From NCBI GenBank assembly GCA_019192445.1, contig JAHCMK010000003.1, positions 372,001 to 436,000 of the forward strand: a stretch of 64,000 bases of DNA, in the 5' to 3' direction. Within the stretch, counting starts at the first letter, position 1; the number at the start of each line of letters is the position of its first letter. Of this stretch, positions 1 to 64,000 are shown piece after piece. The notes beneath the pieces are model-generated. The model worked only from the letters and a program-made list of their open reading frames with translations, had not been told where the DNA came from and ran no database searches. A program made the position numbers and the translations under genes. This DNA is from Oceanococcus sp. HetDA_MAG_MS8 (lineage in GTDB: Bacteria; Pseudomonadota; Gammaproteobacteria; Nevskiales; Oceanococcaceae).

Positions 1-1805
1 TCTGCGTTGTAGGCGGCCTCAAGCAAGGCTTGGTCGGCAATGCCGGTGCGGCCCATCAGTAGATTTTCGCGCAGGCTGCCGTAGAGAAGCGTGGGCTGCT
101 GTGAAATGTAGCCGATGGCTTTACGGACCTGATCGGCCGCGAGCTGCTGGGTGTCAATACCATCTAGCCGCACTGAACCCTCTTGGGGTTGATAGAGGCC
201 CAGTATGAGCCGGAGCAAGGTGGATTTTCCTGAGCCAGCCCGGCCTAAAATCGCGACCTTCTCGCCTGGAGCAATCCGCAGGCTAATGTCGCGAACGGCA
301 TTACCATGGCTACGGGGGTACTGAAAGCTCACTTCCTTGAGTTCTATGGCTCCCTGCAAATTGGGCCGATTAATTGGCGCCTGAGCCGGCTCCGGAGGCC
401 CTTGCCCTAACAAGGGGTCAAGTCCTAGCAGCGCCGTTTTAGCATTGTGGTATTGAGTCATGAGCCCAGCGAGCTGTGCTAATGGCTGCATAGCTCTAGA
501 GGTCAGCATCATCGCGGCAATCAAACCGCCCATGGATAGCTGCTGAGACATAATGAGATACACACCCAGCACTACGATGCCCAAGGACGTGCACTGCTGC
601 ACGAACAGCGCGCCATGCATCACGCTACTACCCAACAGCTTGAGCTGCGTTTGGTTATGGGCCAGGTGTTGAGTGACTTGCTCCCAGCGGCGCTGAATAA
701 GGCCCTGTGCACCCTGACTTTTAATGTCTTCCAAGCCGACGAGGCTCTCGACCAGCGTGGCATTGCGCAAAGCCCCAGAACGGTGGCCTTCATCGGCGAG
801 ATAACGGAGGCTGGACTGGACCGACCAGGAGTGAATGACCAAGACCGTCGCGCCGATGATGAGTGGGATAGCCAGTGGCGGAGCAATCCAGGCCAATATG
901 GCGACGAATATCAGGGCAAAGGGTAGGTCGATGAGCGTCGTGATGCTCGCCGCGGTGACAAAATCTCGCACCACTTCAAAAGCCCGTAGATTGGCGGCAA
1001 AAGATCCGGTGGACTCGGGTCGGTCCTGCAGGCGCATGCCTAGAACGGCTTGCATGATGGTGGTGGATAGGTCGCGGTCAACGCGGTTCCCGGCTAAGTC
1101 CACAAAGTGCGCGCGGGCGCTGCGTAGGGCGAGTTCTGCGGCGAGTACGATGGCAAGCCCAGCGGCAAAGACCCACAGAGTTTCAACGGCTTCGTTAGGC
1201 ACGACGCGGTCGTACACGTTCATCACGAACAAGGGCATGGCCACCGCAAAACTGTTGATCATGAAGGCCGCAACCAGGGCGTCGCGATAGAGCTTGCGAT
1301 GTTGAAAGAGCGCCCCCCAGAACCAATGCCGACGCCGCTGGCTTTGCATTTGCGGGGCGCGATCATCATGTTCGAAGCGTGGCCTCAGCATCACCAAATG
1401 CCCCGAATAACGCTGGGCGAGCTGCTGCTCAGTCCACTCCTCCAGGCCCTGCTCAGGCACAAAGACACTGGCGGTCTGCGTGCTGGCATCCCTGCTTTCC
1501 AAGACCACAGCTGCTTGATTGTTGAGTAGCAGAATAGCCGAGCCTGGTGCTTGGCCAAGGGACGATAGTGGCTGAGCCAAAAGCTTGGCCTTAAAACCGG
1601 CGCGTGGCGCAGCGCGCAACAGTAAGCTGGGGGTAAGCTTGCCCTCGCGCAGCGGCAGACCCGTACAGACGGCATCTCTATTGAGCTCGCGGTGCTCGCG
1701 TAAAGAGACATGGGCCAAGCACTCCAGGAGTTGATCCACCTCCTGCGGGCCTGCATCGGCTACGGTGGTTGCGAGGGTGTCGTCGGCGGTGTTTGGCGTA
1801 GACAT
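1..1805 (-). CDS. lapB: type I secretion ABC transporter ATPase/permease, LapB family (partial)
   Basis: Inner-membrane ABC exporter of a type I secretion system, the class that exports large RTX adhesins. About 601 codons are present and the C-terminus is lost at the left edge. Residues 1-140 form a C39-like domain in which I see no catalytic Cys in the usual context, as in LapB-type exporters. Transmembrane segments follow at about 165-340, including the stretches LVAAFMINSFAVAMPLFVMN and LWVFAAGLAIVLAAEL. The nucleotide-binding domain starts near 480, with Walker A GRAGSGKST near 525 and the Q-loop region ISQQPTLLYGS. The ABC signature and Walker B lie beyond the edge. I chose the ATG at 1805 because the C39-like domain begins just after it, although the Shine-Dalgarno is poor. 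Its membrane-fusion and TolC partners are not in the window. The next two genes are c-di-GMP enzymes, which often control LapA-like adhesins. Confidence 0.9.
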   Translation of the reverse strand, partial: MSTPNTADDTLATTVADAGPQEVDQLLECLAHVSLREHRELNRDAVCTGLPLREGKLTPSLLLRAAPRAGFKAKLLAQPLSSLGQAPGSAILLLNNQAAVVLESRDASTQTASVFVPEQGLEEWTEQQLAQRYSGHLVMLRPRFEHDDRAPQMQSQRRRHWFWGALFQHRKLYRDALVAAFMINSFAVAMPLFVMNVYDRVVPNEAVETLWVFAAGLAIVLAAELALRSARAHFVDLAGNRVDRDLSTTIMQAVLGMRLQDRPESTGSFAANLRAFEVVRDFVTAASITTLIDLPFALIFVAILAWIAPPLAIPLIIGATVLVIHSWSVQSSLRYLADEGHRSGALRNATLVESLVGLEDIKSQGAQGLIQRRWEQVTQHLAHNQTQLKLLGSSVMHGALFVQQCTSLGIVVLGVYLIMSQQLSMGGLIAAMMLTSRAMQPLAQLAGLMTQYHNAKTALLGLDPLLGQGPPEPAQAPINRPNLQGAIELKEVSFQYPRSHGNAVRDISLRIAPGEKVAILGRAGSGKSTLLRLILGLYQPQEGSVRLDGIDTQQLAADQVRKAIGYISQQPTLLYGSLRENLLMGRTGIADQALLEAAYNA

Positions 1806-1981
1806 GACTAAGCTGCAGCGGCCTGGGGAAGGTGGGCGAAGCGAGCCCACAAGAGGATGGCGCTCGGATTACCGACGCCATGCAAGCTTCACTCCGCGGA
1901 ATTTCTCGTCATCTTCGGTCGTGGTGCCCAGTTCTTGCAGCCTACGAATATGACTCTGAATTATTCAATGGTCGCTATGTA

Positions 1982-2015
1982 TTGTGCTTTTGCACAAACG
2001 GAGCCAGGGTATAGT
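1982..2015 (+). promoter_or_regulatory. inverted repeat and -10-like box upstream of the response regulator
   Basis: A perfect inverted repeat TTGTGC-TTTT-GCACAA (1982-1997) is followed by a TATAGT box (2010-2015), about 42 bases before the ATG at 2057. The repeat covers the place where a -35 element would sit, which suggests an operator. The regulator is unknown and the assignment is inference from position only. Confidence 0.35.
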
Positions 2016-2056
2016 GTCCTCACGCTCCCCATGGTGACATCGTTGTGGAGAAACGC

Positions 2057-3046
2057 ATGATTCCTCATCCGCGCATCGCTTTGGTGGAAGACTCGCAGGC
2101 GGATCAAGTGCTGTTTTGCAAAATGCTCAGCCGGGCCGTGCCTAACGCTCAGGTGGAGGTGTTTTCCAGTGCTGATGCCTTTAAATCAGCTTTGCGGCCA
2201 GGCAGCTTCGATTGTGTGTTTTTAGACCATCGCTTACCTGACGGTACTGGGCTTGACGTGCTGCACGACCTGCGCTGCCAAGATGAGTTTGAAACCTTGC
2301 CTGCCATCATGTTGACCGGCTGGGGGAATGAGGCAACAGCCGTTCAAGCCATGAAATGGGGAGCGTCGGATTATTTGCCGAAGGGTCAGGTCGATGCCAA
2401 AACTTTGACATCCGCGATGGATGCAGCCTTTAGCGCTGCAGCCCGCGCGGAGCGTAAACGCGACAACGACCGGCGGTTGAAAGAACAAATCTTCACGGAT
2501 GATTTAACGGGTGTTTTTAACCGACGGGCATTTGATGAGGCCATTGTGGCCTTAGATCAGGGCCAGTCTCGTCCAGCTTTGGCCTTGGCTTACTTAGATT
2601 TGAATGAGTTTAAGGAGGTCAACGATATCCATGGTCATGCCGCCGGTGACGAGGTGTTACGCCAAATCGCCAGTCGCTTGCAAAGCCGGCTGCGCAGCAG
2701 CGATAGCGTTTATCGGCTGGGCGGGGATGAATTTGTGGTTGTGCTCTCGCCACCGCCTCGCGGGCAAGACCTGGATGCATTAGTGAGTGGACTCCATCAG
2801 GCCCTGAAACAGCCTATCCGTGATGCCGACGGCAAGGTGTTACTGCAGGCTGGTGGAAGTTTGGGTGTGGCCGGGCGTGGCGAAGGTGGAGAGCCCATGA
2901 CCTCGCTAGTGGAGCGGGCAGACCGGGCCATGTATAGAGCCAAACGCAACCAAGGCGGCCGCGATATTGATTGCCCGGAGCTGGATTGTGTCAATAGTCA
3001 TTCCGGTGATGGCTGCACAATGCGACCCAAGGTTGAGAATTTCTAG
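2057..3046 (+). CDS. response regulator with GGDEF diguanylate cyclase domain
   Basis: Cytoplasmic two-component output protein predicted to make c-di-GMP. The receiver domain spans residues 1-120, with an acidic ED pair at 11-12, phospho-acceptor D57 in VFLDHRLPDG and the conserved Lys in YLPKG. A helical linker follows, then a GGDEF domain at 145-310 with intact GGDEF at 222-226. An RxxD inhibitory site (RSSD) lies five residues before it, so product feedback is likely. An upstream GTG at 2045 is in frame, but the ATG at 2057 has GGAG six bases before it and is the better start. No histidine kinase is adjacent. The convergent neighbour is a phosphodiesterase, so the pair could set opposite c-di-GMP inputs. 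Confidence 0.9.
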   Translation: MIPHPRIALVEDSQADQVLFCKMLSRAVPNAQVEVFSSADAFKSALRPGSFDCVFLDHRLPDGTGLDVLHDLRCQDEFETLPAIMLTGWGNEATAVQAMKWGASDYLPKGQVDAKTLTSAMDAAFSAAARAERKRDNDRRLKEQIFTDDLTGVFNRRAFDEAIVALDQGQSRPALALAYLDLNEFKEVNDIHGHAAGDEVLRQIASRLQSRLRSSDSVYRLGGDEFVVVLSPPPRGQDLDALVSGLHQALKQPIRDADGKVLLQAGGSLGVAGRGEGGEPMTSLVERADRAMYRAKRNQGGRDIDCPELDCVNSHSGDGCTMRPKVENF

Positions 3047-3073
3047 GGTGCGCTCGCCCCGAACCGCAATAAC

Positions 3074-4567
3074 TTAATGCGTTCTTTGACTGGCAACTGA
3101 GCCCAGACCAACACTCACTCCCTCTCCGTTTTGGCTCAGCAGAATTCCACTTGGGGGAATGTTCTTCATGAAGTCGTCGGCGCGTACCGCGCGACCGTAA
3201 AGATAGCCTTGGCCCAAGTCGCAAGCATGGTCGCTGAGAAAGCGGCTTTGTCCATCTTCTTCGATGCCCTCGGCCACCACGCTGAGGCCCAGAGTATGTG
3301 CCAGAACAATAATGGCACTGGTGAGGTCAGCATCGTGTTGGTTGTGTTCCAAATGCTGAATGAAACTGCGGTCAATTTTCAGCTTATCTACGGGATAGTT
3401 CAGTAGGTAAGACAAGCTGCAATAGCCGGTGCCGAAGTCATCGATGGCCACGTGAACGCCCATCATGCGTAGGGCCTTCAGGGTGTCGCGCGCATGGTCT
3501 GGATTTTCTAGCAGCAAGTTTTCCGTGATCTCGAGCTCGAGGGCGCTGGCCGGCAATGCCGTTTGCCGGAGTGCTTGCTGGACTTCAGCCACCATGTCCA
3601 TGTGCTGGAACTGTAGGGCTGACACGTTGACCGACATCACAAACTGCTCACCGAGCTTCGCACGCATTCGCCGCGCGTCTAGGCAGGCCTGATGCAGCAC
3701 CCAAGGGCCAAGCTTGGCCATTAGCCCACAAGACTCGGCGAGTGGAATGAAGACACTGGGCGGAACCTCTCCCAGCTGGGGGTTATGCCAGCGCAGTAAA
3801 GCTTCGCAGCCGCAGAGGCGGCCGGTTTTGAGATCGATCTGGGGCTGGTAGCTCAGCCACAGCTCTTCCTTAAGCAAAGCCTCGCGGAGGGCGGCTTCAA
3901 TATGGAGCGCATCCCGTTCGGCCAAGGCTGTTCCGGGCTGCGCTTGGGTTCGCCGACGCCAGGACTGCGCCTTGGATTGCTGCATGGCCAGAGCCGCTTG
4001 ATGCAGGAGCTCATCCACGGTGCGCGCCCTGGTCGGGTAGCTGCTAGCCCCGAGGCTGGCTCCAAGAATGATGGTTTCTCCGGCAACCTCAAAGGGTTGC
4101 TGCAGCACAAGGCTCAAGTCCTCCAAAGCCGCGGCCATGCCGGTGTCATGGTCTTGCGGAGTAGAGCGCAGAAGAATCGCAAAGTCATCTGAGCCCAAAC
4201 GCCCTACACAATGCGGCTGAGGATATTTCTGGAGCAGGCGCTGGGCAAGGCTGCAGAGCAGAGCATCGCCGCCCTGCTGCCCCAAGCTATTGTTGATGCG
4301 TTGAAAGCGGTCCAAGTCCAAAATCAGCAGGACGACCTCAGTCTGGTCCGGCTGATATTCGCTCACCGCTTGGCGAAGCTGGGCAAGAAAGTCTTGGCGA
4401 TTCGCCAGGCCTGTCAGCGGGTCCAGACTCGAACCGATGGGCTGCGGCTCAATGGCAGTGTGGTGACGCTTTTGGCTGCCCCGCTCAGGCAGCCTGCGGC
4501 GGCCGAAAAGCAGCCCCAAACCCATTCCACCGAGCATGGCGCTCAGCAACCAGCCTAAACCGGTCAT
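3074..4567 (-). CDS. membrane-anchored GGDEF-EAL c-di-GMP phosphodiesterase
   Basis: Predicted c-di-GMP hydrolase of 497 residues. One N-terminal membrane helix lies at residues 4-22 and carries no obvious sensor domain. The GGDEF domain (about 45-205) is degenerate, with GSDDF at 125-129, so cyclase activity is unlikely and it may only bind GTP. The EAL domain (about 220-480) keeps EALLR at 255-259, EITEN, DDFGTGY at 376-382, K397 and VAEGIE, all expected of an active phosphodiesterase. An in-frame ATG at 4657 would add 30 residues of unlikely sequence; I prefer the ATG at 4567, which begins just before the membrane helix. It lies downstream of the crotonase on the same strand and converges on the diguanylate cyclase. 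Confidence 0.88.
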   Translation of the reverse strand: MTGLGWLLSAMLGGMGLGLLFGRRRLPERGSQKRHHTAIEPQPIGSSLDPLTGLANRQDFLAQLRQAVSEYQPDQTEVVLLILDLDRFQRINNSLGQQGGDALLCSLAQRLLQKYPQPHCVGRLGSDDFAILLRSTPQDHDTGMAAALEDLSLVLQQPFEVAGETIILGASLGASSYPTRARTVDELLHQAALAMQQSKAQSWRRRTQAQPGTALAERDALHIEAALREALLKEELWLSYQPQIDLKTGRLCGCEALLRWHNPQLGEVPPSVFIPLAESCGLMAKLGPWVLHQACLDARRMRAKLGEQFVMSVNVSALQFQHMDMVAEVQQALRQTALPASALELEITENLLLENPDHARDTLKALRMMGVHVAIDDFGTGYCSLSYLLNYPVDKLKIDRSFIQHLEHNQHDADLTSAIIVLAHTLGLSVVAEGIEEDGQSRFLSDHACDLGQGYLYGRAVRADDFMKNIPPSGILLSQNGEGVSVGLGSVASQRTH

Positions 4568-4708
4568 GGTTGCTGTCTGCCCTTGGCTCTGTGCTCGCCC
4601 CGCGCATGAAAGAGCAGCGCCTTGAAGGATGCTGCGGCGATGCCGGGCTGGAGCCATGCTAAAAACGTCTGCATGGCTATGCCCAGCAAGCTTTGTTCCG
4701 CTAGCCCC

Positions 4709-5521
4709 TCACTTTAGAGTGAGTTGGGGGGGATCGAAGTCACCATGGCGCCCCTGGCCTTCTTTAAAGCGTGTTGCGCCTGCGAGGGTTTCTCCGGAAC
4801 CTAGCGTATTCAGGCCATACTCAAACTCTTGGCGCATGGCCTGTTCCTCGTTCAAGGACCATTGCTGGCGAGCACTGCGTAGGTCGCCACGTAAGCAGGT
4901 TTGGGGAAAGGCCATGAGCTGCTCAGCGAGCTCCATGGCCGTGTCGAAGCTCTGGCCTGCAGCGCAGCGACGGTTGACCAAGCCCATTTGGCTCGCCTCC
5001 TCTATGGCCACGGGGCGGCCCGTTAGGATCATGTCTAGGGCTCGACTTTGGCCAATCAGTCTGGGTAGGCGAACGCTACCACCGTCGATGAGTGGTACCC
5101 CAAAGCGGCGGCAGAACACCCCAAAGATGGCGCTGTCATCGGCAACGCGTAGGTCACACCAGCAGGCCAGCTCCAAACCACCGGCAACGCAATAACCGCT
5201 GATGGCCGCGATGACTGGCTTAGCGCATTGCATCCGGGTCGGCCCCATGGGGCCGGGGCCATCACGGTCAATTCTGTTGGCCAATTCAGGCTTGCCGCTG
5301 GCAACGGCTTTGAGATCCGCCCCTGCACAAAAGTGACCTCCGGCCCCATGCAGGATGGCGACATCCAGCTCAGGGTCTTGGTCGAAATCAGTAAATGCGT
5401 CCAGGAGGGCGTCAGCTGTAGGTCGATTGACGCAGTTACGCACTTGCGGTCGTTGAATACGAACTTCGAGAACCCGACCGTGTCGGACGCAAACGACGAG
5501 AGGGTCGGCTGGCTTGGTCAT
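4709..5521 (-). CDS. crotonase (enoyl-CoA hydratase/isomerase) family protein
   Basis: Soluble CoA-ester enzyme of 270 residues, the usual length for crotonases. The CoA and oxyanion-hole motif HFCAGADLK is at about 63-71, and the second oxyanion segment SGYCVAGGLELAC at 108-120. E117 matches the first catalytic Glu of enoyl-CoA hydratase. The position of the second catalytic Glu is C137 (FGVFCRRFGVPLIDGG), so classical hydratase chemistry is doubtful. This variant forms a recognisable subgroup with the FCRRxGVPLIDGG signature, and its true reaction is unknown to me. It is divergent from the AidB-like acyl-CoA dehydrogenase across 50 bases, suggesting shared control and an acyl-CoA breakdown role. 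Confidence 0.85.
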   Translation of the reverse strand: MTKPADPLVVCVRHGRVLEVRIQRPQVRNCVNRPTADALLDAFTDFDQDPELDVAILHGAGGHFCAGADLKAVASGKPELANRIDRDGPGPMGPTRMQCAKPVIAAISGYCVAGGLELACWCDLRVADDSAIFGVFCRRFGVPLIDGGSVRLPRLIGQSRALDMILTGRPVAIEEASQMGLVNRRCAAGQSFDTAMELAEQLMAFPQTCLRGDLRSARQQWSLNEEQAMRQEFEYGLNTLGSGETLAGATRFKEGQGRHGDFDPPQLTLK

Positions 5522-5571
5522 TACTTAAAATTGTGAATGCGAAGTACTAATGTAATAAACTGCAAGCTGGA

Positions 5572-7284
5572 ATGCAGTACATCCCAAGCAAAATGACAGC
5601 ACAAAACCCACCGCTAGCCGGAGCCGGCGAAACCCATCCTCTGTTCAACGTGGGTACCGAGCTGACTGATTGGAACGTTTTTGATTCCGACGCCGCCATG
5701 GTGGACGGATTGGAGCGCGAAGGAGCCGGCTGGGCGCAAAACCAAGTGCGCGCGCATGGCGAGTGTTTGGGCGAATCTCAGGTTTTGGAATGGGGGCATC
5801 TGGCGAACCGTTACCCACCCGAGCTCGATACGCATGACCGCTTCGGGCGGCGCGTAGATGCCGTGCGCTACCACCCCGCCTATCACGAGCTCATGCGCCT
5901 AGCGCTGGAGAATGGCCTGCATAGCCAGCCTTGGCTGCAGCCACGGCCCGGAGCGCATGTGGCCCGTGCGGCCATGGTGAGTATGCAGGCGCAGGTTGAA
6001 GCCGGCCATGGCTGTCCTGTGACTATGACTTTTGCCAGCGTGCCCACCTTGCAAATGCAGCCCGAGGTGGCTGGGCTTTTTTTGGACAAGGTGCTCACTC
6101 CCGGCTACCAGCCTGACAATGTGCCCTATACCCAAAAGCGGGCCTTGACCGTAGGCATGGGCATGACCGAAAAGCAAGGCGGCTCGGATGTGCGAGCCAA
6201 CACCACCGTGGCTCAGCCCACGGGGGCTGCTGGACCTGGGCAGCTCTACAGCATTACTGGGCATAAATGGTTTTTGTCGGCGCCGATGTGTGATGTGTTT
6301 TTGGTATTAGCCCAGGCGCCCGGTGGTTTGAGCTGTTTTGCCTTGCCGCGATGGCTGCCCGATGGCAGCAAAAACGCCATGCAGGTCGTGCGCTTGAAGG
6401 ACAAGATGGGCAATCGCTCCAATGCCTCCAGCGAGGTTGAATTTCGCGGTGCCCAGGCCTGGCTGATTGGCGAGGAGGGGCGCGGTGTTCCAGCAATTAT
6501 TGAAATGGTGGGCCTCACTCGTTTCGATTGCATGCTGGGCTCAGCGGGCCAGATGCGGATGGGCGTGGCTCAGGCCATTCATCATTGCCAGCAGCGCTCG
6601 GCTTTTGGAGCCCTGCTCACCGAGCAGCCGTTGATGCAAAACGTGCTGGCTGATCTCGCTTTGGAGTATGAGGCTGCGCTGGCCATGAGCTTGCGCTTGG
6701 GAAGGGCCTTGGATGCCCGCCAAGCGGGAGACGAGCAGGAGACCAAGCTGTTCCGTTTAGCGACGGCGGTTGGTAAATATTGGGTGTGTAAACGCGGGCC
6801 GCAGCATGCCTACGAAATCATGGAATGCATCGGTGGCAGCGGTGTGATGGAGAACTCTATTTTCCCACGCCTATTCCGCGAGTCGGTGATCAACCCCATC
6901 TGGGAGGGCAGCGGCAATGTGCAGTGCTTGGATGTATTACGAGCGCTGGCCAAGGATCCGCAGGTCCTCGAGGTATTTCGGCAAGAGCTGCAGCGCGCAC
7001 GCGGCGCACATGCCGCACTGGATACCCATCTGCAACACTTAGATCGCCATTGGGTGAGCCTTGCACAGGCGGACAGCCATAGCCTGCAATGGCAAGCGCG
7101 TAGCTTGGTCGAGGACATGGCCTTGGGCCTACAAGCCGCTTTACTGCAGCAGTCGGCGCCCAATGCCATTGCCGATGCTTTCTGTGAAGCGCGCCTGGGC
7201 GATGCCCGCCGCATGCAATATGGCGCGCTGCCTCAGGGGGCTGCTGTAGAGCTGCTGCTGCAGCGGCACGATCCCAGCCATTAG
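5572..7284 (+). CDS. acyl-CoA dehydrogenase, AidB-like
   Basis: FAD-dependent dehydrogenase of 570 residues in the AidB branch, slightly longer than E. coli AidB. Family marks are the N-terminal segment before PPELDTHDRFGRR, the flavin and substrate motif GMGMTEKQGGSDVRANT near 190-206, the middle-domain motif ITGHKWFLSAPMCD, and the C-terminal signature ECIGGSGVMEN followed by NPIWEGSGNVQCLDVLRAL. AidB of E. coli belongs to the alkylation response, but many proteobacterial members are uncharacterised, so the substrate is open. The second in-frame ATG at 5593 is an alternative start; neither has a clear ribosome site. The divergent crotonase neighbour supports an acyl-CoA role. Confidence 0.88.
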   Translation: MQYIPSKMTAQNPPLAGAGETHPLFNVGTELTDWNVFDSDAAMVDGLEREGAGWAQNQVRAHGECLGESQVLEWGHLANRYPPELDTHDRFGRRVDAVRYHPAYHELMRLALENGLHSQPWLQPRPGAHVARAAMVSMQAQVEAGHGCPVTMTFASVPTLQMQPEVAGLFLDKVLTPGYQPDNVPYTQKRALTVGMGMTEKQGGSDVRANTTVAQPTGAAGPGQLYSITGHKWFLSAPMCDVFLVLAQAPGGLSCFALPRWLPDGSKNAMQVVRLKDKMGNRSNASSEVEFRGAQAWLIGEEGRGVPAIIEMVGLTRFDCMLGSAGQMRMGVAQAIHHCQQRSAFGALLTEQPLMQNVLADLALEYEAALAMSLRLGRALDARQAGDEQETKLFRLATAVGKYWVCKRGPQHAYEIMECIGGSGVMENSIFPRLFRESVINPIWEGSGNVQCLDVLRALAKDPQVLEVFRQELQRARGAHAALDTHLQHLDRHWVSLAQADSHSLQWQARSLVEDMALGLQAALLQQSAPNAIADAFCEARLGDARRMQYGALPQGAAVELLLQRHDPSH

Positions 7285-7316
7285 GCGCCAAGGTGGCTCC
7301 TGAACTCAGGGGCGAC

Positions 7317-8153
7317 TTATGGTTTGCTTTGCGGTGGCTGCAATTGTTCCTGTAAGCGCTGCAGACGTTGTTGCATCTGGTCCATTTGCTCGCTCAACGC
7401 GGCAAGGTCGGCGTGAAGTTGTTGCTGGTCGGCGCGCCTGGCGGTGTTCAGGTGCGCCTCGGTGCGCGCCAGCTGCTGCTCTTCGATGCTTTGCATTGCA
7501 TCCACCATGATGGCGATGAACAGGTTCAAGACAGTAAATGTGGAGACCAAAATGAAGGGGATGAAAAAGGCCCACGCCCAGGGATGCGTTTGCATCACGG
7601 GCCTGGCAATCCCCATTGACCAGCTCTCCAGGGTCATCACCTGAAACAAGCTATACATGGAAGCGCCCAGGCTACCAAACCATTGGGGGTGGCTATGCCC
7701 GAACAGGCTGGTGGCGATGATGGCAAATACATAGAACACCAGTAGCAGCAATCCGGCAATGGAAACGATGCCGGGAATCGCATGCAGCAGCGCTTCGACG
7801 ATGTAGCGCAGTTTGGGCACCATTCGTACCAAGCGCAGTAAACGCAGCACGCGCAGTACAGCAATGGGGCCACTTGCGGGTACCCACGCTATGGCAACAA
7901 CAATGAAATCGAAGACATTCCATGGGTCGGACCAAAACCGACGTCCTAGTGCGAGCAGCTTGACGCTGATCTCCGCGCTAAACAGAAGCAGAATGATCAA
8001 GTCGATGGGGCGCACCCAGACGCCAATGTCTGCCATTAACTGTGGCGCTGTGCCCAGGCCCAAGGTCAGGGCATTGAGCAAAATCAGGCCGACGATGCCT
8101 GTTTGAATACCCGGCGATTCCACCCAGGTGTGTAACCGTTTGCGCCAATCCAT
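7317..8153 (-). CDS. bacterial voltage-gated sodium channel (NaChBac/BacNav family)
   Basis: Single-domain, six-helix ion channel of 278 residues that forms tetramers in the inner membrane. S1 is at about 17-36 and S2 at 50-68 with an acidic residue in FSAEIS. S3 holds NVFDFIVVAIAW (79-90). S4 carries arginines every third residue at 101, 104, 107 and 110. S5 is followed by the pore with selectivity filter TLESWS at 174-179, the sodium-type filter of BacNav channels, and S6 is VLNLFIAIMVDAM. Residues about 222-275 are charged and Gln-rich and fit the family's C-terminal coiled coil. The ATG at 8153 has GGAGG five bases upstream. Likely roles are sodium entry linked to pH balance or motility. 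Confidence 0.92.
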   Translation of the reverse strand: MDWRKRLHTWVESPGIQTGIVGLILLNALTLGLGTAPQLMADIGVWVRPIDLIILLLFSAEISVKLLALGRRFWSDPWNVFDFIVVAIAWVPASGPIAVLRVLRLLRLVRMVPKLRYIVEALLHAIPGIVSIAGLLLLVFYVFAIIATSLFGHSHPQWFGSLGASMYSLFQVMTLESWSMGIARPVMQTHPWAWAFFIPFILVSTFTVLNLFIAIMVDAMQSIEEQQLARTEAHLNTARRADQQQLHADLAALSEQMDQMQQRLQRLQEQLQPPQSKP

Positions 8154-8400
8154 CCCATCCTCCACGCGTGGTCTGATTAATGACAAAGCCATCACCCCGG
8201 CGCCAAACCTTCGGCATGGCCGCCGGCGCGGCATTGTACGTGCTCAGACAGCGACATCGATGACCATGTTGCATTGCGACAGAAGCCGGAAGCGGGCACT
8301 CTTGGCGCGGGACCACACGGGAAATTCGACGTTGTCAGCACCACGCCGACGCTTTCGTTCCTATCTCACTCCTTTGCTCACGCGGGGGAGCGGGCCATTG

Positions 8401-9624
8401 ATGCGCCAACGCGGCGGTTCCGGCCGCGTACTGGAGCTGTACTACCAGCCCGGCGACCCGCACTCCCATCTCTGTGCCCAGCTACTTAGCGAGCTGCAAC
8501 GCCGGCTGCACATTCCGGTTCAAGTCTACGTCGTGCCGGAGCCGGCTTCTGACTGCTATCCGGAAGCCGAAAAGCAGCGCCTCTTCGCGCGCCAGGATGC
8601 GGCCCAGATTGCCCCCGCCTACGGGCTGCACATGCCAGGCCTAGAGCCGCCCTGCCCGGATGATTGTTTACGCGCCGCGCGCACCTTATTAGGTGCTCGG
8701 AATGTGGATGACTTTGTGCGTCGGGAGGCAATTTGTGCCGGCGCCTTGTTCCGCGCCGAGGACATAACCGCTGCGGCCCGACCGTTTGCGGCTTTGGATC
8801 TGGCCGCGACGGAGCGACAACTGGCCGCCAATGCCAAGCGTCGAGAGCGACTTGGTCATTATTTGCCCGCCATGTGGCAATTCAACGGTGAATGGTTTTG
8901 GGCGCTGGATCGTTTGGGGTTTTTAGAGCAGCGATTGCGTGCGCAGGGTGTGCTCAGCGGCTCGGAGTCCTTAGTGACTCGCCATCCGGCATTGGCGACG
9001 TGGCCTGAGGATTCCGTCAATCACTCCTGTGATTTCTGGTTTAGTTTTCGTAGCCCTTATTCCTACTTGGCGGCGATGGATTGGGCCGCCAAACCGCAGT
9101 ATCACAAGTATCTCAATGTACGGCCGGTGTTGCCGATGGTAATGCGGGGTTTACCAGTGCCGCAGGCGAAACGTCTCTACATTGTGCGTGATGCCCAGCG
9201 CTTGGCAGATGCCTCTGGAGTGCCCTTTGGCCGTATCGTGGACCCCGTGGGCAGTGGAGTGCGGCGCTGCCTGGCGGTGTTCCCACTCGCCGAGGGCGTG
9301 GGTCAACAGCTGGCCTTTTTGTGTGCGGCTGGCCGGGCTTGCTGGGGTGAGGGCATAGATCTGGCCACAGATGCGGGGCTGCGCTATGCGGTCGAACAAG
9401 CCGGGATGTCGTGGTCACGGGCCCGTGCCATGTTGACTCCGCCGCTAGACATCGACTACGCAGAGAAAAATCAACAGGACTTATTCGCTGCTGGGTTATG
9501 GGGCGTACCCAGCTACAAAATGGGTGAGTGGGTAAGCTGGGGGCAGGACCGCCATTGGTTACTGCAATCCTATTGGGACCGCGCGGCCACAGAGATGACC
9601 GATTCATTTGCTCATGCGGGGTAG
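8401..9624 (+). CDS. tandem DsbA-like / 2-hydroxychromene-2-carboxylate isomerase-like protein
   Basis: Two thioredoxin-fold DsbA/HCCA-isomerase-type domains in one chain of about 407 residues. The first begins with VLELYYQPGDPHSHL and the second with CDFWFSFRSPYSYLA, where a Ser replaces the redox Cys pair, as in HCCA isomerases. The C-terminal motif LWGVPSYKMGEWVSWGQDR also matches that family, which uses glutathione. There is no signal peptide. The start is uncertain: the reading frame is open from 8128, and a basic helical stretch before 8401 (LRSYLTPLLTRGSGPL in effect) may belong to the protein if a TTG at 8332 is used. I chose the ATG at 8401, which has GGGGGAG ten bases upstream. Substrate unknown. 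Confidence 0.75.
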   Translation: MRQRGGSGRVLELYYQPGDPHSHLCAQLLSELQRRLHIPVQVYVVPEPASDCYPEAEKQRLFARQDAAQIAPAYGLHMPGLEPPCPDDCLRAARTLLGARNVDDFVRREAICAGALFRAEDITAAARPFAALDLAATERQLAANAKRRERLGHYLPAMWQFNGEWFWALDRLGFLEQRLRAQGVLSGSESLVTRHPALATWPEDSVNHSCDFWFSFRSPYSYLAAMDWAAKPQYHKYLNVRPVLPMVMRGLPVPQAKRLYIVRDAQRLADASGVPFGRIVDPVGSGVRRCLAVFPLAEGVGQQLAFLCAAGRACWGEGIDLATDAGLRYAVEQAGMSWSRARAMLTPPLDIDYAEKNQQDLFAAGLWGVPSYKMGEWVSWGQDRHWLLQSYWDRAATEMTDSFAHAG

Positions 9625-9659
9625 ACTCTGCGCTCGGTTCATTTTTCAAGAGTGCGCTC

Positions 9660-10325
9660 ATGAGCGAGTGGGATCTCAGCGGAGAAGAGGCAAGAGTCAT
9701 TGCCGTATTGGTGGAGAAATCGCAGACCACGCCGCAGTATTACCCCATGACGGTGAATGCGATCACCCAGGGGTGTAACCAGAAGTCTGCCCGGCATCCA
9801 GTGATGCAACTCACGCAGGGAGAGACAGGGCGGGCACTCAATGCCTTGTTGGAGCGCAACTGGGTCGATCGTGAAGAAGACGGCGGGCGCGTGCCGCGCT
9901 GGCGGCAACAGATGCGTAGTCAGCTGCTGCTGAAAAAGCCCACCCAAGCCGTGCTCACGGCGCTGGTGCTGCGTGGGCCACAAACCCAAAGTGAGCTGCA
10001 ACGACATGCCCAGCCCCTCGGCGGCCCCACCGACAGCGCTTCCATGAGTGAGGCTCTAGACGATTTGGCGGATCGTGCTCAACCCCTGGTGATGCGTCTG
10101 GAGCGGGCGGCTGGGCAAAAAGAGCCACGCTGGGTGCATTTGCTCTGCGGCGCAGAGCACGCGCAGGAACAGGCTCAGTCAGCGGTGCGCGTGGCGCGCA
10201 TGCCACATAACGAGGACGACACCTTAAAGGCTCGCGTGGCCGCGCTGGAAGAAAGGGTGGCCGCTTTGGAAGCCCAGCTTCATTCAGTAACGACCACGAC
10301 TCAGCCCTCGCATAGCGAGGGCTGA
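9660..10325 (+). CDS. yceH: YceH/UPF0502 family protein
   Basis: Conserved proteobacterial protein of 221 residues built from two winged-helix domains, of unknown biochemical function. The N-terminal part EEARVIAVLVEKSQTTPQYYPMTVNA and the segment NQKSARHPV are hallmark sequences of the family (DUF480). A C-terminal coiled coil (KARVAALEERVAALEAQL) ends the protein. The ATG at 9660 is preceded by AAGAG. Its TGA forms the last three bases of a strong hairpin. The product may be a regulator, but no target is evident. Confidence 0.88.
   Translation: MSEWDLSGEEARVIAVLVEKSQTTPQYYPMTVNAITQGCNQKSARHPVMQLTQGETGRALNALLERNWVDREEDGGRVPRWRQQMRSQLLLKKPTQAVLTALVLRGPQTQSELQRHAQPLGGPTDSASMSEALDDLADRAQPLVMRLERAAGQKEPRWVHLLCGAEHAQEQAQSAVRVARMPHNEDDTLKARVAALEERVAALEAQLHSVTTTTQPSHSEG
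10301..10325. terminator. perfect hairpin between convergent yceH and slyX
   Basis: A ten-base stem TCAGCCCTCG, loop CATAG and matching CGAGGGCTGA. The yceH stop codon is the last three bases of the stem. No T-run follows on either strand, so it may act as a bidirectional 3' end or mRNA-stabilising structure rather than a classical intrinsic terminator. Confidence 0.5.
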
Positions 10326-10337
10326 TGACCAGCCCGT

Positions 10338-10565
10338 TTAATAATGGGGTGGGCGCTCGTCGTCGTTACTGCCGGTGGCTGCCACTTCAGTCCGCAGGCC
10401 TTCAATTTGCCGGTGTAGCTGCTGTACCTGTTTGACCAACGCATCCAGGCTGAGCTGTTGCTTGGCCACGATCTCATTCAGGCTGCGCACGGTGTCGTCG
10501 GCAAAGGCCAAGCGGCTCTCCAAATCCACTAGGCGCTGCTCTTGCTCGCTGATCGAGAGACTCAT
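10338..10565 (-). CDS. slyX: SlyX family protein
   Basis: Small coiled-coil protein of 75 residues and unknown function. The body, with LESRLAFADDTVRSLNEIVAKQQ, is heptad-like, and the chain ends in PPHY, the C-terminus typical of SlyX. It lies downstream of the parvulin gene on the same strand with a 40-base gap, and converges with yceH. No membrane or enzyme motif is present. Confidence 0.9.
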   Translation of the reverse strand: MSLSISEQEQRLVDLESRLAFADDTVRSLNEIVAKQQLSLDALVKQVQQLHRQIEGLRTEVAATGSNDDERPPHY

Positions 10566-10605
10566 GGGCTAACCGTCGGGAAGCAAAGCTTTGATGACGC
10601 CTTCT

Positions 10606-10890
10606 TTAAGCGTCACTACGCTCGGTGATTTCCAGCAGGTGGTAGCCAAACTGAGTTTTGATGGGCCCGTGGACGGTGTGCAGGGCATCTCTGAATACCA
10701 CTTCATCGAATTCGGGCACCATCATGCCCTGACGAAACTGGCCCAAATCGCCGCCGCTTTTTCCTGAGGGGCAGGTGGAGTGCTGCTGGGCGACTGCTGC
10801 GAAGTCCGCACCGTTGGCAATTTCATCTTTGAGTTGTTGGCACTGTTCTTCGGAGGCCACCAAAATGTGGCGTGCACTGGCTGAAGGCAT
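10606..10890 (-). CDS. ppiC: parvulin-type peptidyl-prolyl isomerase
   Basis: Cytoplasmic proline isomerase of 94 residues, almost exactly the size of E. coli PpiC and made only of the rotamase domain. Signature segments are ARHILVASEE, the NGADFAAVAQQHSTCPSGKSGGDLG core, FRQGMMVPEFD, and TQFGYHLLEI at the end. An upstream in-frame ATG at 10917 would add MFSFLRAKK; I prefer the ATG at 10890 because it matches the family's N-terminus. It may share a transcript with slyX. Confidence 0.9.
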   Translation of the reverse strand: MPSASARHILVASEEQCQQLKDEIANGADFAAVAQQHSTCPSGKSGGDLGQFRQGMMVPEFDEVVFRDALHTVHGPIKTQFGYHLLEITERSDA

Positions 10891-11059
10891 TTTTTTCGCT
10901 CTGAGGAAAGAAAACATGAGGGAATGCTAGCAGTCTGGCCGTTTGCGGTCAGTAAGCGCGTCGCCCTCCACACAGGCGAGCGTCATGATTGGCCCTTGGC
11001 GCGCTATGCATGATGGACATTGCACGGAGGTCGATAGCCTGAGAGCGGGTGGACTTCCG

Positions 11060-11065
11060 TATAAT
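11060..11065 (+). promoter_or_regulatory. consensus -10 box immediately before an ATG
   Basis: TATAAT lies at 11060-11065 in the context CCGTATAATGC, and the ATG of the next gene is at 11072. Transcription usually starts about seven bases after such a box, so the mRNA could begin at or beside the start codon. The same CCGTATAATGC context recurs before argG (43831-43841). No good -35 box is visible at 17 bases. Confidence 0.5.
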
Positions 11066-11071
11066 GCTGCA

Positions 11072-12424
11072 ATGCAACACACACTGACGAAACCATGGAT
11101 GGTTGTGCTGCTGGGGCTGCTGAGCAGCCAGGCCGCCGCCGTGGACCTCAAGCTCGAAGGCCAGCTCAACCAGTACTCCGGCCTCAGCCCGGTGTTGCGG
11201 CCTTCTGCGGCATTGACTCTAGAAGCTCGGCCTTATGCCAGGGAGCGCGGAGGAACCACCTATAACTTGGACGTGGTTTTGTTCGGCCGCTACGGCGAGG
11301 GCGTTGAAGAAGGCCGTAAACACGTGGATATACGTGAGTTCGGATACATCTTTGCCAACCGCCATTTGGAGTGGCGCATGGGCATCGGGCGGGCTTTTTG
11401 GGGCGTCACCGAGTCTGTGCATCTGGTCGACATCATCAACCAGGACGATGCTCTGGAAGACATTGATGGCGAGGACAAGCTCGGCCAGCCTTGGTTGGCC
11501 GCGAGCACGCGGTTGGGTCCGGGGAATTTGGGGGTGTTCGTCTTACCGCGCTTTCGCGAGCGTGAGTTCTCGCCGGTGTTTCGGGAGCTGGCGCCTTTCG
11601 CGATTCGCGAGGAGGAACGTCGTTTCGAGTCCAGCCGCGAACAACAGCATGTTGATTACGCCCTGCGTTATGGGCAGCGCTGGGGCGGACTTGAGGCGCG
11701 ACTGTCCTATTTCCAGGGCACGAACCGGGAACCCGTGCTGCAGCCCTGCGCGGCCCAAGGCAGCGGCCGTCCTGGCACCGAGAATCAAGCGAACTGTGAC
11801 CTCAGTGAAGCTTTTGCTCCCCCCGACGTTGATCCATTGACCGCTGTGCTCATCAATACCGCAGCCTTATTCGACCTAGGTCCTTCCCAAGACGAGCTGG
11901 AAGAGGAGTTCATTGAAGAGGCCCTGGCCGATGTGGTGTTGATCCCGCGCTATGATCAAATTCAGCAAGTCGGCCTAGAGGCGCAGTGGGTTCGGGGCGC
12001 CGCCGCATGGAAGTTGGAAGGGCGCTGGCGCGAACAGCGCTCTGAAGACCAAATCGCCTTTGCAGGCGGGGTGGAATACAGCTTGGGGGTGTTTTGGGAT
12101 GGGCTGTTGGATATTGGCCTCCTCGCCGAATATCTGTACGACGATCGCGACCCAGACGTATTTTTCAACCTGTTTGACGACGACATATTCGTCGGCACGC
12201 GGGTTCTAGGAAATGACATTGCCGGCACTCAGATACTCGGCGGAGTGATAGTTGACCGCAATGATGGCTCGTGGTTTTGGTCCTTAGAAGCCAGTCGCCG
12301 TCTCAACGGGCGTTTGCTGGCGACCATCGAAACTCGCGGCTTCCAGCCGCGTGGTGAGGCCGCAGTCACCGACTTCTTGGATGATCTCGATAGTCTGCGC
12401 CTGCAGCTAGAGCTGTTTTTTTAG
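11072..12424 (+). CDS. predicted outer-membrane beta-barrel protein of unknown family
   Basis: I do not recognise this 450-residue protein. It opens with a signal peptide: a Lys at 7, a hydrophobic core VVLLGLLSS, and cleavage after AAA near residue 22. The mature part alternates short hydrophobic and polar stretches typical of barrel strands (FGYIFANRHLEWRMGIGRAFWG) and is acidic. The C-terminus LQLELFF ends in aromatic Phe, the usual outer-membrane insertion signal. The ATG at 11072 fits the signal peptide; a longer frame from 10943 starts with non-signal sequence and is unlikely. No transporter partner is adjacent. Confidence 0.75.
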   Translation: MQHTLTKPWMVVLLGLLSSQAAAVDLKLEGQLNQYSGLSPVLRPSAALTLEARPYARERGGTTYNLDVVLFGRYGEGVEEGRKHVDIREFGYIFANRHLEWRMGIGRAFWGVTESVHLVDIINQDDALEDIDGEDKLGQPWLAASTRLGPGNLGVFVLPRFREREFSPVFRELAPFAIREEERRFESSREQQHVDYALRYGQRWGGLEARLSYFQGTNREPVLQPCAAQGSGRPGTENQANCDLSEAFAPPDVDPLTAVLINTAALFDLGPSQDELEEEFIEEALADVVLIPRYDQIQQVGLEAQWVRGAAAWKLEGRWREQRSEDQIAFAGGVEYSLGVFWDGLLDIGLLAEYLYDDRDPDVFFNLFDDDIFVGTRVLGNDIAGTQILGGVIVDRNDGSWFWSLEASRRLNGRLLATIETRGFQPRGEAAVTDFLDDLDSLRLQLELFF

Positions 12425-12623
12425 GCTCCTCTAGCCGTAGCGCCGAATGAGTCAATCATGGCTTAGCGGCGGTTGGTCTAATCTCTAAGCAATACTAGCC
12501 CAGCGCCTCAACTTTGCAGCAGGCTTGGTAATCCAGTAGGGCACGGGGCTTGAGCCCAACTACGCAACATTGCGGTCGTGGGTTCGGGCTGGGCCTTCAA
12601 CTTTGGCTTCTTCTTTGCATGGC

Positions 12624-12650
12624 TAAAAAACATCGTGTACGGTGTTTTTA
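12624..12650 (+). promoter_or_regulatory. terminator-like hairpin in the ggpP leader
   Basis: An AT-armed hairpin: AAAAACATCG, loop TGTA, then CGGTGTTTTT with one G-U pair. It ends in a five-T run and sits about 43 bases before the ggpP ATG. It could terminate the upstream barrel gene, 200 bases away, or act as an attenuator in the ggpP-ggpS leader. The dyad symmetry would let it work in both directions. Confidence 0.45.
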
Positions 12651-12692
12651 TGCGCTGCAACACGCGCGAAGTCATTTGTCCCCTGGAGTTTC

Positions 12693-13412
12693 ATGCACAT
12701 TCTGGCAACCGACCTCGATGGCACCTTTCTTGGTGGTAGTGAGACGGCGCGCGCCCGTCTCATCGATCATTTCCTGGCCGCGCCAGATCGACGTCTGCTG
12801 TATGTGACCGGCCGATCAGTCAACAGCGTACAAGGCCTGATTCGTGAGGGCAGGCTGCCCGAACCTGATGGCATGATTTGCGATGTGGGCACCACCGTGG
12901 CCTGCGGCCGCGGCCAGCGTTTGCCAGGGCCAGCTCAAGAGGCGGTGGAAGCTGTTTGGAAAGATCAGACCCAGGCTATTTTGGAGCTGCTCGATGGGCA
13001 TCCAGGCCTGCGCCTGCAGGATGATTTTGGTCCACGCCGGGTGTCTTACACCTTTGAGCCGGGCACCGACCTGGATACTCCTGCCGCCAAAGTGCGGGAG
13101 TTAGGTCTCACCCCGCTGGTGTCAGCCAACGTCTTTTTTGACGTGCTACCACCGGGAATCAACAAGGGCGTGACGCTACGCCGCTGGTTAGAGCAACATG
13201 ACTATCAGCCCCACCAGGCGCTCGCTGCCGGTGACACTTTGAACGATTTGGCCCTCCTGGAGTCGGGTTGCCCAGCGGTCATGGTGGGCAATGCCGAAGA
13301 GGGATTGAAACAGCGCCTACAGCCCAGTGACACCATCTTTCACGCCCGAGGCGAGGGCTGCGACGGAATCGTGGAGGCCTTGGAGCACTTTGGGGTGGAG
13401 TTAAACGCATGA
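12693..13412 (+). CDS. ggpP: HAD-IIB phosphatase, probable glucosylglycerol-3-phosphate phosphatase
   Basis: Predicted phosphatase of 239 residues that would remove phosphate from glucosylglycerol phosphate. All HAD motifs are visible: DLDGTF (residues 6-11), TGRS, the Lys in INKGVTLRRW, and GDTLNDLALL. It resembles the sucrose-phosphatase-type domain fused to the N-terminus of GgpS in some pseudomonads and Azotobacter; here it is a separate gene. Its stop overlaps the ggpS start in ATGA at 13409-13412, implying translational coupling. GGAG lies just before the ATG. The function is inferred from context; a trehalose or mannosylglycerate phosphatase is a less likely alternative. Confidence 0.82.
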   Translation: MHILATDLDGTFLGGSETARARLIDHFLAAPDRRLLYVTGRSVNSVQGLIREGRLPEPDGMICDVGTTVACGRGQRLPGPAQEAVEAVWKDQTQAILELLDGHPGLRLQDDFGPRRVSYTFEPGTDLDTPAAKVRELGLTPLVSANVFFDVLPPGINKGVTLRRWLEQHDYQPHQALAAGDTLNDLALLESGCPAVMVGNAEEGLKQRLQPSDTIFHARGEGCDGIVEALEHFGVELNA

Positions 13413-14917
13413 GTTCTAGCCTCGTCGTCGTTTATCACCGTCAGCCTTTTGAAGAGCAGATTGTTGACGGCAAAACCGTGGTGCGCAGCCACCGCAGCCC
13501 TAATGGGATCGTTCCCACCCTGCGTGGATTCTTCCAGTATTTCGATAAGGGGACCTGGGTGGCCTGGACCGAAGTCTCCGAAGACCAAGCTGGCGGAGTC
13601 GTGAGCGAACGTGAGGTGGCCTACGCCGGTGAGCACTATCATGTGTCGCAGGTGGGCCTGACGCCGGAGCAGGTGCACTCCTTTTATAAGGTGACGTCTA
13701 AAGCTTCGTTATGGCCGGTGCTGCACACCTTTCCCAATATGTTTGACTACGATGCGGCAGATTGGGACACCTTCCGCGAGGTCAACCGCATTTTTGCCAA
13801 GGCGACTTGCGAAGTGGCGGAAGAAGGAGCATGGATTTGGGTGCACGACTACAACCTCTGGTTGGTGCCCAAGATGATCCGAGACATGCGTCCGGATCTG
13901 AAAATCGCGTTCTTTCACCACACCCCGTTTCCCAGCTCCGATGTGTTCGGGGTGCTGCCGTGGCGGACGGAGATCACCGAATCTTTGTTGTCTTGCGATC
14001 GGGTTGGATTCCACATCCCGCGCTATGCAGAGAACTTCGCCGGTGTCGCACGTGCTTTCGGTGGGGCGCGTGCAACTCGCAGGGAGCCTGTGTCTGAGCG
14101 GCTTCGGCCTGAAGGGTGGGCCCTGCAGGAATCATGGTGCGTGACCGAGCTGGAGTGGGAGGGGCGAAAAATCGCCGTGGATTCCGTGCCTCTGGGCGTG
14201 AACGTGGATCAAATTGAGGCTACCGTCAACGCGCCAGAGGCGAGGGCCCGCGCAGCAGACATCCGGGAACAAATCCGGGTGGACACCATGCTGTTTGCGG
14301 TGAGCCGCGTGGACTACACCAAGGGCACGCTGGAAATGCTGCAATGCTACGAGCGCTTGCTGCAGCGGCGTCCGGATCTGATCAACAAAATCAAACTCTA
14401 TGTGGTTTGCGTTGCCCCGGCCAAAGGCATGGCGGTATACGACCAGATTCAGGCTGAAATCGAACAGAAGGTTGGCTCCATCAACGGTAAGTATTCTCAG
14501 CTGGGCTGGGTGCCGGTGGTGTTATTTTCTACGCCCTTGCAATTCAGCGAGCTCATGAGCTGGTATATGGCTGCGGATGTGTGCTGGATTACTCCCTTGA
14601 GGGATGGGTTAAACCTCGTGGTGAAGGAGTATGTGGCCGCCAAACAGGGTGAACCTGGCCGGTTGATTCTGTCGGAGTTCACGGGCGCAGCCGTGGAGCT
14701 GTCCGATGCCATTCTTACGCACCCTTACTCGGCGCGGAGCATGGATTCCGCCATTGATGAGGCCTTGGCCATGGGTGATGAGCAGGCCCGCGAGCATATG
14801 CAAGCCATGCATAGAGGTATCCGTACCCATGATTTGGCGGCGTGGACCCGGCGCTTACTAGAGCGCTTTGGGGTGGACAGCTCTGCGGTTGGGCAGAGCA
14901 AGGGTGCGGCGGCTTAG
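13409..14917 (+). CDS. ggpS: glucosylglycerol-phosphate synthase
   Basis: GT20-type glycosyltransferase of 502 residues that joins ADP-glucose and glycerol-3-phosphate in the synthesis of the osmolyte glucosylglycerol. The N-terminal sequence SSLVVVYHRQPFEE with SPNGIVPTLRGFF matches GgpS rather than OtsA. Shared GT20 features follow: WIWVHDYNLWLVP, FFHHTPFPSSDVF, VSRVDYTKG and LRDGLNLVVKEYVAAK. It overlaps the phosphatase gene by four bases. Synthesis is expected to rise with salt; the hairpin before ggpP is a possible control site. The gene ends 58 bases before the convergent purK. Confidence 0.9.
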   Translation: MSSSLVVVYHRQPFEEQIVDGKTVVRSHRSPNGIVPTLRGFFQYFDKGTWVAWTEVSEDQAGGVVSEREVAYAGEHYHVSQVGLTPEQVHSFYKVTSKASLWPVLHTFPNMFDYDAADWDTFREVNRIFAKATCEVAEEGAWIWVHDYNLWLVPKMIRDMRPDLKIAFFHHTPFPSSDVFGVLPWRTEITESLLSCDRVGFHIPRYAENFAGVARAFGGARATRREPVSERLRPEGWALQESWCVTELEWEGRKIAVDSVPLGVNVDQIEATVNAPEARARAADIREQIRVDTMLFAVSRVDYTKGTLEMLQCYERLLQRRPDLINKIKLYVVCVAPAKGMAVYDQIQAEIEQKVGSINGKYSQLGWVPVVLFSTPLQFSELMSWYMAADVCWITPLRDGLNLVVKEYVAAKQGEPGRLILSEFTGAAVELSDAILTHPYSARSMDSAIDEALAMGDEQAREHMQAMHRGIRTHDLAAWTRRLLERFGVDSSAVGQSKGAAA

Positions 14918-14975
14918 GCCCGTACTGTGAGCGCGGGCGCATAACTCGCAGCGGCCCGCGGGTTCGGCACTGATA

Positions 14976-16100
14976 CTAGCGGCGGAATTCCTCGGGTGCG
15001 GCTTGCGCTTGGTCCAGCAATATCTGGCGCGCCGCATCAATGTCCGCGACATCTAGCAGCCAGTGGCCCATTTTTCTTGCCCGCCGTGGCGCTTTACCGT
15101 AAAGGATGATTTCGCCGCCGTAACGGGCTTGCATAGCCTGCGCGGTCGCTGGGTCATTAATGCCATGCTCGGGATATAAATTGAGCATGCCGCAATCGCG
15201 AACATCGAGCTGGGGTAAGGGGAGCTCCATTGTGGCTCGAACATGGAGTTCAAACTGGGAGCAGTTGGCTCCACGCGAGGTCAGGTGGCCGCTGTTGTGT
15301 ACGCGAGGGGCAATTTCATTCACCAGCACCTGGCCGTCGGGAGCGAGAAAAAACTCCACGGCAATCACCCCGCGGCCGTCCCATTGGCTGGCGATACGTC
15401 GCCAAATTTCCTCGCCGCGCTCGCGGGCAGCGGCCGAGATTGGGGCGGGCCAGCGAGAAATATGCAGCTGTCCCGCGATGTGTACGTTGTCGATGGGGGG
15501 ATACAGGCGCATTTGCCCCTCGCTGCCACGAGCGCCAACGACGGAAAACTCCTGTACGTCGATAATCCAGCGCTCCATCACACAGGGCATTTGGCCAAGC
15601 TCATCCCAGGCTTCAACCAACTCTTCTGCACAACGCACCTTGCGCTGACCTTTGCCGTCATAGCCGCCTTTACGGAGCTTGAGTACGGCCGGGAATTGCG
15701 CTTCGGCTTGCGCTTGCTCCAAGGCGCTGCGGGAATCTATAGACCAAAACTCGGGTTGAGGCGCGCCCACTCGGCGTAAGAAGGCCCGTTGAGTTAGGCG
15801 ATCACTGAGCTGGCGCATCAGCTCAGGCCCGGGCTGCACCTCCGTGCGTTGGGCCAAATACACCAGTGTGGCATCAGGTACGTGTTCAGTATCCAGGGTG
15901 ACCACCTGGCTGAGTTCGGCCAGGCGATTTAAGCTGGCGTTATCCCCAAACGAGCCCTGAACAAAGTGGGTACATGCGCTGCGCGCCGGAGCATTGGGGT
16001 CGGCACTGAGTACGGCAGTGTCAATTCCTAGTTCCTGTGCTGAATGGCACATCAACATCGCGAGTTGACCGCCACCCAAAATTCCCAATGTGGTACTCAT
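14976..16100 (-). CDS. purK: N5-carboxyaminoimidazole ribonucleotide synthase
   Basis: ATP-grasp enzyme of purine synthesis (374 residues) that converts AIR, ATP and bicarbonate to N5-CAIR. The N-terminus [15 protein letters not shown] is the PurK dinucleotide-fold motif. Further marks are [42 protein letters not shown] and the ATP-grasp carboxylate region. Length is normal. Its ATG overlaps the purE stop by four bases (ATGA), so it follows purE, which in turn follows a bicarbonate transporter gene. Confidence 0.95.
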
Positions 16101-16603
16101 GGCAAGATGTCGTTGGCTTCGATGGCAGCTGTTTGGCGGCTGCGGAAGGCGTCTAGGCGTTTTGCTAAGTCAGCATTCTCTAGGGCCAGAACGGCCACCG
16201 CACTCAAAGCCGCATTGGCTGCGCCGGCTTTACCGATGGCAAAGGTGGGCACGGGAACGCCTTTGGGCATTTGCACGATAGATAACAGGGCGTCGATGCC
16301 CCGCAACATCGATTTTTCGTGGGCCACGGGTACGCCGAAGACCGGGAGGGGGGTCACGGCAGCAAGCATTCCGGGTAGGTGGGCTGCACCACCTGCACCC
16401 GCAATAATGACCTTCAGGCCACGGTCCCGCGCGCTCTCGCCATATTGATGGAGTTTTTGCGGCGTGCGGTGTGCGGAAACAACGCGGGCCTCAAAAGGCA
16501 GATCGAACTTGCGCAGGATATCTGCGGCATGTTCCATCACAGGCCAGTCCGAGCGGCTGCCCATCACAAGGCCAACGATCGGCGATGGGGAGGAGTCGGT
16601 CAT
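16097..16603 (-). CDS. purE: N5-CAIR mutase
   Basis: Class I PurE (168 residues) that rearranges N5-CAIR to CAIR in purine synthesis. Motifs are [21 protein letters not shown] and [15 protein letters not shown], which together form the active site. The ATG at 16603 has GGAG seven bases upstream; a longer frame starting at 16630 would run into sbtA. The start overlaps the sbtA stop (ATGA) and the stop overlaps the purK start (ATGA), so three genes are translationally linked. Confidence 0.95.
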
Positions 16604-17574
16604 GCAAAATCTCCGGGGCCGAGGACCCACTGCGCGAAGCCAAAATACAAAGGTATTCCGACAATAATATTGAATGGAAAGGTCACGCTGAGCGCCAGGG
16701 TTGTTCCCAGCGCCACGTTGGCGTTGGGTATGGCCATGCGCAGGCCAGCGGGAACCACAATGTACGAAGCGCTGGCGGTCAGAACGGCTAACAAGGCGGC
16801 GTCAGACGCATCCAATCCCAGCAGAAAACCGCACAGGATAGCGCTAACCGCGCAAAAGAGGGGAAAAATGATCGCGAACAGCGGTAATACCCATCCATGC
16901 ACACGCCACTCTGGTTGGCTGTCCCCGGCTTGTAAGCCCATGTCTAACAAAAACACGCAAAGCAAACCGTAGAACGGTGCGATGAAGGCTTGCTCTAACA
17001 TGCCAGCGGAGTCGCCGCGGGCCAGTAAGCCGATGAGTAGGCCGCCTAACAGTAATACGATGCTGGGGTTGGCCAGCACATCATGCAGCCAATGCCACCA
17101 TGAGGACGGCTGCGGGCGCCCCAGGCTGCGGCCTGCTAACCAAATGCCAGTGAACAAGGCTGGAATCTCCATCACGAGCAATAAGGCCACCATATGGCCG
17201 CTGTACTCGACTTGGCGCACATGGAAATAGTTCAGGGCTGCCATAAACGTGACCACACTGACCGAGCCGTAATGAGTGGCAATGGCGGCGGCATCGGCGT
17301 TATTGAGCCCGCTGCAGTACCTCAGCACCCATGAGCCCAGCCAGGGCGTACTGAGGCTGAAGATCAGGCCGCAGACGAGCAGCCAGCCGACATTTGCGGG
17401 CAGACCATGGCTGGCCATGGACAAGCCGCCTTTAATGCCAATGGCAATGAGCAGAACTTGCGAGAGCAAGGTTGCAGGCGCACGCGGAATATACAAAGGG
17501 CTGCCAATCAGCCGTGCGCCCAGCCCCAAGGCAAAAAACAAAATGGGAGCGCTGAGAAAGTTATCCAGAAGCAT
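16600..17574 (-). CDS. sbtA: SbtA-type sodium-dependent bicarbonate permease
   Basis: Integral membrane protein of 324 residues with about ten hydrophobic segments, matching the SbtA/DUF897 family that imports bicarbonate with sodium. Recognisable parts are the two inverted halves, [10 protein letters not shown] in the first, [17 protein letters not shown] near its end, and [38 protein letters not shown] in the second. It is shorter than cyanobacterial SbtA because the central cytosolic loop is short. Its stop overlaps the purE start, and a divergent NhaR-like regulator lies 91 bases upstream. I infer that it supplies bicarbonate, for example to PurK. Transport has not been shown for this protein. 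Confidence 0.85.
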
Positions 17575-17627
17575 GTGTGGTGGGCCGAAGCGGGCTGCGG
17601 CCTCTGGCCTTTCTTCGAAAAAACTGG

Positions 17628-17636
17628 TGATATAGT
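17628..17636 (+). promoter_or_regulatory. extended -10 promoter for the NhaR-like gene
   Basis: TGATATAGT forms an extended -10 element (TG, one base, TATAGT) 30 bases before the regulator ATG at 17666. The -35 match is weak, as is common for extended -10 promoters. It lies in the 91-base gap shared with the divergent sbtA gene, where a LysR protein would be expected to bind. Confidence 0.45.
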
Positions 17637-17665
17637 GGTGTTAGATCAACCAAAACTGCAAGTTT

Positions 17666-18574
17666 ATGCGCGAGTTGAACCTCAAACACCTGCATTATTT
17701 CTGGGTGGTTGCACGCGAGGGCTCAATTACACGGGCGAGTGAGCGCTTATTTGTAACTCCGCAAACCATCAGTGCCCAGATTCGGGAGCTGGAGCAACGC
17801 TTGCAGTGCGAGCTCTTTGAGAGGCAGGGGCGCAGTTTACGCTTGACCTCTGCGGGCAATACCGCCTTGCAGTACGCCGACACCATTTTTGACCTGAGTC
17901 GGGAATTAGCCGCAGTGCTGGTCGAGGGCGGCGTAGAACTGCGCCAAATGCGCGTGGGTATTGTCGATGTGGTGCCTAAGTCCATTTCCGCACTCCTCAT
18001 GCAGCCCCTGCTCAAGGCAGATCCTGCTCCTCGCTTACTCTGCCGCGAGGGCAAGTTGACCGACTTAGTCGCGCGCATGGCCCAACAGGGTCTGGACTGC
18101 GTGATTTCAGATTTGCCGGCCCCCTTGGGTGCGAACCTACGCCTGTACACGCAAGAGCTGGGCAGTAGTCCGGTGAGTTTTTTTGCGGCCGAAGGAGTGG
18201 CGCCGGCTGCACACAAGGCTTTTCCCGAGAACCTCAATGGCTCACGTTTTTTGCTGCCAAGGCGACATACCGCCCTGCGTACAGCCCTGGAAAATTGGCT
18301 GCGTGAACATGGCGTGAACTACCATCTGGCTGGGGAGTGCGACGACAGTGCTCTCATCAAAGCCTTGGGCCAATCGGGAGCCGGGGTTTTTATTGCGCCA
18401 ACCGCGGCCGAGGCTGAGGTGGTGCACCAATACGGTGTGGAAGTGTTAGGGCACACCGAAGATCTGCAAGCCCAGTATTTCTTGATCACGACCACACCGA
18501 TTAGTGAGCGGCCTTTGCTCTCGGCTATCGTAAGCAATGCGCGTGAGCGCCTGTTTGCGCAGGCGGATGCTTAG
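17666..18574 (+). CDS. LysR-family regulator, NhaR-like
   Basis: DNA-binding regulator of 302 residues. The N-terminal winged helix reads LNLKHLHYFWVVAREGSITRASERLFVTPQTISAQIRELE over two segments, close to E. coli NhaR (NHLYYFWHVYKEGS). The effector domain also resembles NhaR, with DCVISDLPAP, LLPRRHTALR and ECDDSALIKALGQSGAGVFIAPT. NhaR activates a sodium/proton antiporter in response to sodium. Here the divergent target appears to be sbtA-purE-purK. Sodium or bicarbonate sensing is therefore an inference. Confidence 0.85.
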   Translation: MRELNLKHLHYFWVVAREGSITRASERLFVTPQTISAQIRELEQRLQCELFERQGRSLRLTSAGNTALQYADTIFDLSRELAAVLVEGGVELRQMRVGIVDVVPKSISALLMQPLLKADPAPRLLCREGKLTDLVARMAQQGLDCVISDLPAPLGANLRLYTQELGSSPVSFFAAEGVAPAAHKAFPENLNGSRFLLPRRHTALRTALENWLREHGVNYHLAGECDDSALIKALGQSGAGVFIAPTAAEAEVVHQYGVEVLGHTEDLQAQYFLITTTPISERPLLSAIVSNARERLFAQADA

Positions 18575-18597
18575 GGCCTCATCCATCCCCGTTGGTC

Positions 18598-20160
18598 TTA
18601 CCAAAATCCCCACACGATGAGCCCTACCAGCCCGACCACGGCCACCGTCCCAGCTCGATAGTCCCGATACCAGGCAAGGCGAGGGTCGGCAGCGGCGTCT
18701 TCCAGGCGAAAGAGGACCGACCTCTTGGGTGGGGCTGCAGGCGCATGCCGTTGATACCACTGACTGCTCATCACCAAAAGGAGGCTGCTGACAATGGCCA
18801 GCAGCCCGGCATCAACGGTGAAATGCAAGGGCCAGTGTTCGCTACGCCCCAAGCCGAAGAGGCACAATCCCAGGGCATGGCCACCGAGTAAGGTGACCCA
18901 GGCGGCTTTGGGATGGGCGCGTGCCCACAGTGCTCCACCAATGAACACCACCGCCACTGGCGGAACCGCATAAGCAAAGACTTGTTGCAAGTAGGCAAAT
19001 AGCCCTGGGAATTGGCGAATGATTGGCGCCCAGCCTATCGCCAGCAACATGAAACCCAGGGTTGTCGCCCTGGCGATCGCAAGACGCTTGCGCTGGGATA
19101 ACTGGCGATCTTCCAGGCCCACCAAGTCATACAAGGTGAGGGCCGATGCGGCATTCAGGGCCGAGTCGATGGTGCTCATGATGGCGGCAATCAACCCCGC
19201 GAGAACCAGGCCGCGTAAGCCTACGGGCAGCAGCTCCTTGACCAGGGTGGGAAAGACCTCATCGCCACGCTCTAGGCCCGGGAACAAGGACACCGCCATG
19301 GCTCCAGGCAGCACCATGATGAATAAGGGCAATAACTTCAGTGCAGCGGCAAAAAGCGCACCCCGCCGAGCCTCGCTGAGATTTTTTGCAGCCAAAAAGC
19401 GTTGGGAAATGTATTGGTTGGTGGTCCAGTAGTACAGCCCCATGACGGGTAAGCCCAGGATCAGGCCTGGCCACGGTAGATCATCATCACTGGCCGGGCG
19501 AATCATGTGCAGATGGTCGGGGGGCGTGGCCTTGAGTACGGCCAACCAAGACCAATCAAAGGCTTGGAAGCACACGACCGTAATTGCGATGGAGCCCGCG
19601 AGTAGGATCAGCGCCTGGATGGCATCGGTGAGCATGACGGCTTTGAGACCGCCGGCGCTGGTGTACAAACCCGCGAACAGGCCCAGCCCAATCAGGGTGG
19701 GCCAGAGCGGAAGTTCTGGCACGAAAACCTGCAGGACCAGCGCTCCGGCATACAGGCTGCCAGCTGTGTCGACCACAATGGAGAGAAAAATCATGACGCC
19801 GGAGACGTAGCGACGGGCCCGCCGATCAAAGCGTTGCTCAATGTAGTCCGGCAGAGTTTGGATGCGGTTGCGCAAATACAAAGGCAGCAAAACGATAGCC
19901 GCAAAGACCAAGGCCAGTGCCGCCATCCACTCATAAGCGGCGACCGCAATGCCGCGGTTATAGGCGGCGCCAGCCAGTCCGATGAGCGTGGTGCTGGAGA
20001 TGTTGCTGGCGAACAAAGAGAGGCCTACAACGCTCCAGCCCAGGCTACGCCCGGCAAGGAAAAGGTCATCGTCGCTTTGCGTGTTGCGGCTCACACGCCA
20101 GCCAATTCCGGCCACCAATACCAAGTAGAGCAGCGGAACGGCTAAGTCCCAGAGCATCAT
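18598..20160 (-). CDS. sodium:solute symporter, vSGLT-like
   Basis: Inner-membrane symporter of 520 residues with about 14 hydrophobic helices, in the SSS family. The segments SLFASNISSTTLIGLAGAAY and YEWMAALALVFAAI closely resemble the Vibrio sodium/galactose transporter vSGLT, and IMSTIDSALNAASAL is the conserved TM8 sodium-site region. Substrate is probably a sugar or sugar derivative. GGAGG lies nine bases before the ATG. It is divergent from a GH13_18 phosphorylase across 124 bases containing a tandem repeat, so the pair may share control and substrate, for example glucosylglycerol or glucose. Confidence 0.88.
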   Translation of the reverse strand: MMLWDLAVPLLYLVLVAGIGWRVSRNTQSDDDLFLAGRSLGWSVVGLSLFASNISSTTLIGLAGAAYNRGIAVAAYEWMAALALVFAAIVLLPLYLRNRIQTLPDYIEQRFDRRARRYVSGVMIFLSIVVDTAGSLYAGALVLQVFVPELPLWPTLIGLGLFAGLYTSAGGLKAVMLTDAIQALILLAGSIAITVVCFQAFDWSWLAVLKATPPDHLHMIRPASDDDLPWPGLILGLPVMGLYYWTTNQYISQRFLAAKNLSEARRGALFAAALKLLPLFIMVLPGAMAVSLFPGLERGDEVFPTLVKELLPVGLRGLVLAGLIAAIMSTIDSALNAASALTLYDLVGLEDRQLSQRKRLAIARATTLGFMLLAIGWAPIIRQFPGLFAYLQQVFAYAVPPVAVVFIGGALWARAHPKAAWVTLLGGHALGLCLFGLGRSEHWPLHFTVDAGLLAIVSSLLLVMSSQWYQRHAPAAPPKRSVLFRLEDAAADPRLAWYRDYRAGTVAVVGLVGLIVWGFW

Positions 20161-20214
20161 CGAGTGGGTCCTCCATCGCGAGCGATTTGCGCCATCAACC
20201 CTAACAGCCCCAGG

Positions 20215-20240
20215 CAGAGGAACAAGTCAGAGGAACAAGC
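20215..20240. repeat. tandem 13-base repeat between symporter and phosphorylase genes
   Basis: CAGAGGAACAAGT (20215-20227) is followed directly by CAGAGGAACAAGC (20228-20240), so twelve of thirteen bases repeat with no spacer. The pair lies 45 bases before the phosphorylase ATG and 55 bases before the symporter ATG on the other strand. It is a candidate binding site for a regulator acting on both genes. Confidence 0.6.
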
Positions 20241-20284
20241 CAGGGGGGGGTGCAAGGTGGGGCTGGCTATGTCACATTTCTGCC

Positions 20285-21748
20285 ATGAACAATCCAAGCT
20301 CGCCGGTGCTCAAGCCGCAAATTCAGCTCATCGCTTACCCCGATCGCATCGGCAGCAACCTCGCTGACCTGCATCACTTTCTCGAAACCAGAATGGCCGG
20401 ATGTTTCGGTGGGGTCCACATTCTGCCGCTGTATCCCAGTAACGCCGATAGTGGTTTTTCCCCATTGACGCATGAGGAGGTCGACCCCGCCTTCGGCAGC
20501 TGGGATGACATCGAAACCATTGCGCGGGACTACGACCTCTGCCTGGATCTGACGCTGAATCACATCTCAGATGCATCGGCGGAGTTTCAGGATTTCGTGG
20601 CCAAAGGCCGCGACTCAGAGTACGCATCGCTGTTTGTAGACGTGGATGGCTTTGGTGACTTCACCGCCGATGACTTGGCCAAGATTCACATTCGCAAGGA
20701 GAAAGAGCCCTTTCGCGAGGTGCAGTTTGCCGACGGTAGTCAGGCACGTGTGTGGTGCACTTTCACCGAACATCAAATTGACCTGGATTACCGCTCGCAG
20801 AAAACCTATGAGCTCATGCAGCGCTACATGGAGTTTCTGTGCGCGCGAGGGGTGAAGCTGTTTCGGCTAGACGCCTTCGGCTACACCACCAAGGAGCGTG
20901 GAACCAGCTGCTTTTTGGTGGAGCCGCGGGTCTATGAAATTTTGGACTGGTTTGCCGATGTGGCTGAGGAGAATGGCGCTGAGGTTCTACCTGAAGTGCA
21001 CGATCATTACTCCTATCAAATGGCCATTGGCGCCCGCGGCATGCGGCCTTATGGGTTCGCCTTGCCACCACTGATTTTGCACGCGCTGTTAGATGCCGAC
21101 AGCCGTTACTTGAAGAATTGGCTGCGCATCTGTCCGCGTAATCAAGTCACCGTGCTGGACACCCACGACGGAATTTGTATTCCTGATGTCGAAGGCCTGC
21201 TGCCGGCCGATAAGATTCAAGCCACCATCAATAATGTGTCTGAGCGCTCCGCCGACCCCATCCTGCGTGGCTCGGCTGCCAACGTGCATTCGGTGGGTGC
21301 GATTTATCAGCTCACCTGCACCTTCTATGACGCGCTCAAGCGTAATGATGACGCTTATATATGCGCCAGGGCAGTGCAGTTTTTTTGCCCTGGCATACCG
21401 CAGGTCTACTACGTAGGGGCGCTAGCCGGTCAGAATGACTGGGCGCGCATGGAGGGCAGCGGTGAGCTACGCGACATCAACCGGCATAGTTATGACTTCG
21501 CCGAGGTTGATACGGCATTGGAGCAACCCGTGGTGCAAAGGCTGATTGCCTTGATGCGCTTTCGCAATCAGCACCCGGCTTTCGCCGAAGGTAAGTTCGT
21601 TTTGCATTACAGCAACGACTCTTCTCTGGTCATGGCCTGGGAGGCTGAAGGCAGCTATGCCCGTTTGGAGTTAGAGCTACATTTCCGCAAAGCGACCATC
21701 TACTACCACGACACCCATACCGGGGTGGACGCGGTATTCACGCCTTAG
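20285..21748 (+). CDS. GH13_18 sugar phosphorylase, possible glucosylglycerol phosphorylase
   Basis: Retaining alpha-glucoside phosphorylase of 487 residues in the sucrose-phosphorylase subfamily. The nucleophile is D196 in FRLDAFGY, the acid/base E237 in LPEVHDHY, and the transition-state Asp D295 in DTHDGI. The N-terminus IQLIAYPDRIGSNLADL and the segment GGVHILPLYPSNADSGFSP are typical. Members act on sucrose, sucrose-6-phosphate, glucosylglycerate or glucosylglycerol; a Marinobacter enzyme of this subfamily uses glucosylglycerol. The ggpS gene 5 kb away makes that substrate plausible here, but I cannot settle specificity from sequence alone. No clear ribosome site precedes the ATG. Confidence 0.85.
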   Translation: MNNPSSPVLKPQIQLIAYPDRIGSNLADLHHFLETRMAGCFGGVHILPLYPSNADSGFSPLTHEEVDPAFGSWDDIETIARDYDLCLDLTLNHISDASAEFQDFVAKGRDSEYASLFVDVDGFGDFTADDLAKIHIRKEKEPFREVQFADGSQARVWCTFTEHQIDLDYRSQKTYELMQRYMEFLCARGVKLFRLDAFGYTTKERGTSCFLVEPRVYEILDWFADVAEENGAEVLPEVHDHYSYQMAIGARGMRPYGFALPPLILHALLDADSRYLKNWLRICPRNQVTVLDTHDGICIPDVEGLLPADKIQATINNVSERSADPILRGSAANVHSVGAIYQLTCTFYDALKRNDDAYICARAVQFFCPGIPQVYYVGALAGQNDWARMEGSGELRDINRHSYDFAEVDTALEQPVVQRLIALMRFRNQHPAFAEGKFVLHYSNDSSLVMAWEAEGSYARLELELHFRKATIYYHDTHTGVDAVFTP

Positions 21749-21762
21749 GCATGAGCGCTTTG

Positions 21763-21786
21763 AGCCTCAGCTGTGCTGCTGAGGCT
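21763..21786 (+). terminator. hairpin after the phosphorylase gene
   Basis: AGCCTCAGC, loop TGTGCT, GCTGAGGCT: a nine-base perfect stem starting 15 bases after the stop. No T-run follows, so termination without Rho is uncertain. Confidence 0.4.
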
Positions 21787-21949
21787 ATGGCTTACGCAAA
21801 AGTGGGGCCGGGGTTTCAAACGGGGCGCTGCGGTTTGGCCTAGCCCCCGGTCATTGTTCAAGCCGGCTACACTGCCGGGCCAAAGCGCCGTCGAGGGCGG
21901 CATGGGGATGCTAGGCGTTTCGCCTGATCAATAGAGGAGATGAGGATTC

Positions 21950-23446
21950 ATGGCGCGGTTTGCGGAATATACCCAGTACGATGCAATGGGTTTGGCCGAG
22001 TTGGTGCACAAGGGTGAGATCAGCGCGCAGGAACTGCTGGCCGAGGCGCAAGCACGCGCTGAACAGCACAACCCTCAGCTCAATGCCATTGTGGCCCGCC
22101 TCGATCATGTGGCAGATGCTGCGCTCAAAGCGGGCTTGCCCGACGGCCCCTTTCGGGGAGTGCCCTTTCTGCTTAAGGATCTGAGCAATGCTCTGGGCGG
22201 AGAGGTGCGTACGTCTGGTTCACGCTACTTTCGGGATTTCGTTCCGGCTCAAGATTCGGAGCTTGTGCGTCGCTACAAAGCTGCTGGTGTGACGATTTTT
22301 GGGAAATCAAACACCCCAGAATTCGGCACCATGCCCATCACCGACCCAGACTACTTGGGCAGTGCGCGCAATCCATGGAACACCGAGCACACCCCCGGAG
22401 GATCTTCAGGGGGCGCAGGTGCAGCCGTTGCTGCTGGCATTGTGCCGATGGCCAATGGCGGAGATGGTGGAGGCTCCATTCGGATTCCCGCGTCCTGCTG
22501 TGGCCTCGTTGGGCTTAAGCCCACCCGCGCGCGTACGCCATGTGGCCCAGAGGTGCCTGAGCACTGGTTTGGCATGAGCATTGAGCATGTGCTGAGTCGC
22601 AGCGTCCGCGATAGTGCAGCCATGTTGGATGCCACCTGCGCGCCCGAAGAAGGGGCGCCTTATGCCGCGCCGCCGGTGCCACAGGGTGGTTTCCTGCAGG
22701 GCTTAGATTCGCCGGTGAAGAAACTCCGGATCGCCTTCACCACGGCTGATTGGCTGGGCCGCGGCCTAGACCCCGAGTGCATTGAAGGGGTGCATAACAC
22801 CGCCAAATTGTTACAAGACCTCGGGCATGAGGTTGTCGAGGCTGATCCCGGAGTGAATCGGGAAGAGTTCATCTACGCCATGGGCACTATTACCTCCGCT
22901 GAGACCAGTGCCATGATGCAGGCGGCGGCTCGGAGTACAGGGCGCAAGCTCACCCGGGCTGATTTTGAGCCACATAACTGGGCTATGTACAAATTGGGGC
23001 AGGCCTTCACAGCGGCTGAGCTGCAATGGGGTGTGGCCACCATGCGTCGTATCGGCCAGCATATGGCCCAATTCATGCGGTCTTATGATGTGCTGCTGAC
23101 CAGTACGCTGGGTATGCCGCCGGTCCCTTGCGGGGCACTCAAAGCCCAGGGCATGGAAAAAGTCATGCTCAACCTCATTAACGTATTGCCGCTGGGCCGA
23201 ATCGCCACGCAGCGCGATCTACTCATTCAAAATTACGCGCCCATCTTTGACTGGATTCCGACCACGCCCATTGCCAATGCCAGCGGTGCGCCTTCGCTAT
23301 CCTTGCCCTTGCATTGGTCCTCTAACAACTTGCCTGTGGGCATGATGTTTACCGGGCGCTTTGGTGATGACCTCACCTTGTTGCAATTAGCCCGGCAGTT
23401 GGAACAGGCCCAGCCATGGTTCGATAAGCGGCCAGCAGGGTATTAA
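21950..23446 (+). CDS. amidase-signature family amidase
   Basis: Hydrolase of 498 residues in the amidase-signature family. The Ser-cisSer-Lys triad is visible: Lys in PFLLKDLSN (about 76), cis-Ser in the GGSSGGAG loop and the nucleophile Ser in GGDGGGSIRIPAS. Length is normal and there is no signal peptide or membrane helix. A GAGGAG ribosome site precedes the ATG. It is not part of a gatCAB cluster: gatB and gatC are absent, and residues after the core differ from GatA. Substrate is unknown. Confidence 0.88.
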   Translation: MARFAEYTQYDAMGLAELVHKGEISAQELLAEAQARAEQHNPQLNAIVARLDHVADAALKAGLPDGPFRGVPFLLKDLSNALGGEVRTSGSRYFRDFVPAQDSELVRRYKAAGVTIFGKSNTPEFGTMPITDPDYLGSARNPWNTEHTPGGSSGGAGAAVAAGIVPMANGGDGGGSIRIPASCCGLVGLKPTRARTPCGPEVPEHWFGMSIEHVLSRSVRDSAAMLDATCAPEEGAPYAAPPVPQGGFLQGLDSPVKKLRIAFTTADWLGRGLDPECIEGVHNTAKLLQDLGHEVVEADPGVNREEFIYAMGTITSAETSAMMQAAARSTGRKLTRADFEPHNWAMYKLGQAFTAAELQWGVATMRRIGQHMAQFMRSYDVLLTSTLGMPPVPCGALKAQGMEKVMLNLINVLPLGRIATQRDLLIQNYAPIFDWIPTTPIANASGAPSLSLPLHWSSNNLPVGMMFTGRFGDDLTLLQLARQLEQAQPWFDKRPAGY

Positions 23447-23532
23447 GCCTAGGTCTGTGGCGTAGGCGACTGGAGCTGCGCGACCTAGCGCCTCGAGCGC
23501 ATATCGCCGCTCTAAGGCTATGGAGCGCCGGG

Positions 23533-25335
23533 TCAGGTTTTGGCTAAGCCGCGCGCTTGGGGCGATTGCAATAAGGCTCGGCTCTCCAACAACACCGACA
23601 TAGCATGGTCGTAGCCCACGCGAACCAAATCATCGATGTGCTCCCAGTCAAACATCCCCACCTTGGGGACGGGCATCTGAATGAACACATCGGCCATTTC
23701 GCGTCGTTGTGCCAGACCAGACTCACTGGTCAAGGTGGCTGTACGGGTCAAAATCTCAAACAGGGAAGGGCGCTTTTGCTCCAGGTCCCATTGGTGCAAA
23801 ACGTCGACCGCAGGGCCTTCTACGCCGCGGCAATGCACAGTGCCTTCAGTCCCTACATTGCTGGCCAGCACGGGGCCTCGTCCCCAGTCATGCATCACAT
23901 CCGTGGGCAGGTTGTTGACGATGCCCCCATCGGCATGCAAGTTGCCCTTCCAGCCGATGGGAGGAGCAACCCCAGGGATACACATGCTGGCCGCACACCA
24001 GGTGGCTAAGCTGCCCTCGCGGTGCGCATGGGCATGGCCTTGGGTGAGATTGGTACTGAGGCAGTAGTAGGGGTGCCACAGACTCTCAATCAAGGTGTCA
24101 CCAAAAAGTTCGCGTAGGGCTTTGTAAAAACGCTGGCCGCGAATGAGGGAGACGCGCGGAAGCACAAAGTCGTTCATCAAGTTGCGCTGCACGAAATTGT
24201 CGCGGCAGATGCCGACCATTTCTCGCGGCGTAATGCCCTGTGCCCACAGCGCTGCAATAAAGGCTCCCATACTGGAGCCGCCAAATAGATCCACCGGAAT
24301 ATTCAACTCGCTCAGGGCGCGCGCCAAACCGATATGCGCGAAGCCCCGCGCGCCACCGCCACCCAGCACCACGCCGATAGCACGACCAATGAGCTGGCGG
24401 GCAATGGCGTCGACGGTGTCTTGGTCTCCGGAGCACCAATAATGGTGGTCACGGGCTTGAAGTTGCTGCTTTAAACCCTGCACCTCACCCAGCGCATTGC
24501 CATTGCGTCGGAGAATGACCTCACGGGTGGACAGGTGTGGCGCGTCGGCCAGTAAGGCCAGGACCTCGTCGCGAACACGCGGCTGATGGGCTTCGCCGGC
24601 AAGCAATAGAGCGTCGGCCTGGCGCAGGCAGCGCCGCTGCCATTCTGGGTGTGCAGCGTGCGGTTTCACCACGAATAAAAGCATATCGTGGGCACGTTCC
24701 TGTTCCCCCAGCCAGCGCACCAGGCGCCGATTCTCGGCGCTGTCCGCAAAGGGCGTTTCTGAGGTGCCGGGGCCCAATGCGGCGTCAACGGTGGCTGCAT
24801 CGATGACGCACACCTCTTGTTCCCGGCGCAGACTCTCGAGCAGGCGACGTTCAAATTCCTTGGCGCCGGACCCTGGCCACAGCTCCATCAAGCTCATGGT
24901 TTTGAGCGGGCTACTCTCAGGACCATGGTGACGCCGATGCAGTTGCTGCTGGCGACGCACCACGCGACGTAATGTGAGGTAGAGGGCGCCTGGGTACATT
25001 TGTAGCGCCGTGAGTAATTTGAGCCCGGGGAGCTCCAGCAGCACGCTATCGCGCACCGCATGCACGGTATACATCCGCGGTTGATTGGCAACCACGCTCA
25101 CATCGCCAATGGACTCGTCAGCGCCGAACTCTCTGTGGATGAGGCCGCTGCTTGAAGAAGAGCGCAGGCGCCCGCTCACCACCACATACAAGTGATCGGC
25201 CGGTTCACCTTCTTCCATCAGCTGGCTGCCACCCGGCAGCTCTATCAGCCTTGCGGCTCCGGCGATGGCCGCTAGGGGCTCAGCGTGGATCTCCCGAAAT
25301 AGTCGGGATCGGGCGAGGATGGAATGTATGTCCAT
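23533..25335 (-). CDS. patatin-like phospholipase with cyclic-nucleotide-binding domain (NTE type)
   Basis: Esterase of 600 residues resembling bacterial neuropathy-target-esterase proteins. An N-terminal cNMP-binding-like domain (1-125) contains ELPGGSQLMEEGEPADHLYV and GADESIGD. A middle region (about 145-320) has a P-loop-free NTE-type segment. The patatin domain begins with the oxyanion motif GGGGARGFAHIG (325-336), followed by nucleophile S355 in GGSSMG and catalytic D469 in ADGG. No membrane helix is clear, so it is probably peripheral. Expected activity is lysophospholipid or acyl-ester hydrolysis. It is divergent from exonuclease I with only 63 bases between. Confidence 0.9.
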   Translation of the reverse strand: MDIHSILARSRLFREIHAEPLAAIAGAARLIELPGGSQLMEEGEPADHLYVVVSGRLRSSSSSGLIHREFGADESIGDVSVVANQPRMYTVHAVRDSVLLELPGLKLLTALQMYPGALYLTLRRVVRRQQQLHRRHHGPESSPLKTMSLMELWPGSGAKEFERRLLESLRREQEVCVIDAATVDAALGPGTSETPFADSAENRRLVRWLGEQERAHDMLLFVVKPHAAHPEWQRRCLRQADALLLAGEAHQPRVRDEVLALLADAPHLSTREVILRRNGNALGEVQGLKQQLQARDHHYWCSGDQDTVDAIARQLIGRAIGVVLGGGGARGFAHIGLARALSELNIPVDLFGGSSMGAFIAALWAQGITPREMVGICRDNFVQRNLMNDFVLPRVSLIRGQRFYKALRELFGDTLIESLWHPYYCLSTNLTQGHAHAHREGSLATWCAASMCIPGVAPPIGWKGNLHADGGIVNNLPTDVMHDWGRGPVLASNVGTEGTVHCRGVEGPAVDVLHQWDLEQKRPSLFEILTRTATLTSESGLAQRREMADVFIQMPVPKVGMFDWEHIDDLVRVGYDHAMSVLLESRALLQSPQARGLAKT

Positions 25336-25398
25336 GGCCGGGTACAGCAGTCACCTTTAAGATGCCGCTTCAGTCTGCCATGTTGCGAAGGCTTCTGA

Positions 25399-26832
25399 AT
25401 GACCGCCGCATTTTGTTTTTACGATTTAGAAACCTTTGGGACCACACCGGGTCGGGACCGTATTGCTCAGTTCGCTGTACAGCGAACCAATGCGCAGTTT
25501 GAACCCACTGCTGAACCCGAGGTGGAGTACTGCCAACCTTCACTGTGGCCGCTGCCTGAGCCCGGCGCTTGTGTGGTGACCGGAATCACACCGCAAATTG
25601 CCCAGGCCAGAGGCTTGCCTGAGTGGCGCTTCTGTGAGGCTTTATTGGCGGCCCTGGCAGGACCCAACACCTGCGTGGTGGGCTACAACTCTAGCCAGTT
25701 CGACGATCCCTTTGTGCAGCATTTGTGCTGGCGCAATTTTCAGGACCCTTATGCTTGGCATTGGCGGGATGGGAACAGCCGCTGGGATTTGCTCACCTTG
25801 GTTCGTGCCGCCTTTGCTTTGCGTCCGCAGGGCCTGCAATGGCCTTCCAAGCCCGATGGCGAGCCCAGCCTGAAGCTGGAGGATTTAGCACGCGCGAACC
25901 AACTTCCCCAGCCCAAGGCCCATGATGCCCTTGGGGATGTGACCGCGACTTTGGCCTTGGCGCAGCTGCTACAGCAGGCCCAGCCTAAGCTCACGCAATA
26001 TGCCTTGAGCTTGCGCAATAAGCGCCAGGTCTTGGATTTGCTGGAGCCCGGACAGCCTTTGGCCCATGTCAGCGGCAAAATTCCCGCCCGTCATCGCTGC
26101 CTGACTCTGTGGCTGCCTGTGGTGGCCAGTGCGACCAATGCCAACCAATGGCAGGGTTTGGATCTGCGCGGTCCTTTAACGCCATGGCTGGAGTGGTCGG
26201 CTGAAGAGCTGGCAGAAGCGATCTATAGCCGTAGCGAGGACTTGCCAGAGGGCTTGGAGCGTCCCTTGTTCAAGGGGGTGACGGTGAATCGGGCTCCGTT
26301 TTTGGCGGACCCGGCGACGATTGACGCGCACAGCGCTCAGCAGGCGGCCTTAGATGTGGATGCCTGCTTAGCCAAGGCAGATGCTATCCGCGACCATTGG
26401 GACATTATTGTGGCCAAAGTGCGCGCCATCGAAGCTATTCGTCCCGACTATGCTGACCGCGACGTGGAAGCTCGACTCTATGACGGCTTTGTTCCTGAAG
26501 CGGACCGCCGTCTGAGTGACGAAATTGTAGCTACGCCCTTAGAGGACCTCGCCAGTTTCTCGGGTCGTTTTCAAGATGCGCGCTTAGAAGAGCTGCTGTT
26601 TCGCTTTAGGGCGCGACATGCCGCCGAGACCCTGAGCGCCGCTGAACAAGAAGAATGGCAGCGACTCTCCCGCCAGCAAGTCGAATTTGCGCCGCACGGG
26701 GGTCTGAGCTTGGAAGACTTCATGACCCAGGTGCAGGTCATGGGCCAACAAGCCCAAGGGGAGGACAAACGGGTATTGGGCGAATTATGGCGCTGGGGTC
26801 AGGACACGGCGCGCAGCGTAGGGCTGCTCTAA
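25399..26832 (+). CDS. sbcB: exodeoxyribonuclease I
   Basis: 3'-5' single-strand DNA exonuclease of 477 residues, matching E. coli ExoI in length. The DEDDh active site is visible: D and E in FYDLETFG (residues 8-15), Asp in GYNSSQFDDPF, and His/Asp in KAHDALGDV. The SH3-like and helical C-terminal parts follow (RCLTLWLPVV, NRAPFLADP, FSGRFQDARLEELLFRFRARH). It acts in recombination, mismatch repair and trimming of overhangs. It is probably transcribed alone or with the GPH transporter 46 bases downstream. Confidence 0.95.
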   Translation: MTAAFCFYDLETFGTTPGRDRIAQFAVQRTNAQFEPTAEPEVEYCQPSLWPLPEPGACVVTGITPQIAQARGLPEWRFCEALLAALAGPNTCVVGYNSSQFDDPFVQHLCWRNFQDPYAWHWRDGNSRWDLLTLVRAAFALRPQGLQWPSKPDGEPSLKLEDLARANQLPQPKAHDALGDVTATLALAQLLQQAQPKLTQYALSLRNKRQVLDLLEPGQPLAHVSGKIPARHRCLTLWLPVVASATNANQWQGLDLRGPLTPWLEWSAEELAEAIYSRSEDLPEGLERPLFKGVTVNRAPFLADPATIDAHSAQQAALDVDACLAKADAIRDHWDIIVAKVRAIEAIRPDYADRDVEARLYDGFVPEADRRLSDEIVATPLEDLASFSGRFQDARLEELLFRFRARHAAETLSAAEQEEWQRLSRQQVEFAPHGGLSLEDFMTQVQVMGQQAQGEDKRVLGELWRWGQDTARSVGLL

Positions 26833-26878
26833 AGTCTGGTTGCTGCGCTAAACCATTTAATCTGCAGAGGAGAGAGAC

Positions 26879-28300
26879 GTGCAGCCTTTACTGAGTCCAC
26901 TCGCGGTGCCTGTGCGGGTTGCCTACGGTTTGGGCGCTATGGCCGAGGGTGCTAAAGACACCTTATTTAGCGTTTTCCTCTTGTTCTACTACCACGGTGT
27001 TGTGGGTCTGGATCCCGCCTTGGCTGGCTTGGCGCTATTTCTAGCCTTGTGTCTGGATGCGGTCAGCGATCCTTTGATGGGGGCCTTGTCCGATCGCTGG
27101 AATAGTCGTTGGGGGCGGCGCCATCCATTCATGGCGCTGAGTGTGCTGCCGGTTGTCGTGGCGCTATATGCCTTAGTTCAGGTCCCCCAGGGACTCAATC
27201 AGCTTGGGATTTTTCTCTGGCTATTGGGCTTTTCTATACTCGCGCGCCAGGGGATGACGCTGTTTGCGGTACCTGGTAATGCCATGCTGCCGGAGCTTTG
27301 TCAGGGCTATGACGAGCGCACCGAAGTGGTGGGGCTGCGATTCTTATTTGGCTGGTTAGCCGGGCTGGGAGTCGCGATCGTCGGTTATGTGGTGTATTTC
27401 CAAACACCGCCAGGTATGCCGGATGGGCGCTTGGATCCACAGGCTTGGCCACCCTTCGTGGGCTTTGCCGCAGCCGTAGCGGTGTGTGGCATTGTGATTA
27501 GCACCGTGGGAACCTATCGGAGTTGGCAACAACGAGCGGCACCGCGCAGCTCCACTTTGCAATGGTCCCTGCTGTGGAGGGATGTGCGCGCTGTGCTGGC
27601 CCTGCAGGCTTTTCGTCCGCTGCTGTGGTCGGCGCTATGCAGCGCTGCCGCCTGGGGCTACATCAATGCCACGAGTTTGTATGTGAATACCTGGTTTTGG
27701 GGGCTGAGTAGTCAGGCCTTAGGCGGCTTAACCATATCCATGGTCATTGCAGTGATCATCGCCGCTGCGGCTGCGCCAGGACTGTCGGCGGCGACCGATA
27801 AGCGTCAATTAGCTTTGCGCTTAAGTCAGTTTGCCTTGCTCTTTGGCCCTTTGGCCGTTGGGCTCAAGCTGCTCGGCTGGTTTCCCGCTCAAGGCAGCCG
27901 GGAGGCCTTTGCCTTGTTATTCATGCATACCCTGATCCTGTTCACGGCCCTCATCAGTATCTCGATTTTGGTGGCTTCTATGCTCGCGGATTTGGCCGAC
28001 TGGAGTGAGCGCCAACATGGCCAGCGGCATGAAGGTGTGTTTGCCGCAGTGATGGCTTTTGTGATTAAGGCAACCTCAGGCCTGGGGGCTTTGTTGGCCG
28101 GCTTGGTTCTGGCCCTCATTGGCGCAGACCCCACGACGGCGATCGCCGCTGGTGGGGCTGTAGAGCAGGCCATGCCCGCTACCAACGCCAACGCTCTGGC
28201 CTTGGCGCTCGCTGGCGGGATAGCTCTGCTGTTCACTCTCTCGGTGGTGTTTTTGGCGCGTTATCCCTTGCGCCGCGCCGACTTCAGCCGCGCTGCTTGA
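26879..28300 (+). CDS. GPH-family (MFS) sugar/cation symporter
   Basis: Twelve-helix transporter of 473 residues in the glycoside-pentoside-hexuronide family. The N-terminus RVAYGLGAMAEGAKDTLFSVFLLFYY carries the family's acidic and amide residues, and the loop DAVSDPLMGALSDRWNSRWGRRHPF is the hallmark between helices 2 and 3. It starts with GTG after a GAGGAG site. Substrate is unknown; sugars or glycosides are usual. Its 3' end overlaps the convergent glycosyltransferase gene by 17 bases. Confidence 0.87.
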   Translation: MQPLLSPLAVPVRVAYGLGAMAEGAKDTLFSVFLLFYYHGVVGLDPALAGLALFLALCLDAVSDPLMGALSDRWNSRWGRRHPFMALSVLPVVVALYALVQVPQGLNQLGIFLWLLGFSILARQGMTLFAVPGNAMLPELCQGYDERTEVVGLRFLFGWLAGLGVAIVGYVVYFQTPPGMPDGRLDPQAWPPFVGFAAAVAVCGIVISTVGTYRSWQQRAAPRSSTLQWSLLWRDVRAVLALQAFRPLLWSALCSAAAWGYINATSLYVNTWFWGLSSQALGGLTISMVIAVIIAAAAAPGLSAATDKRQLALRLSQFALLFGPLAVGLKLLGWFPAQGSREAFALLFMHTLILFTALISISILVASMLADLADWSERQHGQRHEGVFAAVMAFVIKATSGLGALLAGLVLALIGADPTTAIAAGGAVEQAMPATNANALALALAGGIALLFTLSVVFLARYPLRRADFSRAA

Positions 28301-29288
28301 GTAGCCATGGCAGCCATTGCGCAAAAATTTGGCGCAGGCTGCGCGCTAGCAACGGACGGGTGAGGCGCTGTACTCGTTCACTGCGCGACTGCCAGCGCAA
28401 AAATGCGGGCAAAAGCGGCACGCGCCCCCCGCTGAGTAGCTCAAGACTGTGGGCAAGTTGCCACATGTTGTCCCAAGCATAGTCCGCCATATGCTCCCAA
28501 AACGCGGGCTGTGTTTTTGCCGCCTGCAATCCAGCGCTGAGTAGAGGGAGCAGATCCAAGCGGTTGTTGATCTGAGATTGCGGCCGGTAGAGCTGCGGCG
28601 CAGCGCGCAGAAAATCCGTACAGCCTGCTTGGCGGGCACACATGATGATGAGCATGCCCAGGTAGCGTTCGGCGGTGCCCTCGGTCACAAAACGCCGGGC
28701 GGAGGTATGGAGTTGGCCAGGGAGGGTCATCCATTGGCCTTGCGCCCGAATGGCCTCGCCAATGGCTTGGTCTTCTAGGAATGGCAGTGTCTGGTCAAAG
28801 CCGCCCAGCTGTTGCAGCCAGTCGCGGCGAATGAGCAAGCCCTGATCTCCATTGAATGTTTGCGGCAGGTTGAGCCCAGACTTGGACTCCAGGCGGGCGA
28901 AGAACCACTCATACCCAGGAGGTTGATCCACAAAACGCAGCTGAAAGTGCGCTGCGGTACGGGCTGGTGCTTGCTGCCAAGCCCTGAGCGCCTGCGCTAA
29001 CAGCTGCGGCTGAGGGAGACGACTGTCTGCGTGCAGAAACAGTAGGGCCGCGCCTGCGGCTGCGCGCCAGCCCCGGTTGAGCTGGCGCCCGCGGCCTGGA
29101 GCACTATGTAGCACTTCAGCGCCGTGCGCTAGGGCGATCTTGGAGGTGTTGTCCTCGGATTGGCCATCAACCACCCAGATTCGCAAGGCCACATCGCGTT
29201 GCTCGCGAAGATCGGCCAGGAGGTTTGGCAGTGCCTGGGCCTCGTTGCGGGCTGGAATAATCACCTCCAGCGCTTGCATGCCTACCAT
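28284..29288 (-). CDS. family 2 glycosyltransferase (TIGR04283-like) with C-terminal extension
   Basis: GT-A transferase of 334 residues. The first 220 match the TIGR04283 type: EVIIPARNEAQALP, WVVDGQSEDNTSKIA, GRGRQLNRG and LLFLHADSRLP. Typical members are near 220-230 residues, so about 100 C-terminal residues are extra; they are Leu- and Trp-rich (MWQLAHSLELL, LLPAFLRW) and may bind membrane. The donor and acceptor are unknown. The start may be at 29288 or nine bases later. It is divergent from an aldehyde dehydrogenase gene with about 45 bases between. Confidence 0.82.
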   Translation of the reverse strand: MVGMQALEVIIPARNEAQALPNLLADLREQRDVALRIWVVDGQSEDNTSKIALAHGAEVLHSAPGRGRQLNRGWRAAAGAALLFLHADSRLPQPQLLAQALRAWQQAPARTAAHFQLRFVDQPPGYEWFFARLESKSGLNLPQTFNGDQGLLIRRDWLQQLGGFDQTLPFLEDQAIGEAIRAQGQWMTLPGQLHTSARRFVTEGTAERYLGMLIIMCARQAGCTDFLRAAPQLYRPQSQINNRLDLLPLLSAGLQAAKTQPAFWEHMADYAWDNMWQLAHSLELLSGGRVPLLPAFLRWQSRSERVQRLTRPLLARSLRQIFAQWLPWLLKQRG

Positions 29289-29333
29289 GGGCTCTTTAGT
29301 GTCAGGTTTCAGCTAACAAGGATGCCCGAAGCC

Positions 29334-30782
29334 ATGAATTTACGGCCCGCTGTTTGGACTCAAGCTCCTGGTTTGAGTGAGCCCGCTGGCAAGGTAGAGG
29401 TGAAGGCCCCCTTTGACGGGCAAGTTATTGCGGCTGTGGAAACCAGTACGCCTCAAGCTTTAGCCCAGGCTATGGATAGGGCGGCGGCGCTCTTTACGGA
29501 CCGCGAGGCTTGGCTGCCAACGCCTGAGCGCATCCAGATACTCGATCGCCTGGGTCAGCTCATGCAAGCACAGGCGGATGAGTTGGCCGTAGAGGCTGCA
29601 CGGGAAGGGGGTAAGCCTCTGACGGACTCGCAGGTGGAGGTGCAGCGGGCCATTGATTGCGCTCGGATTTGTACCGAAACGCTGCGCAGCCAAGCGGGTG
29701 ACATGGTGCCTATGAACGTGTCGCCCAGCAGCGCTGGGCGTCTAGCGCTGACGCTGCCCGAGCCGATCGGGCCGGTGTTGGCGGTGTCGGCCTTCAATCA
29801 TCCCCTCAATCTCATTGCTCACCAAGTGCTGCCGGCCTTCGCCGTTGGCGCTCCGGTGATTGTGAAGCCGGCGCGTAGCACTCCATTGTCGTGTTGGCGG
29901 TTGTGCGCCCTGCTGGCTGAGGCTGGTGCTCCGGATGGCTGGGTGACCCCGCTGCTCCCAGACAGTAACGCGGCATTTGCTGATGTGATTGAGGATGCGC
30001 GTTTGGGCTTTTTTAGCTTTATCGGCAGCGCGAAAGTCGGCTTTAAACTACAAAAGCAGTTAGCCCCGGGTGTGCGTAGCGCACTCGAACATGGCGGCGT
30101 CGCCCCGGTGATTGTTCGTGAGGATGCCGACTTAGACAAAGTGCTGCCTGGATTGGTCAAGGGCAGCTTTTATCACGCTGGCCAGGTCTGCGTGTCCGTG
30201 CAACGCATTTTTGTCGCCCGTTCTCGCGCTGAAGAACTGACTCAGCGCTTGGTGCAGGCTGCACAGGCACTCAAGCTGGGCGATCCCATCGAGCACGACA
30301 CCGAGGTTGGGCCGTTGATTGCCGTTGAAGAGCGTGATCGCGTGGCCGAATGGGTGAGCGAGGCTGTGGCTGCCGGAGCCCAGTTGTTATGCGGCGGACA
30401 AGCTCAGGGCTATGCTGGCTACTCTCCCACGGTGCTGTTGAATCCGCCGGATCAGGTGCGCGTATCGACCGATGAAGTCTTCGGCCCGGTGGTGTGTGTA
30501 TACCCGGTAGATGATGATGCCGAAGCCCTCAGCCGTGCGAATCAATTGCCGGTGAGCTTTCAGGCGGCCGTCTGTACCCAGGATGTGGATGCGGCCCTGC
30601 ATTTGGCGCGCAGCCTCAAGGCACAGGCGGTGATGGTGAACGATCACACCGCATTCCGTGTGGACTGGATGCCCTTTGGGGGGCAGCAGCAATCTGGCTA
30701 TGGCCTTGGCGGTATTCCGTACTCCATGGCCGAAATGCAGGTGCAAAAGATGGTTGTGATTCAATCTGCTGCGCTACGCTAG
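29334..30782 (+). CDS. NAD(P)-dependent aldehyde dehydrogenase
   Basis: ALDH-superfamily enzyme of 482 residues. The general base E252 is in ALEHGG and the nucleophile C286 in GQVCVSVQR. The cofactor motifs AFNHPLNL, KPARSTPLS and GSAKVG are present, and the C-terminal oligomerisation part reads MPFGGQQQSGYGLGG. Two ATGs, 29322 and 29334, are possible; AAGGA is better spaced for the second. It lies 99 bases before an acetolactate-synthase-like enzyme on the same strand, suggesting that the pair convert a 2-oxo acid to aldehyde and acid. Substrate unknown. Confidence 0.88.
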   Translation: MNLRPAVWTQAPGLSEPAGKVEVKAPFDGQVIAAVETSTPQALAQAMDRAAALFTDREAWLPTPERIQILDRLGQLMQAQADELAVEAAREGGKPLTDSQVEVQRAIDCARICTETLRSQAGDMVPMNVSPSSAGRLALTLPEPIGPVLAVSAFNHPLNLIAHQVLPAFAVGAPVIVKPARSTPLSCWRLCALLAEAGAPDGWVTPLLPDSNAAFADVIEDARLGFFSFIGSAKVGFKLQKQLAPGVRSALEHGGVAPVIVREDADLDKVLPGLVKGSFYHAGQVCVSVQRIFVARSRAEELTQRLVQAAQALKLGDPIEHDTEVGPLIAVEERDRVAEWVSEAVAAGAQLLCGGQAQGYAGYSPTVLLNPPDQVRVSTDEVFGPVVCVYPVDDDAEALSRANQLPVSFQAAVCTQDVDAALHLARSLKAQAVMVNDHTAFRVDWMPFGGQQQSGYGLGGIPYSMAEMQVQKMVVIQSAALR

Positions 30783-30881
30783 CAAGATGAAATGTAGCCT
30801 TGTGCAGGCCTCGGCGGGGGCTGCCATTGGCGTAGGAGTGTGGCCGCGAGGGCGGTCTGGCCATGTTGAGTGGAGTGCGCG

Positions 30882-32585
30882 GTGAGTAAGTTACAACCCC
30901 AGGCTGATCAATGCGCACTAGAGCGCTGCAAAGCCTCCGATTTGTTCGTGCGTTGCCTGGAAGACGAGGGAGTCACCCACATTTTTGGGGTGCCTGGCGA
31001 AGAGAATGCCGACCTGATGTTGAGCTTAATGGACTCATCCATTGAGTTCGTGCTCTGCAGGCATGAGCAGGCCGCAGCCTTTATCTGTGATGTGTATGGG
31101 CGCCTCACGGGAAAAGCGGGAGTGTGTTTGTCCACCTTGGGTCCCGGAGCGACCAATTTGGTCACTGGTCTCGCCGATGCCAATATGGACCGCGCACCTA
31201 CCGTCGCCATTATTGGGCAGGGTTCCATTAAACGGCTGCATAAGGAGAGTCACCAAAACATGGACGCCATCGCCATGTTGCAGCCGGTGAGCAAATGGGC
31301 GCGCTCCATTCCCGACCCAGAGGTCATTCCGGAAGTGGTGCGCAAGGCCTTCAAGTTAGCTGAGGCCGAGAAGCCTGGTGTGAGCGTGGTGGAGCTGCCG
31401 GAAGATATCGCCAGTGCGCAGATGCTTGGGCGCCCCATGCATGTGTACAAAACCCGACGCCCGGCCGCCGACCATAAAGCGGTGGCGGCTGTGGTGGACC
31501 TATTACTACGCGCCGAGCAGCCGGTGATCCTGGCCGGCAACGGCGCCGTGCGCAAGCGCGCTGCCGCGCAGCTCACTCGCTTTGCTCAGCAGACGGGCAT
31601 CCCAGTGATCAATACATTCATGGGCAAAGGGGCGATTCCGCGCTCAGACCCGCATTGCTTGTTCACCATGGGCTTGCAGGGGCGCGACCATGTCAACCAG
31701 TTGATGCATGCTGCCGATGTGGTGATCTGTGTGGGCTATGACCTTGTGGAATACAGCCCACACTTTTGGAATGAGTCTCTGGATAAGGCCATCATTCATA
31801 TTGACTTCACTCCCGCCGAAGTCGACACCCATTACACCGTGGCGGTGGATGTGGCTGCGGATATTGCTGACGCCTTGTGGCAAATCAACGAAGCCTTGGC
31901 GCAGCAGCATCAACCTCGCCTGCCGTTGAAGGATATTGGTGGCTGGCAGGAGCTTCGGCAAACGATCTTGGAAGACTTTGCCCTGGAAAAAGACTGTTTG
32001 CAGATGCCGATGAAGCCGCAAAAGATTCTGTGGGACGTGCGCGAGTTTCTAGGCCCCGAGGATATCCTGCTCGCTGATGTGGGGGCGCATAAGATGTGGG
32101 TGTCGCGCTACTACCAGTGCGATGTCCCGAATACCTGTTTAATTTCTAATGGCTTTTGTTCCATGGGCTTTGCCCTGCCTGGGGCCATTGGGGCGAAATT
32201 CGCCAGGCCAGAACAGCGCGTGTTGGCCATCTGTGGCGACGCTGGTTTCCTGATGAATGTTCAAGATTTGGAAACCGCGGTGCGCCTGCAACTTAATGTG
32301 GTGTACGTGGTGTGGGTGGACGGCAGCTACGGTTTGATTAAGTGGAAGCAACAAAATGAGTTTGCTGGGCGCCATTCCAATCTAGATTTCGGTAATCCCG
32401 ACTTCGAGCAACTCGCTCAGGCATTCGGGATGTGGGGGCGGCATTTGCAAGAGGCAGCCGACCTTCCGGCGGCGCTAGAAGAAGCCTTCGCGCAGCAGGG
32501 GCCGGCACTCATCAGTGTTCCCGTAGATTACGCCGAGAACCGCAAGCTCACCGAGCGCTTGGGGCAAATACCCACCAGTTTATGA
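30882..32585 (+). CDS. ThDP-dependent acetolactate-synthase-like enzyme (catabolic type)
   Basis: Thiamine-diphosphate enzyme of 567 residues with the three expected domains. The catalytic Glu is E62 in CRHEQAAAF, followed by GRLTGKAGVCLSTLGPGATNL. The ThDP/metal site is CGDAGFLMN with WVDGSYGLI, where Asp and Ser match the metal ligands of Klebsiella-type catabolic acetolactate synthase. No ilvN-like small subunit follows, so it is not the usual branched-chain biosynthetic enzyme. The GTG at 30882 has GGAG six bases upstream and is better than the GTG at 30870. It overlaps rsmD by four bases. Confidence 0.85.
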   Translation: MSKLQPQADQCALERCKASDLFVRCLEDEGVTHIFGVPGEENADLMLSLMDSSIEFVLCRHEQAAAFICDVYGRLTGKAGVCLSTLGPGATNLVTGLADANMDRAPTVAIIGQGSIKRLHKESHQNMDAIAMLQPVSKWARSIPDPEVIPEVVRKAFKLAEAEKPGVSVVELPEDIASAQMLGRPMHVYKTRRPAADHKAVAAVVDLLLRAEQPVILAGNGAVRKRAAAQLTRFAQQTGIPVINTFMGKGAIPRSDPHCLFTMGLQGRDHVNQLMHAADVVICVGYDLVEYSPHFWNESLDKAIIHIDFTPAEVDTHYTVAVDVAADIADALWQINEALAQQHQPRLPLKDIGGWQELRQTILEDFALEKDCLQMPMKPQKILWDVREFLGPEDILLADVGAHKMWVSRYYQCDVPNTCLISNGFCSMGFALPGAIGAKFARPEQRVLAICGDAGFLMNVQDLETAVRLQLNVVYVVWVDGSYGLIKWKQQNEFAGRHSNLDFGNPDFEQLAQAFGMWGRHLQEAADLPAALEEAFAQQGPALISVPVDYAENRKLTERLGQIPTSL

Positions 32586-33178
32586 GTCGCCACAGCGCCA
32601 AGCCTCAGCGGCGCCTGGCGGGTGCTCCGCAGCAGCTGCGCATCATTGGTGGTCAGTGGCGTGGACGTAAACTGCCCGTGGTCACCGCAACAGGTTTGCG
32701 ACCCACATCGAATCGGCTCCGCGAGACGCTGTTCAACTGGCTGCAGACGCGAATCTACCAAACCCATTGCTTAGACCTATATGCCGGCAGCGGCGCGCTA
32801 GGTTTGGAGGCCCTTTCGCGCGGCGCAGCGCATTGCACTTTCGTCGAGCGTCAACCGGTGGCCCTGCGGGCTTTGGAAGAGAGTATTGATCTGCTGGGCG
32901 CCCATCAGGTCAGCCAGGTGATTGGGGCCTCAGCCCTGGACTGGCTGGGCTCTACCCCGCAAAGCTTCGACGGAGTATTCATCGATCCGCCATTCGACCA
33001 AGACCTTTGGGAGGATAGTTTGCAGACCCTGCGTTCCCGTCTTAATCCGGGCGCTTGGGTGTACCTGGAGCGCCCATCCGGCTACAGTGCGCCCTGGTTG
33101 CAAGACTGGGATGTGCTGCGGGAGAGTCGGGCTGGTGAGAGTCTGGGTTGCCTGCTGCAACTCCCGCCAGGAGATTGA
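32582..33178 (+). CDS. rsmD: 16S rRNA (guanine966-N2)-methyltransferase
   Basis: SAM-dependent methyltransferase of 198 residues that modifies G966 of 16S rRNA. Motifs are RIIGGQWRGRKL, RPTSNRLRETLFNWL, the SAM motif DLYAGSGALGLEALSRGA and the catalytic FIDPPF. The ATG at 32582 overlaps the previous stop in ATGA. coaD follows after three bases, the common rsmD-coaD order. Confidence 0.95.
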   Translation: MSRHSAKPQRRLAGAPQQLRIIGGQWRGRKLPVVTATGLRPTSNRLRETLFNWLQTRIYQTHCLDLYAGSGALGLEALSRGAAHCTFVERQPVALRALEESIDLLGAHQVSQVIGASALDWLGSTPQSFDGVFIDPPFDQDLWEDSLQTLRSRLNPGAWVYLERPSGYSAPWLQDWDVLRESRAGESLGCLLQLPPGD

Positions 33179-33181
33179 CGG

Positions 33182-33664
33182 ATGATTGCCGCTTATACAG
33201 GCACCTTTGACCCTATTACCCTCGGCCACGCGGATATGATTGCGCGCGCCAGTCGCATGTTCGATACCGTGATCGTGGCTATTGCGGTGTCATCGGCGAA
33301 GAAACCATTGTTTGATTTGCCCACGCGAGTGGCTATGGCGGAGGCCTCATTGGCTGACCTGCCCAACGTCAAAGTGCAGGGCTTCCAGGGTCTGATGGTG
33401 AATTTCGCGCGCGAAAACAATATTGAGGTGCTGGTGCGCGGGGTGCGTAACGTCACGGACTTTGATTACGAGTCGCAAATGGCGCGCATGATCAAGCACC
33501 TGGATGCCGAGCTGGAGACGGTGATCCTGCCGCCGACGGCGCAATACGCGCATATTTCTTCCACCCTGGTTCGCGAAATTGCCAGCCTCGGTGGGGATAT
33601 TTCGGGTTTGGTGCCGCAGCCTGTGTTGGAAAAGGTGAACCAGCAGCGCGAGGGTCAGTCTTGA
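33182..33664 (+). CDS. coaD: phosphopantetheine adenylyltransferase
   Basis: Enzyme of coenzyme A synthesis (160 residues) that adds AMP to 4'-phosphopantetheine. The nucleotidyltransferase motif is AAYTGTFDPITLGHADMI, and YAHISSTLVREIASLGGDISGLV is the C-terminal signature. Length is exactly as expected for the hexameric bacterial enzyme. Its stop overlaps the ggt TTG start. Confidence 0.97.
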   Translation: MIAAYTGTFDPITLGHADMIARASRMFDTVIVAIAVSSAKKPLFDLPTRVAMAEASLADLPNVKVQGFQGLMVNFARENNIEVLVRGVRNVTDFDYESQMARMIKHLDAELETVILPPTAQYAHISSTLVREIASLGGDISGLVPQPVLEKVNQQREGQS

Positions 33665-35397
33665 GGAGCGTTAAGCGCCTATCCCAAGCCGGCCTCCTGG
33701 CTCTAGTCTGGCTGAGCACTTCGCTGCACGCGGGTCTACAGCCTCCCCAGGCGGCTGTGGCATCAGCGCACCCTCTGGCTACGCAGGCTGGCGAGAACAT
33801 ATTGCAGGCTGGCGGCAATGCCTTTGATGCAGCGGTGGCCGTGGCGGCGATGTTGGCCGTGGCTGAGCCCTCAGGTTCGGGCCTGGGTGGCGGTGGATTT
33901 TTCTTGTTGCATAGCGCGGAGGATGGGCGAAAGCACTTTCTGGATGCTCGGGAAACGGCGCCGGCAGCCATTCGTGCCGCCATGTACTTGGACGAAGAAG
34001 GCCGACCACAGCGTGAGCTTCTACGTCGCGGTCCGCTCGCAGCGGGAATTCCTGGCTTGCCAGCAGGTTTGGTTCAGTTGGCGCAGGAGTTTGGTTCCAT
34101 GCCGCTGAAGCAGCTATTGGAGCCGGCTATTCGCGTGGCTCAAGAGGGCTTCGAGATTGATGCCAAATTAGCACGCACCATGGCTTATCGAGAGGCCGAT
34201 TTAGCGAGCTATGCCCATAGCGCTGCCGTGTTTTTAGATGAGCAAGGCCAGGCCTTGGCAGCCGGCACAACCTTAAAGCAGCCGGATCTTGCACGCACTT
34301 TGCAAAAGTTGGCTACCTTTGGCCGTGCCGGGTTTTACTCGGGCAGTGTGGCTGATGAAATGCTGCGCAGCGTTCGCAACGCCGGTGGTGTGTGGACCGC
34401 GGAAGATTTGCGCGATTATGCGGTGAAGATGCGCAGGCCCTTGGTGCTGGGTTTTGGTGACTGGCAAATTGTGACCGCCCCTCCTCCATCCTCTGGCGGC
34501 CTGGTGCTTGGCGAAATCTTCCAGATGCTTGATCTGATGGGTTTCACCACGGTGGAAGACATCGGGCTGCGCCGTCACATGCTCATCGAAGCCATGCGCC
34601 GAGCCTATTTTGATCGGGCGCGCTATATGGGCGATGCCGACTATGTTCCGGTCCCCAGCCGGCGTTTGTTGGCCAGAGAACATGCACAGCAGTGGTTAGA
34701 GTCCTATTCGCCGCGCCATGCCACCCCCAGCGCTGAGCTTTCACCCGAGCCCATTGCCTCGGTAGGCATGGGCATGAACACCACGCATTTTTCCATTCTT
34801 GATGGGCAGGGCAACCGCGTATCTGCGACCTTGTCTATCAACTTTGGTTTGGGGGCGGCATTCGTTGCGGGCCGCAGCGGTGTGTTGCTGAACAACGAGA
34901 TGGATGATTTTGTCATTGCCCCTGGTGTGCCTAACGGTTATGGCTTGGTCGGTGGTGAAGCGAATTTGGTGGAGCCCGGCAAGCGCATGCTGTCGTCGAT
35001 GACGCCGACCTTCTTGGAGGGGGCGGAGCGTGTGGCCATTCTGGGAACGCCAGGCGGTAGCCGCATCATCACCATGGTGTTGCTGGGGCTATTGGACTTA
35101 ATGGAGGGGCGCAGCGCGTCTGAAGTGGTCGCAGCGCCGCGTTTTCATCACCAGTATTTACCCGACGTGGTGCAGCTGGAGCAGGGTGGTTTTGACGACG
35201 AGGCCAAAGAGTTGCTGCAACTGCGCGGCCACCCAATCAAAGAACTCAGTCGCCAGTATGGCAATATGCAGGTTGTGGTCTGGGACCAGGACAAGGCCAA
35301 GGTAGATGCTGCGGCCGATCCCCGGGGTGTGGGTAGGGCGAGTAGTTTTGTAGTCCGCCCCTCGATAGAACAACAAGCATTGGAGCTGATTCCTTGA
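33661..35397 (+). CDS. ggt: gamma-glutamyltranspeptidase
   Basis: Periplasmic Ntn-hydrolase of 578 residues that breaks down glutathione and gamma-glutamyl peptides. The signal peptide is SVKRLSQAGLLALVWLSTSLHA. The large-subunit motifs ASAHPLATQAG and GSGLGGGGFF follow, and the self-cleaving nucleophile is T374 in NTTHFS, which begins the small subunit. The GTPGGSRIITMVL segment completes the site. It starts with TTG, overlapping the coaD stop as TTGA; GAGGG lies seven bases before. Its stop overlaps the next gene the same way. Confidence 0.93.
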   Translation: MRSVKRLSQAGLLALVWLSTSLHAGLQPPQAAVASAHPLATQAGENILQAGGNAFDAAVAVAAMLAVAEPSGSGLGGGGFFLLHSAEDGRKHFLDARETAPAAIRAAMYLDEEGRPQRELLRRGPLAAGIPGLPAGLVQLAQEFGSMPLKQLLEPAIRVAQEGFEIDAKLARTMAYREADLASYAHSAAVFLDEQGQALAAGTTLKQPDLARTLQKLATFGRAGFYSGSVADEMLRSVRNAGGVWTAEDLRDYAVKMRRPLVLGFGDWQIVTAPPPSSGGLVLGEIFQMLDLMGFTTVEDIGLRRHMLIEAMRRAYFDRARYMGDADYVPVPSRRLLAREHAQQWLESYSPRHATPSAELSPEPIASVGMGMNTTHFSILDGQGNRVSATLSINFGLGAAFVAGRSGVLLNNEMDDFVIAPGVPNGYGLVGGEANLVEPGKRMLSSMTPTFLEGAERVAILGTPGGSRIITMVLLGLLDLMEGRSASEVVAAPRFHHQYLPDVVQLEQGGFDDEAKELLQLRGHPIKELSRQYGNMQVVVWDQDKAKVDAAADPRGVGRASSFVVRPSIEQQALELIP

Positions 35398-36065
35398 TAA
35401 CCGTTCACCATTTGGAGAACTCTCGCTCGCAGCGGGTGCTGTGGCTGCTGGAAGAGTTGGGCTGCGAGTACGAGATCAAGCGTTACGAGCGCGATCCCAA
35501 AACCAGCTTGGCGCCAGCCGAACTCAAGGCGATTCATCCTCTGGGCAAGTCCCCGGTGATTAGCGACGGCGACACGGTGGTGGCTGAGTCCGGCGCCATT
35601 GTGGAGTATTTGGTGGATCGCTTCGGGGGCTCATCCATGCGCCCTGAGGCGGACACTCCGGAGTATTTGCAGTACCGCTACTGGCTGCACTACGCCGAAG
35701 GAACCCTCGCGCCTTTGCTGGTGATGAGCCTCATCTTTCGGCGCATTGAAACCGCACCTATGCCCTTTTTTATTCGGCCTATCGCTAAGGGCATATCAGC
35801 CAAGGTTAAGCAGAGTTACCTGGGTCCTAATCTCGATGCCAACCTGCAGTTTATGGAACAACACCTGCAGGCACATGCGTGGTTTGCTGGGGATAGCTTC
35901 ACCGCTGCCGATGTGATGATGAGTTTTGGCCTGGAAGCAGCCGCGACCCGCAGTGGTATGCAGCAGAACTACCCAGCTTTAGCGAAAATGCTGCAAACCA
36001 TGCAGGCTCGGCCGGCTTACCAACGCGCACTGGAGCGCGGGGGTCCTTACTCTCTGATGAGCTAG
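35394..36065 (+). CDS. glutathione S-transferase
   Basis: Cytosolic GST of 223 residues. The thioredoxin-like N-terminal domain holds HHLENSRSQRVLWLLEELG and the glutathione-binding AESGAIVEYLVDRF. The C-terminal helical domain has the GDSFTAADVMMSF capping motif. The catalytic residue of the first domain is probably Ser or Asn in ENSRSQ. It starts with TTG overlapping the ggt stop (TTGA), so it is coupled to a glutathione-degrading gene. Substrate is unknown. Confidence 0.88.
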   Translation: MITVHHLENSRSQRVLWLLEELGCEYEIKRYERDPKTSLAPAELKAIHPLGKSPVISDGDTVVAESGAIVEYLVDRFGGSSMRPEADTPEYLQYRYWLHYAEGTLAPLLVMSLIFRRIETAPMPFFIRPIAKGISAKVKQSYLGPNLDANLQFMEQHLQAHAWFAGDSFTAADVMMSFGLEAAATRSGMQQNYPALAKMLQTMQARPAYQRALERGGPYSLMS

Positions 36066-36094
36066 GCGCTGTTGCGCATCAAGAGTCTGTAAGC

Positions 36095-36703
36095 ATGAGT
36101 TCTTCCATGTTTTTCGCCGCTGGGGGCGTGGTGCCGGCAACAGGGCAAACCGTGTCCATGGTGGTGAAGCCAGCTGATCTTCGTTCCATGCAGTCGTTGG
36201 TGAAGCTTCGCCAACGCACCTTGGGCGGCACTGTGGAATCTGTGCGGGACGATATCGCTCGCGAGCTTGGCTATGCCAACTGGACGGCCGTCGAGCGATT
36301 AGCAGACATGACTGCCAAGCTTGAAGATAAGGTCCGTGATGGCCTTTGCATGTTGCTCGAAAAATCCCGCGTTGACCCCGCCAAAATGGCGGAGTTTGAA
36401 CGCGTTCCTCTGCTTTGGGAGGTGCGTAAGCGCGACGTGGTGGCCTGGTGGCGCTCTCAGGAAGACAAGCAAGCCCAGCACCACCCCGGAAGCGACGTAA
36501 AACGCGCTAGTGTGAAAGAGCTAAATGAGCAGGTGCCACAGCGGTTTATGGGCTTTCGGTATCGCGGAAGCCGCACCCTGCCAGATGCTATTGAACTGCT
36601 TACCTGGTGCGATGAACAACAGTTGCCGTTCCCCGATATCGCCTGGATTGACGGGGAATGCGTGACACCGGAAGTGCTGTTCTTTTATGGCCGGCACAGC
36701 TAA
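36095..36703 (+). CDS. hypothetical protein, 202 residues
   Basis: I do not recognise this protein. It has no signal peptide or membrane helix and is mildly basic to neutral, with an N-terminal stretch SSSMFFAAGGVVPATGQ followed by helical sequence (LRSMQSLVKLRQRTLGGTVESVRDDIARELGY, in two parts). It is Trp-rich in the middle and end (VAWWRSQED, LLTWCDEQQ, DIAWIDGE). The region LGYANWTAVERL may be a helix-turn-helix-like segment, but this is speculative. The gene follows gst by 29 bases and ends before a strong bidirectional terminator, so it could be the last gene of that operon. Confidence 0.6.
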   Translation: MSSSMFFAAGGVVPATGQTVSMVVKPADLRSMQSLVKLRQRTLGGTVESVRDDIARELGYANWTAVERLADMTAKLEDKVRDGLCMLLEKSRVDPAKMAEFERVPLLWEVRKRDVVAWWRSQEDKQAQHHPGSDVKRASVKELNEQVPQRFMGFRYRGSRTLPDAIELLTWCDEQQLPFPDIAWIDGECVTPEVLFFYGRHS

Positions 36704-36800
36704 GCGCTGCTCGCGTGCCGCGCTACTCCAGGGCATCTCGATTTGCTGCGGGGCGTCTGGACGCTAAAACCAGTCCGATACCTCATGCGATAGGCAATAA

Positions 36801-36828
36801 AAAAGCCGGTGAACAATCACCGGCTTTT
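36801..36828. terminator. bidirectional intrinsic terminator
   Basis: AAAAGCCGGTGA, loop ACAA, TCACCGGCTTTT: a twelve-base perfect stem. On the reverse strand it is followed by TTTTTTATT, a strong U-tract ending the protease transcript. On the forward strand it ends in TTTT and closes the gst/unknown operon. Confidence 0.9.
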
Positions 36829-36848
36829 GGTTATTTCTGCCTGCCCGC

Positions 36849-37784
36849 TTACGGCAGCAGCGAAGCGTTGAAATCATCCCAGGTCACGATATCAAGATCA
36901 TGACCGAGGTAACGCTCCGCATATTCGATGGCCTTAGAGATGTTGGTGTAGTTATTCGACAAGGCGAAGGGGGCAAGTGCCAGCGTACTGGCGACGCCCA
37001 GGGCACGGCCATCGTCGGTGATGATGTGGCCGCCGCTATCTCCAGGAATGCCGGGCGTGGCGAGGTAGACCGTGTAGCTCCAGCCCTCATTCGCCGTTTG
37101 CAGCACAAAGCCGGCTTTAGGGTGGAGTGGGGACACGCCCAGCTTAAGGGTGCTGGCTCCGTAGCCCCAAATCATGGCCCCTGCAGGCTGCAAATCTTCT
37201 GCGGTGGACGGAATTCCGGTAGGGGCACGGAAATGGAGGCTGGCCGGGTGGAGTAGATCAAGATGCTCAGCAGGCACTTCGAGCAGGGCGAAGTCGTTGC
37301 CATTACAAGCCGCCGATGAGCTCTCGTTGAAGTCTTGCATGGCATGCCAGGAGCTGTAATACGCTGGCAGGTCAACACTGCTCTCAGGAATCGAGTTTGA
37401 TGGGTCGTAAATGTCCATCCGGCTGACTGTGGCAGACAGGTCAGTATAGGTGGCTGAGCAGCCATCCACAGAGGTGGACTCCCCAGGAACAATGCAGTGC
37501 GCGGCGGTGCTGACAAAATACCGCCCTTGATTATCCGTAAAAATAAAGCTGGTGGTGCAAGATGCACCACTGGTGGTGATGTTGTTGCCAGGGCGAATGC
37601 CCTTGGATTCAGGGTCGCCCCAGTTCGTGCTACTGCTAGCGGTTGTCGATTCCCCCAGCAGCGAACCCAGCAGCTCTGCATGGGCAACTGGCACTGCCAT
37701 GGCGATGGCTAGAATGCCGGCACTGGTAGCTTTGAGCATGCTGCTGCGCTTCGACTGCTTTAGGGTCTGAATGAGCGTTGTCAT
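36849..37784 (-). CDS. secreted trypsin-like serine protease
   Basis: S1-family protease of 311 residues. The signal peptide ends at AHA (residues 34-36) after a long basic n-region with KQSKRSS. The catalytic triad is H96 in STAAHC, D164 in NDFALLEV and S250 in GIPGDSGGH. Cys pairs at 76/97 and 109/160 could form disulfides. There is no clear propeptide cleavage site, and it lacks PDZ domains, so it is not DegP-like. It is predicted to be periplasmic or released. It ends at the bidirectional terminator and is preceded by 383 bases rich in inverted repeats. Confidence 0.88.
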   Translation of the reverse strand: MTTLIQTLKQSKRSSMLKATSAGILAIAMAVPVAHAELLGSLLGESTTASSSTNWGDPESKGIRPGNNITTSGASCTTSFIFTDNQGRYFVSTAAHCIVPGESTSVDGCSATYTDLSATVSRMDIYDPSNSIPESSVDLPAYYSSWHAMQDFNESSSAACNGNDFALLEVPAEHLDLLHPASLHFRAPTGIPSTAEDLQPAGAMIWGYGASTLKLGVSPLHPKAGFVLQTANEGWSYTVYLATPGIPGDSGGHIITDDGRALGVASTLALAPFALSNNYTNISKAIEYAERYLGHDLDIVTWDDFNASLLP

Positions 37785-37820
37785 TGTGTGTCCTTCCGTA
37801 GATACATGGCTGTTGGCATG

Positions 37821-37874
37821 GGCTCACGAGCACGGGGCTGTCTGCCTAAGGAGGCGACAAAGTCGCGTGAGCCA
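37821..37874. promoter_or_regulatory. long inverted repeat with inner hairpin, protease leader
   Basis: GGCTCACG (37821-37828) pairs with CGTGAGCC (37867-37874). Inside, GCGAC-AAAA-GTCGC (37854-37867) forms its own tetraloop hairpin abutting the outer arm. It starts about 37 bases before the protease ATG on the reverse strand, so it could be a leader-RNA structure or an operator. Confidence 0.45.
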
Positions 37875-37912
37875 TGAACGCTTTCAGCTTGGGGGAGAAG
37901 GTCGGCGATGTC

Positions 37913-37957
37913 TGTAGTGGCGCTGTCGCAACCCTGTGGTGTTTTCACTACAGCGCT
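37913..37957. promoter_or_regulatory. two overlapping, mutually exclusive dyads
   Basis: CTGTAGTG (37913-37920) pairs with CACTACAG (37947-37954), while GCGCTGT (37921-37927) pairs with ACAGCGC (37951-37957). The two right arms share ACAG, so only one stem can form fully. This is the layout of an alternative-structure switch, or simply overlapping operators. Confidence 0.35.
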
Positions 37958-38120
37958 CTTAGCGGAGCTATGGGAAAAGCTGAGGACTGTGGTGCTCAGT
38001 GAGACGCTGCAACCGCCAATAGCCTTGGCTAACTACCGGAGAGAAGTGTGGCGTCGTGTTTGCAGCAGACCGTGCACGAGGTAGCCACCGCCATAGCGGT
38101 CCGCTAGCGCAGACGGCAGC

Positions 38121-38149
38121 GGAGCCTGATCGTCCTTTCAGGCTGCTCC
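38121..38149 (-). terminator. hairpin downstream of rimO
   Basis: GGAGCCTGA pairs with TCAGGCTGCTCC, with one bulged base, 19 bases after the rimO stop on the reverse strand. No T-run follows, so it is a weak terminator candidate. Confidence 0.35.
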
Positions 38150-38167
38150 AGTTCCCGCTAGGGGTGA

Positions 38168-39514
38168 CTAAACACCATCCTCAACATACGGCATGGCAAT
38201 GAGGTCGTGCTCGGTAGCATCGACGATTTCTGCCTCAATCATTTGGCCAGGGCGGCCGGCGCCGGCGGGGAGGTGGACTACGCCATCAATTTCTGGGGCT
38301 TCGGCATAGCTGCGGCCGATGCAGCCTTCGGGGCCAGCCTCGTCAATAAGAATGGCGCAGATTTGGCCGATGCGGTTTTGTAGGCGTTGTGCACTGATGC
38401 GGGCCTGATGGGCCATGAAGCGGGCTTTGCGGTCTTCTGCCAAGTCAGCCGCGACTGGGTCGGGCAGCTCGTTGGCGGCGGCGCCGTCTACAGGGGAGTA
38501 GGTGAAACAACCCACGCGATCCAATTGGGCTGCGTCCAGAAAATCCAGTAGTTCCTGGAATTCTTCTTCGGTTTCGCCAGGGAAGCCCACAATGAAGGTG
38601 CTGCGCAGGATCAGCTCCGGGCAGATTTCGCGCCAGCGGCGCAAGCGCTCCAGGGTGTTTTCGGCGGCGGCCGGGCGGCGCATGCGCTTCAATACACTAG
38701 GGCTGCCATGCTGCAATGGAATATCCAGGTAGGGCAGGATGCGCCCCTGGGCCATCAAGGGGATGATGCGATCGACATGCGGGTAGGGGTAGACGTAATG
38801 CAGACGCACCCAAATGTCGAGTTCGGCCAGAGCCCGGCCCAAGTCTTCTAGATTGGTGGCGTAATTCTCGCCTCGCCATTCGCCTTCGCGGTAGCGAATA
38901 TCAACCCCATAGGCACTGGTGTCCTGGGCAATGACCAGCAGCTCTTTGACGCCGGCGCGAGCCAGCCTTTCGGCTTCGCTCATCACATCATCAATGCCGC
39001 GTGATGCCAGCTTGCCGCGCATGCTGGGAATAATGCAAAAGCGGCATTTGTGATTGCAGCCTTCGGAAACTTTCAGGTAGGCGTAGTGGCGGGGGGTTAG
39101 CCTTAAACCTTGGTTGGGAACCAAGCTTTGGAAGGGGTCATGCGGAGGCGGTAGCTGGGCATGCACAGCCTCCATCACCGCTTGGTAATCCTGCGGGCCG
39201 GTAATGGCCAGCACATCCGGAAAGCGTGCGCGAATGCGATCATCGCTTTTACCCAGGCAGCCGGTCACGATCACTTTGCCGTTTTCGCTCAGGGCCTCAT
39301 CGATGGCATCCATGGACTCCTCAATGGCGGCATCGATGAACCCGCAGGTATTCACTACAACCAAGTCTGCTTCGCTGTACTGCGGAACAATGCCGTAGCC
39401 TTCGGCCTTGAGCTGGGTCAGAATGCGCTCGGAATCGACCAGCGCTTTGGGGCAACCCAGGGAAATAAATCCAATGCGTCCAGCAGGAGCGCTGGCCAGG
39501 GCAGTATCAGACAT
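38168..39514 (-). CDS. rimO: ribosomal protein S12 methylthiotransferase
   Basis: Radical-SAM enzyme of 448 residues that adds a methylthio group to an Asp of ribosomal protein S12. The N-terminal cluster domain carries [15 protein letters not shown] and VVVNTCGFI; the radical-SAM cysteines are in [18 protein letters not shown] and [17 protein letters not shown] are typical; a C-terminal TRAM domain ends the chain. I chose the ATG at 39514; the in-frame ATG at 39553 would overlap plsC and lengthen the N-terminus beyond the family norm. Confidence 0.95.
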
Positions 39515-39533
39515 CACAGGCAAGGACTGAGGC

Positions 39534-40373
39534 TCAATCAGGCGCGCAATCATGCGCGCTGGCTAAGGCGCTTGCAACCCAATCCTGAGCTTGCTGGGCA
39601 TATTCTTTGCGCGATTCCCGTGGCGTGAGCCTGGGGCCAAAATGCAGCCTAGCCGTAATGCGCGGTTCCGCCAAACAGTTCCACAACACGCCAAATAAGG
39701 AAGGGCCGCCATCGATGTAGGCCACGCAGCTTTGGCCGTAGTGCAGCATGAAAGGCTGCACGGCGATGTTGCCGTCAATGGCTGCGCCGAAGAGCCGGGG
39801 TTGGAAACGGCGCAGGCCTTGACCGTCGGTCGTCGTGCCTTCCGGAAAAATCACGATGCGAAAACCCTGCTGCAGGCGCTGCAACATGTCTGCACGGAGT
39901 TGCGCCGTGTGATTGCCGCCGCGGGCAATAAACAGTGTTTTTGCTGCCTTGGTTAGAAAACCAATGATGGGCCAGCCTTTGACGTCATCTTTGGACACAA
40001 ACAGCACTGGGGTACTGGCGCAAAGAACCACAATATCGATCCAGGATATGTGGTTGCCAACCAATAGCACCGGTGGCGACAGAGCCTCGCCGCCGGTTTG
40101 GATGTGCAGCCCCATGGCCCGTGCCAGGCAGCGAAACCAGTGCCGGGCTATGCCCTCGGGATGTTGCTTGAGGCGAGCCGGAATGGCCAGCAGCAATCCA
40201 TAAAGTATGACGATGAATACGGCGATCAGGCGCCAACTACGACGCCAGGTACGCGCGACGCTGGCGTTTAACCGGCCAGGCGCGGACCCAGGAACCGCCG
40301 CCGATACCGCGGATGCAGTTCCTTGATGTTCAGCAGCATGAACACGTCGACGCAATGGAATTCCTCGTCCCAA
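39534..40373 (-). CDS. olsA: PlsC-type acyltransferase, probable lyso-ornithine-lipid acyltransferase (OlsA)
   Basis: Membrane acyltransferase of up to 279 residues. A membrane helix ([17 protein letters not shown]) is followed by the HX4D catalytic motif in [14 protein letters not shown] and [10 protein letters not shown]. It directly follows olsB, the OlsB-OlsA pairing for ornithine lipid synthesis, although general phosphatidate synthesis is possible. The start is odd: no ATG or GTG lies between the olsB stop and the first helix. The only candidates are TTG at 40373 or TTG at 40355 (GAGGA six bases before), both well inside olsB. Confidence 0.82.
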
Positions 40374-41017
40374 TAAGCCTCACCACAAGCGCGTGCGCCC
40401 AGGCTCACATAGGCCTTGAGCAGGGGCGGCATGCGTGACTTGGTCGCAGCGGCCTGAGGTGCTTGCGGATACGTTTTTCGAGATTGTACGCGCAAGTCGG
40501 GGGCGCTGAGGTAACGCTCGTTGATGCTTTGTAGGATGTCCAGGGCTTCGGCGGTGTTATCCAGGCCTATACTGGCGCAGCCAAACAAGTAGTCAATATT
40601 GTTTTTGGCGACATAGTCGGCCAAGCCCGACCACAAAGTGGCGATGGTCGCGCCGCTGCGGTAGGCAGCATCGACACAGGTGCGACCCACTTCCAATTTC
40701 GCGCCCACCAGCATCTTGATGCTTTCAATGGCGAACTCGTGTTCGGAGTAGAAGCCGCCGGCCATGTCTGCTTGCTCACCTGTTAACAGGCGCGTACAGG
40801 CCACGATACGGTCTTGGTCGTTGCGCACTATGAGGTGATCGCAATAACGGTCTAGGTTGTCGGCATCAATGCCCAGTTCGCCGCCGTCAATATCTGCGCC
40901 CATTTCTTCGGCAAATATGCGGTAACGCAGCTGCTGCGCTTCAATGACATCGGCGGGCGTCTGCGCCAGGCTGACTCGGAATTTCGGCAGTGCCTCAGCG
41001 GCGGAAGAGTGGGCCAT
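40268..41017 (-). CDS. olsB: ornithine-acyl-ACP N-acyltransferase (OlsB-like)
   Basis: GNAT-fold acyltransferase of 249 residues of the OlsB type, which adds a 3-hydroxy fatty acid to ornithine in the first step of ornithine lipid synthesis. Marks are RYRIFAEEMGADI, DNLDRYCDHLIV, EVGRTCVDAAYR and the C-terminal region [28 protein letters not shown] precedes the ATG by nine bases. Ornithine lipids replace phospholipids, often in low phosphate; I see no clear Pho box. The olsA start lies within its 3' end. Confidence 0.88.
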   Translation of the reverse strand: MAHSSAAEALPKFRVSLAQTPADVIEAQQLRYRIFAEEMGADIDGGELGIDADNLDRYCDHLIVRNDQDRIVACTRLLTGEQADMAGGFYSEHEFAIESIKMLVGAKLEVGRTCVDAAYRSGATIATLWSGLADYVAKNNIDYLFGCASIGLDNTAEALDILQSINERYLSAPDLRVQSRKTYPQAPQAAATKSRMPPLLKAYVSLGARACGEAYWDEEFHCVDVFMLLNIKELHPRYRRRFLGPRLAG

Positions 41018-41040
41018 TGATATTGACCTCCCAAGGTTGA

Positions 41041-41081
41041 ACTACGCACACCGTAGTGAGCGGGCATGTCACCGAGGTGAC
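41041..41081. promoter_or_regulatory. two adjacent hairpins between the MRJP-like gene and olsB
   Basis: ACTACG-CACAC-CGTAGT (41041-41057) and GTCAC-CGAG-GTGAC (41068-41081) lie in the 76 bases between the two reverse-strand genes. They may form a termination or read-through control structure, or the first may be an operator 24 bases before olsB. Confidence 0.4.
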
Positions 41082-41093
41082 GTCCAGATGACG

Positions 41094-42242
41094 TTATTGT
41101 GACACGCTGGCGAAACTCTCAGAGCTCATCCGCAATATGTGCCAGGGAGCCTGATCGCTGATCGCCCGGCTGCTTTTGCCCATAAACAGGTGCAGGCCCG
41201 AGGCTGTGATGTAGAGGTTGCCTTGGTTATCCATGGATAATCCATCTGGCCAGCGCAGCAAGGGGTGTTCTACCAGCGTCTGCAGTGCTTGCTGGGGGCC
41301 TATGGTGTGGAGCGCAGGGTGTTCGGGGTCGGTAAGGACGATCTGCCCCATGGCTGGGGAAAGGATGCCGTCGCTCATGGTTTTCAGCCCTAGGCGCTGA
41401 ACCTTGGCGGCCAATTGCGCTGCAGTGAGCTCCACATTCCGCAGATCTTGGGTGCGTACTCGCCAGAGATAGTTGCTGGTGACGCTGGCGAAGTACAGCC
41501 ATGTGCCCTCTGGGTCCAAGGCAATGGAATCCACGCCGGGACGAATGCTCACCAGCCCGAATAGCTCCATACGCCGGCCCGCTACGACCGGGACGTAACG
41601 CTCGGCACGGGTGGAGGCATGGCTCTCAAGCAGCCGCCGCGCCTGTTGGGTGCCGAGCTCGAACACGACCAAGGCGGGTGTTTGAGCAAAGAAGCTGGCG
41701 TCGGCTATGTACAAGGTTTGCCCGTCAGGACTAATTTGGAAATCGTTAAAGTGCGAGCCTGGGCCGGCAAGTTCAGCATCAAAGTGATGCTCTTGTTCTA
41801 GCACCCCGGTGTCGGCATTGAAGGCCATTACACGCGGTGCATGGAGCCCATGCCGGCCGGTATCCAAAACCCACAGACGCCGACGCGGGGCATCCAAGCG
41901 CAGCGAAAGCACTTCGTGAAAAGCCTGAGGGTGCTCGCCGCCCGGCTGCCACTGCGGCCCTGGCCAGGGCCGCCATTCGCCGGCTTCCCACAAGGCGACG
42001 TTGGTTGGCGGGCGGCCCTCAGGGTGGAAGCTGAAAAATACGCGCTCTGGGTTATCAGCGGCGACATTGCCTGGAGGGTAGGGCAGCTCTACCAAAACCT
42101 CGACGGCGTCGGCGCTTAATTGAGGCGAGGTTCGGCGGTCTGGAAATTCGGCGCCGCCCCCATAGTTCCATTTCAGGAATAAGCCCAGTCCAGCGCTGAG
42201 CACAACCACAATCACGCCGATCGCGGCTAGTAAGCGTTTCAT
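41094..42242 (-). CDS. major royal jelly/yellow-family beta-propeller protein
   Basis: Extracytoplasmic protein of 382 residues with an N-terminal hydrophobic helix (LLAAIGVIVVVLSAGLGLFL) acting as a signal anchor. The rest matches the MRJP/yellow family: RRRLWVLDTGRHG, SHFNDFQISPDGQTLYIADAS, GVDSIALDPEGTWLYFASVTS and WPDGLSMDNQGNLYITAS. Known relatives are insect yellow proteins and bacterial proteins, and the bacterial activity is unclear; sugar-acid lactonase activity is an alternative from the related SMP-30 fold. The ATG at 42242 overlaps the rnt stop (ATGA), which implies coupling to RNase T. Confidence 0.8.
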   Translation of the reverse strand: MKRLLAAIGVIVVVLSAGLGLFLKWNYGGGAEFPDRRTSPQLSADAVEVLVELPYPPGNVAADNPERVFFSFHPEGRPPTNVALWEAGEWRPWPGPQWQPGGEHPQAFHEVLSLRLDAPRRRLWVLDTGRHGLHAPRVMAFNADTGVLEQEHHFDAELAGPGSHFNDFQISPDGQTLYIADASFFAQTPALVVFELGTQQARRLLESHASTRAERYVPVVAGRRMELFGLVSIRPGVDSIALDPEGTWLYFASVTSNYLWRVRTQDLRNVELTAAQLAAKVQRLGLKTMSDGILSPAMGQIVLTDPEHPALHTIGPQQALQTLVEHPLLRWPDGLSMDNQGNLYITASGLHLFMGKSSRAISDQAPWHILRMSSESFASVSQ

Positions 42243-42928
42243 GTGCCGCGCTGGCGTCCTTGTGTTTGTTCTTCCCATACGGGCTGAACGGCGTTAATCA
42301 GATGGCAAAACAACTCTGCGGTGACTTCAGCGTCATATCTGGCGGAGTGGGCGCCGGCTTCATCCCAAGGTAAGCCGATGGCCTCCACTGCGCGCCGCAA
42401 TACGGTTTGGCCGACCACTGCGCCCCCCAAGGTGGCGGTGTCAAAAACCGAAAACGGGTGGAAGGGGTTGCGCTTAATGCCGCAACGCTCCACGGCCGCA
42501 TTCAGAAAGCCCTGGTCAAAATGCGCGTTATGGCCGACTAAGATGGCGCGGGTACAACCCGCGTCGCGGATGGCTTGGCGTACCACTTTAAAGGTGCGGC
42601 CCAGGGCATCACACTCTTTAACGGCTGCGCGCAAGGGGTTGAAGGGTTTAATACCCGTGATCGCTAGGGCAGCATCTTCGATATTCGCGCCTGGGAAGGG
42701 CTCCACGTGGAAGTGCATGCGCTGGTCGATTTCTAGCCAGCCGTGCTCATTGAACTTGACGGTGCAGGCGGCTAACTCCAGCAATGCGTCCTTGGCTGCA
42801 TTAAAACCACCAGTTTCCACGTCGACGATCACGGGCAGAAAGCCCCGAAAGCGTCGCGCCATGAGGGCCTTTTGCTGAGTCGAACCAGCGTCGATGTCGG
42901 TGTCTTCTTCGGGCAGGTTGTTCAACAA
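42239..42928 (-). CDS. rnt: ribonuclease T
   Basis: DEDDh 3'-5' exoribonuclease of 229 residues that trims tRNA and 5S/23S rRNA 3' ends. Active-site motifs are PVIVDVETGGFNAAKDALLE, VGHNAHFDQGF and HSARYDAE, and KRNPFHPFSVFDTATLGG is diagnostic. The start is TTG at 42928, giving an N-terminal tail similar in length to Pseudomonas RNase T; an ATG at 42862 is an alternative. Its stop overlaps the MRJP-like gene. Confidence 0.93.
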   Translation of the reverse strand: MLNNLPEEDTDIDAGSTQQKALMARRFRGFLPVIVDVETGGFNAAKDALLELAACTVKFNEHGWLEIDQRMHFHVEPFPGANIEDAALAITGIKPFNPLRAAVKECDALGRTFKVVRQAIRDAGCTRAILVGHNAHFDQGFLNAAVERCGIKRNPFHPFSVFDTATLGGAVVGQTVLRRAVEAIGLPWDEAGAHSARYDAEVTAELFCHLINAVQPVWEEQTQGRQRGT

Positions 42929-43049
42929 TGAGATTCCAGCGGACGAGCGTGCAGGGTAGCTTAAGCGCTACCTGCAGCGCAGTCGCCGCTAGTTCTGGCA
43001 AGGATAGAACCAGCCTAATCCTGTCCGAATCGAGATCAAAGTTTTCGAC

Positions 43050-43766
43050 TCAGGCCGCCCTGGATAAGGAGTCGTTTTTGCTGCCCAGCGGATAGATGTT
43101 GGCCACGGGGAAGGTCATGCTAAACCGCTTGACGGCCACGCTCAGCAGGGGTGTGGCGCGCTGTAAGGCGGGGAAACGCAGCCCGTCGGCCCGCGCATGA
43201 ACCAGCTTGGCGGGGCTGATCTGGCCGCTCGCCGTGGGTGTATAGCGAAACTCTTGGCCTTCCCATTCTTGGCCTAGGGTATGTAGCCGTGAGGGCAATA
43301 TGGCCGTGGTAAAGGGCAGGCTTAGCCTGCGATGCTGGTACTGCAGTTCAGCAAAGGGTTCTTGCGCGTCTTGCCGCAGCGCAATCTGCGTTTGTCCAGG
43401 TGCAGTGTCGGCGAATTGAAACTCCGCCTCATCCTTGGGGATGCCCCAGTTGGCGCGCCCATTAACCACGCTGGCCATACTGGAGACGAAAATGCGGCCG
43501 ATGGTGAGCAGCCGGCCGCTATGCGCGAAATGCAACGATCCTGGAATGAACAACAGCTCGTGATAGGGCCCCACGGCCGAATCGGTGTAATCCACGGCCA
43601 TCATCCAGCAGTAGCGGCTGGGCTGGCCTGTGGCCTGAACGAGCGGGGGAATACCGGCCTCCTGCAAGCTCAGGGGCTCAGGGAAGCGCAGCAGACTAAT
43701 AAAGCCCCGGCCGGTCAAAGACCATGGTGGCGGCGCGTCGGCATGGGCTGCGGGGTTGGATGACAT
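43050..43766 (-). CDS. acetoacetate decarboxylase-family protein
   Basis: Protein of 238 residues with the acetoacetate decarboxylase fold. The Schiff-base Lys is conserved in NWGIPKDEAEF. The segment GPYHELLFIPG and the IFVSSMASVVNGRANWG strand fit the family. Many relatives are not true decarboxylases and act on other beta-keto or aldol substrates. No CoA-transferase or ketone gene is adjacent, so the role is open. It is transcribed away from argG across about 100 bases. Confidence 0.78.
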   Translation of the reverse strand: MSSNPAAHADAPPPWSLTGRGFISLLRFPEPLSLQEAGIPPLVQATGQPSRYCWMMAVDYTDSAVGPYHELLFIPGSLHFAHSGRLLTIGRIFVSSMASVVNGRANWGIPKDEAEFQFADTAPGQTQIALRQDAQEPFAELQYQHRRLSLPFTTAILPSRLHTLGQEWEGQEFRYTPTASGQISPAKLVHARADGLRFPALQRATPLLSVAVKRFSMTFPVANIYPLGSKNDSLSRAA

Positions 43767-43833
43767 TGTGAAATCTCCTCAAGCAATGGCCCGATCATGC
43801 CAAAGACCTCCCCAGGGTGGTAGGGAGCGGCCG

Positions 43834-43839
43834 TATAAT
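43834..43839 (+). promoter_or_regulatory. -10 box for argG
   Basis: TATAAT in the context CCGTATAATGC, 30 bases before the argG ATG at 43869. The predicted transcript starts near 43846 and has a short leader. The -35 region is not conserved, so the promoter may depend on an activator or upstream contacts. Confidence 0.55.
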
Positions 43840-43868
43840 GCGGGGCTGATTTGCCCTACGGCCCGCCC

Positions 43869-45071
43869 ATGTCCGCCATTAAAAAAGTCGTTCTTGCCTA
43901 TTCCGGAGGTTTGGATACCTCGGTCATTCTGAAATGGCTGCAAGATCAATATCAATGTGAGGTTGTGACTTACACGGCCGACCTGGGTCAGGGCGAAGAA
44001 GTCGAAGAAGTCCGCCCTAAAGCTGAGGCGCTAGGGGTTAAAGAAATCTTCATCGATGATGTGCGCGAAGAGTTTGTTCGCGACTACGTCTGGCCGATGT
44101 TTCGCGCCAACGCCATCTACGAAGGCGAATATCTCTTGGGGACCTCTATCGCGCGGCCGTGCATTGCGCGCAACATGATCGAGGTAGCACGCAAGACCGG
44201 CGCCGATGCCATTGCTCACGGCGCCACCGGTAAAGGCAACGATCAGGTGCGCTTTGAGCTTTGCGCCTACGGTTTAATGCCTGACATCAAGGTCATCGCA
44301 CCCTGGCGTGAGTGGGATCTGAACTCCCGAGAGCGTTTGCTGGCCTATGCCGCAGATCACGGTATTCCTATCACCAAGAAAAAAGATGGCAGCTCGCCTT
44401 ATTCCATGGATGCGAACTGCCTGCATATTTCTTATGAAGGGGAAGAGCTGGAAGATCCGTGGACGGCCCCGAAAGAGGACATGTGGCGTTGGACCACGAG
44501 CCCACAGCAGGCGCCGGATGAACCCGAGGACATCACGCTGGGCTTTGTTGCCGGTGATGCAGTGAGCTTGAATGGGGAGCCAATGAGCCCCTTTGGCATT
44601 TTGGACCGGCTCAACGCACTGGGTGCCAAACATGGTGTGGGGCGTATTGATATCGTCGAAAATCGCTACGTGGGCATCAAATCGCGGGGGGCTTACGAAT
44701 CCCCAGGTGGAACCATTTTGCTCAAAGCACACCGGGCCATTGAGTCTATTACTTTGGATCGGGAAGCCGCCCACCTCAAAGATTCCCTCATGCCCAAATA
44801 TGCAGAGGTGGTGTACAACGGCTACTGGTTCGCGCCGGAACGCGAGGCCCTGCAGGCGCTGATCGACCGAACCCAGCACTGCGTGAATGGCGAGGTGCGG
44901 CTGCAGCTGTATAAGGGCAATGTGATGGTGACGGGCCGACGCTCCGAAACACATTCCATGTTCGACGCCGCCATTTCCACCTTCGAGGATGATCGCGGCC
45001 GTTATGACCAAAAAGATGCGGACGGCTTCATTAAGCTGAATGCGCTGCGGTTGAAGCTGGCGAAACGCTGA
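43869..45071 (+). CDS. argG: argininosuccinate synthase
   Basis: Arginine-synthesis enzyme of 400 residues that joins citrulline and aspartate with ATP. The ATP pyrophosphatase motif is [18 protein letters not shown], followed by [24 protein letters not shown] and the C-terminal [12 protein letters not shown]. Length is normal for the short (non-E. coli) class. An upstream TTG at 43851 is in frame, but the ATG at 43869 matches the family start. Two further genes follow closely on the same strand. Confidence 0.97.
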
Positions 45072-45073
45072 CT

Positions 45074-45583
45074 ATGGCCACCCCGGATGCGCAAGAGAAT
45101 CCGCTTGCGCGCAATCTCCATTGGGCCCTGACCCTGTATACCGTTTTCGTGCTGGCTCAAAGCTTGGCTTTTAAGTTTCTAGGCTCGGCCGAGACGGTGT
45201 ACATCTTTGAGACCGTGCTCGACGGCTGGGCGGCGCAATGGGGTGCCGAGGGTTTGTTCGCAACCGGTGGGGCCTTGTCGGCAACCACCATTGCGGGCTT
45301 AGAGCTTTGCGCAGCGCTCATGTTGTTGATCGGCGCTATGCATCCGCGCTTGCGGGCGGTGCAGGGTTTAGGCGCTGTGCTCGCGTTGGTGTTGATTGTG
45401 GGGGCGTTGGGCCTGCATTTGTTGAGCCCGTTGGGCGTGGTCGTGCGCAGCCCCGAAGGCACCGGCGATGGTGGCACCTTATTCATCATGGCTTGTGGCG
45501 TCGCCCTGGCCTGCAGCGTACTCACCTGGATGCGGCGTGAGGACCTAGGGAGCCTGCTGCACTTTGGGCGCCGGCGCTCCTAA
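45074..45583 (+). CDS. DoxX-like four-helix membrane protein
   Basis: Small inner-membrane protein of 169 residues with four hydrophobic helices (about 16-35, 68-88, 95-117 and 134-151). The first helix region WALTLYTVFVLAQSLAFKFLGSAETVYIF resembles the DoxX/SURF-like family in which helix 1 is followed by GxxET. The function is unknown; the DoxX fold is sometimes linked to quinone or thiol reactions. It begins three bases after argG and overlaps or abuts the GNAT-C39 gene. Confidence 0.75.
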   Translation: MATPDAQENPLARNLHWALTLYTVFVLAQSLAFKFLGSAETVYIFETVLDGWAAQWGAEGLFATGGALSATTIAGLELCAALMLLIGAMHPRLRAVQGLGAVLALVLIVGALGLHLLSPLGVVVRSPEGTGDGGTLFIMACGVALACSVLTWMRREDLGSLLHFGRRRS

Positions 45584-46718
45584 AACGCCAGCGCCAGTGA
45601 CCGTCAGGCAGGCCACGCTGGCGGATGCCCACGCTTTGGCCTCGCTAGAGCAGGCCGTGTTTTCCAGTGACCGGCTGAGCCTGCGTCAGTTCAAGCATCA
45701 CCTACGCAGTGCGCATGCCGAGCTATGGCTGGCTGAGGATGATGTAGGTGTGCTCGGCTATGGCTTGGTGCTTCTGCGTCGCGGCACCCGGTTGGCCCGC
45801 TTGTATTCGCTAGCAGTGGACCCGCGCGCTCGGGGCCAAGGTATTGCCGGCCGACTGCTGCAAACGCTAGAGCACCAAGCCCGTCAGCGTGGCCGCGTTG
45901 ATTTGCGCCTGGAGGTGGCCCAAAACAATCTCAGTGCTCAGGCCTTGTATATCCGTCATGGCTACCAGCCATTCGATGTATGGAGCGACTACTACGCTGA
46001 TCACCAAGCTGCGGTTCGTATGCAGAAGCGGCTGCACCGCTCACATCCGAATGAGTCGGCAATCAAAGTGCCTTGGCTGGCACAAAGCACAGAATTTACC
46101 TGTGGCCCTGCGGCGTTGCAGATGGCCCTCGCGGCCTTGCAGCCTGGGTATACGGCCAGCCGCACCGCCGAGCTGCAACTGTGGCGGGAGGCCACCACCA
46201 TTTTTATGACCTCTGGTCATGGAGGCTGTCACCCCATTGGTCTGGCTCTTGCGGCCCATGCACGGGGGCTACACGCCCAAGTGTGGCTGAGTACTGCCGA
46301 GGCGCTGTTCGTGGATGGTGTGCGCCAGCCAGACAAAAAAGAGGTGTTGGACATTGTCCACCAGCAGTTTGTGGAGCAAGCCCAGCAGCAGTCGATTGGT
46401 ATTGAATACGCGGTGCCCAGTCCGGATCAGGTTAGGCAATGCTTAAGTGAGGGAGGGCTCTGTTTGGCACTCATCAGTACCTGGCGCTGGGACCGGCGTA
46501 AGGCACCGCACTGGGTATTGTTGGTTGATGCGGATGAGCATGGCCTTTACGTGCATGACCCCGATGGGGACGAGCACGACCCCGGCGGTATTGATGCCGC
46601 GCAAGTGCCGCTGGCGTGGTCAGACTTTTTGTCGATGGCCAGTTACGGCCGGTCCAAACTACGTGCGTATGTGATGCTACATGCGCAGGCCTCGCAGTCG
46701 CCCACCCTTGAGGCCTAA
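45564..46718 (+). CDS. GNAT acetyltransferase fused to C39-like peptidase
   Basis: Two-domain cytoplasmic protein of 384 residues. Residues 1-155 are a RimI-like acetyltransferase with the acetyl-CoA loop LYSLAVDPRARGQGIAGRLL. Residues 165-380 are a papain-fold peptidase domain of C39 type, with C180 in STEFTCGPAALQMA, H316 in PHWVLLVD and D332 in VHDPD. No ABC transporter is attached, so it is not an exporter. The start is TTG at 45564 or GTG at 45597; neither has a strong ribosome site. It faces a RLAN/ATP-grasp ligase gene 51 bases away. Such a pairing suggests synthesis and trimming of a modified peptide. Confidence 0.85.
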   Translation: MGAGAPKTPAPVTVRQATLADAHALASLEQAVFSSDRLSLRQFKHHLRSAHAELWLAEDDVGVLGYGLVLLRRGTRLARLYSLAVDPRARGQGIAGRLLQTLEHQARQRGRVDLRLEVAQNNLSAQALYIRHGYQPFDVWSDYYADHQAAVRMQKRLHRSHPNESAIKVPWLAQSTEFTCGPAALQMALAALQPGYTASRTAELQLWREATTIFMTSGHGGCHPIGLALAAHARGLHAQVWLSTAEALFVDGVRQPDKKEVLDIVHQQFVEQAQQQSIGIEYAVPSPDQVRQCLSEGGLCLALISTWRWDRRKAPHWVLLVDADEHGLYVHDPDGDEHDPGGIDAAQVPLAWSDFLSMASYGRSKLRAYVMLHAQASQSPTLEA

Positions 46719-46721
46719 GTA

Positions 46722-46737
46722 TTGAGCCAAGGCTCAA
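46722..46737. terminator. palindromic hairpin between convergent genes
   Basis: TTGAGCC-AA-GGCTCAA, four bases after the stop of the GNAT-C39 gene. It lies between convergent genes and could terminate both transcripts, but no T-run follows. Confidence 0.4.
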
Positions 46738-46769
46738 GCCTGCAACCAGGGTCGCGCCAGGAGAAAGCC

Positions 46770-48236
46770 TTATGACGGGCGCCCCCGGCGTTCCAGGCGC
46801 CGGGCAAACTCACTCATGATCTGCATGTAAAGCTCCTGGCCTAAATACGCATCTTCAATCCCCTGGTCTAGGCTGGGATTGTCATTCACCTCGATCACGT
46901 AGGCACGACTGCCATGTTGTTTGATGTCGATCCCGTACAGCCCGTCGCCGATCATCCTGGCGGCGCGCAGGGCGGCATCCAAGACAACCTTCGGTGTTTC
47001 AAAGGTGGCCAGGGTGGTGAAGCCGCCACTATCGGTGCCGCCCTCGCTATGGGCGTAGATCTGCCAGTGGTTGCGCGCCATGAAATATTTGCAGGCGTAG
47101 AGAGGGCGGTGGTTCAGAACGCCAATGCGCCAGTCGAATTCGGTATACAAATACTCCTGCGCGAGCACCAGGGCTGAGTCCTGCAGCATGGCCTTGAGGC
47201 TGCGCTCTAACTCCTGGCGAGTTTCCACTTTGCAGACACCTCGGGAGAAGGAGCCGTCTGGAATCTTCAGCACCAGTGGCAAGCCCAGCTCTTGGATGAG
47301 TTGCTCAGCCTGATCGACGCGGTCGACGATGCGGCTGCCTAGGGTCGGCACGCGGTTATAGCTGAACGCGTCTTGGAGGAAGACCTTATTGCAGCAGCGC
47401 AAGATGGATGTTGGGTCATCCATCACCACCAGCCCCTCAATTTCTGCCTTGCGCGCGAATTGGTAGGTGTGGTGGTCAATAGCGGTCGTCTCGCGAATGA
47501 ACAGAGCGTCGAACTCCCCCACGCGTGCATAGTCATTGGCGTGAATCCGCTCCACTGCAAAGCCCACTTTTTCGGCAGCTTTCTCGATGCGTTTCAGCGC
47601 CGCTTCATCACTGGGTGGTAATTGCTCTTCTGGGTTCACCAGCAGTGCAAGATCCCAGCGTTGCAGCTTTCGCGCGCGCGGACTGCGCCATAGCCTGTGT
47701 GAGAACTCTGCCACCAAATTGCGCGCCCAGGCTTGCTCGGTGGCATCCAGATCAGCCAGAGACAGCAAACGGATGTCGCGAATATCCCAGCGTGTGGAGT
47801 AATGCATCTCTACTTGCAGTAGAGGGGCGGGAAAACGCTCGAAGAGCTGGCGGCTCAGGGTCTTCCAGCGGGGGTCTGTGGTTTGTCCTAAACAGATGGT
47901 GATGCGCTGGCCATGTTGGCCAGACTCGGGTTGCTCGCCCTTGGGCAGCTTGAGTCCGCTGCGCTGCGTCTGCAGCAAGGTCAGCGAGGGCGAGCGTAGG
48001 TCGTTCAAGGTGTTCACCGAGGGTAGAACCCGGTGACCACGGGCCTCTGCTAGCAAAGAGCAGTAATAGCCGGTGCTCAAATAACCCAGCGACGAACACA
48101 GGTTAATGATGCGTGTTTTCCGTTCGCCGCGAATGGGGTGCTCGGCCAAATATTGAGCGAAGCTGATGATGTTGTCGCCCCCAGAATCGGGGCCCCATTG
48201 GGTGGGGTCATCGACCACCAAGAAGGTGCGGCTCAT
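46770..48236 (-). CDS. RLAN-domain ATP-grasp ligase, RimK-like
   Basis: Predicted carboxylate-amine ligase of 488 residues. The N-terminal half (about 1-190) has the RLAN character: FLVVDDPTQWGPDSGGDNI, INLCSSLGYLSTGYYCSLLAEARGH. The C-terminal half (about 200-485) is an ATP-grasp domain with VFLQDAFSYNRVPTLGS, LVLKIPDGSFSRGV, and the metal site in EVNDNPSLDQGIED. RimK adds glutamate to ribosomal protein S6, but this is a distinct, larger family whose substrate is unknown. It begins seven bases after a thioesterase gene and faces the GNAT-C39 gene. Confidence 0.85.
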   Translation of the reverse strand: MSRTFLVVDDPTQWGPDSGGDNIISFAQYLAEHPIRGERKTRIINLCSSLGYLSTGYYCSLLAEARGHRVLPSVNTLNDLRSPSLTLLQTQRSGLKLPKGEQPESGQHGQRITICLGQTTDPRWKTLSRQLFERFPAPLLQVEMHYSTRWDIRDIRLLSLADLDATEQAWARNLVAEFSHRLWRSPRARKLQRWDLALLVNPEEQLPPSDEAALKRIEKAAEKVGFAVERIHANDYARVGEFDALFIRETTAIDHHTYQFARKAEIEGLVVMDDPTSILRCCNKVFLQDAFSYNRVPTLGSRIVDRVDQAEQLIQELGLPLVLKIPDGSFSRGVCKVETRQELERSLKAMLQDSALVLAQEYLYTEFDWRIGVLNHRPLYACKYFMARNHWQIYAHSEGGTDSGGFTTLATFETPKVVLDAALRAARMIGDGLYGIDIKQHGSRAYVIEVNDNPSLDQGIEDAYLGQELYMQIMSEFARRLERRGRPS

Positions 48237-48242
48237 CGGGGC

Positions 48243-49037
48243 TTAGCCGAAGACCACCATGCATTGGCGACTTAAAGCCACCAAGCTATGGTCGGGCCCA
48301 TACAAGCGCACCGATTGATGCGTATAGCCATCGGCGCCCGCTTCTAAATGCACGTCCGTGATCCAGTTTTGCAGATCAAACCCTGCTAGGTCTGGCTGGA
48401 CCAAGTTGAGCATCCAGGTGAGGGTGCTGCCGGGCACGGGCTTGCGGAAATGGCTCAAAGCCAGGGGCGGTGGGAAGTCTGCCAAGGCCAGAACTTGCGC
48501 CGCACCGGCACGGGGTTGGGCGTCTTTTAAGCTCAGCCGCAATTGTTGCTGACTCCCGCCACCACCGGTAAAGGGAAAGTGACCAGCAAGTAGATCAGCC
48601 TCGAAATGTTGAATAAAGGCGGGTGTGATGTTGGGAATGAAGGGGAAGGTGGTGCCGTGTTCTGCGGCAGGAGTCAGTGCGGGGGCTGTTTGCTCGAGCG
48701 CAGATTCCCGAGCGTGGCCGAATATGCCCACGAAAGAGGCGATCAGCGTTTCGCCATCCATGAAATCCGCCGCACATTGCACGGTGTTCTTGCCGGCCCG
48801 CAGCAGCCGCGCATGCACCCGAACTTGAGGCCCGCTAATCGGCGCGCACAGTGTGGCTTGCAGGGTTCGTAGTGGCGGCATGTCTGCGCTCAGCCTCTGC
48901 ATGGCGTCGACGGCAATGGCCGCCTGTAAGCCGCCGAAGAGGCTCCGACCTTGCAGCCAGGATTCGTCCGTGGTGTAAACACACAGGCCGTCTTGGCTAC
49001 GGGCGCTACGCAGAATACTGCTGAGATCCAACATCAC
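48243..49037 (-). CDS. TesB-like acyl-CoA thioesterase
   Basis: Double hot-dog thioesterase of 264 residues. The first hot-dog contains GLCVYTTDESWLQGRSLFGGLQAAIAVDAM, and the second ends with TDVHLEAGADGYTHQSVRLYGPDHSLVALSRQ in two segments. The usual TesB catalytic Asp/Thr/Gln set appears only partly recognisable. Expected activity is hydrolysis of acyl-CoA. It is upstream of the RimK-like ligase by six bases, so the two are probably cotranscribed. Confidence 0.8.
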   Translation of the reverse strand: MMLDLSSILRSARSQDGLCVYTTDESWLQGRSLFGGLQAAIAVDAMQRLSADMPPLRTLQATLCAPISGPQVRVHARLLRAGKNTVQCAADFMDGETLIASFVGIFGHARESALEQTAPALTPAAEHGTTFPFIPNITPAFIQHFEADLLAGHFPFTGGGGSQQQLRLSLKDAQPRAGAAQVLALADFPPPLALSHFRKPVPGSTLTWMLNLVQPDLAGFDLQNWITDVHLEAGADGYTHQSVRLYGPDHSLVALSRQCMVVFG

Positions 49038-49175
49038 AAGGAGTCCAAAGAAGTACAGGCGCGCTAATGTAGCAGGCAGTCACTGCCTTGGCCTGCTGGT
49101 TCGCCTCTTTGCTCAGGCGCTGCGGGGTTGGCGTTTTGTGTGCAGGCCCGAAGCAGGCCCTCCGGCGCTCAGCGC

Positions 49176-49910
49176 TTAGTTGGCGCCGCCGGAACTCAGA
49201 CTCTGGTAGCGAACATGGACATCACCAACATAGTCTTCGGGGAGGGGGCATTGGGTGGGGCCGGCGTAGCGCAGGAAGCGCCCGCTCTCAAGCTCCATGA
49301 TGTAGGTGCGCTCCTGCAGCCGCCTCCAGAACCAGCTGCGTTGATACAGCTCTATCTTGAGCAGGGTGCCTGCGGAGGTTTTTTGGGTGTGGGTTTCTAC
49401 GTGATACACCTTACGCCGCGTAGAGGGCAGAAAGACCACTGGAATCGCATCCATGCTGCCATCGGCTAGGGCCTGACGATTCGCCTGGAGCATGTGCAGC
49501 AAGGCGTCTGCGGGCACATCTTTGGGCTCTAAGCGCAGTTTGCGGCTGGATCCGCTACGGTCCTCTCGCGAGGGCATGGCTTGCAGCTCCCATTGGCTGC
49601 CACTGCGGCGCAGCCGCCAGCGCAGATCGAAGTTGGCGTCGCGGACTTCCAGCTGCGCCAACGTGCCATCATCCATGTAGCTGGACGAGCGGCTATGCTG
49701 CGGCTGCCCCCAGGGCGTCTCGCACAATACCTGCTCAGACTGAATTTGCCCCGCATCGCTCCACACCGTGACGCGCTTCAGCTGGTACAGCTTGTCGTCG
49801 GTGCCTGGAATATAAGCAACTTCGGTGGTGGGATAAGGCGGTGCGGCAGCTTGGACAGAGCCCACAATGGCAATGCCGAACAGGCCCAGCAGGCGAGCAT
49901 TTAGGCGCAT
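49176..49910 (-). CDS. secreted protein of unknown function
   Basis: I do not recognise this 244-residue protein. A signal peptide (MRLNARLLGLFGIAIVGSVQAA) is clear, cleaved near residue 22. The mature part is beta-rich, with repeated Tyr, Trp and charged residues (YPTTEVAYIPGTDDKLYQLKRVTVWS), and a segment WRLRRSGSQWELQAMPSRED. It resembles the general layout of periplasmic DUF-type beta proteins. The ATG at 49910 fits the signal peptide. A -10 box and an inverted repeat lie upstream. It ends 138 bases from the thioesterase start. Confidence 0.65.
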   Translation of the reverse strand: MRLNARLLGLFGIAIVGSVQAAAPPYPTTEVAYIPGTDDKLYQLKRVTVWSDAGQIQSEQVLCETPWGQPQHSRSSSYMDDGTLAQLEVRDANFDLRWRLRRSGSQWELQAMPSREDRSGSSRKLRLEPKDVPADALLHMLQANRQALADGSMDAIPVVFLPSTRRKVYHVETHTQKTSAGTLLKIELYQRSWFWRRLQERTYIMELESGRFLRYAGPTQCPLPEDYVGDVHVRYQSLSSGGAN

Positions 49911-49976
49911 GGGGAGCGGGGATGAGTTGAGGGGAGGCAGATGGGGAGGCAAGCAAAAACCATGCCTGAGCACGTA

Positions 49977-50013
49977 ATTATAAGCCCACTATCGCGCAGG
50001 CTCATAGAGCCTG
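49977..50013 (-). promoter_or_regulatory. -10 box and operator-like inverted repeat
   Basis: On the reverse strand TATAAT lies at 49982-49977. Upstream of it, CAGGCTC-N3-GAGCCTG (49997-50013) is a perfect seven-base inverted repeat covering the expected -35 region of the 49176-49910 gene. This suggests control by a dimeric repressor or activator. Confidence 0.45.
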
Positions 50014-50118
50014 TTTGAACAACTTGGCGAAAGGCTGCCGGGGGGCAGATTGTTGCCGGGAGCGGTCATCCGTCTGCGGGCATTGCCTAGGGACGACTGG
50101 ACACCCAGCCCTGCAGCT

Positions 50119-51024
50119 TTAGACCGAATGATGCTGATCGATATGGTTTTTGAGGTGCGTGCTCAGGTCTGGTAGCAGGCTAGGCGGAAAATCATGGCCC
50201 CAGCCGGGAATGGTGATGAGCGTGGATTGCGGAATCACCTTGGCCAGATGCCGGCCACCCGAGACGTTGACCAGAGGGTCGTCTTCTCCGTGCAGGACCA
50301 GCGTGGGCCTTTCAATCTGGCGCAGCAATGGGCTGCGGTCTGGCTGATTCATGATGGCCGCGTATTGGCGCAAGAAACCGGCCGGGTTCATAGCACGCTC
50401 GAGGATGGCACGTAAGCGGGCTTCAACAACGTCTGGAGGCGTGGGATGGCCGCGACCGGAAAGGGCTTGCCAGGAGCGTTTAGAAGCTTCGAGCACCACA
50501 TCAAAGTCTTGGGTGGCTGGCCGCTGGGTAATTGTCTTGAGTGCGGATTGACGTGGCATGCCCTTGGTGCGTTTGCCGCTAGTGGTCATCACCAAACTCA
50601 GTGACTGTGCCCGCTGCGGATGCTGCGCGCCAATAATTTGCGCAATCATCCCGCCCATAGACGCCCCAATAATGTGCGCTTGTTCAATCTGTAGCGCATC
50701 CATCAAGCCCACCGTGTCGGCAGCCATATCCTCCAGGCTATACGGGCTGGGAAGGCGAGCGCCGAAGAACCAACGAAGTAGATCGCGCTGACGAATTTTG
50801 GGCGCACGCGTGCCCTCGAACCAGGTGGAGTGGCCGGCATCGCGGTTATCAAAGCGAATAACGCGATAGAACTGGTTCAGGGTGGCCACGAATTCTTCGG
50901 GCCAATGCAGCAGCTGACAGCCCAGACCCATGATGAGCAAGGCGGTGGGGCTATCGGCCTGCGGGCCGGGGCGGTCTTCGTAGCAAATCTCAATGCCGTT
51001 GGCGTTAACCGTTTGGGTGTTCAT
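50119..51024 (-). CDS. alpha/beta hydrolase
   Basis: Alpha/beta-hydrolase fold enzyme of 301 residues. Oxyanion region LLIMGLGCQLLHWP, nucleophile Ser in HIIGASMGGMIAQ, catalytic Asp in HGEDDPLV and His in GWGHDFPP are all present. It resembles 3-oxoadipate enol-lactonase-type and epoxide-type hydrolases, but the substrate is unknown. The ATG at 51024 (MNTQTVNANGIEICYE) is the natural start; the longer frame from 51171 runs into rnfE. It lies 70 bases after rnfE and could be the tail of that transcript. Confidence 0.85.
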   Translation of the reverse strand: MNTQTVNANGIEICYEDRPGPQADSPTALLIMGLGCQLLHWPEEFVATLNQFYRVIRFDNRDAGHSTWFEGTRAPKIRQRDLLRWFFGARLPSPYSLEDMAADTVGLMDALQIEQAHIIGASMGGMIAQIIGAQHPQRAQSLSLVMTTSGKRTKGMPRQSALKTITQRPATQDFDVVLEASKRSWQALSGRGHPTPPDVVEARLRAILERAMNPAGFLRQYAAIMNQPDRSPLLRQIERPTLVLHGEDDPLVNVSGGRHLAKVIPQSTLITIPGWGHDFPPSLLPDLSTHLKNHIDQHHSV

Positions 51025-51094
51025 GCAGAGTAGGACGCGTGTTTTTTGCCGTTTAGTGTAGCCCGAACCGTGCGGCGCACCTGCCGAGCCCAAT

Positions 51095-51766
51095 TCAGGC
51101 CGATGATGTGTTGCCATCCCGCGTTGGTGCTGCACACGCAGCTCTGCGCCGGTGGCGCTGATCCCAGGCATTTTTTGCTGCTACCAGCAAAGCCAATCCC
51201 AGGAATGCGCCCGGGGGAAGGCTCATCAGCAGCCAGCCTTGGCTGCTGAACTCGATGGTCCAATCACTGGCAGCGGGGCCGAAGAGTAGCTCCGCTCCGC
51301 CAAAGAGTTGGCCGCGGCCCAGCACTTCGCGCAATGCGCCCAGGGCGATCAATGCGGCGCTAAAGCCGGTGCCCATGGCAAGGCCGTCGACGGCAGCGAC
51401 TAGCGGTGGGTTGCGCGCGGCGAAAGCTTCCGCCCGTCCAATAATGGCGCAGTTGGTCACAATCAAAGGGATAAATATGCCCAGCTTGAGATACAAGGCG
51501 TGTAGCCAAGCATTCATCAGCATGTCCAGGCTGCTCACGATGGCGGCAATAATCAGCACATAGACGGGGATGCGCACATTGGGTGCAATATGTTTGCGCA
51601 GCAGTGACACGCTGAGGTTAGAGATAACCAGCGTGGCAATGGTGGCTAGGCCCAAGCCCAGGCCGTTAATCACGGTATTGCTCACCGCCAGCAAAGGGCA
51701 CAGCCCCAATAGCTGCACGAGTGCCGGGTTACTACTCCATAGTCCGCGACGCCAGACCTCATTCAT
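51095..51766 (-). CDS. rnfE: Rnf complex subunit E
   Basis: Membrane subunit (223 residues, six helices) of the sodium-pumping or proton-pumping ferredoxin:NAD oxidoreductase. It has the RnfA/E core [37 protein letters not shown] and [14 protein letters not shown]. The gene overlaps the rnfG stop by eight bases and is the last subunit of the cluster. The C-terminal tail [13 protein letters not shown] is slightly long. Confidence 0.95.
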
Positions 51767-52409
51767 CGCTGGGCTCCATAGCGGGCGCTTCGGTCATGGC
51801 CTGTGCTTGGTTTTGAATGTATACCAGCGCGGCCTGCATGGTGTTCACGACGGCCCGTGTGGTGATGGTTGCGCCGCTAAGTTGATCGAAAACGCCACCA
51901 TCTCTGCGCAGGCGCCAATCTTTGGCGGCGATGGAGCCTAGCCCCTGGTGCAGAAACTGCTGCTGCCAATTGGAGCGTTGGGCTTCGATGCCATCGCCTA
52001 GCCCCGGCGTTTCCTTGTGCGCTACGACGCGCATCCCCAAGACTTCACTGTGGGGGCTAAGGGCAAGCAAGAAATCAATAGACCCGGAATAGCCCTCGGT
52101 CGCGCGCAGCGGCAGGATGAACGCCACGACTTCGCCGTGTTTACGGGCTCGCCAGATGATGTCTGGGCCGGGGGCTGTCCATTCTTCGGGCAGTGTCCAG
52201 CGAACACGATCCGCGAGCAGGTCATTATCAAAACTGTTGGCTGGCAGCATGCTCAGCAGTGCAGCGCGTTTGGCGGCTATTTGCGCTGCCGCAATTTGCG
52301 GCTGGGTGCATTGATGCACACTGGCGAGCAGTAGCACGGCTGCCAGGCCAAAGCCCAGCAAATTTGCGCCCGCCCCGCGCATGCTCGCAAGCCAGCTGCG
52401 TTCACTCAT
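51759..52409 (-). CDS. rnfG: Rnf complex subunit G
   Basis: Membrane-anchored flavoprotein of 216 residues. One N-terminal helix ([19 protein letters not shown]) precedes the periplasmic FMN domain, with the covalent FMN motif SGATITTR near residue 178. [10 protein letters not shown] is also typical. It starts four bases before the rnfD stop (ATGA) and ends within rnfE. Confidence 0.95.
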
Positions 52410-53398
52410 GATCTGTGCTCCTGCCCGTATACCCGAGGCACCGTGTGAGCATCAATGACTGGCACCAGCATGTTAAGTAGCATTACCGCAAAGGCGAAGC
52501 CATCGGGGTAATCGCCAAAGCTGCGTATCACCCAGGTGAGCAGGCCAATGCCAAAGCCATAGATAAGCCGTCCGCGAGGCGTTGTTGAGGCAGAAACGGG
52601 GTCGGTAGCGATAAAGATTGCGCCAAATATGGTCGCGCCATGCAGCAGGTGGAAGCCTGCGGAGGCAAAACGATCCGCATCGACGGCCTGGGCAATGAGT
52701 GCGGGTAGAGCCACCCCCGCGAGGACCGCAATGGGTATACGCCATTGGATCAGGCCGCGGCGCCACAGCCATACGCCGCCTAGCCCCCAGGCGACGGCTA
52801 GGAGCCAGGCAAAATCGGTGCTCAGGTCGGCCGTGACTTCGGTAACGGTGAGCTGCGCACGCAGGCCGTTGCGCATCGCGTCTAGTGGGGTGGCGCCAGT
52901 CCAAGCATCAACTTCGTGCAACTCTCCCAGACCCAGCCAATAGGCCCAGGGTAGGTTCCAGGCTGTGGTGGTGTCGGCTGGCCACAGCGCCAGGCTGGCA
53001 GGCAGGCTGACCAGCACCATCACGTAGCCGACCATGGCCGGATTGAAAGGGTTTTGGCCTAAGCCGCCAAACAGCTGTTTGCCCACGGCAGTGGCCAGGC
53101 TGCCTGCCAGCAGGGCTTGCCACCAGGGTAGCCAAGGCGGCAAGCACAGCCCGAGTAGCACGCCGGTGAGGAGGGCGGAATAGTCTCCCAATTGCGAGCT
53201 CAGATCTCGCCCACGCAGCCTCAGGATGCCGGCTTCAGCGCCTAATGCGCCTATACAGCAGTACACCAGCTGAAAGAGTATCCCGGGCCCCTGCAGTGCG
53301 ACGCTGACGAGTACACCGGGTAGCAAGGCGAGGATCACAGCCAGCATGACCTGCGGGACTCGGCGGCGCGGTCGTATCCAGGGGCCGGCGATACGCAT
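52406..53398 (-). CDS. rnfD: Rnf complex subunit D
   Basis: Membrane subunit of 330 residues with about nine helices. The covalent FMN threonine lies in WTGATPLDAMR, and LFGGLGQNPFNPAMVGYV and IFIATDPVSASTTPRGR are conserved. It starts on the last base of the rnfC stop (TGATG) and overlaps rnfG by four bases. Confidence 0.95.
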   Translation of the reverse strand: MRIAGPWIRPRRRVPQVMLAVILALLPGVLVSVALQGPGILFQLVYCCIGALGAEAGILRLRGRDLSSQLGDYSALLTGVLLGLCLPPWLPWWQALLAGSLATAVGKQLFGGLGQNPFNPAMVGYVMVLVSLPASLALWPADTTTAWNLPWAYWLGLGELHEVDAWTGATPLDAMRNGLRAQLTVTEVTADLSTDFAWLLAVAWGLGGVWLWRRGLIQWRIPIAVLAGVALPALIAQAVDADRFASAGFHLLHGATIFGAIFIATDPVSASTTPRGRLIYGFGIGLLTWVIRSFGDYPDGFAFAVMLLNMLVPVIDAHTVPRVYGQEHRS

Positions 53399-55035
53399 CA
53401 GTTGTCGCTACCTGAGTTGTGCTCGCGTTGTCGCCGGGCGCGTTCTTGAGCAGCCTTAACGGCTGGCGGTAAGGCTTGCTTGGCCTTTGCTTGTTGCGCC
53501 CGCGCTTTGGCGAGGGCGGCGGCAACGGCTGCAGAAGTTGCATCAGCGGGCTTGGCCGCCGCGGTCTGCTCGGCCTGGAGCAGGGCTGCTTGCTTGCGTT
53601 GGCGGGCGGCCTCTCGCTCGGCGTGTTCGCGTTGCAGGCGCTTTTCACGCGCGGCGTAACGCGCTTTGGCGTGCTCGGCTTTGCGGCGTTCCACAGCGGC
53701 GTTTGCCAGCTCTGCCTTGGCATAGCGGTAGTACTGCACCAAAGGAATCTCGCTGGGGCACACCACCGCACAGGCGCCACACTCAATGCAGGCATCTAAA
53801 TGTAATTTGGCTGCCGCTTGAAACTCGCGGGCCTGGCTGTGCCAATACAGCTGCTGCGGCAGTAGCCCGGCCGGGCAAACCTCCACACAGTCGCCACAGC
53901 GAATACATGCCCGGCTGGCCGCTGCGGGTTGGATATCGCTCGGTGGGCCCACGAGCAGGCAGTTAAACCCTTTGCTCACCGGCACATCTTTATCGGGTAA
54001 TACCACGCCCATCATGGCCCCACCCATGAGCAAGCGTGGGGCTGGGTCTGGGTGGGTCAGGCCACCGCTGGCTGCAATGAGTTCACTGATGGGAGTGCCC
54101 AGCCGCACCCGCCAATTTCTGGGCTGGGCAATGGCTGTTCCAGTGACGGTGACAATGCGTTCCGTGAGTGGCTGTGACTCTTCCAAGGCTTGCTTCACCG
54201 CCACGGCTGTAGCGACGTTAAACATGGCCAGCCCTAAATCCAGTGGCAGTCCGTCCAGAGGTACCTCCAGACCAGTGAGGCTTTGAATGAGCTGGCGCTC
54301 TCCTCCCTGGGGGTAACGGCTGGGTACTTGGACTAGCTGAATGCGGGCATCGGCGCTGCGCTTCAGCGCTTGATTCACACTATCGATGGCGGCCTGATGA
54401 TGGTCTTCAATGGCAATGCTCAGCCGCTGGGCTCCGCTCGCTGCCAGCAACCATTGGCCACCGCGAATAATGGCAGCGGCATCTTCTAACATGCTGGCCC
54501 CATCACAGGAGATGTAGGGTTCGCATTCGGCGCCATTGAGAATGATGTGCTCAAGCGTGGGCCGATCTACGCCCGCACGGAGCTTTGTTGCACTGGGGAA
54601 ACTGGCTCCCCCGAGACCGACGATGCCTGCCGCGGCAATGCGTTCAATGATGGTTTCAGCGGCGGTAGCGTCAGGGTCGGTATAGCAAGGCCCCAAAGCC
54701 TCGTCGCGGGCTTGGTCTTGCTGATCAGTTTCCAATAGGATGCAGTCAACACTACGGCCTTGATCAAGGTCGCGGGATTCAATGGCGCGCACCCAGCCCG
54801 AGCTGCTGGCATGGACCGCCACGCTCGCAGAAGTGCTGGCTTTGGCGATGAGGTCTCCGCGCAGTACATGCTGCCCTGGCTGCACACAGGGGACAGCGGG
54901 CGGACCTTGATGCTGATGCAGCGGAATCCACAAATGTCTGGGCAGGGGCGCCGCGCAGGTAGCAGCTTGCTCGCCGTAGAGCTTGTTGCCGGCCAGAGCG
55001 AGGCCGCCGCGAAAATCGTGCTGCGCGTTAAGCAT
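53398..55035 (-). CDS. rnfC: Rnf complex subunit C
   Basis: Peripheral iron-sulfur and NADH-binding subunit of 545 residues. The NADH/FMN domain includes GAGxASF-like GLGGASFPSATKL and ILNGAECEPYISCD. Two 4Fe-4S clusters are CIRCGDCVEVCP and CIECGACAVVCP. After about residue 430 the chain becomes a long Ala/Arg/Gln/Lys-rich coiled tail, as in other gammaproteobacterial RnfC but poor in conserved sequence. I chose the ATG at 55035 (TAATG with the rnfB stop) because it gives the FRGG start near residue 7; the frame is open to 55068. Confidence 0.95.
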   Translation of the reverse strand: MLNAQHDFRGGLALAGNKLYGEQAATCAAPLPRHLWIPLHQHQGPPAVPCVQPGQHVLRGDLIAKASTSASVAVHASSSGWVRAIESRDLDQGRSVDCILLETDQQDQARDEALGPCYTDPDATAAETIIERIAAAGIVGLGGASFPSATKLRAGVDRPTLEHIILNGAECEPYISCDGASMLEDAAAIIRGGQWLLAASGAQRLSIAIEDHHQAAIDSVNQALKRSADARIQLVQVPSRYPQGGERQLIQSLTGLEVPLDGLPLDLGLAMFNVATAVAVKQALEESQPLTERIVTVTGTAIAQPRNWRVRLGTPISELIAASGGLTHPDPAPRLLMGGAMMGVVLPDKDVPVSKGFNCLLVGPPSDIQPAAASRACIRCGDCVEVCPAGLLPQQLYWHSQAREFQAAAKLHLDACIECGACAVVCPSEIPLVQYYRYAKAELANAAVERRKAEHAKARYAAREKRLQREHAEREAARQRKQAALLQAEQTAAAKPADATSAAVAAALAKARAQQAKAKQALPPAVKAAQERARRQREHNSGSDN

Positions 55036-55583
55036 TAGGAGGCCGAGTTCTGGGTGGCTTCCGGCCATGCCCAGCGTGGCTGAGCTGTGGGCAGTTCATG
55101 CAGGTCTATACAGTCCACAGGGCATGGGGGGATGCACAACTCACAGCCCGTGCATTCCTCGGTGATCACCGTATGCATCAGCTTGTTCGCCCCGACGATG
55201 GCATCGACGGGGCAGGCCTGAATGCACAGCGTGCAGCCGATGCACTCGTCTTCGCGAATATAGGCCACCACGGGTGATGTTGGCGCGCTACCAAACTCCG
55301 GGTTGAGTGGCTTGGGTTCGCGACCTAACAGCTCTGCAAGAGCAATGACGCCCTCCTCGCCACCCGGCGGGCATTGGTTGATGTCGGCTTCGCCTGCTGC
55401 GATGGCTTCGGCATAAGGGCGGCAGCCTGGGTAAGCGCATTGACCGCACTGTGTTTGCGGCAACAAGGCATCAATGCTGTCGACCAGGGGGTTGCTGTCG
55501 GCCCGCAGCTTATTTGCAGCCCAGCCCAGCGCTAAACCCAGCGCCAAGCATAGGCCGGCAAAAGCCATCACTGCCGACAGCAT
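55035..55583 (-). CDS. rnfB: Rnf complex subunit B
   Basis: Iron-sulfur subunit of 182 residues. An N-terminal membrane helix is followed by the cluster motif [22 protein letters not shown] and two ferredoxin motifs, [18 protein letters not shown] and [15 protein letters not shown]. It passes electrons to RnfC. The start overlaps the rnfA stop by one base. Confidence 0.96.
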
Positions 55584-56158
55584 CAGGCCAACCCTGCAAA
55601 GCCTAAAAAGGCCAGTGACATGATTCCAGCTGTGATCAAGGCAATGGGCGCGCCTTGGAAAGGAGCAGGGATGTTGGCTGCAGCGAGTCTCTCGCGCAGG
55701 CTAGAAAACACCACCAGCACCAGCGAGAAGCCCACGGCGGCTCCAAAGCCGTAGAACACGGCTTCGCTAAAACTCAATTCTTGACGGGCTTGGAGTAAGG
55801 CCACACCCAGCACGGCGCAGTTTGAGGTGATCAGCGGCAAGTAAATGCCCAGCACCTCGTACAACAAGGGGCTGGTTTTTCGGACCCACATTTCGGTGAG
55901 CTGCACGGAGGCGGCAATCACCACAATGAAACTCAAGGTGCGCAAGTATTCCAGGCCCAGGGGGGCCAGCATGAAGTGCTCGATCAGCCAGCTGCTTGCT
56001 GATGCGAGCGTGAGGACGAAGGTGGTGGCTAAGGCCATACCTAAAGAGCTGCTGCGCTTGTTGGACACGCCCATAAACGGACACAGGCCCAAGAACTGCA
56101 CCAACACAAAGTTGTTCACCAGCACGGTGCCCATAAACAGCAGCCACAATTCGGTCAT
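55583..56158 (-). CDS. rnfA: Rnf complex subunit A
   Basis: Membrane subunit of 191 residues with six helices. The sequence [20 protein letters not shown] is diagnostic, as is [14 protein letters not shown]. First gene of the rnfABCDGE block, 45 bases after metG on the same strand. No nth gene follows the cluster in the window and no rnfH is seen. Confidence 0.96.
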
Positions 56159-56203
56159 TGCCCAGCGCCCGTGCTGTGATGGCTGAGCACCGCATCCACC
56201 GCC

Positions 56204-57820
56204 TTAGTGCAATGCCGCGAGCGCCTTCTCATCAATCCGGCTGAGCAAATTGTTGTAGGGGTCGATATCGACGGCCAACAAGGGTTGCGCGCGCTCAGAC
56301 CACGTCGGTAGCCCGTGTAACCAGTCGCCGACCCGGCTCGCCGTACTGGGTAGGATGGGCTGAAGGTAAAGGCTGAGCAGGCGGAACAAATTAATGGCCG
56401 TGGTGCACACCGGCAACACTTCGTCGGCATGCTCGGGGTCTTTGGCCAAACTCCAGGGCGCACGCTCGGCCACATAGGCATTGGCTTTATCGGCTAAGGC
56501 CATGATCTGCCGCACGGCTTGTCCACTTTCACGGGCGGCATAAGCTTGGCCAATGGCGTCGCCGGCTGCGGCGAATTCGGCCACCAATTCCGGCCGGTCC
56601 AGCTCGCTTGCTAGGCGTCCCTCGCCAATTTTCTTCACAAAGCCTGCGCAGCGGGCGGCGATGTTGACGTATTTCCCAATCAGGTCGGAGTTCACTCGAC
56701 TGCGGAAGTCCTCCAGGTTGAGATCGACGTCATCAACGCCGGCTCCGAGTTTGGCGGCAAAGTAATAGCGCAAATACTCGGCAGGTAGCTGCTGCAGGTA
56801 TTGCCGCGCGGTGATGAAGGTGCCACGCGACTTAGACATCTTCTCGCCGTTAACGGTGAGAAAGCCATGGGCATGAATGCCACTGGGAGGCTTTAGGCCT
56901 GCGCCTTGAAGCATCGCCGGCCAAAACAGAGCGTGGAAATAGGTGATGTCTTTACCAATGACGTGAAAGACTTCGGTGTCGCTGTCGGCACTCCAGGCGG
57001 CCCAAGGGTCAGTGCCAGTGCCTGCAAGAAAATGCATCCAGCTGGCGATGTATCCCACCGGGGCATCGACCCACACATAAAAATACTTGCCGGGTGCGCC
57101 TGGAATTTCGAAGCCGAAATAGGGGGCGTCCCTGGAAATATCCCAATCCTTGAGGCCGGCCTCAAACCACTCCTGCAACTTGGCTTTGACGGCTTGCTGT
57201 AGCTGGGCCGAATCCAGCCAGCCTCGCAAGAAGCCTTCAAAGTCGCCAAGCTTGAAGAAAAAGTGCTCGCTGGGGCGCTGTTCAGGCGCAGCGCCCGAGA
57301 GTGCCGAGCGCGCGTCTTTGAGGTCTAGAGGATCGTAGGTGGCACCGCAAACCTCGCAAGCATCACCATATTGGTCAGGCGCATCACAGTGTGGGCAGGT
57401 TCCACGGATGAATCGATCGGGAAGAAACATTTTCTCCACCGGGTCCCAGGCTTGCTCGATCGTGCGCTTGGCGATGTGACCGGCGGCATCCAGAGCGGTG
57501 TAGATGCGCTCCAAGGCCTCGCGATTTTCTTCGCTGTGGGTGCTATGGAAGTGATCGAAGCCAATCAAAAACTCCCCATAATCGCGTTGATGTTCAGCGC
57601 TCACTTGTTGTACCAGCTGGGCTGGCTCCAGGCCTTCCTTTTGGGCCTTGAGCATGATCGGCGTGCCGTGGGCATCGGAGCCGCAGATGTAGTGCACCTC
57701 ATGTCCTTGCATGCGCATGGCGCGGGCAAAAACGTCGGTTTGTACAGCCTCAATCATGTGGCCCAGGTGGAGCGGGCCATTGGCGTAAGTGAGGGCACTG
57801 GTGAGCAGGATGCGACGCAT
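56204..57820 (-). CDS. metG: methionyl-tRNA synthetase, short form
   Basis: Class I synthetase of 538 residues that charges tRNA-Met. HLGH is at 18-21 and KMSKS at 327-331. Four Cys in CPHCDAPDQYGDACEVCG bind zinc. The tRNA anticodon domain follows. The C-terminal EMAP-like dimerisation domain of E. coli MetG is absent; the chain ends in IDEKALAALH, so this is the short type rather than a truncation, as the stop lies just 45 bases before rnfA. Divergent from mrp. Confidence 0.95.
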   Translation of the reverse strand: MRRILLTSALTYANGPLHLGHMIEAVQTDVFARAMRMQGHEVHYICGSDAHGTPIMLKAQKEGLEPAQLVQQVSAEHQRDYGEFLIGFDHFHSTHSEENREALERIYTALDAAGHIAKRTIEQAWDPVEKMFLPDRFIRGTCPHCDAPDQYGDACEVCGATYDPLDLKDARSALSGAAPEQRPSEHFFFKLGDFEGFLRGWLDSAQLQQAVKAKLQEWFEAGLKDWDISRDAPYFGFEIPGAPGKYFYVWVDAPVGYIASWMHFLAGTGTDPWAAWSADSDTEVFHVIGKDITYFHALFWPAMLQGAGLKPPSGIHAHGFLTVNGEKMSKSRGTFITARQYLQQLPAEYLRYYFAAKLGAGVDDVDLNLEDFRSRVNSDLIGKYVNIAARCAGFVKKIGEGRLASELDRPELVAEFAAAGDAIGQAYAARESGQAVRQIMALADKANAYVAERAPWSLAKDPEHADEVLPVCTTAINLFRLLSLYLQPILPSTASRVGDWLHGLPTWSERAQPLLAVDIDPYNNLLSRIDEKALAALH

Positions 57821-57975
57821 CGCGATGGCACCGTCGGGGTCAACAAGAGAACCTGCTATTTTGCCACAGCAGACCGCGCATTCGGCTGGGCGTAGTGCGG
57901 CTAGGCCACATTGTTACTGTGCTTGAGCGGCGCTGCTACCATTAGCGGCTGAATCTGTTAGCGAACCCGCCACCG

Positions 57976-59031
57976 TTGGATATTGACACTCTCAGGGTGC
58001 TCTTGGCCCGCTATCCGCAGAGCTGGTTGGCACCTGTGCTGACATCCGCACTGCGTCATGTTGAGCCTACGGCAGTGCGCCTCGAGCTGCCGGTGCCGGC
58101 GCAGCGTTGGGCACCTGTGCTCAAGGCCGAAATCGCTGAGTTCTTGCAGGCACAGGTGAGTGGTTGGCAGCCCGCGATAGAGCTCGATTGGGCCGTCGCT
58201 CCGCAGCCTGTACAAGGCGCACTGAAACGTATTCCGAACATTTCTAATGTCATTGCTGTGGCTTCCGGCAAAGGTGGCGTGGGTAAGTCCACCGTGGCCG
58301 CAAACTTAGCGTTGGCCCTGGCCGCGGAAGGCGCCACGGTCGGCATGCTGGACGCTGATATTTATGGCCCAAGCCAGCCCTTAATGTTGGGCGTGGCTGA
58401 TAAAAAGCCGGCCGTAGAGGCCAGCAAGAAAATGCACCCAGTTATGGCGCATGGGGTTGCCCTCATGTCTATAGGCTTGCTGGTCGACCCTGCAGACCCG
58501 ATGATTTGGCGTGGTCCCATGGTGACGCAAGCGCTGCAGCAGATGCTGGCGGAAACCCGCTGGCCAGAGCTGGACTATCTCATCGTCGATTTGCCACCAG
58601 GTACGGGCGATACGCAGTTGTCTTTAGCGCAGCGTATTCCTGTGAGCGGCGCGCTGATTGTGACTACGCCGCAGGAAATGGCTTTGCTGGATGCGCGAAA
58701 GGGTCTGCGCATGTTCGAAAAGGTGGGTATCAGCGTGTTGGGCGTGGTCGAAAACATGGCGGGCCACACCTGTTCCCAATGTGGGCACGTAGACCCGGTG
58801 TTTGATAGCGGCGGTGCGCAAATGATGGCCGAACAATTTGGGGTTGAGGTCTTGGGCTCGTTGCCGCTTGCCGGGTCGATTCGCGCACAAGCGGACGCGG
58901 GCCGACCTACGATGGTGGCCGAACCAGAGTCACCGCTGGCCATGCGTTACCTGCAGCTTGCCCGACGCGCCGCAACGGCGTTGGCAGGAGCAGGCGCTGC
59001 AGAATTTCCCGAGATCGTCATTGAGTCTTAG
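57976..59031 (+). CDS. apbC: Mrp/ApbC iron-sulfur carrier ATPase
   Basis: P-loop NTPase of 351 residues that carries Fe-S clusters to apo-proteins. An N-terminal MIP18-like part (1-75) precedes the deviant Walker A SGKGGVGKST (97-106), the DADIYGPSQP segment, and the C266-x-x-C269 pair in CSQCGH. It starts with TTG at 57976; no ATG occurs in the N-terminal part, and an in-frame stop lies at 57943. It shares a 155-base divergent region with metG. Confidence 0.95.
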   Translation: MDIDTLRVLLARYPQSWLAPVLTSALRHVEPTAVRLELPVPAQRWAPVLKAEIAEFLQAQVSGWQPAIELDWAVAPQPVQGALKRIPNISNVIAVASGKGGVGKSTVAANLALALAAEGATVGMLDADIYGPSQPLMLGVADKKPAVEASKKMHPVMAHGVALMSIGLLVDPADPMIWRGPMVTQALQQMLAETRWPELDYLIVDLPPGTGDTQLSLAQRIPVSGALIVTTPQEMALLDARKGLRMFEKVGISVLGVVENMAGHTCSQCGHVDPVFDSGGAQMMAEQFGVEVLGSLPLAGSIRAQADAGRPTMVAEPESPLAMRYLQLARRAATALAGAGAAEFPEIVIES

Positions 59032-59037
59032 AACATT

Positions 59038-59604
59038 ATGAGTATTAAATCGGACCGCTGGATTACTGAGCAGGCGCGTCGAGGCATGATCGAACCCTTT
59101 GCTGAAGAGCAAGTGCGTTCCAACAGCCGCGGCGAAAAAATGGTGAGCTATGGCGTGTCCAGTTACGGCTATGACGTGCGCTGTGCCAGCGAGTTCAAAA
59201 TTTTCACCAACATCAATAGTGCTGTGGTCGACCCCAAAAACTTCTCCGATGGAAGTTTTGTGAGTTATGAGGGGGATATCTGCATCATCCCGCCGAACTC
59301 TTTTGCCCTGGCGCGTACGGTGGAATATTTCCGAATCCCTCGCGATGTGCTGACCATTTGCTTGGGTAAGAGCACTTATGCCCGCTGCGGCATTATCGTG
59401 AATGTCACTCCCTTGGAGCCGGAGTGGGAAGGCCATGTGACCTTGGAATTTTCCAACACCACTCCCTTGCCGGCGAAAATTTATGCGAATGAAGGAGTGG
59501 CGCAAATGCTCTTTCTGCAATCGGACGAAGTGTGTAAGACCTCGTACGCTGATCGCGCTGGGAAGTATCAAGGGCAGCAGGGCGTCACCCTGCCGCGCGC
59601 TTAA
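59038..59604 (+). CDS. dcd: dCTP deaminase
   Basis: Trimeric dUTPase-fold enzyme of 188 residues that makes dUTP from dCTP for thymidylate synthesis. Motifs are [38 protein letters not shown] (catalytic Arg and Glu) and the C-terminal closing segment [13 protein letters not shown]. It follows apbC by six bases and is probably cotranscribed. Confidence 0.97.
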
Positions 59605-59942
59605 TCGGCGCAGCTTGATCTGACCGACGTCCCAACTATGGTGTGGGAGTCATCACTGCCTGAGTAGAGCAACCTGTGCGGTTCCGAGCATTGATGCCCT
59701 GCAAAGGGTCTTGGGCCTGCGCTGCGGCGACTCTGAGGCGATTCCGGTTGCTGGGCTGACTGTAGCCCACGGGTGTCAGCTGGGTGGGACCAAAAAATAA
59801 ATCTCTACAAATCGCGGTTTTGACGCGACGTTAGCAGCGCTGACTGCTATATTGCGGTCACCGCGTGTATGCACGGTCATCAGAACTCAGTTTGCTATGG
59901 ATTGAGCCTGATGGGGTTTTATTTTGATTTGACATAGCGTTG
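59605..59942. other. 338-base non-coding region upstream of the RRM gene
   Basis: I see no gene here. The 3' part holds a promoter and an 80-base leader for the RNA-binding protein. The rest contains only short dyads such as GGGCT-N8-AGCCC near 59751 and is otherwise featureless. Confidence 0.6.
59846..59853 (+). promoter_or_regulatory. extended -10 promoter for the RRM gene
   Basis: TG-C-TATATT matches an extended -10 element. TTGACG lies 22 bases upstream, too far for a standard -35. The predicted transcript starts near 59860, leaving an 83-base leader that could fold, as in cold-shock RNA-binding protein genes. Confidence 0.45.
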
Positions 59943-60269
59943 ATGAGTTCGATGACTAACATCTATGTAGGAAACCTGTCCTTCCGGACGGACGACGAAG
60001 GCTTGCGGGCCGCTTTTGCTGAATTTGGCGAGGTGAGCTCGGCTAAAGTCGTGATGGACCGGGAAACCGGCCGTTCGCGGGGCTTTGGTTTCGTAGAAAT
60101 GCCTGACGCTTCAGCTGCTCAAGCTGCGATTGAAGGCACCAACGGTAAAGACCTAGAAGGTCGTAACCTGCGCGTGAACGAGGCTCGTCCTCGTGAAGAT
60201 CGCCCACGTAACGGTGGCGGCGGTTTCGGCGGTCAGCGCCGGGCTGGCGGCGGCGGTGGCCGTTTCTAA
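59943..60269 (+). CDS. RRM-type glycine-rich RNA-binding protein
   Basis: Small RNA-binding protein of 108 residues. One RRM domain has RNP2 IYVGNL and RNP1 RGFGFVEM, and a Gly/Arg-rich tail (PRNGGGGFGGQRRAGGGGGRF) follows. Similar bacterial proteins are induced by cold. Start candidates are TTG at 59940, ATG at 59943 and ATG at 59952; none has a clear ribosome site, which fits control by leader folding. A strong terminator follows. Confidence 0.92.
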   Translation: MSSMTNIYVGNLSFRTDDEGLRAAFAEFGEVSSAKVVMDRETGRSRGFGFVEMPDASAAQAAIEGTNGKDLEGRNLRVNEARPREDRPRNGGGGFGGQRRAGGGGGRF

Positions 60270-60319
60270 GATCCGTGTGATCCAGCCAGCGTAATTGCTG
60301 GCGAATCGAGGGACATTGG

Positions 60320-60353
60320 GCCCGTGGTGCGGAAACGCACCGCGGGCTTTTCT
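60320..60353 (+). terminator. intrinsic terminator with GAAA tetraloop
   Basis: GCCCGTGGTGCG pairs over twelve bases (one G-U) with CGCACCGCGGGC across a GAAA tetraloop, and TTTTCT follows at once. It lies 50 bases after the RRM gene. Confidence 0.92.
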
Positions 60354-60570
60354 ATTTGTGGCTTGGGGAAGTACTGAAGAAATCTGCGCGCGAAGCAAGG
60401 TGGTCCGCTGCCGGAGCGCAGAAGCCGCAGCATATGGGCGTATGTGAGGCTTCTTTTGTTGACTGGCGAGCACCGCCGGCGGGTCAGATTGCGAGCACAG
60501 CGGTTTATGCAGTGTTTCCTGAGGGCGCGCCGCCAACAAGCACCATGCCCGCGACAAAAGGCCAGACTCG

Positions 60571-60582
60571 CGCAAATTTGCG
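60571..60582. promoter_or_regulatory. perfect 12-base palindrome upstream of pcs
   Basis: CGCAAATTTGCG, about 197 bases before the pcs ATG. Its symmetry and position suggest a dimer-binding site, but the binding protein is unknown. Confidence 0.35.
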
Positions 60583-60778
60583 GGCGTGCTCACAGGCCGC
60601 TATTTTCTTCAAGAAGCTAGAAATTAGATGAACTTGTTGGCGCTAAGCCTCACTGAAGCGCAGTTCCTAGGCTGAGCGTCGTTGCTTACGCTTGGCCGCG
60701 TCGCCAGCGCGGGCTTGCGCAGCCAGACTGACGCCTGCTTCCATGGCAGCCGTTGGAATCGACAGGAGGAGACCGTCG

Positions 60779-63700
60779 ATGGCCGCGTCAATCATGGCTT
60801 GGGGCCGGTTGCAGGATGCAGCCGACGAAGCACAACATCGCCGGGCTGCCCAGGCCGATCCGGGTGCTTATCACGGCACTATTGCTGCTGCGGAGCTGCA
60901 TTGGTACGCCAACGGCTGTTGGCTGAGCTACGATCCCGAGCAACAGGCTTGGAGCGGCTTTGCTGCGACCGATGGGCGCACTCCCCATGCCCTGCCAGAA
61001 GCAGACTGGAGACCCTGGCATACAGCATTTGACGACTCCGATGCTCCCTTTTACCGCTGGTTTATGGGCGCGCAAACGAATGCCTGCTTCAACGAAGTGG
61101 ATCGTCATGTACTGCAAGGGCGCGGCGCCGCAACCGCCATCATTTTCGAAGGTGATCGTTGGGATCCCTCACTCAACGAGGGCAAAGGTGGTCCGGTCCA
61201 TCAGCAGCACATCAGCTACAGGCAGCTGCTGCGCGAAACCATTATCCGTGCGCGCGTTCTTCACAACTTGGGTTTAGGGCGCGGTGACCGAATCGCGCTG
61301 AATCTGCCCAATATTCCAGAGCAGATTTACTACACCGAGGCCGCCAAACGACTGGGCATCATTTACACCCCGGTGTTTGGAGGCTTCTCAGCCAAAACAC
61401 TCTCGGATCGTATCTACGATGCCGGTGCCAAGGTAGTGATTACCGCGGACGGTGGTTATCGCAATGCCGAGGTCGTCCCCTTTAAAGAGGCCTACACCGA
61501 TCCGGCCTTAGACAACTTTATCCCTTTGGCGACGGGGCTTAAGGTCTTGCAAGAGGTGCTGGAAGGCACCGAGCTTTCGGCCGAGGTTTGTAGTCGTATC
61601 CAGGCGCGTGTCGCAGCCGCATTACGCGGTGAAATTACGCTAGAGCGCAGCGACATTATGCGTGAGTTAGGGCAGGTCCTGGCTGCCGAATCGCAACTCT
61701 CGCCTACAGTACTGGCGGCTGTACGCACGCAGGTCGCAAGCAGCTTGGCCGCTGCCGAGCATATCGTGCAAACCGTTGTTGTGGTTCGCTACACCGGCCA
61801 GGATGTGGTGGTGCAGGATCGCGATCAATGGTCCGCTGAACTGGTCCAGCAGGCCACCCAGCAGGCCTTTGCCGAAGTGGGCATTCCAGAACTGGCCGAT
61901 GCCGCCGCCGCACACTTGGAGGGGCTGGATGATCGGGACTACTGGCAGGCGCTCAACGCTATCCACCCGGCACTGCCGCTGCCCGCAGATACGCCGCTGT
62001 TCATCATTTACACCTCAGGCTCTACCGGCAAGCCTAAAGGCGTGGTGCACACCCACGGCGGTTGGTTAGCTGGCATCAGCCACACCATGCGTATGGTCTT
62101 CGCAGCGGGGCCGGAGGATCGGCTCTATGTGATTGCTGACCCCGGCTGGATAACCGGACAGTCGTATCTCATCGCCGCACCACTGGCCTTGGGCATGTCG
62201 ACAGTGGTCGCGGAGGGCTCGCCCTTGTTTCCGCACGCAGGGCGTTTTGCCTCCATCATTCAGAGGCATGAGGTCACCATTTTTAAGGCTGGCTCCACCT
62301 TCCTCAAAGCCGTGATGACTGACCCGGCCAGTACAGCCGATCTACAAAGCTACTCCATGGCGGCATTGAAGGTGGCAACCTTCTGCGCCGAGCCGGTATC
62401 ACCGGCCGTGCAGCAATTTGCCATGCAGCAGGTCTGCGAGCGTTACATCAATTCGTACTGGGCCACCGAACATGGAGGCATGGTGTTTTCCTGTCCTTGG
62501 GGAGATCACAAGAATCTTGCCCCGGATGCCAAGACCTGGGCTTTACCCTGGATCGATGCCCAAGTGCGAATCGCCGAGGAGCAAGATGAGCAAGGGCAGG
62601 CCACACAGTGGCGCCTAGCCGAAGAGGGTGAAAAGGGTGAACTAGTCATCCAGCAGCCCTATCCCTATCTGGCACGCACCATTTGGGGCGATGCGCAGAA
62701 CCTGCACAGTGAGCAGTGGAAAGGTGATTTGGAGCGCTTCAGCCAAGTCTATTTTCAACGCTGGTCTGGCGGATGGGCCTACACCCAGGGTGATTACGCG
62801 CGCCGACATGCCGATGGTGGCTTTACCCTGCATGGGCGCTCCGATGATGTGATTAATGTCTCCGGCCACCGCCTAGGCACCGAAGAGATCGAAGGCGCTA
62901 TCCTACGTGACAAGGTGCTCCGTGCAGACTCGCCCGTGGGTAATGCCGTAGTCGTCGGAGCGCCCCATGCCGAGAAGGGCGAAACGCCCGTCGCCTTTCT
63001 GATCCCCGCGCCTGGCGCACGGATCAGCGATGATGATCTGGACCGGCTCAAGGGTTTGGTGCGGGACGAAAAAGGCGTGACCGCAGTGCCCGGGGACTTT
63101 CTGGTGGTGTCGGGTTTTCCCGAAACCCGTTCCGGCAAGTACATGCGCCGCACCCTGCGCGGCATTTTGCTGGATCAACCCCTGGGCGATTTATCCACCT
63201 TGCGCAACCCGGAAGTGGTGGAGGAAATTCGCGAGGTGGTGGAGGCTTGGCGCAATCTCGGACAGCTGGGCGAGGTGCGCAATATTGTGCAGACCTACCG
63301 CTATTTGCGCTGGGAGACGCATAGCCTCAGTGCCGACACCAGTGTCGCTCTGCTTTGGGTCAATCACCCGCCCGTGAACGCGCTCAATGAACGGGCTCTG
63401 GATGAGCTGAACACGGTTCTGCAGCATATTCGCGACAAGCCAGACATCCGGGGGTTGGTGATATCTGGCGCCGGCCGGGCCTTTGTGGCCGGGGCCGATG
63501 TCAAAGAATTGCTCGACGTGGGCGAGGCCGGCGATATGGATAGCGCTCGCACCCCTCCAAATGCTGCGCAAACAGCCTTTGCTGCCTTGGAGAATCTGCC
63601 GATTCCGGTGCTGGCGGCTGTGAATGGCCCTGCACTGGGCGGTGGCTGTGAGTTAGCCCTGGCCTGCGCCTACTTGGTGGCGGATGGTCATGCTCAATTT

Positions 63701-64000
63701 GGGCAACCCGAAATTAACCTGAACCTATTGCCTGGCTACGGTGGCACCCAGCGCCTGCCGCGGCGTTTGTACGCTCGGCGTGGCGAGGAGGGGCTGCGCG
63801 ATGCTGCGCAAGTCATTCTCAGCGGGCGCTCTATGACCGCAGCCGAGGCCAAGCAGCTGGGTCTGGTGGATGAAGTGGTAGGCGATCAGGCCCGTAGTCC
63901 AGTGGCGGTGGCCGTGCAACGGCTGCGCGAATACCTGGCTGGTGCTGGCCCCTTGGTCGCCGCCATGGAACAACGGCATGCCTATCTGGAACAGCGGGAG
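60779..64000 (+). CDS. pcs: propionyl-CoA synthase (trifunctional; partial)
   Basis: First 1074 residues of a giant fusion enzyme that turns 3-hydroxypropionate, ATP, CoA and NADPH into propionyl-CoA. The acyl-CoA synthetase domain (about 80-820) has YTSGSTGKPKG at 411-421, SYWATEHGG and catalytic K787 in RSGKYMRR. A crotonase domain (from about 860) retains both Glu residues, E958 in GGGCELALAC and E978 in GQPEINL, and the oxyanion motif FVAGADVKEL. The N-terminal region (WYANGCWLSYDPE, FYRWFMGAQTNACFNEVDRH, IYTPVFGGFSAKTLSDRI) is that of Chloroflexus and Erythrobacter Pcs. The third, reductase domain should lie past the edge. AGGAGG precedes the ATG by nine bases. Confidence 0.95.
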   Translation, partial: MAASIMAWGRLQDAADEAQHRRAAQADPGAYHGTIAAAELHWYANGCWLSYDPEQQAWSGFAATDGRTPHALPEADWRPWHTAFDDSDAPFYRWFMGAQTNACFNEVDRHVLQGRGAATAIIFEGDRWDPSLNEGKGGPVHQQHISYRQLLRETIIRARVLHNLGLGRGDRIALNLPNIPEQIYYTEAAKRLGIIYTPVFGGFSAKTLSDRIYDAGAKVVITADGGYRNAEVVPFKEAYTDPALDNFIPLATGLKVLQEVLEGTELSAEVCSRIQARVAAALRGEITLERSDIMRELGQVLAAESQLSPTVLAAVRTQVASSLAAAEHIVQTVVVVRYTGQDVVVQDRDQWSAELVQQATQQAFAEVGIPELADAAAAHLEGLDDRDYWQALNAIHPALPLPADTPLFIIYTSGSTGKPKGVVHTHGGWLAGISHTMRMVFAAGPEDRLYVIADPGWITGQSYLIAAPLALGMSTVVAEGSPLFPHAGRFASIIQRHEVTIFKAGSTFLKAVMTDPASTADLQSYSMAALKVATFCAEPVSPAVQQFAMQQVCERYINSYWATEHGGMVFSCPWGDHKNLAPDAKTWALPWIDAQVRIAEEQDEQGQATQWRLAEEGEKGELVIQQPYPYLARTIWGDAQNLHSEQWKGDLERFSQVYFQRWSGGWAYTQGDYARRHADGGFTLHGRSDDVINVSGHRLGTEEIEGAILRDKVLRADSPVGNAVVVGAPHAEKGETPVAFLIPAPGARISDDDLDRLKGLVRDEKGVTAVPGDFLVVSGFPETRSGKYMRRTLRGILLDQPLGDLSTLRNPEVVEEIREVVEAWRNLGQLGEVRNIVQTYRYLRWETHSLSADTSVALLWVNHPPVNALNERALDELNTVLQHIRDKPDIRGLVISGAGRAFVAGADVKELLDVGEAGDMDSARTPPNAAQTAFAALENLPIPVLAAVNGPALGGGCELALACAYLVADGHAQFGQPEINLNLLPGYGGTQRLPRRLYARRGEEGLRDAAQVILSGRSMTAAEAKQLGLVDEVVGDQARSPVAVAVQRLREYLAGAGPLVAAMEQRHAYLEQRE

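Follow-up and report, generated by a model that had tools for sequence, protein, structure and literature searches.

An RLAN-type ATP-grasp ligase and its GNAT partner in Oceanococcus: a candidate cassette for N-capped peptide metabolism

The NAGGN synthetase Ngg carries out both N-acetylation and peptide-bond formation, according to the available part of PMC8070244. With AsnO and a peptidase (TIGR03103), the Ngg/NAGGN system described there resembles the gene pair reported here, genes A and B (Table 1), in its GNAT, ATP-grasp, and hydrolase logic. However, in Ngg the GNAT and the ligase are one protein, whereas here they are two genes with RLAN and papain-fold domains. An ATP-grasp enzyme and a peptidase are likewise paired in the RloA-RloB-RloC operon of Pseudomonas aeruginosa, for which the available part of PMC12239564 describes an aspartic protease and an inactive transglutaminase, in contrast to the GNAT and papain fold of our pair. 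RimK, of the RimK/RimB system, has the ATP-grasp fold and the conserved catalytic residues in common with gene B, but gene B carries an additional RLAN domain at its N terminus and fell below the RimK cut-offs (76.1 versus 143.4 bits for TIGR00768 and 43.7 versus 331 bits for PRK10446). The carrier-protein ligases LysX and ArgX also have the ATP-grasp fold (Z score, ~27); unlike them, the RLAN cassette has a GNAT partner, and no recurrent LysW-like neighbor was seen among the cassette loci. The GNAT domain of gene A is similar in fold and catalytic residues to RimI, Ard1, and NatA but is fused to DUF3335 and scored under the RimI cut-off (77.8 versus 86.4 bits). RimK-like ligases near GNAT-papain fusions were reportedly noted by Iyer et al. 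in 2009, within predictions on ATP-grasp, GNAT, and GCS2 amidoligase systems. The literature searched, mostly that outside subscription journals, contained no experimental studies of RLAN ligases, DUF3335-GNAT fusions, or the DUF2817 link described below.

The window (the whole stretch analyzed, 64,000 nucleotides of an Oceanococcus sp. HetDA_MAG_MS8 contig) contains the two ORFs exactly as originally predicted, tail to tail and 51 bp apart. Gene A starts with TTG, although a GTG at position 45597 is equally possible. It joins an acetyltransferase to a papain-fold domain, as the original prediction held (Acetyltransf_1, 60.9 bits, and DUF3335, 266.9 bits, in the profile search). When the full-length predicted structures were used in a fold search, with the result lists filled by the GNAT and ATP-grasp parts, the top PDB matches to the GNAT domain were Ard1, RimI, and NatA (Z score, ~23). 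Residues E117, Y129, Y143, and Y144 align with the RimI of the same genome; we take E117 and Y129 to be the catalytic Glu and Tyr and Y143-Y144 to be the substrate-side YY pair. E117 is kept in all 67 GNAT-C39 rows and all 39 GNAT-only rows. By its fold, its Glu/Tyr residues, and its YY pair, gene A belongs to the N-alpha-acetyltransferase-type GNATs (RimI/Ard1). Similarly, the PF11814 score and the Cys-His-Asp set place the second domain among the DUF3335/C39-like proteins, which are predicted peptidases. The full Cys-His-Asp set claimed earlier is present as a predicted papain-type triad, C180-H316-D332, in which Cys and His are invariant and Asp is sometimes Glu.

Table 1. Features of the gene pair in the window
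Feature	Position	Strand	Basis
Gene A, GNAT + DUF3335 (C39-like papain-fold) fusion, 384 aa	45564..46718	+	ORF and profiles
GNAT domain, aa ~10-160, N-alpha-acetyltransferase type	45591..46043	+	PDB fold matches, residue alignment
DUF3335/Peptidase_C39-like domain, aa 169-372	46068..46679	+	PF11814, 266.9 bits (cut-off, 25)
Cys180 codon, presumed nucleophile	46101..46103	+	Invariant in 19/19 (A3) and 42/42 (A5) rows
His316 codon	46509..46511	+	Invariant in A3 (19 rows) and A5 (42 rows)
Asp332 codon	46557..46559	+	Invariant in A5 (42 rows); Glu in 7/19 A3 rows
Gap between convergent stop codons, 51 bp; a precursor gene could not fit	46719..46769	.	ORF coordinates
Gene B, RLAN-RimK-like ATP-grasp ligase, 488 aa	46770..48236	-	ORF and profiles
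Pre-ATP-grasp and ATP-grasp core, aa ~194-485, RimK/LysX/ArgX-like	46782..47657	-	Fold and residues
RLAN domain, aa 27-170	47727..48158	-	PF14401, 149.4 bits (cut-off, 25)

The assignment of gene B as an RLAN-type RimK-like ligase was confirmed by the scores for RLAN (149.4 bits) and for the RimK ATP-grasp profile (38.4 bits; cut-off, 21), and a PF14401 match above the cut-off followed by an ATP-grasp core identifies it as a member of the RLAN ATP-grasp family. In the predicted structure, its ATP-grasp half matched RimK, LysX, and ArgX across ~270 residues with Z scores of 27 to 28. Residues K284, K324, D368, R370, D437, E449, and N451 are invariant in alignment A4. The structure-prediction alignments comprised 57 of 80 ligases and 41 GNAT-C39 loci, near duplicates and truncated sequences being left out. 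The annotated ligase of one locus (L187) lacks the beginning of the RLAN domain, and its match begins at model position 48. Relatives of gene B carry the annotation "RimK family."

The Oceanococcus genome has its own copies of the known counterparts: a separate rimK (480.6 bits, above the cut-off) immediately preceded by a RimB-family gene, a separate RimI (110.8 bits; cut-off, 86.4), and elsewhere a true NAGGN synthetase (815.7 bits). With the rimK and RimB-family pair located elsewhere, gene B is unlikely to be the S6 glutamylation enzyme, and because of the same two genes a deletion mutant affected in S6 glutamylation alone would be an unlikely outcome. Gene A is unlikely to be the RimI of this genome, a better-scoring one being present. 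The NAGGN synthetase also makes it unlikely that the pair performs NAGGN synthesis proper; the TIGR03103 model matched gene A at 26.9 bits (cut-off, 569), in the GNAT part only, and gene B was not listed. The pair is therefore probably none of these systems.

Phylogenetic co-occurrence of the two families, the check suggested for the original prediction, was strongly positive. Among 299 Pseudomonadota genomes, RLAN was found in 56, DUF3335 in 47, and both in 46, so that 46 of the 47 genomes with DUF3335 also have RLAN (Fisher P = 4.5e-43, without phylogenetic correction), and a DUF3335 hit lay within 6 kb of 44 of the 59 RLAN hits. Genes A and B are thus a conserved functional pair, more than a chance association. 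We scanned 120 loci (L066 to L185), of which 5 without an RLAN gene were dropped. A GNAT of the gene A kind stands beside the ligase in 105 of the remaining 115, with all four relative orientations represented, and it is the divergent partner even of a ligase that is 33% identical to gene B. The tail-to-tail arrangement is rare (4 of 106 loci). Five of the 10 loci without an adjacent GNAT are close to contig ends; the flanks of L068, L069, L141, and L168, ~6 to 10 kb long, contain no GNAT, and none lies within ~6.9 kb of a plasmid copy of the ligase in P. aeruginosa. From its gene context, we take locus L186 to be PA1345. As an experimental lead, PA1345 was dropped, since its CpxR site is predicted but absent from the DAP-seq results in the available part of PMC12802237.

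The GNAT is present without C39 in 39 of the 115 loci (a contig-truncated GNAT-C39 in L103 was counted as GNAT-C39), and a stand-alone GNAT lies beside the ligase in all 10 sampled genomes that have RLAN but no DUF3335. The C39-like peptidase half is optional and not core to the cassette. The original reading had combined acetylation, ligation, and cleavage; C39 cleavage as an essential step is rejected because GNAT-only loci exist and some loci replace the GNAT altogether. In the latter, a second type of operon (type II), RLAN is accompanied by a GCS2-type ligase in place of the GNAT (14 of 20 inspected loci plus Legionella, 15 in all), and a gene similar to N-formylglutamate amidohydrolase (FGase family) occurs in 14 of these 15 (13 of the 14 inspected plus Legionella). 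The inspected loci come from 20 of 80 matched genomes, namely the 17 that ranked nearest to the Legionella ligase plus 3 others. In addition, DUF2817 adjoins 15 C39-type cassettes among L066 to L185. DUF2817 is a candidate AspA/AstE-like deacylase, and one of four DUF2817 proteins scanned also touched AstE_AspA_cat (25.2 bits). It is also found in many genomes without RLAN, so its link to the cassette is lineage-dependent, and matches to it in the Oceanococcus genome are only partial and weak (25.2 and 24.3 bits).

We give about an even chance to the proposal that genes A and B represent one version of a cassette, built on an RLAN ligase, for making and also degrading a small N-capped peptide or amino acid conjugate. 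Judging from fold and residues, the GNAT domain would acetylate an amino acid or short peptide at its alpha-amine, and the RLAN ATP-grasp enzyme would join an ATP-activated carboxylate to an amino acid amine, as RimK, LysX, and ArgX do; turnover or trimming might fall to the C39-like domain, where present, and to DUF2817 in relatives. By analogy, such logic would match that of the osmolyte NAGGN. The accessory genes (DUF2817, GCS2, and the N-formylglutamate amidohydrolase family) favor N-acyl amino acid or peptide metabolites over a protein tail. A protein target, and specifically a ribosomal protein, is a possible substrate because RimI/Ard1-like GNATs act on protein N termini. In the corresponding alternative, which we regard as rather unlikely, the RLAN ligase would extend the C terminus of a protein in a RimK-like manner, the GNAT would acetylate its N terminus as RimI does, and C39 would trim the tail. 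The nearest folds do work on proteins (RimK on S6 and RimI on S18), and in the rim system the RimB protease removes the RimK additions, according to the available part of PMC12239564. However, C39 is missing from the GNAT-only loci while ligase and GNAT stay, type II loci exchange GNAT and C39 for GCS2 and FGase-family proteins, which are small-molecule families, no third conserved gene that could encode a target was found beside the cassette, and the genome already has its own rimK, RimB-family, and rimI genes.

The gene just upstream of gene A on the same strand is argG (positions 43851 to 45071). It would fit a role of the pair in protecting amino groups during amino acid biosynthesis, as ArgX and LysX do with LysW, or in an unusual N-acetylglutamate-type step, and LysX and ArgX are among the top fold matches. 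This role is improbable, since argG and four other neighbors in the window had no match (E ≤ 1e-4) in loci L066 to L185, in which a BLAST control found the ligases, and LysW-like neighbors do not recur; argG was discarded as a cassette partner. Still less probable, to the point of being very doubtful, is RiPP-like tailoring, with the ligase and the C39 domain modifying a ribosomally made precursor whose gene lies at another site. ABC-transporter-fused C39 peptidases cut leader peptides in other systems (PMC10318531, available part), and the graspetide ligase PsnB appeared at rank 44 of the Foldseek list for gene B. Yet within 3 kb of the ligase neither a small intergenic ORF family shared between lineages nor a conserved RiPP or graspetide precursor was found, which agrees with the earlier remark that no precursor gene is evident, and the ligase had no phage matches at E ≤ 1e-20. 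The largest small-ORF clusters near the ligase comprised 7 loci, all within one close-knit Marinobacter clade.

Returning to the N-capped peptide proposal, we tentatively extend it: RLAN ligases could be the hub of a widespread, unrecognized pathway in Pseudomonadota in which GNAT-C39 (often with DUF2817), a stand-alone GNAT, and GCS2 with an FGase-family hydrolase are interchangeable around one ligase. If so, the ligase product would be constant while the cap and the recycling enzyme vary. Partner exchange provides a handle on the chemistry: a single peptide ligase is accompanied by an acyl- or glutamyl-capping enzyme and a putative N-acyl amidohydrolase. The RLAN ligase system occurs in about a fifth of the sampled Pseudomonadota genomes (56 of 299), and many marine and soil bacteria would then share a common, as yet undescribed, small molecule. 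The "RimK family" label suggests ribosome modification, whereas the evidence here indicates a different system.

The trees also bear on partner exchange; no state was assigned on them to the ten loci whose RLAN ligase lacks a neighboring GNAT. The GNAT-C39 versus GNAT-only label changes 12 times on the ligase tree (9 changes forced by well-supported branches) but 3 times on the GNAT tree (1 forced), and in 4 of 6 sister-ligase pairs checked the two GNATs are widely separated (ranks 70 to 94 out of 105). These results weaken the idea that C39 was simply lost again and again from a single GNAT lineage; exchange of GNAT classes among ligases, or differential loss from an ancestor bearing both (as in L090), fits better. 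Even so, GNAT distances track ligase distances, with r = 0.65 across 106 loci (permutation maximum, 0.09).

The association of the RLAN ligase with the GNAT-C39 fusion, originally predicted from one gene pair as a candidate peptide-modifying system, recurs across genomes. In a sample of 299 genomes from the phylum, 56 carried RLAN and 47 carried DUF3335, with 46 carrying the two together (Fisher P = 4.5e-43, with related genomes treated as independent), and a DUF3335 match lay within 6 kb of 44 of the 59 RLAN matches. Among these 44 pairs, DUF3335 is on the same strand upstream in 26 and downstream in 3, while 13 are divergent and 2 are convergent, one of the convergent pairs being that of the window (genes A and B), with a 51-bp separation. 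DUF3335 copies without an adjoining RLAN ligase were seen on contigs G197:C15, G274:C39, and G008:C2, where it is mainly the C39 half that matches.

The constant partner of the RLAN ligase is the GNAT rather than the peptidase. The scan of named genomes yielded at least 586 relatives, of which the best 80 were retained; 115 of the 120 loci fetched were examined as RLAN loci. A GNAT of the gene A kind adjoins the ligase in 105 of the 115, with C39 in 66 loci (67 counting the window) and without it in 39, and a stand-alone GNAT lies beside RLAN in all 10 of the 299 genomes that have RLAN but lack DUF3335. The 106 cassettes, including the window, are divergent (70), on the same strand with the GNAT downstream (17) or upstream (15), or convergent (4). 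Of the 10 loci lacking an adjoining GNAT, 5 are cut close by contig ends, and L068, L069, L141, and L168 are true exceptions; the L168 genome carries a GNAT-C39 on a different contig, near the end of that contig. The ligase stands alone in an Alcanivorax-type clade (L141, L142, L168, and L169). The Pseudomonas aeruginosa plasmid ligase copy also has no adjoining GNAT; glutamate/aspartate transporter and ggt genes are close by, and from its gene context we take it to be probably PA1345. A predicted CpxR site is reported for PA1345 (PMC12802237).

Coordinates of the features (window positions unless a locus or contig is named)
Feature	Position	Strand	Remark
Gene A	45564-46718	+	GNAT domain joined to DUF3335 'Peptidase_C39 like' domain
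GHGGC motif, C39-like domain	46215-46229 (aa 218-222 of gene A)		high conservation; includes second Cys
argG, small gene, gene A	43851-46718		tightly packed on one strand
RLAN + GCS2 + FGase-family operon	L187, 41-3232; L221-L236		without GNAT
P. aeruginosa plasmid ligase copy	L186, 6911-8500		
Second RimB-family (PF05618) gene	G000:C3:338233-340468		

The GNAT-C39 versus GNAT-only label requires 12 changes on the ligase tree (9 forced by well-supported branches) but only 3 on the GNAT-domain tree (1 forced), and therefore the two GNAT classes, one of them C39 fused, appear to have been swapped among ligase lineages or to have undergone differential loss. Confidence in this reading is moderate, since the GNAT tree was built from 151 columns and 51 of its 106 inner branches are weakly supported. 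Orientation needs 5 changes on the ligase tree, and one locus (L090) has both GNAT classes.

In a second type of cassette, the GNAT is replaced. In Legionella adelaidensis, a plasmid-borne ligase gene precedes a gene for GCS2 (glutamate-cysteine ligase family 2) and an N-formylglutamate amidohydrolase (FGase)-family gene. A class-wide search with the Legionella ligase gave matches in 80 of 369 genomes; among the 20 of these that were examined, GCS2 follows the ligase in 14 and an FGase-family gene is present in 13, these loci coming from 11 family codes. No GNAT, C39, or DUF2817 was found near the ligase in any of the 14 GCS2 loci. Pfam scanning confirmed GCS2 in 4/4 and FGase in 3/3 proteins tested, including those of Legionella, and neither Legionella gene matched any of the 120 loci L066 to L185 at E <= 1e-4. 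The 15 GCS2-type loci placed on the tree need 2 changes, and a single origin is possible.

Fifteen loci, all of them C39 bearing, have DUF2817 (PF10994) next to the cassette, and the GNAT-only loci, 39 in number, have none (P = 8.5e-4 for 67 C39 rows, loci being treated as independent); L070, whose upstream flank is cut, likewise has it. DUF2817 occurs in 65 of the 299 genomes, often without RLAN. Four DUF2817 proteins were scanned, and one of them also just reached the threshold of the AstE/AspA deacylase model (25.2 bits versus 25). Among the 80 named loci, 6 (L077, L080, L090, L109, L124, and L136) have a DUF155 (RMND1/Sif2-like) gene no more than 3 kb from the ligase.

Good AlphaFold models were obtained for gene A (pLDDT, 92.3; pTM, 0.88) and gene B (pLDDT, 88.3; pTM, 0.75), and the fold comparison covered the GNAT half of the former and the ATP-grasp half of the latter. 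The structures closest to the GNAT half are N-alpha-acetyltransferases, namely, Ard1 (Z, 23.2; 147 residues; 1.6 Å) and RimI (Z, 23.0; 147 residues; 2.1 Å), and the ATP-grasp half best matches RimK (Z, 28.2; 273 residues; 2.5 Å), with LysX and ArgX at a Z of about 27. GNAT residues E117, Y129, and Y144 are present in 106, 104, and 106 of 106 rows, respectively, and Y143 is present in 94, the other 12, all GNAT-only, having Phe. Aligned with the RimI that the genome also encodes, these residues correspond to its E, Y, and YY; the Glu/Tyr and YY pairs function in catalysis and peptide binding in RimI and Naa enzymes. In the C39-like domain, C180 and H316 are invariant in both alignments, A3 (19 rows) and A5 (42 rows); D332 shows no variation in A5, but 7 rows of A3 have Glu at this position. 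All five GHGGC residues are invariant in A3, and in A5 G218 and G221 are invariant and the others at least 90% conserved. K284, K324, D368, R370, D437, E449, and N451 of gene B are invariant in 58 rows, lie in stretches aligned with RimK, and presumably act in ATP and metal binding.

From the computed association, the folds of the two parts, the conserved residues, the optional C39, and the replacement of GNAT, we infer all of the chemistry proposed here. Each cassette type combines one RLAN ligase with an enzyme predicted to cap an amine, either GNAT or a GCS2 forming a glutamyl amide, often accompanied by C39, DUF2817, or an FGase-family protein as a putative hydrolase of N-acyl compounds or peptides. 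That the cassette makes and recycles an N-capped peptide or conjugate is a reading to which we give an even chance. RimK-like ligases with GNAT-papain neighbors were reportedly predicted by Iyer et al. in 2009. DUF3335-GNAT fusions have already been described (PMC10318531); the literature searched contained no experimental study of RLAN ligases, of these fusions, or of the DUF2817 link.

The gene pair is probably a system separate from rimK, RimI, and the NAGGN synthetase, judging by sequence scores, because the genome also encodes a true rimK scoring 480.6 bits, which lies immediately downstream of a RimB-family gene, a better-scoring RimI (110.8 bits), and a true NAGGN synthetase (815.7 bits) and because genes A and B both fall below the curated cutoffs for these families. 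The spacing of argG, the small gene, and gene A suggests cotranscription; the window neighbors of gene A are not conserved beside other cassettes. The small gene has no Pfam match and looks membrane-like by eye. Elsewhere in the genome, the second RimB-family gene has an ATP-grasp-like ORF ~1.7 kb away, and this locus resembles the rlo type.

Follow-up and report, generated by a model that had tools for sequence, protein, structure and literature searches.

The question raised by this locus is whether a long open frame at the right edge of the window, a stretch of 64,000 nucleotides from Oceanococcus sp. HetDA_MAG_MS8 (G000:C3:372001-436000), encodes a propionyl-CoA synthase (Pcs) and, if so, what such an enzyme would be used for in this organism. 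The original prediction had named the frame as the Pcs of the 3-hydroxypropionate pathway in a gammaproteobacterium, with partial or mixotrophic use of that pathway rather than a full bi-cycle. The genome comprises 3.53 Mb on 20 contigs, with its completeness rated at 100% and its contamination at 0.02%. The frame is open from an ATG at 60779 to the window edge, and the next stretch was added to finish it, which places its complete end at C3:438214 (L009:6214). The plus-strand segment 60779..64000 is the 5′ part of pcs, as judged from the open frame, the match to a solved structure and the Pcs tree, and encodes residues 1-1074 of a complete product of 1,811 aa. A Shine-Dalgarno sequence, AGGAGG, can be read directly 9 nt 5′ of the ATG (60764..60769, plus strand), and a pattern scan found a terminator-like hairpin of 14 pairs, a consensus match only, 3′ of the upstream RNA-binding protein gene (60318..60349, plus strand; L009 318-349). 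No sigma-70-like promoter was found. The gene appears to be the start of its own transcription unit.

The acyl-CoA synthetase (3-hydroxypropionate--CoA ligase) domain occupies residues 1-822 (60779..63244, plus strand), with the Pfam models AMP-binding and AMP-binding_C covering about 75-822 and the motif alignment in agreement. It is followed by the enoyl-CoA hydratase (3-hydroxypropionyl-CoA dehydratase) domain at residues ~845-1060 (63311..63958, plus strand), identified by ECH_1, one of two overlapping ECH models, and by alignment. The expected reductase domain is found 3′ of the hydratase and beyond the window, where residues ~1190-1790 form an enoyl-reductase/crotonyl-CoA reductase-like domain that zinc-dehydrogenase models match weakly and of which residues ~1190-1509 match crotonyl-CoA carboxylase/reductase in a sequence search of solved structures. 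The motifs of all three domains align with those of Erythrobacter NAP1 and Chloroflexus islandicus, and the catalytic residues claimed for the synthetase and the hydratase are all kept in this alignment: YTSGSTGKPKG, the SGK lysine K787 (63137-63139, plus strand) and the two candidate catalytic hydratase glutamates E958 (63650) and E978 (63710), both on the plus strand.

The top solved-structure match by sequence search is 6eqo, the Pcs of Erythrobacter NAP1 (1,850 aa, the same length as the NAP1 protein on L060), which aligns with residues 18-1790 at 1,881 bits, far above chance level. By contrast with this full-length alignment, the synthetases of the organism's own genome match Pcs over single domains only, with 27-44% identity; an ordinary acyl-CoA synthetase fusion is ruled out by these two observations together with the placement in the Pcs tree. 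By analogy with the characterised enzyme, the protein would convert 3-hydroxypropionate to propionyl-CoA with ATP and NADPH. Among the matches listed, no NCBIfam model for Pcs stood above its cut-off, and routine annotation would probably call the protein an AMP-binding protein, the label carried by the Natrinema Pcs record.

The next gene 3′ of pcs is mcr, the malonyl-CoA reductase gene that had been proposed as a search target, and its start overlaps the pcs stop (ATGA). Its 1,209-aa product is a Chloroflexus-type malonyl-CoA reductase (Mcr) made of two fused SDR halves, seen as two adh_short stretches in Pfam, with residues 8-1209 matching the full-length solved Mcr structures 8hi4 (1,073 bits) and 8hjw. 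Against NCBIfam, only generic SDR subfamilies are above cut-off for the fused Mcr. With no specific NCBIfam model above its cut-off for either protein, genes of this kind probably go under-annotated in public databases of genomes. The gene 3′ of mcr lies on the other strand and, from the appearance of its sequence, encodes phosphoribosylglycinamide formyltransferase. This opposite-strand neighbour and the terminator-like hairpin on the 5′ side delimit a unit of pcs and mcr alone.

The same two genes stand out in relatives: when the flanks of 78 named Pcs loci were compared, no protein families other than those of pcs and mcr proved widely common, several further clusters in this comparison appearing to be other-frame shadows of the two. 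No further gene is widely conserved beside them in these flanks, and in proteobacterial relatives mcr is usually directly 3′ of pcs. A PpsR-like operator (TGT-N12-ACA) was considered as a link to light control and dropped, since none is present 5′ of pcs; the motif occurs in two of 28 upstream regions of relatives, which is near the chance rate. Elsewhere in the window, a gene set resembling the Rnf electron-transport complex adjoins metG on the minus strand (51095-56158, recognised by eye from translations only) and could supply or balance reductant.

The phylogenetic placement was examined with relatives found by a pattern scan with one genome per species, the best 80 of the 245 found being used. 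The protein falls inside Pcs, as anticipated, in a clade of 14 rows with support 100 on a tree that holds no ordinary synthetase. Its clade mates are Chromatocurvus, NOR5-3 and other Halieaceae, Woeseiaceae, two Myxococcota and one Longimicrobiales MAG, and the clade is separate from those of Chloroflexus, Erythrobacter/Sphingomonadales, Burkholderiales and the haloarchaea. Identity to the clade mates from Halieaceae, Woeseiaceae, Myxococcota and Gemmatimonadota is 67-72%, the nearest protein among the best 80 of 245 relatives being that of an uncultured proteobacterium (L024, 72%). The Mcr tree agrees with this grouping (12 rows, support 100), though its internal order differs somewhat; both are quick trees made without bootstrap, and the long branches of L080, L072 and L051 make their deep order unsafe. 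The assignment to a gammaproteobacterium is consistent with these results: on the tree, the Pcs of a genome from another class of the same phylum (G779) adjoins Blastomonas and Sphingomonas, as would suit a host from Pseudomonadota outside the Alphaproteobacteria.

Of the 85 genomes examined from its order, this is the only one with a Pcs; the sister species, another member of the genus, is among the 84 without it. Across the class, only three genomes in a sample of 369 have one. The sister species also lacks Photo_RC (Puf) proteins, as does one genome of the same family. Because of this distribution, the pcs-mcr cassette was probably acquired horizontally.

More distant Pcs-like proteins show a variety of arrangements. 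Nine haloarchaeal loci (L015, L016, L055, L059, L063, L069, L074, L076, L084) encode full-length Pcs proteins of about 50% identity, several of them on megaplasmids (L016 and L015 are from plasmids of Natrinema zhouii and Natribaculum breve), and mcr was not detected in the stretches examined; in Natrinema, pcs is followed after a few genes by those for methylmalonyl-CoA mutase, a B12-binding protein and MeaB. The Bacillota L043 and L085 (Paenibacillaceae) and L080 (Sulfobacillus) have Pcs with no mcr detected in the flank examined. A gammaproteobacterial MAG, SW_17 (L051), has a Pcs that groups with Paenibacillaceae and a very divergent mcr match (33%) upstream of pcs, and its genome encodes PrpB with no mutase and no Puf. 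Two genomes of the same class as the host (L012 in G221, L013 in G104) encode divergent Pcs-like proteins (38% and 30% identity) whose motifs are changed, L012 having YSSGLTGKPKPIVH for instance, and no mcr match was seen in the stretch examined; these proteins possibly have a different or decayed activity.

What the enzyme pair could do depends on the rest of the genome. RuBisCO is absent from it, which rules out the Calvin cycle. Methylmalonyl-CoA mutase (PF01642) is likewise absent, with 8 of 14 control genomes positive, and this rules out the HP/HB cycle; the sister species and two genomes of the same family have a long IcmF-like mutase. The genome also has no HpcH/HpaI-type lyase (malyl-CoA, methylmalyl-CoA or citramalyl-CoA; PF03328), for which 10 of 14 controls were positive. 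A complete 3-hydroxypropionate bi-cycle that supports autotrophy, of the Chloroflexus type, could be suspected from the presence of both key enzymes, Mcr and Pcs, yet the mutase and the lyase family are both missing and the only candidate for a mesaconyl-CoA transferase is a single class III CoA-transferase scoring 30 bits against the TIGR04253 cut-off of 725. Unless non-homologous replacements exist, the bi-cycle is refuted by this gene content, and we give it next to no probability. The suggestion of partial or mixotrophic use thus stands, on account of the missing lyase, mutase and RuBisCO and of the photosynthetic reaction centre described below.

The absence of the mutase also changes where propionyl-CoA can go. 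By the usual route it would be cut off from succinyl-CoA, so that the methylcitrate cycle is the most likely sink. The genome has the set of the AcnD/PrpF variant, with PrpB, PrpC, AcnD and PrpF all above their NCBIfam cut-offs. PrpB and PrpC are encoded side by side (L106:9524-10411 and 10567-11718), and the genes for AcnD, with an intact frame of 864 aa, and PrpF lie together on the minus strand away from prpBC (L129:6447-9041 and 4330-5520). An aconitase-like gene and isocitrate lyase are present as well, and with the latter acetate can probably be assimilated without the pcs-mcr route. The methylcitrate genes have no linkage to pcs-mcr and are also found in the sister species, which lacks Pcs; they were therefore not acquired for the purpose of the cassette.

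The host is also equipped for phototrophy. A family search found two Photo_RC proteins, PufL and PufM, with pufC next to their genes and bchY, a phytoene-desaturase-family gene, bchX, bchC, bchI, bchD and bchP nearby. The genes of a type II reaction centre are thus accompanied by those for bacteriochlorophyll synthesis in a photosynthesis gene cluster (pufL/M/C and bchC/X/Y/I/D/P; L105:1479-4320 and L104:1470-18977, at about 61-84 kb of contig G000:C9). Physical linkage of this cluster to pcs-mcr is ruled out, as the two sit on different contigs (C9 and C3) and the stretches examined in relatives gave no PufL, PufM, BchY or CrtI match. From its gene content, the host is best read as a photoheterotroph that would co-assimilate CO2.

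Taken from gene identity, operon layout, gene presence and absence and phylogenetic placement, all of which were observed, the interpretation that we favour, and consider somewhat better than an even bet, is that pcs-mcr is a horizontally acquired two-gene operon for a reductive 3-hydroxypropionate route that would feed the methylcitrate cycle. The enzyme activities in this model are carried over from 6eqo and the solved Mcr structures, and the direction of flux and the coupling to light are likewise predicted. A putative acetyl-CoA carboxylase would convert acetyl-CoA to malonyl-CoA at the cost of one bicarbonate and one ATP, and Mcr would reduce malonyl-CoA to 3-hydroxypropionate with 2 NADPH. 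Pcs would then ligate CoA (ATP to AMP), dehydrate the product to acryloyl-CoA inside its chamber and reduce this with NADPH to propionyl-CoA. In the characterised enzymes, the two steps from malonyl-CoA to propionyl-CoA cost 3 NADPH and one ATP cleaved to AMP. Propionyl-CoA would most likely enter the methylcitrate cycle (PrpC, AcnD, PrpF, aconitase, PrpB) and leave it as pyruvate and succinate, the succinate presumably returning to oxaloacetate via the ordinary citric acid cycle. The net result would be the conversion of acetyl-CoA and CO2 to pyruvate in air, with ATP and reductant spared by the bacteriochlorophyll reaction centre. Such a route would complement the glyoxylate shunt and allow a photoheterotroph to save organic carbon.

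Two other uses of the cassette have to be weighed against this model. Pcs alone can convert 3-hydroxypropionate to propionyl-CoA, and haloarchaea and some Bacillota have it without a neighbouring mcr; the main role could therefore be that of Pcs in the use of external 3-hydroxypropionate, acrylate-derived compounds or three-carbon waste, with Mcr secondary. We regard this as unlikely, as mcr is directly 3′ of pcs in this genome and in almost every close relative, and the overlap of the two genes here looks like translational coupling, an arrangement that points to malonyl-CoA as the starting compound. It is also conceivable, and in our view quite improbable, that pcs-mcr acts as a redox or storage valve which consumes 3 NADPH per acetyl-CoA and channels the propionyl-CoA into odd-chain fatty acids or copolymer polyhydroxyalkanoates. 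The high demand for reductant and the frequent phototrophy of Pcs-bearing organisms (Puf in 20 of 24 genomes) would fit an electron sink, but a complete methylcitrate set is at hand to consume the propionyl-CoA.

The link from the cassette to the methylcitrate cycle can be viewed in a wider set of genomes. Among these 24 Pcs-bearing genomes, 13 have a classical mutase without PrpB, nine have PrpB without a classical mutase, two have both and none has neither. PrpB was scored above the TIGR02317 cut-off and a classical mutase as a frame of ~690-900 aa or its contig-split pieces; long IcmF-like frames were left out, and a 559-aa frame in G842 was counted as not classical. Mutase and PrpB were opposite in about six of seven independent pairs on the Pcs tree (sign test, median p 0.03), an exploratory figure for a set with many MAGs that was scored by the author after seeing the data. 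Since it is common among bacteria at large for just one of the two propionate pathways to be present, the pattern is no evidence for a rule specific to Pcs. The pcs-mcr cassette does occur with either sink.

The comparison with known systems follows the same line. The Pcs of Erythrobacter NAP1 shares with the present protein its succession of three fused domains, the catalytic motifs and the pcs-mcr gene order, but it is only about 50% identical, belongs to another Pcs clade and comes from a genome with methylmalonyl-CoA mutase and no PrpB above cut-off, the reverse of the genome studied here. Chromatocurvus halotolerans and gamma proteobacterium NOR5-3 (Halieaceae) and Woeseiaceae MAGs share its Pcs and Mcr clades, have mcr directly 3′ of pcs where the contig allows and mostly carry pufLM. 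The tested Halieaceae nevertheless have methylmalonyl-CoA mutase and no PrpB above cut-off, whereas three of four Woeseiaceae resemble the present genome in having PrpB and no classical mutase but differ from it by an IcmF-like mutase. The Chloroflexus bi-cycle has the Mcr and Pcs steps in common with the present genome, which lacks its mutase and malyl-CoA lyase, and pcs and mcr lie apart in Chloroflexus (Caur_0613 and Caur_2614; PMC3150298).

The enzyme pair as such is already known, also from phototrophic gammaproteobacteria. Both enzymes are reported from Alpha- and Gammaproteobacteria in a study that also proposes an HP/HB cycle for Luminiphilus (PMC9802188). Another study reports key enzymes of the bi-cycle for Porphyrobacter and Erythrobacter NAP1, those of Porphyrobacter ULC335 being upregulated in daytime, which was read as possible co-assimilation of CO2 (PMC10674011). 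Kentron symbionts are a mirror case, having most of the bi-cycle but neither Mcr nor Pcs (PMC6593406). For purple bacteria, a 3-hydroxypropionate module and a methylcitrate module are both named as options in a 2021 review (PMC8307300); no report of Pcs-Mcr and the methylcitrate cycle combined in an organism was found in the open-licence literature. A further parallel is the synthetic, oxygen-tolerant Lcm module, in which acetyl-CoA is also carboxylated and passes through 3-hydroxypropionate to pyruvate, although by an engineered mutase to lactyl-CoA instead of the natural cycle via propionyl-CoA and 2-methylcitrate proposed here (PMC11599936). The same paper describes the known natural oxygen-tolerant routes that start from acetyl-CoA and incorporate CO2 as long and leading via C4 compounds, and the word methylcitrate is absent from its main text (PMC11599936). 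What is new is the host lineage and, as far as gene content can indicate it, the putative wiring to the methylcitrate cycle.

Outside Chloroflexus, Pcs and Mcr are usually treated as an incomplete bi-cycle. The point that goes beyond the ordinary is the combination of Pcs-Mcr with a reaction centre and the methylcitrate cycle, and without methylmalonyl-CoA mutase: a well-assembled genome of this content suggests that another downstream step is possible. Whether this amounts to a natural, oxygen-tolerant and carbon-gaining route from acetyl-CoA to pyruvate (carboxylase, Mcr, Pcs, methylcitrate cycle) that would do without vitamin B12 chemistry, with a cassette that would plug into either the mutase or the methylcitrate sink in different phototrophs, we judge to be evenly balanced. 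The organism offers a testable case of light-assisted CO2 co-assimilation via 2-methylcitrate, and the occurrence of both the cassette and the photosynthesis genes where the tested relatives have neither bears on how such metabolism spreads.
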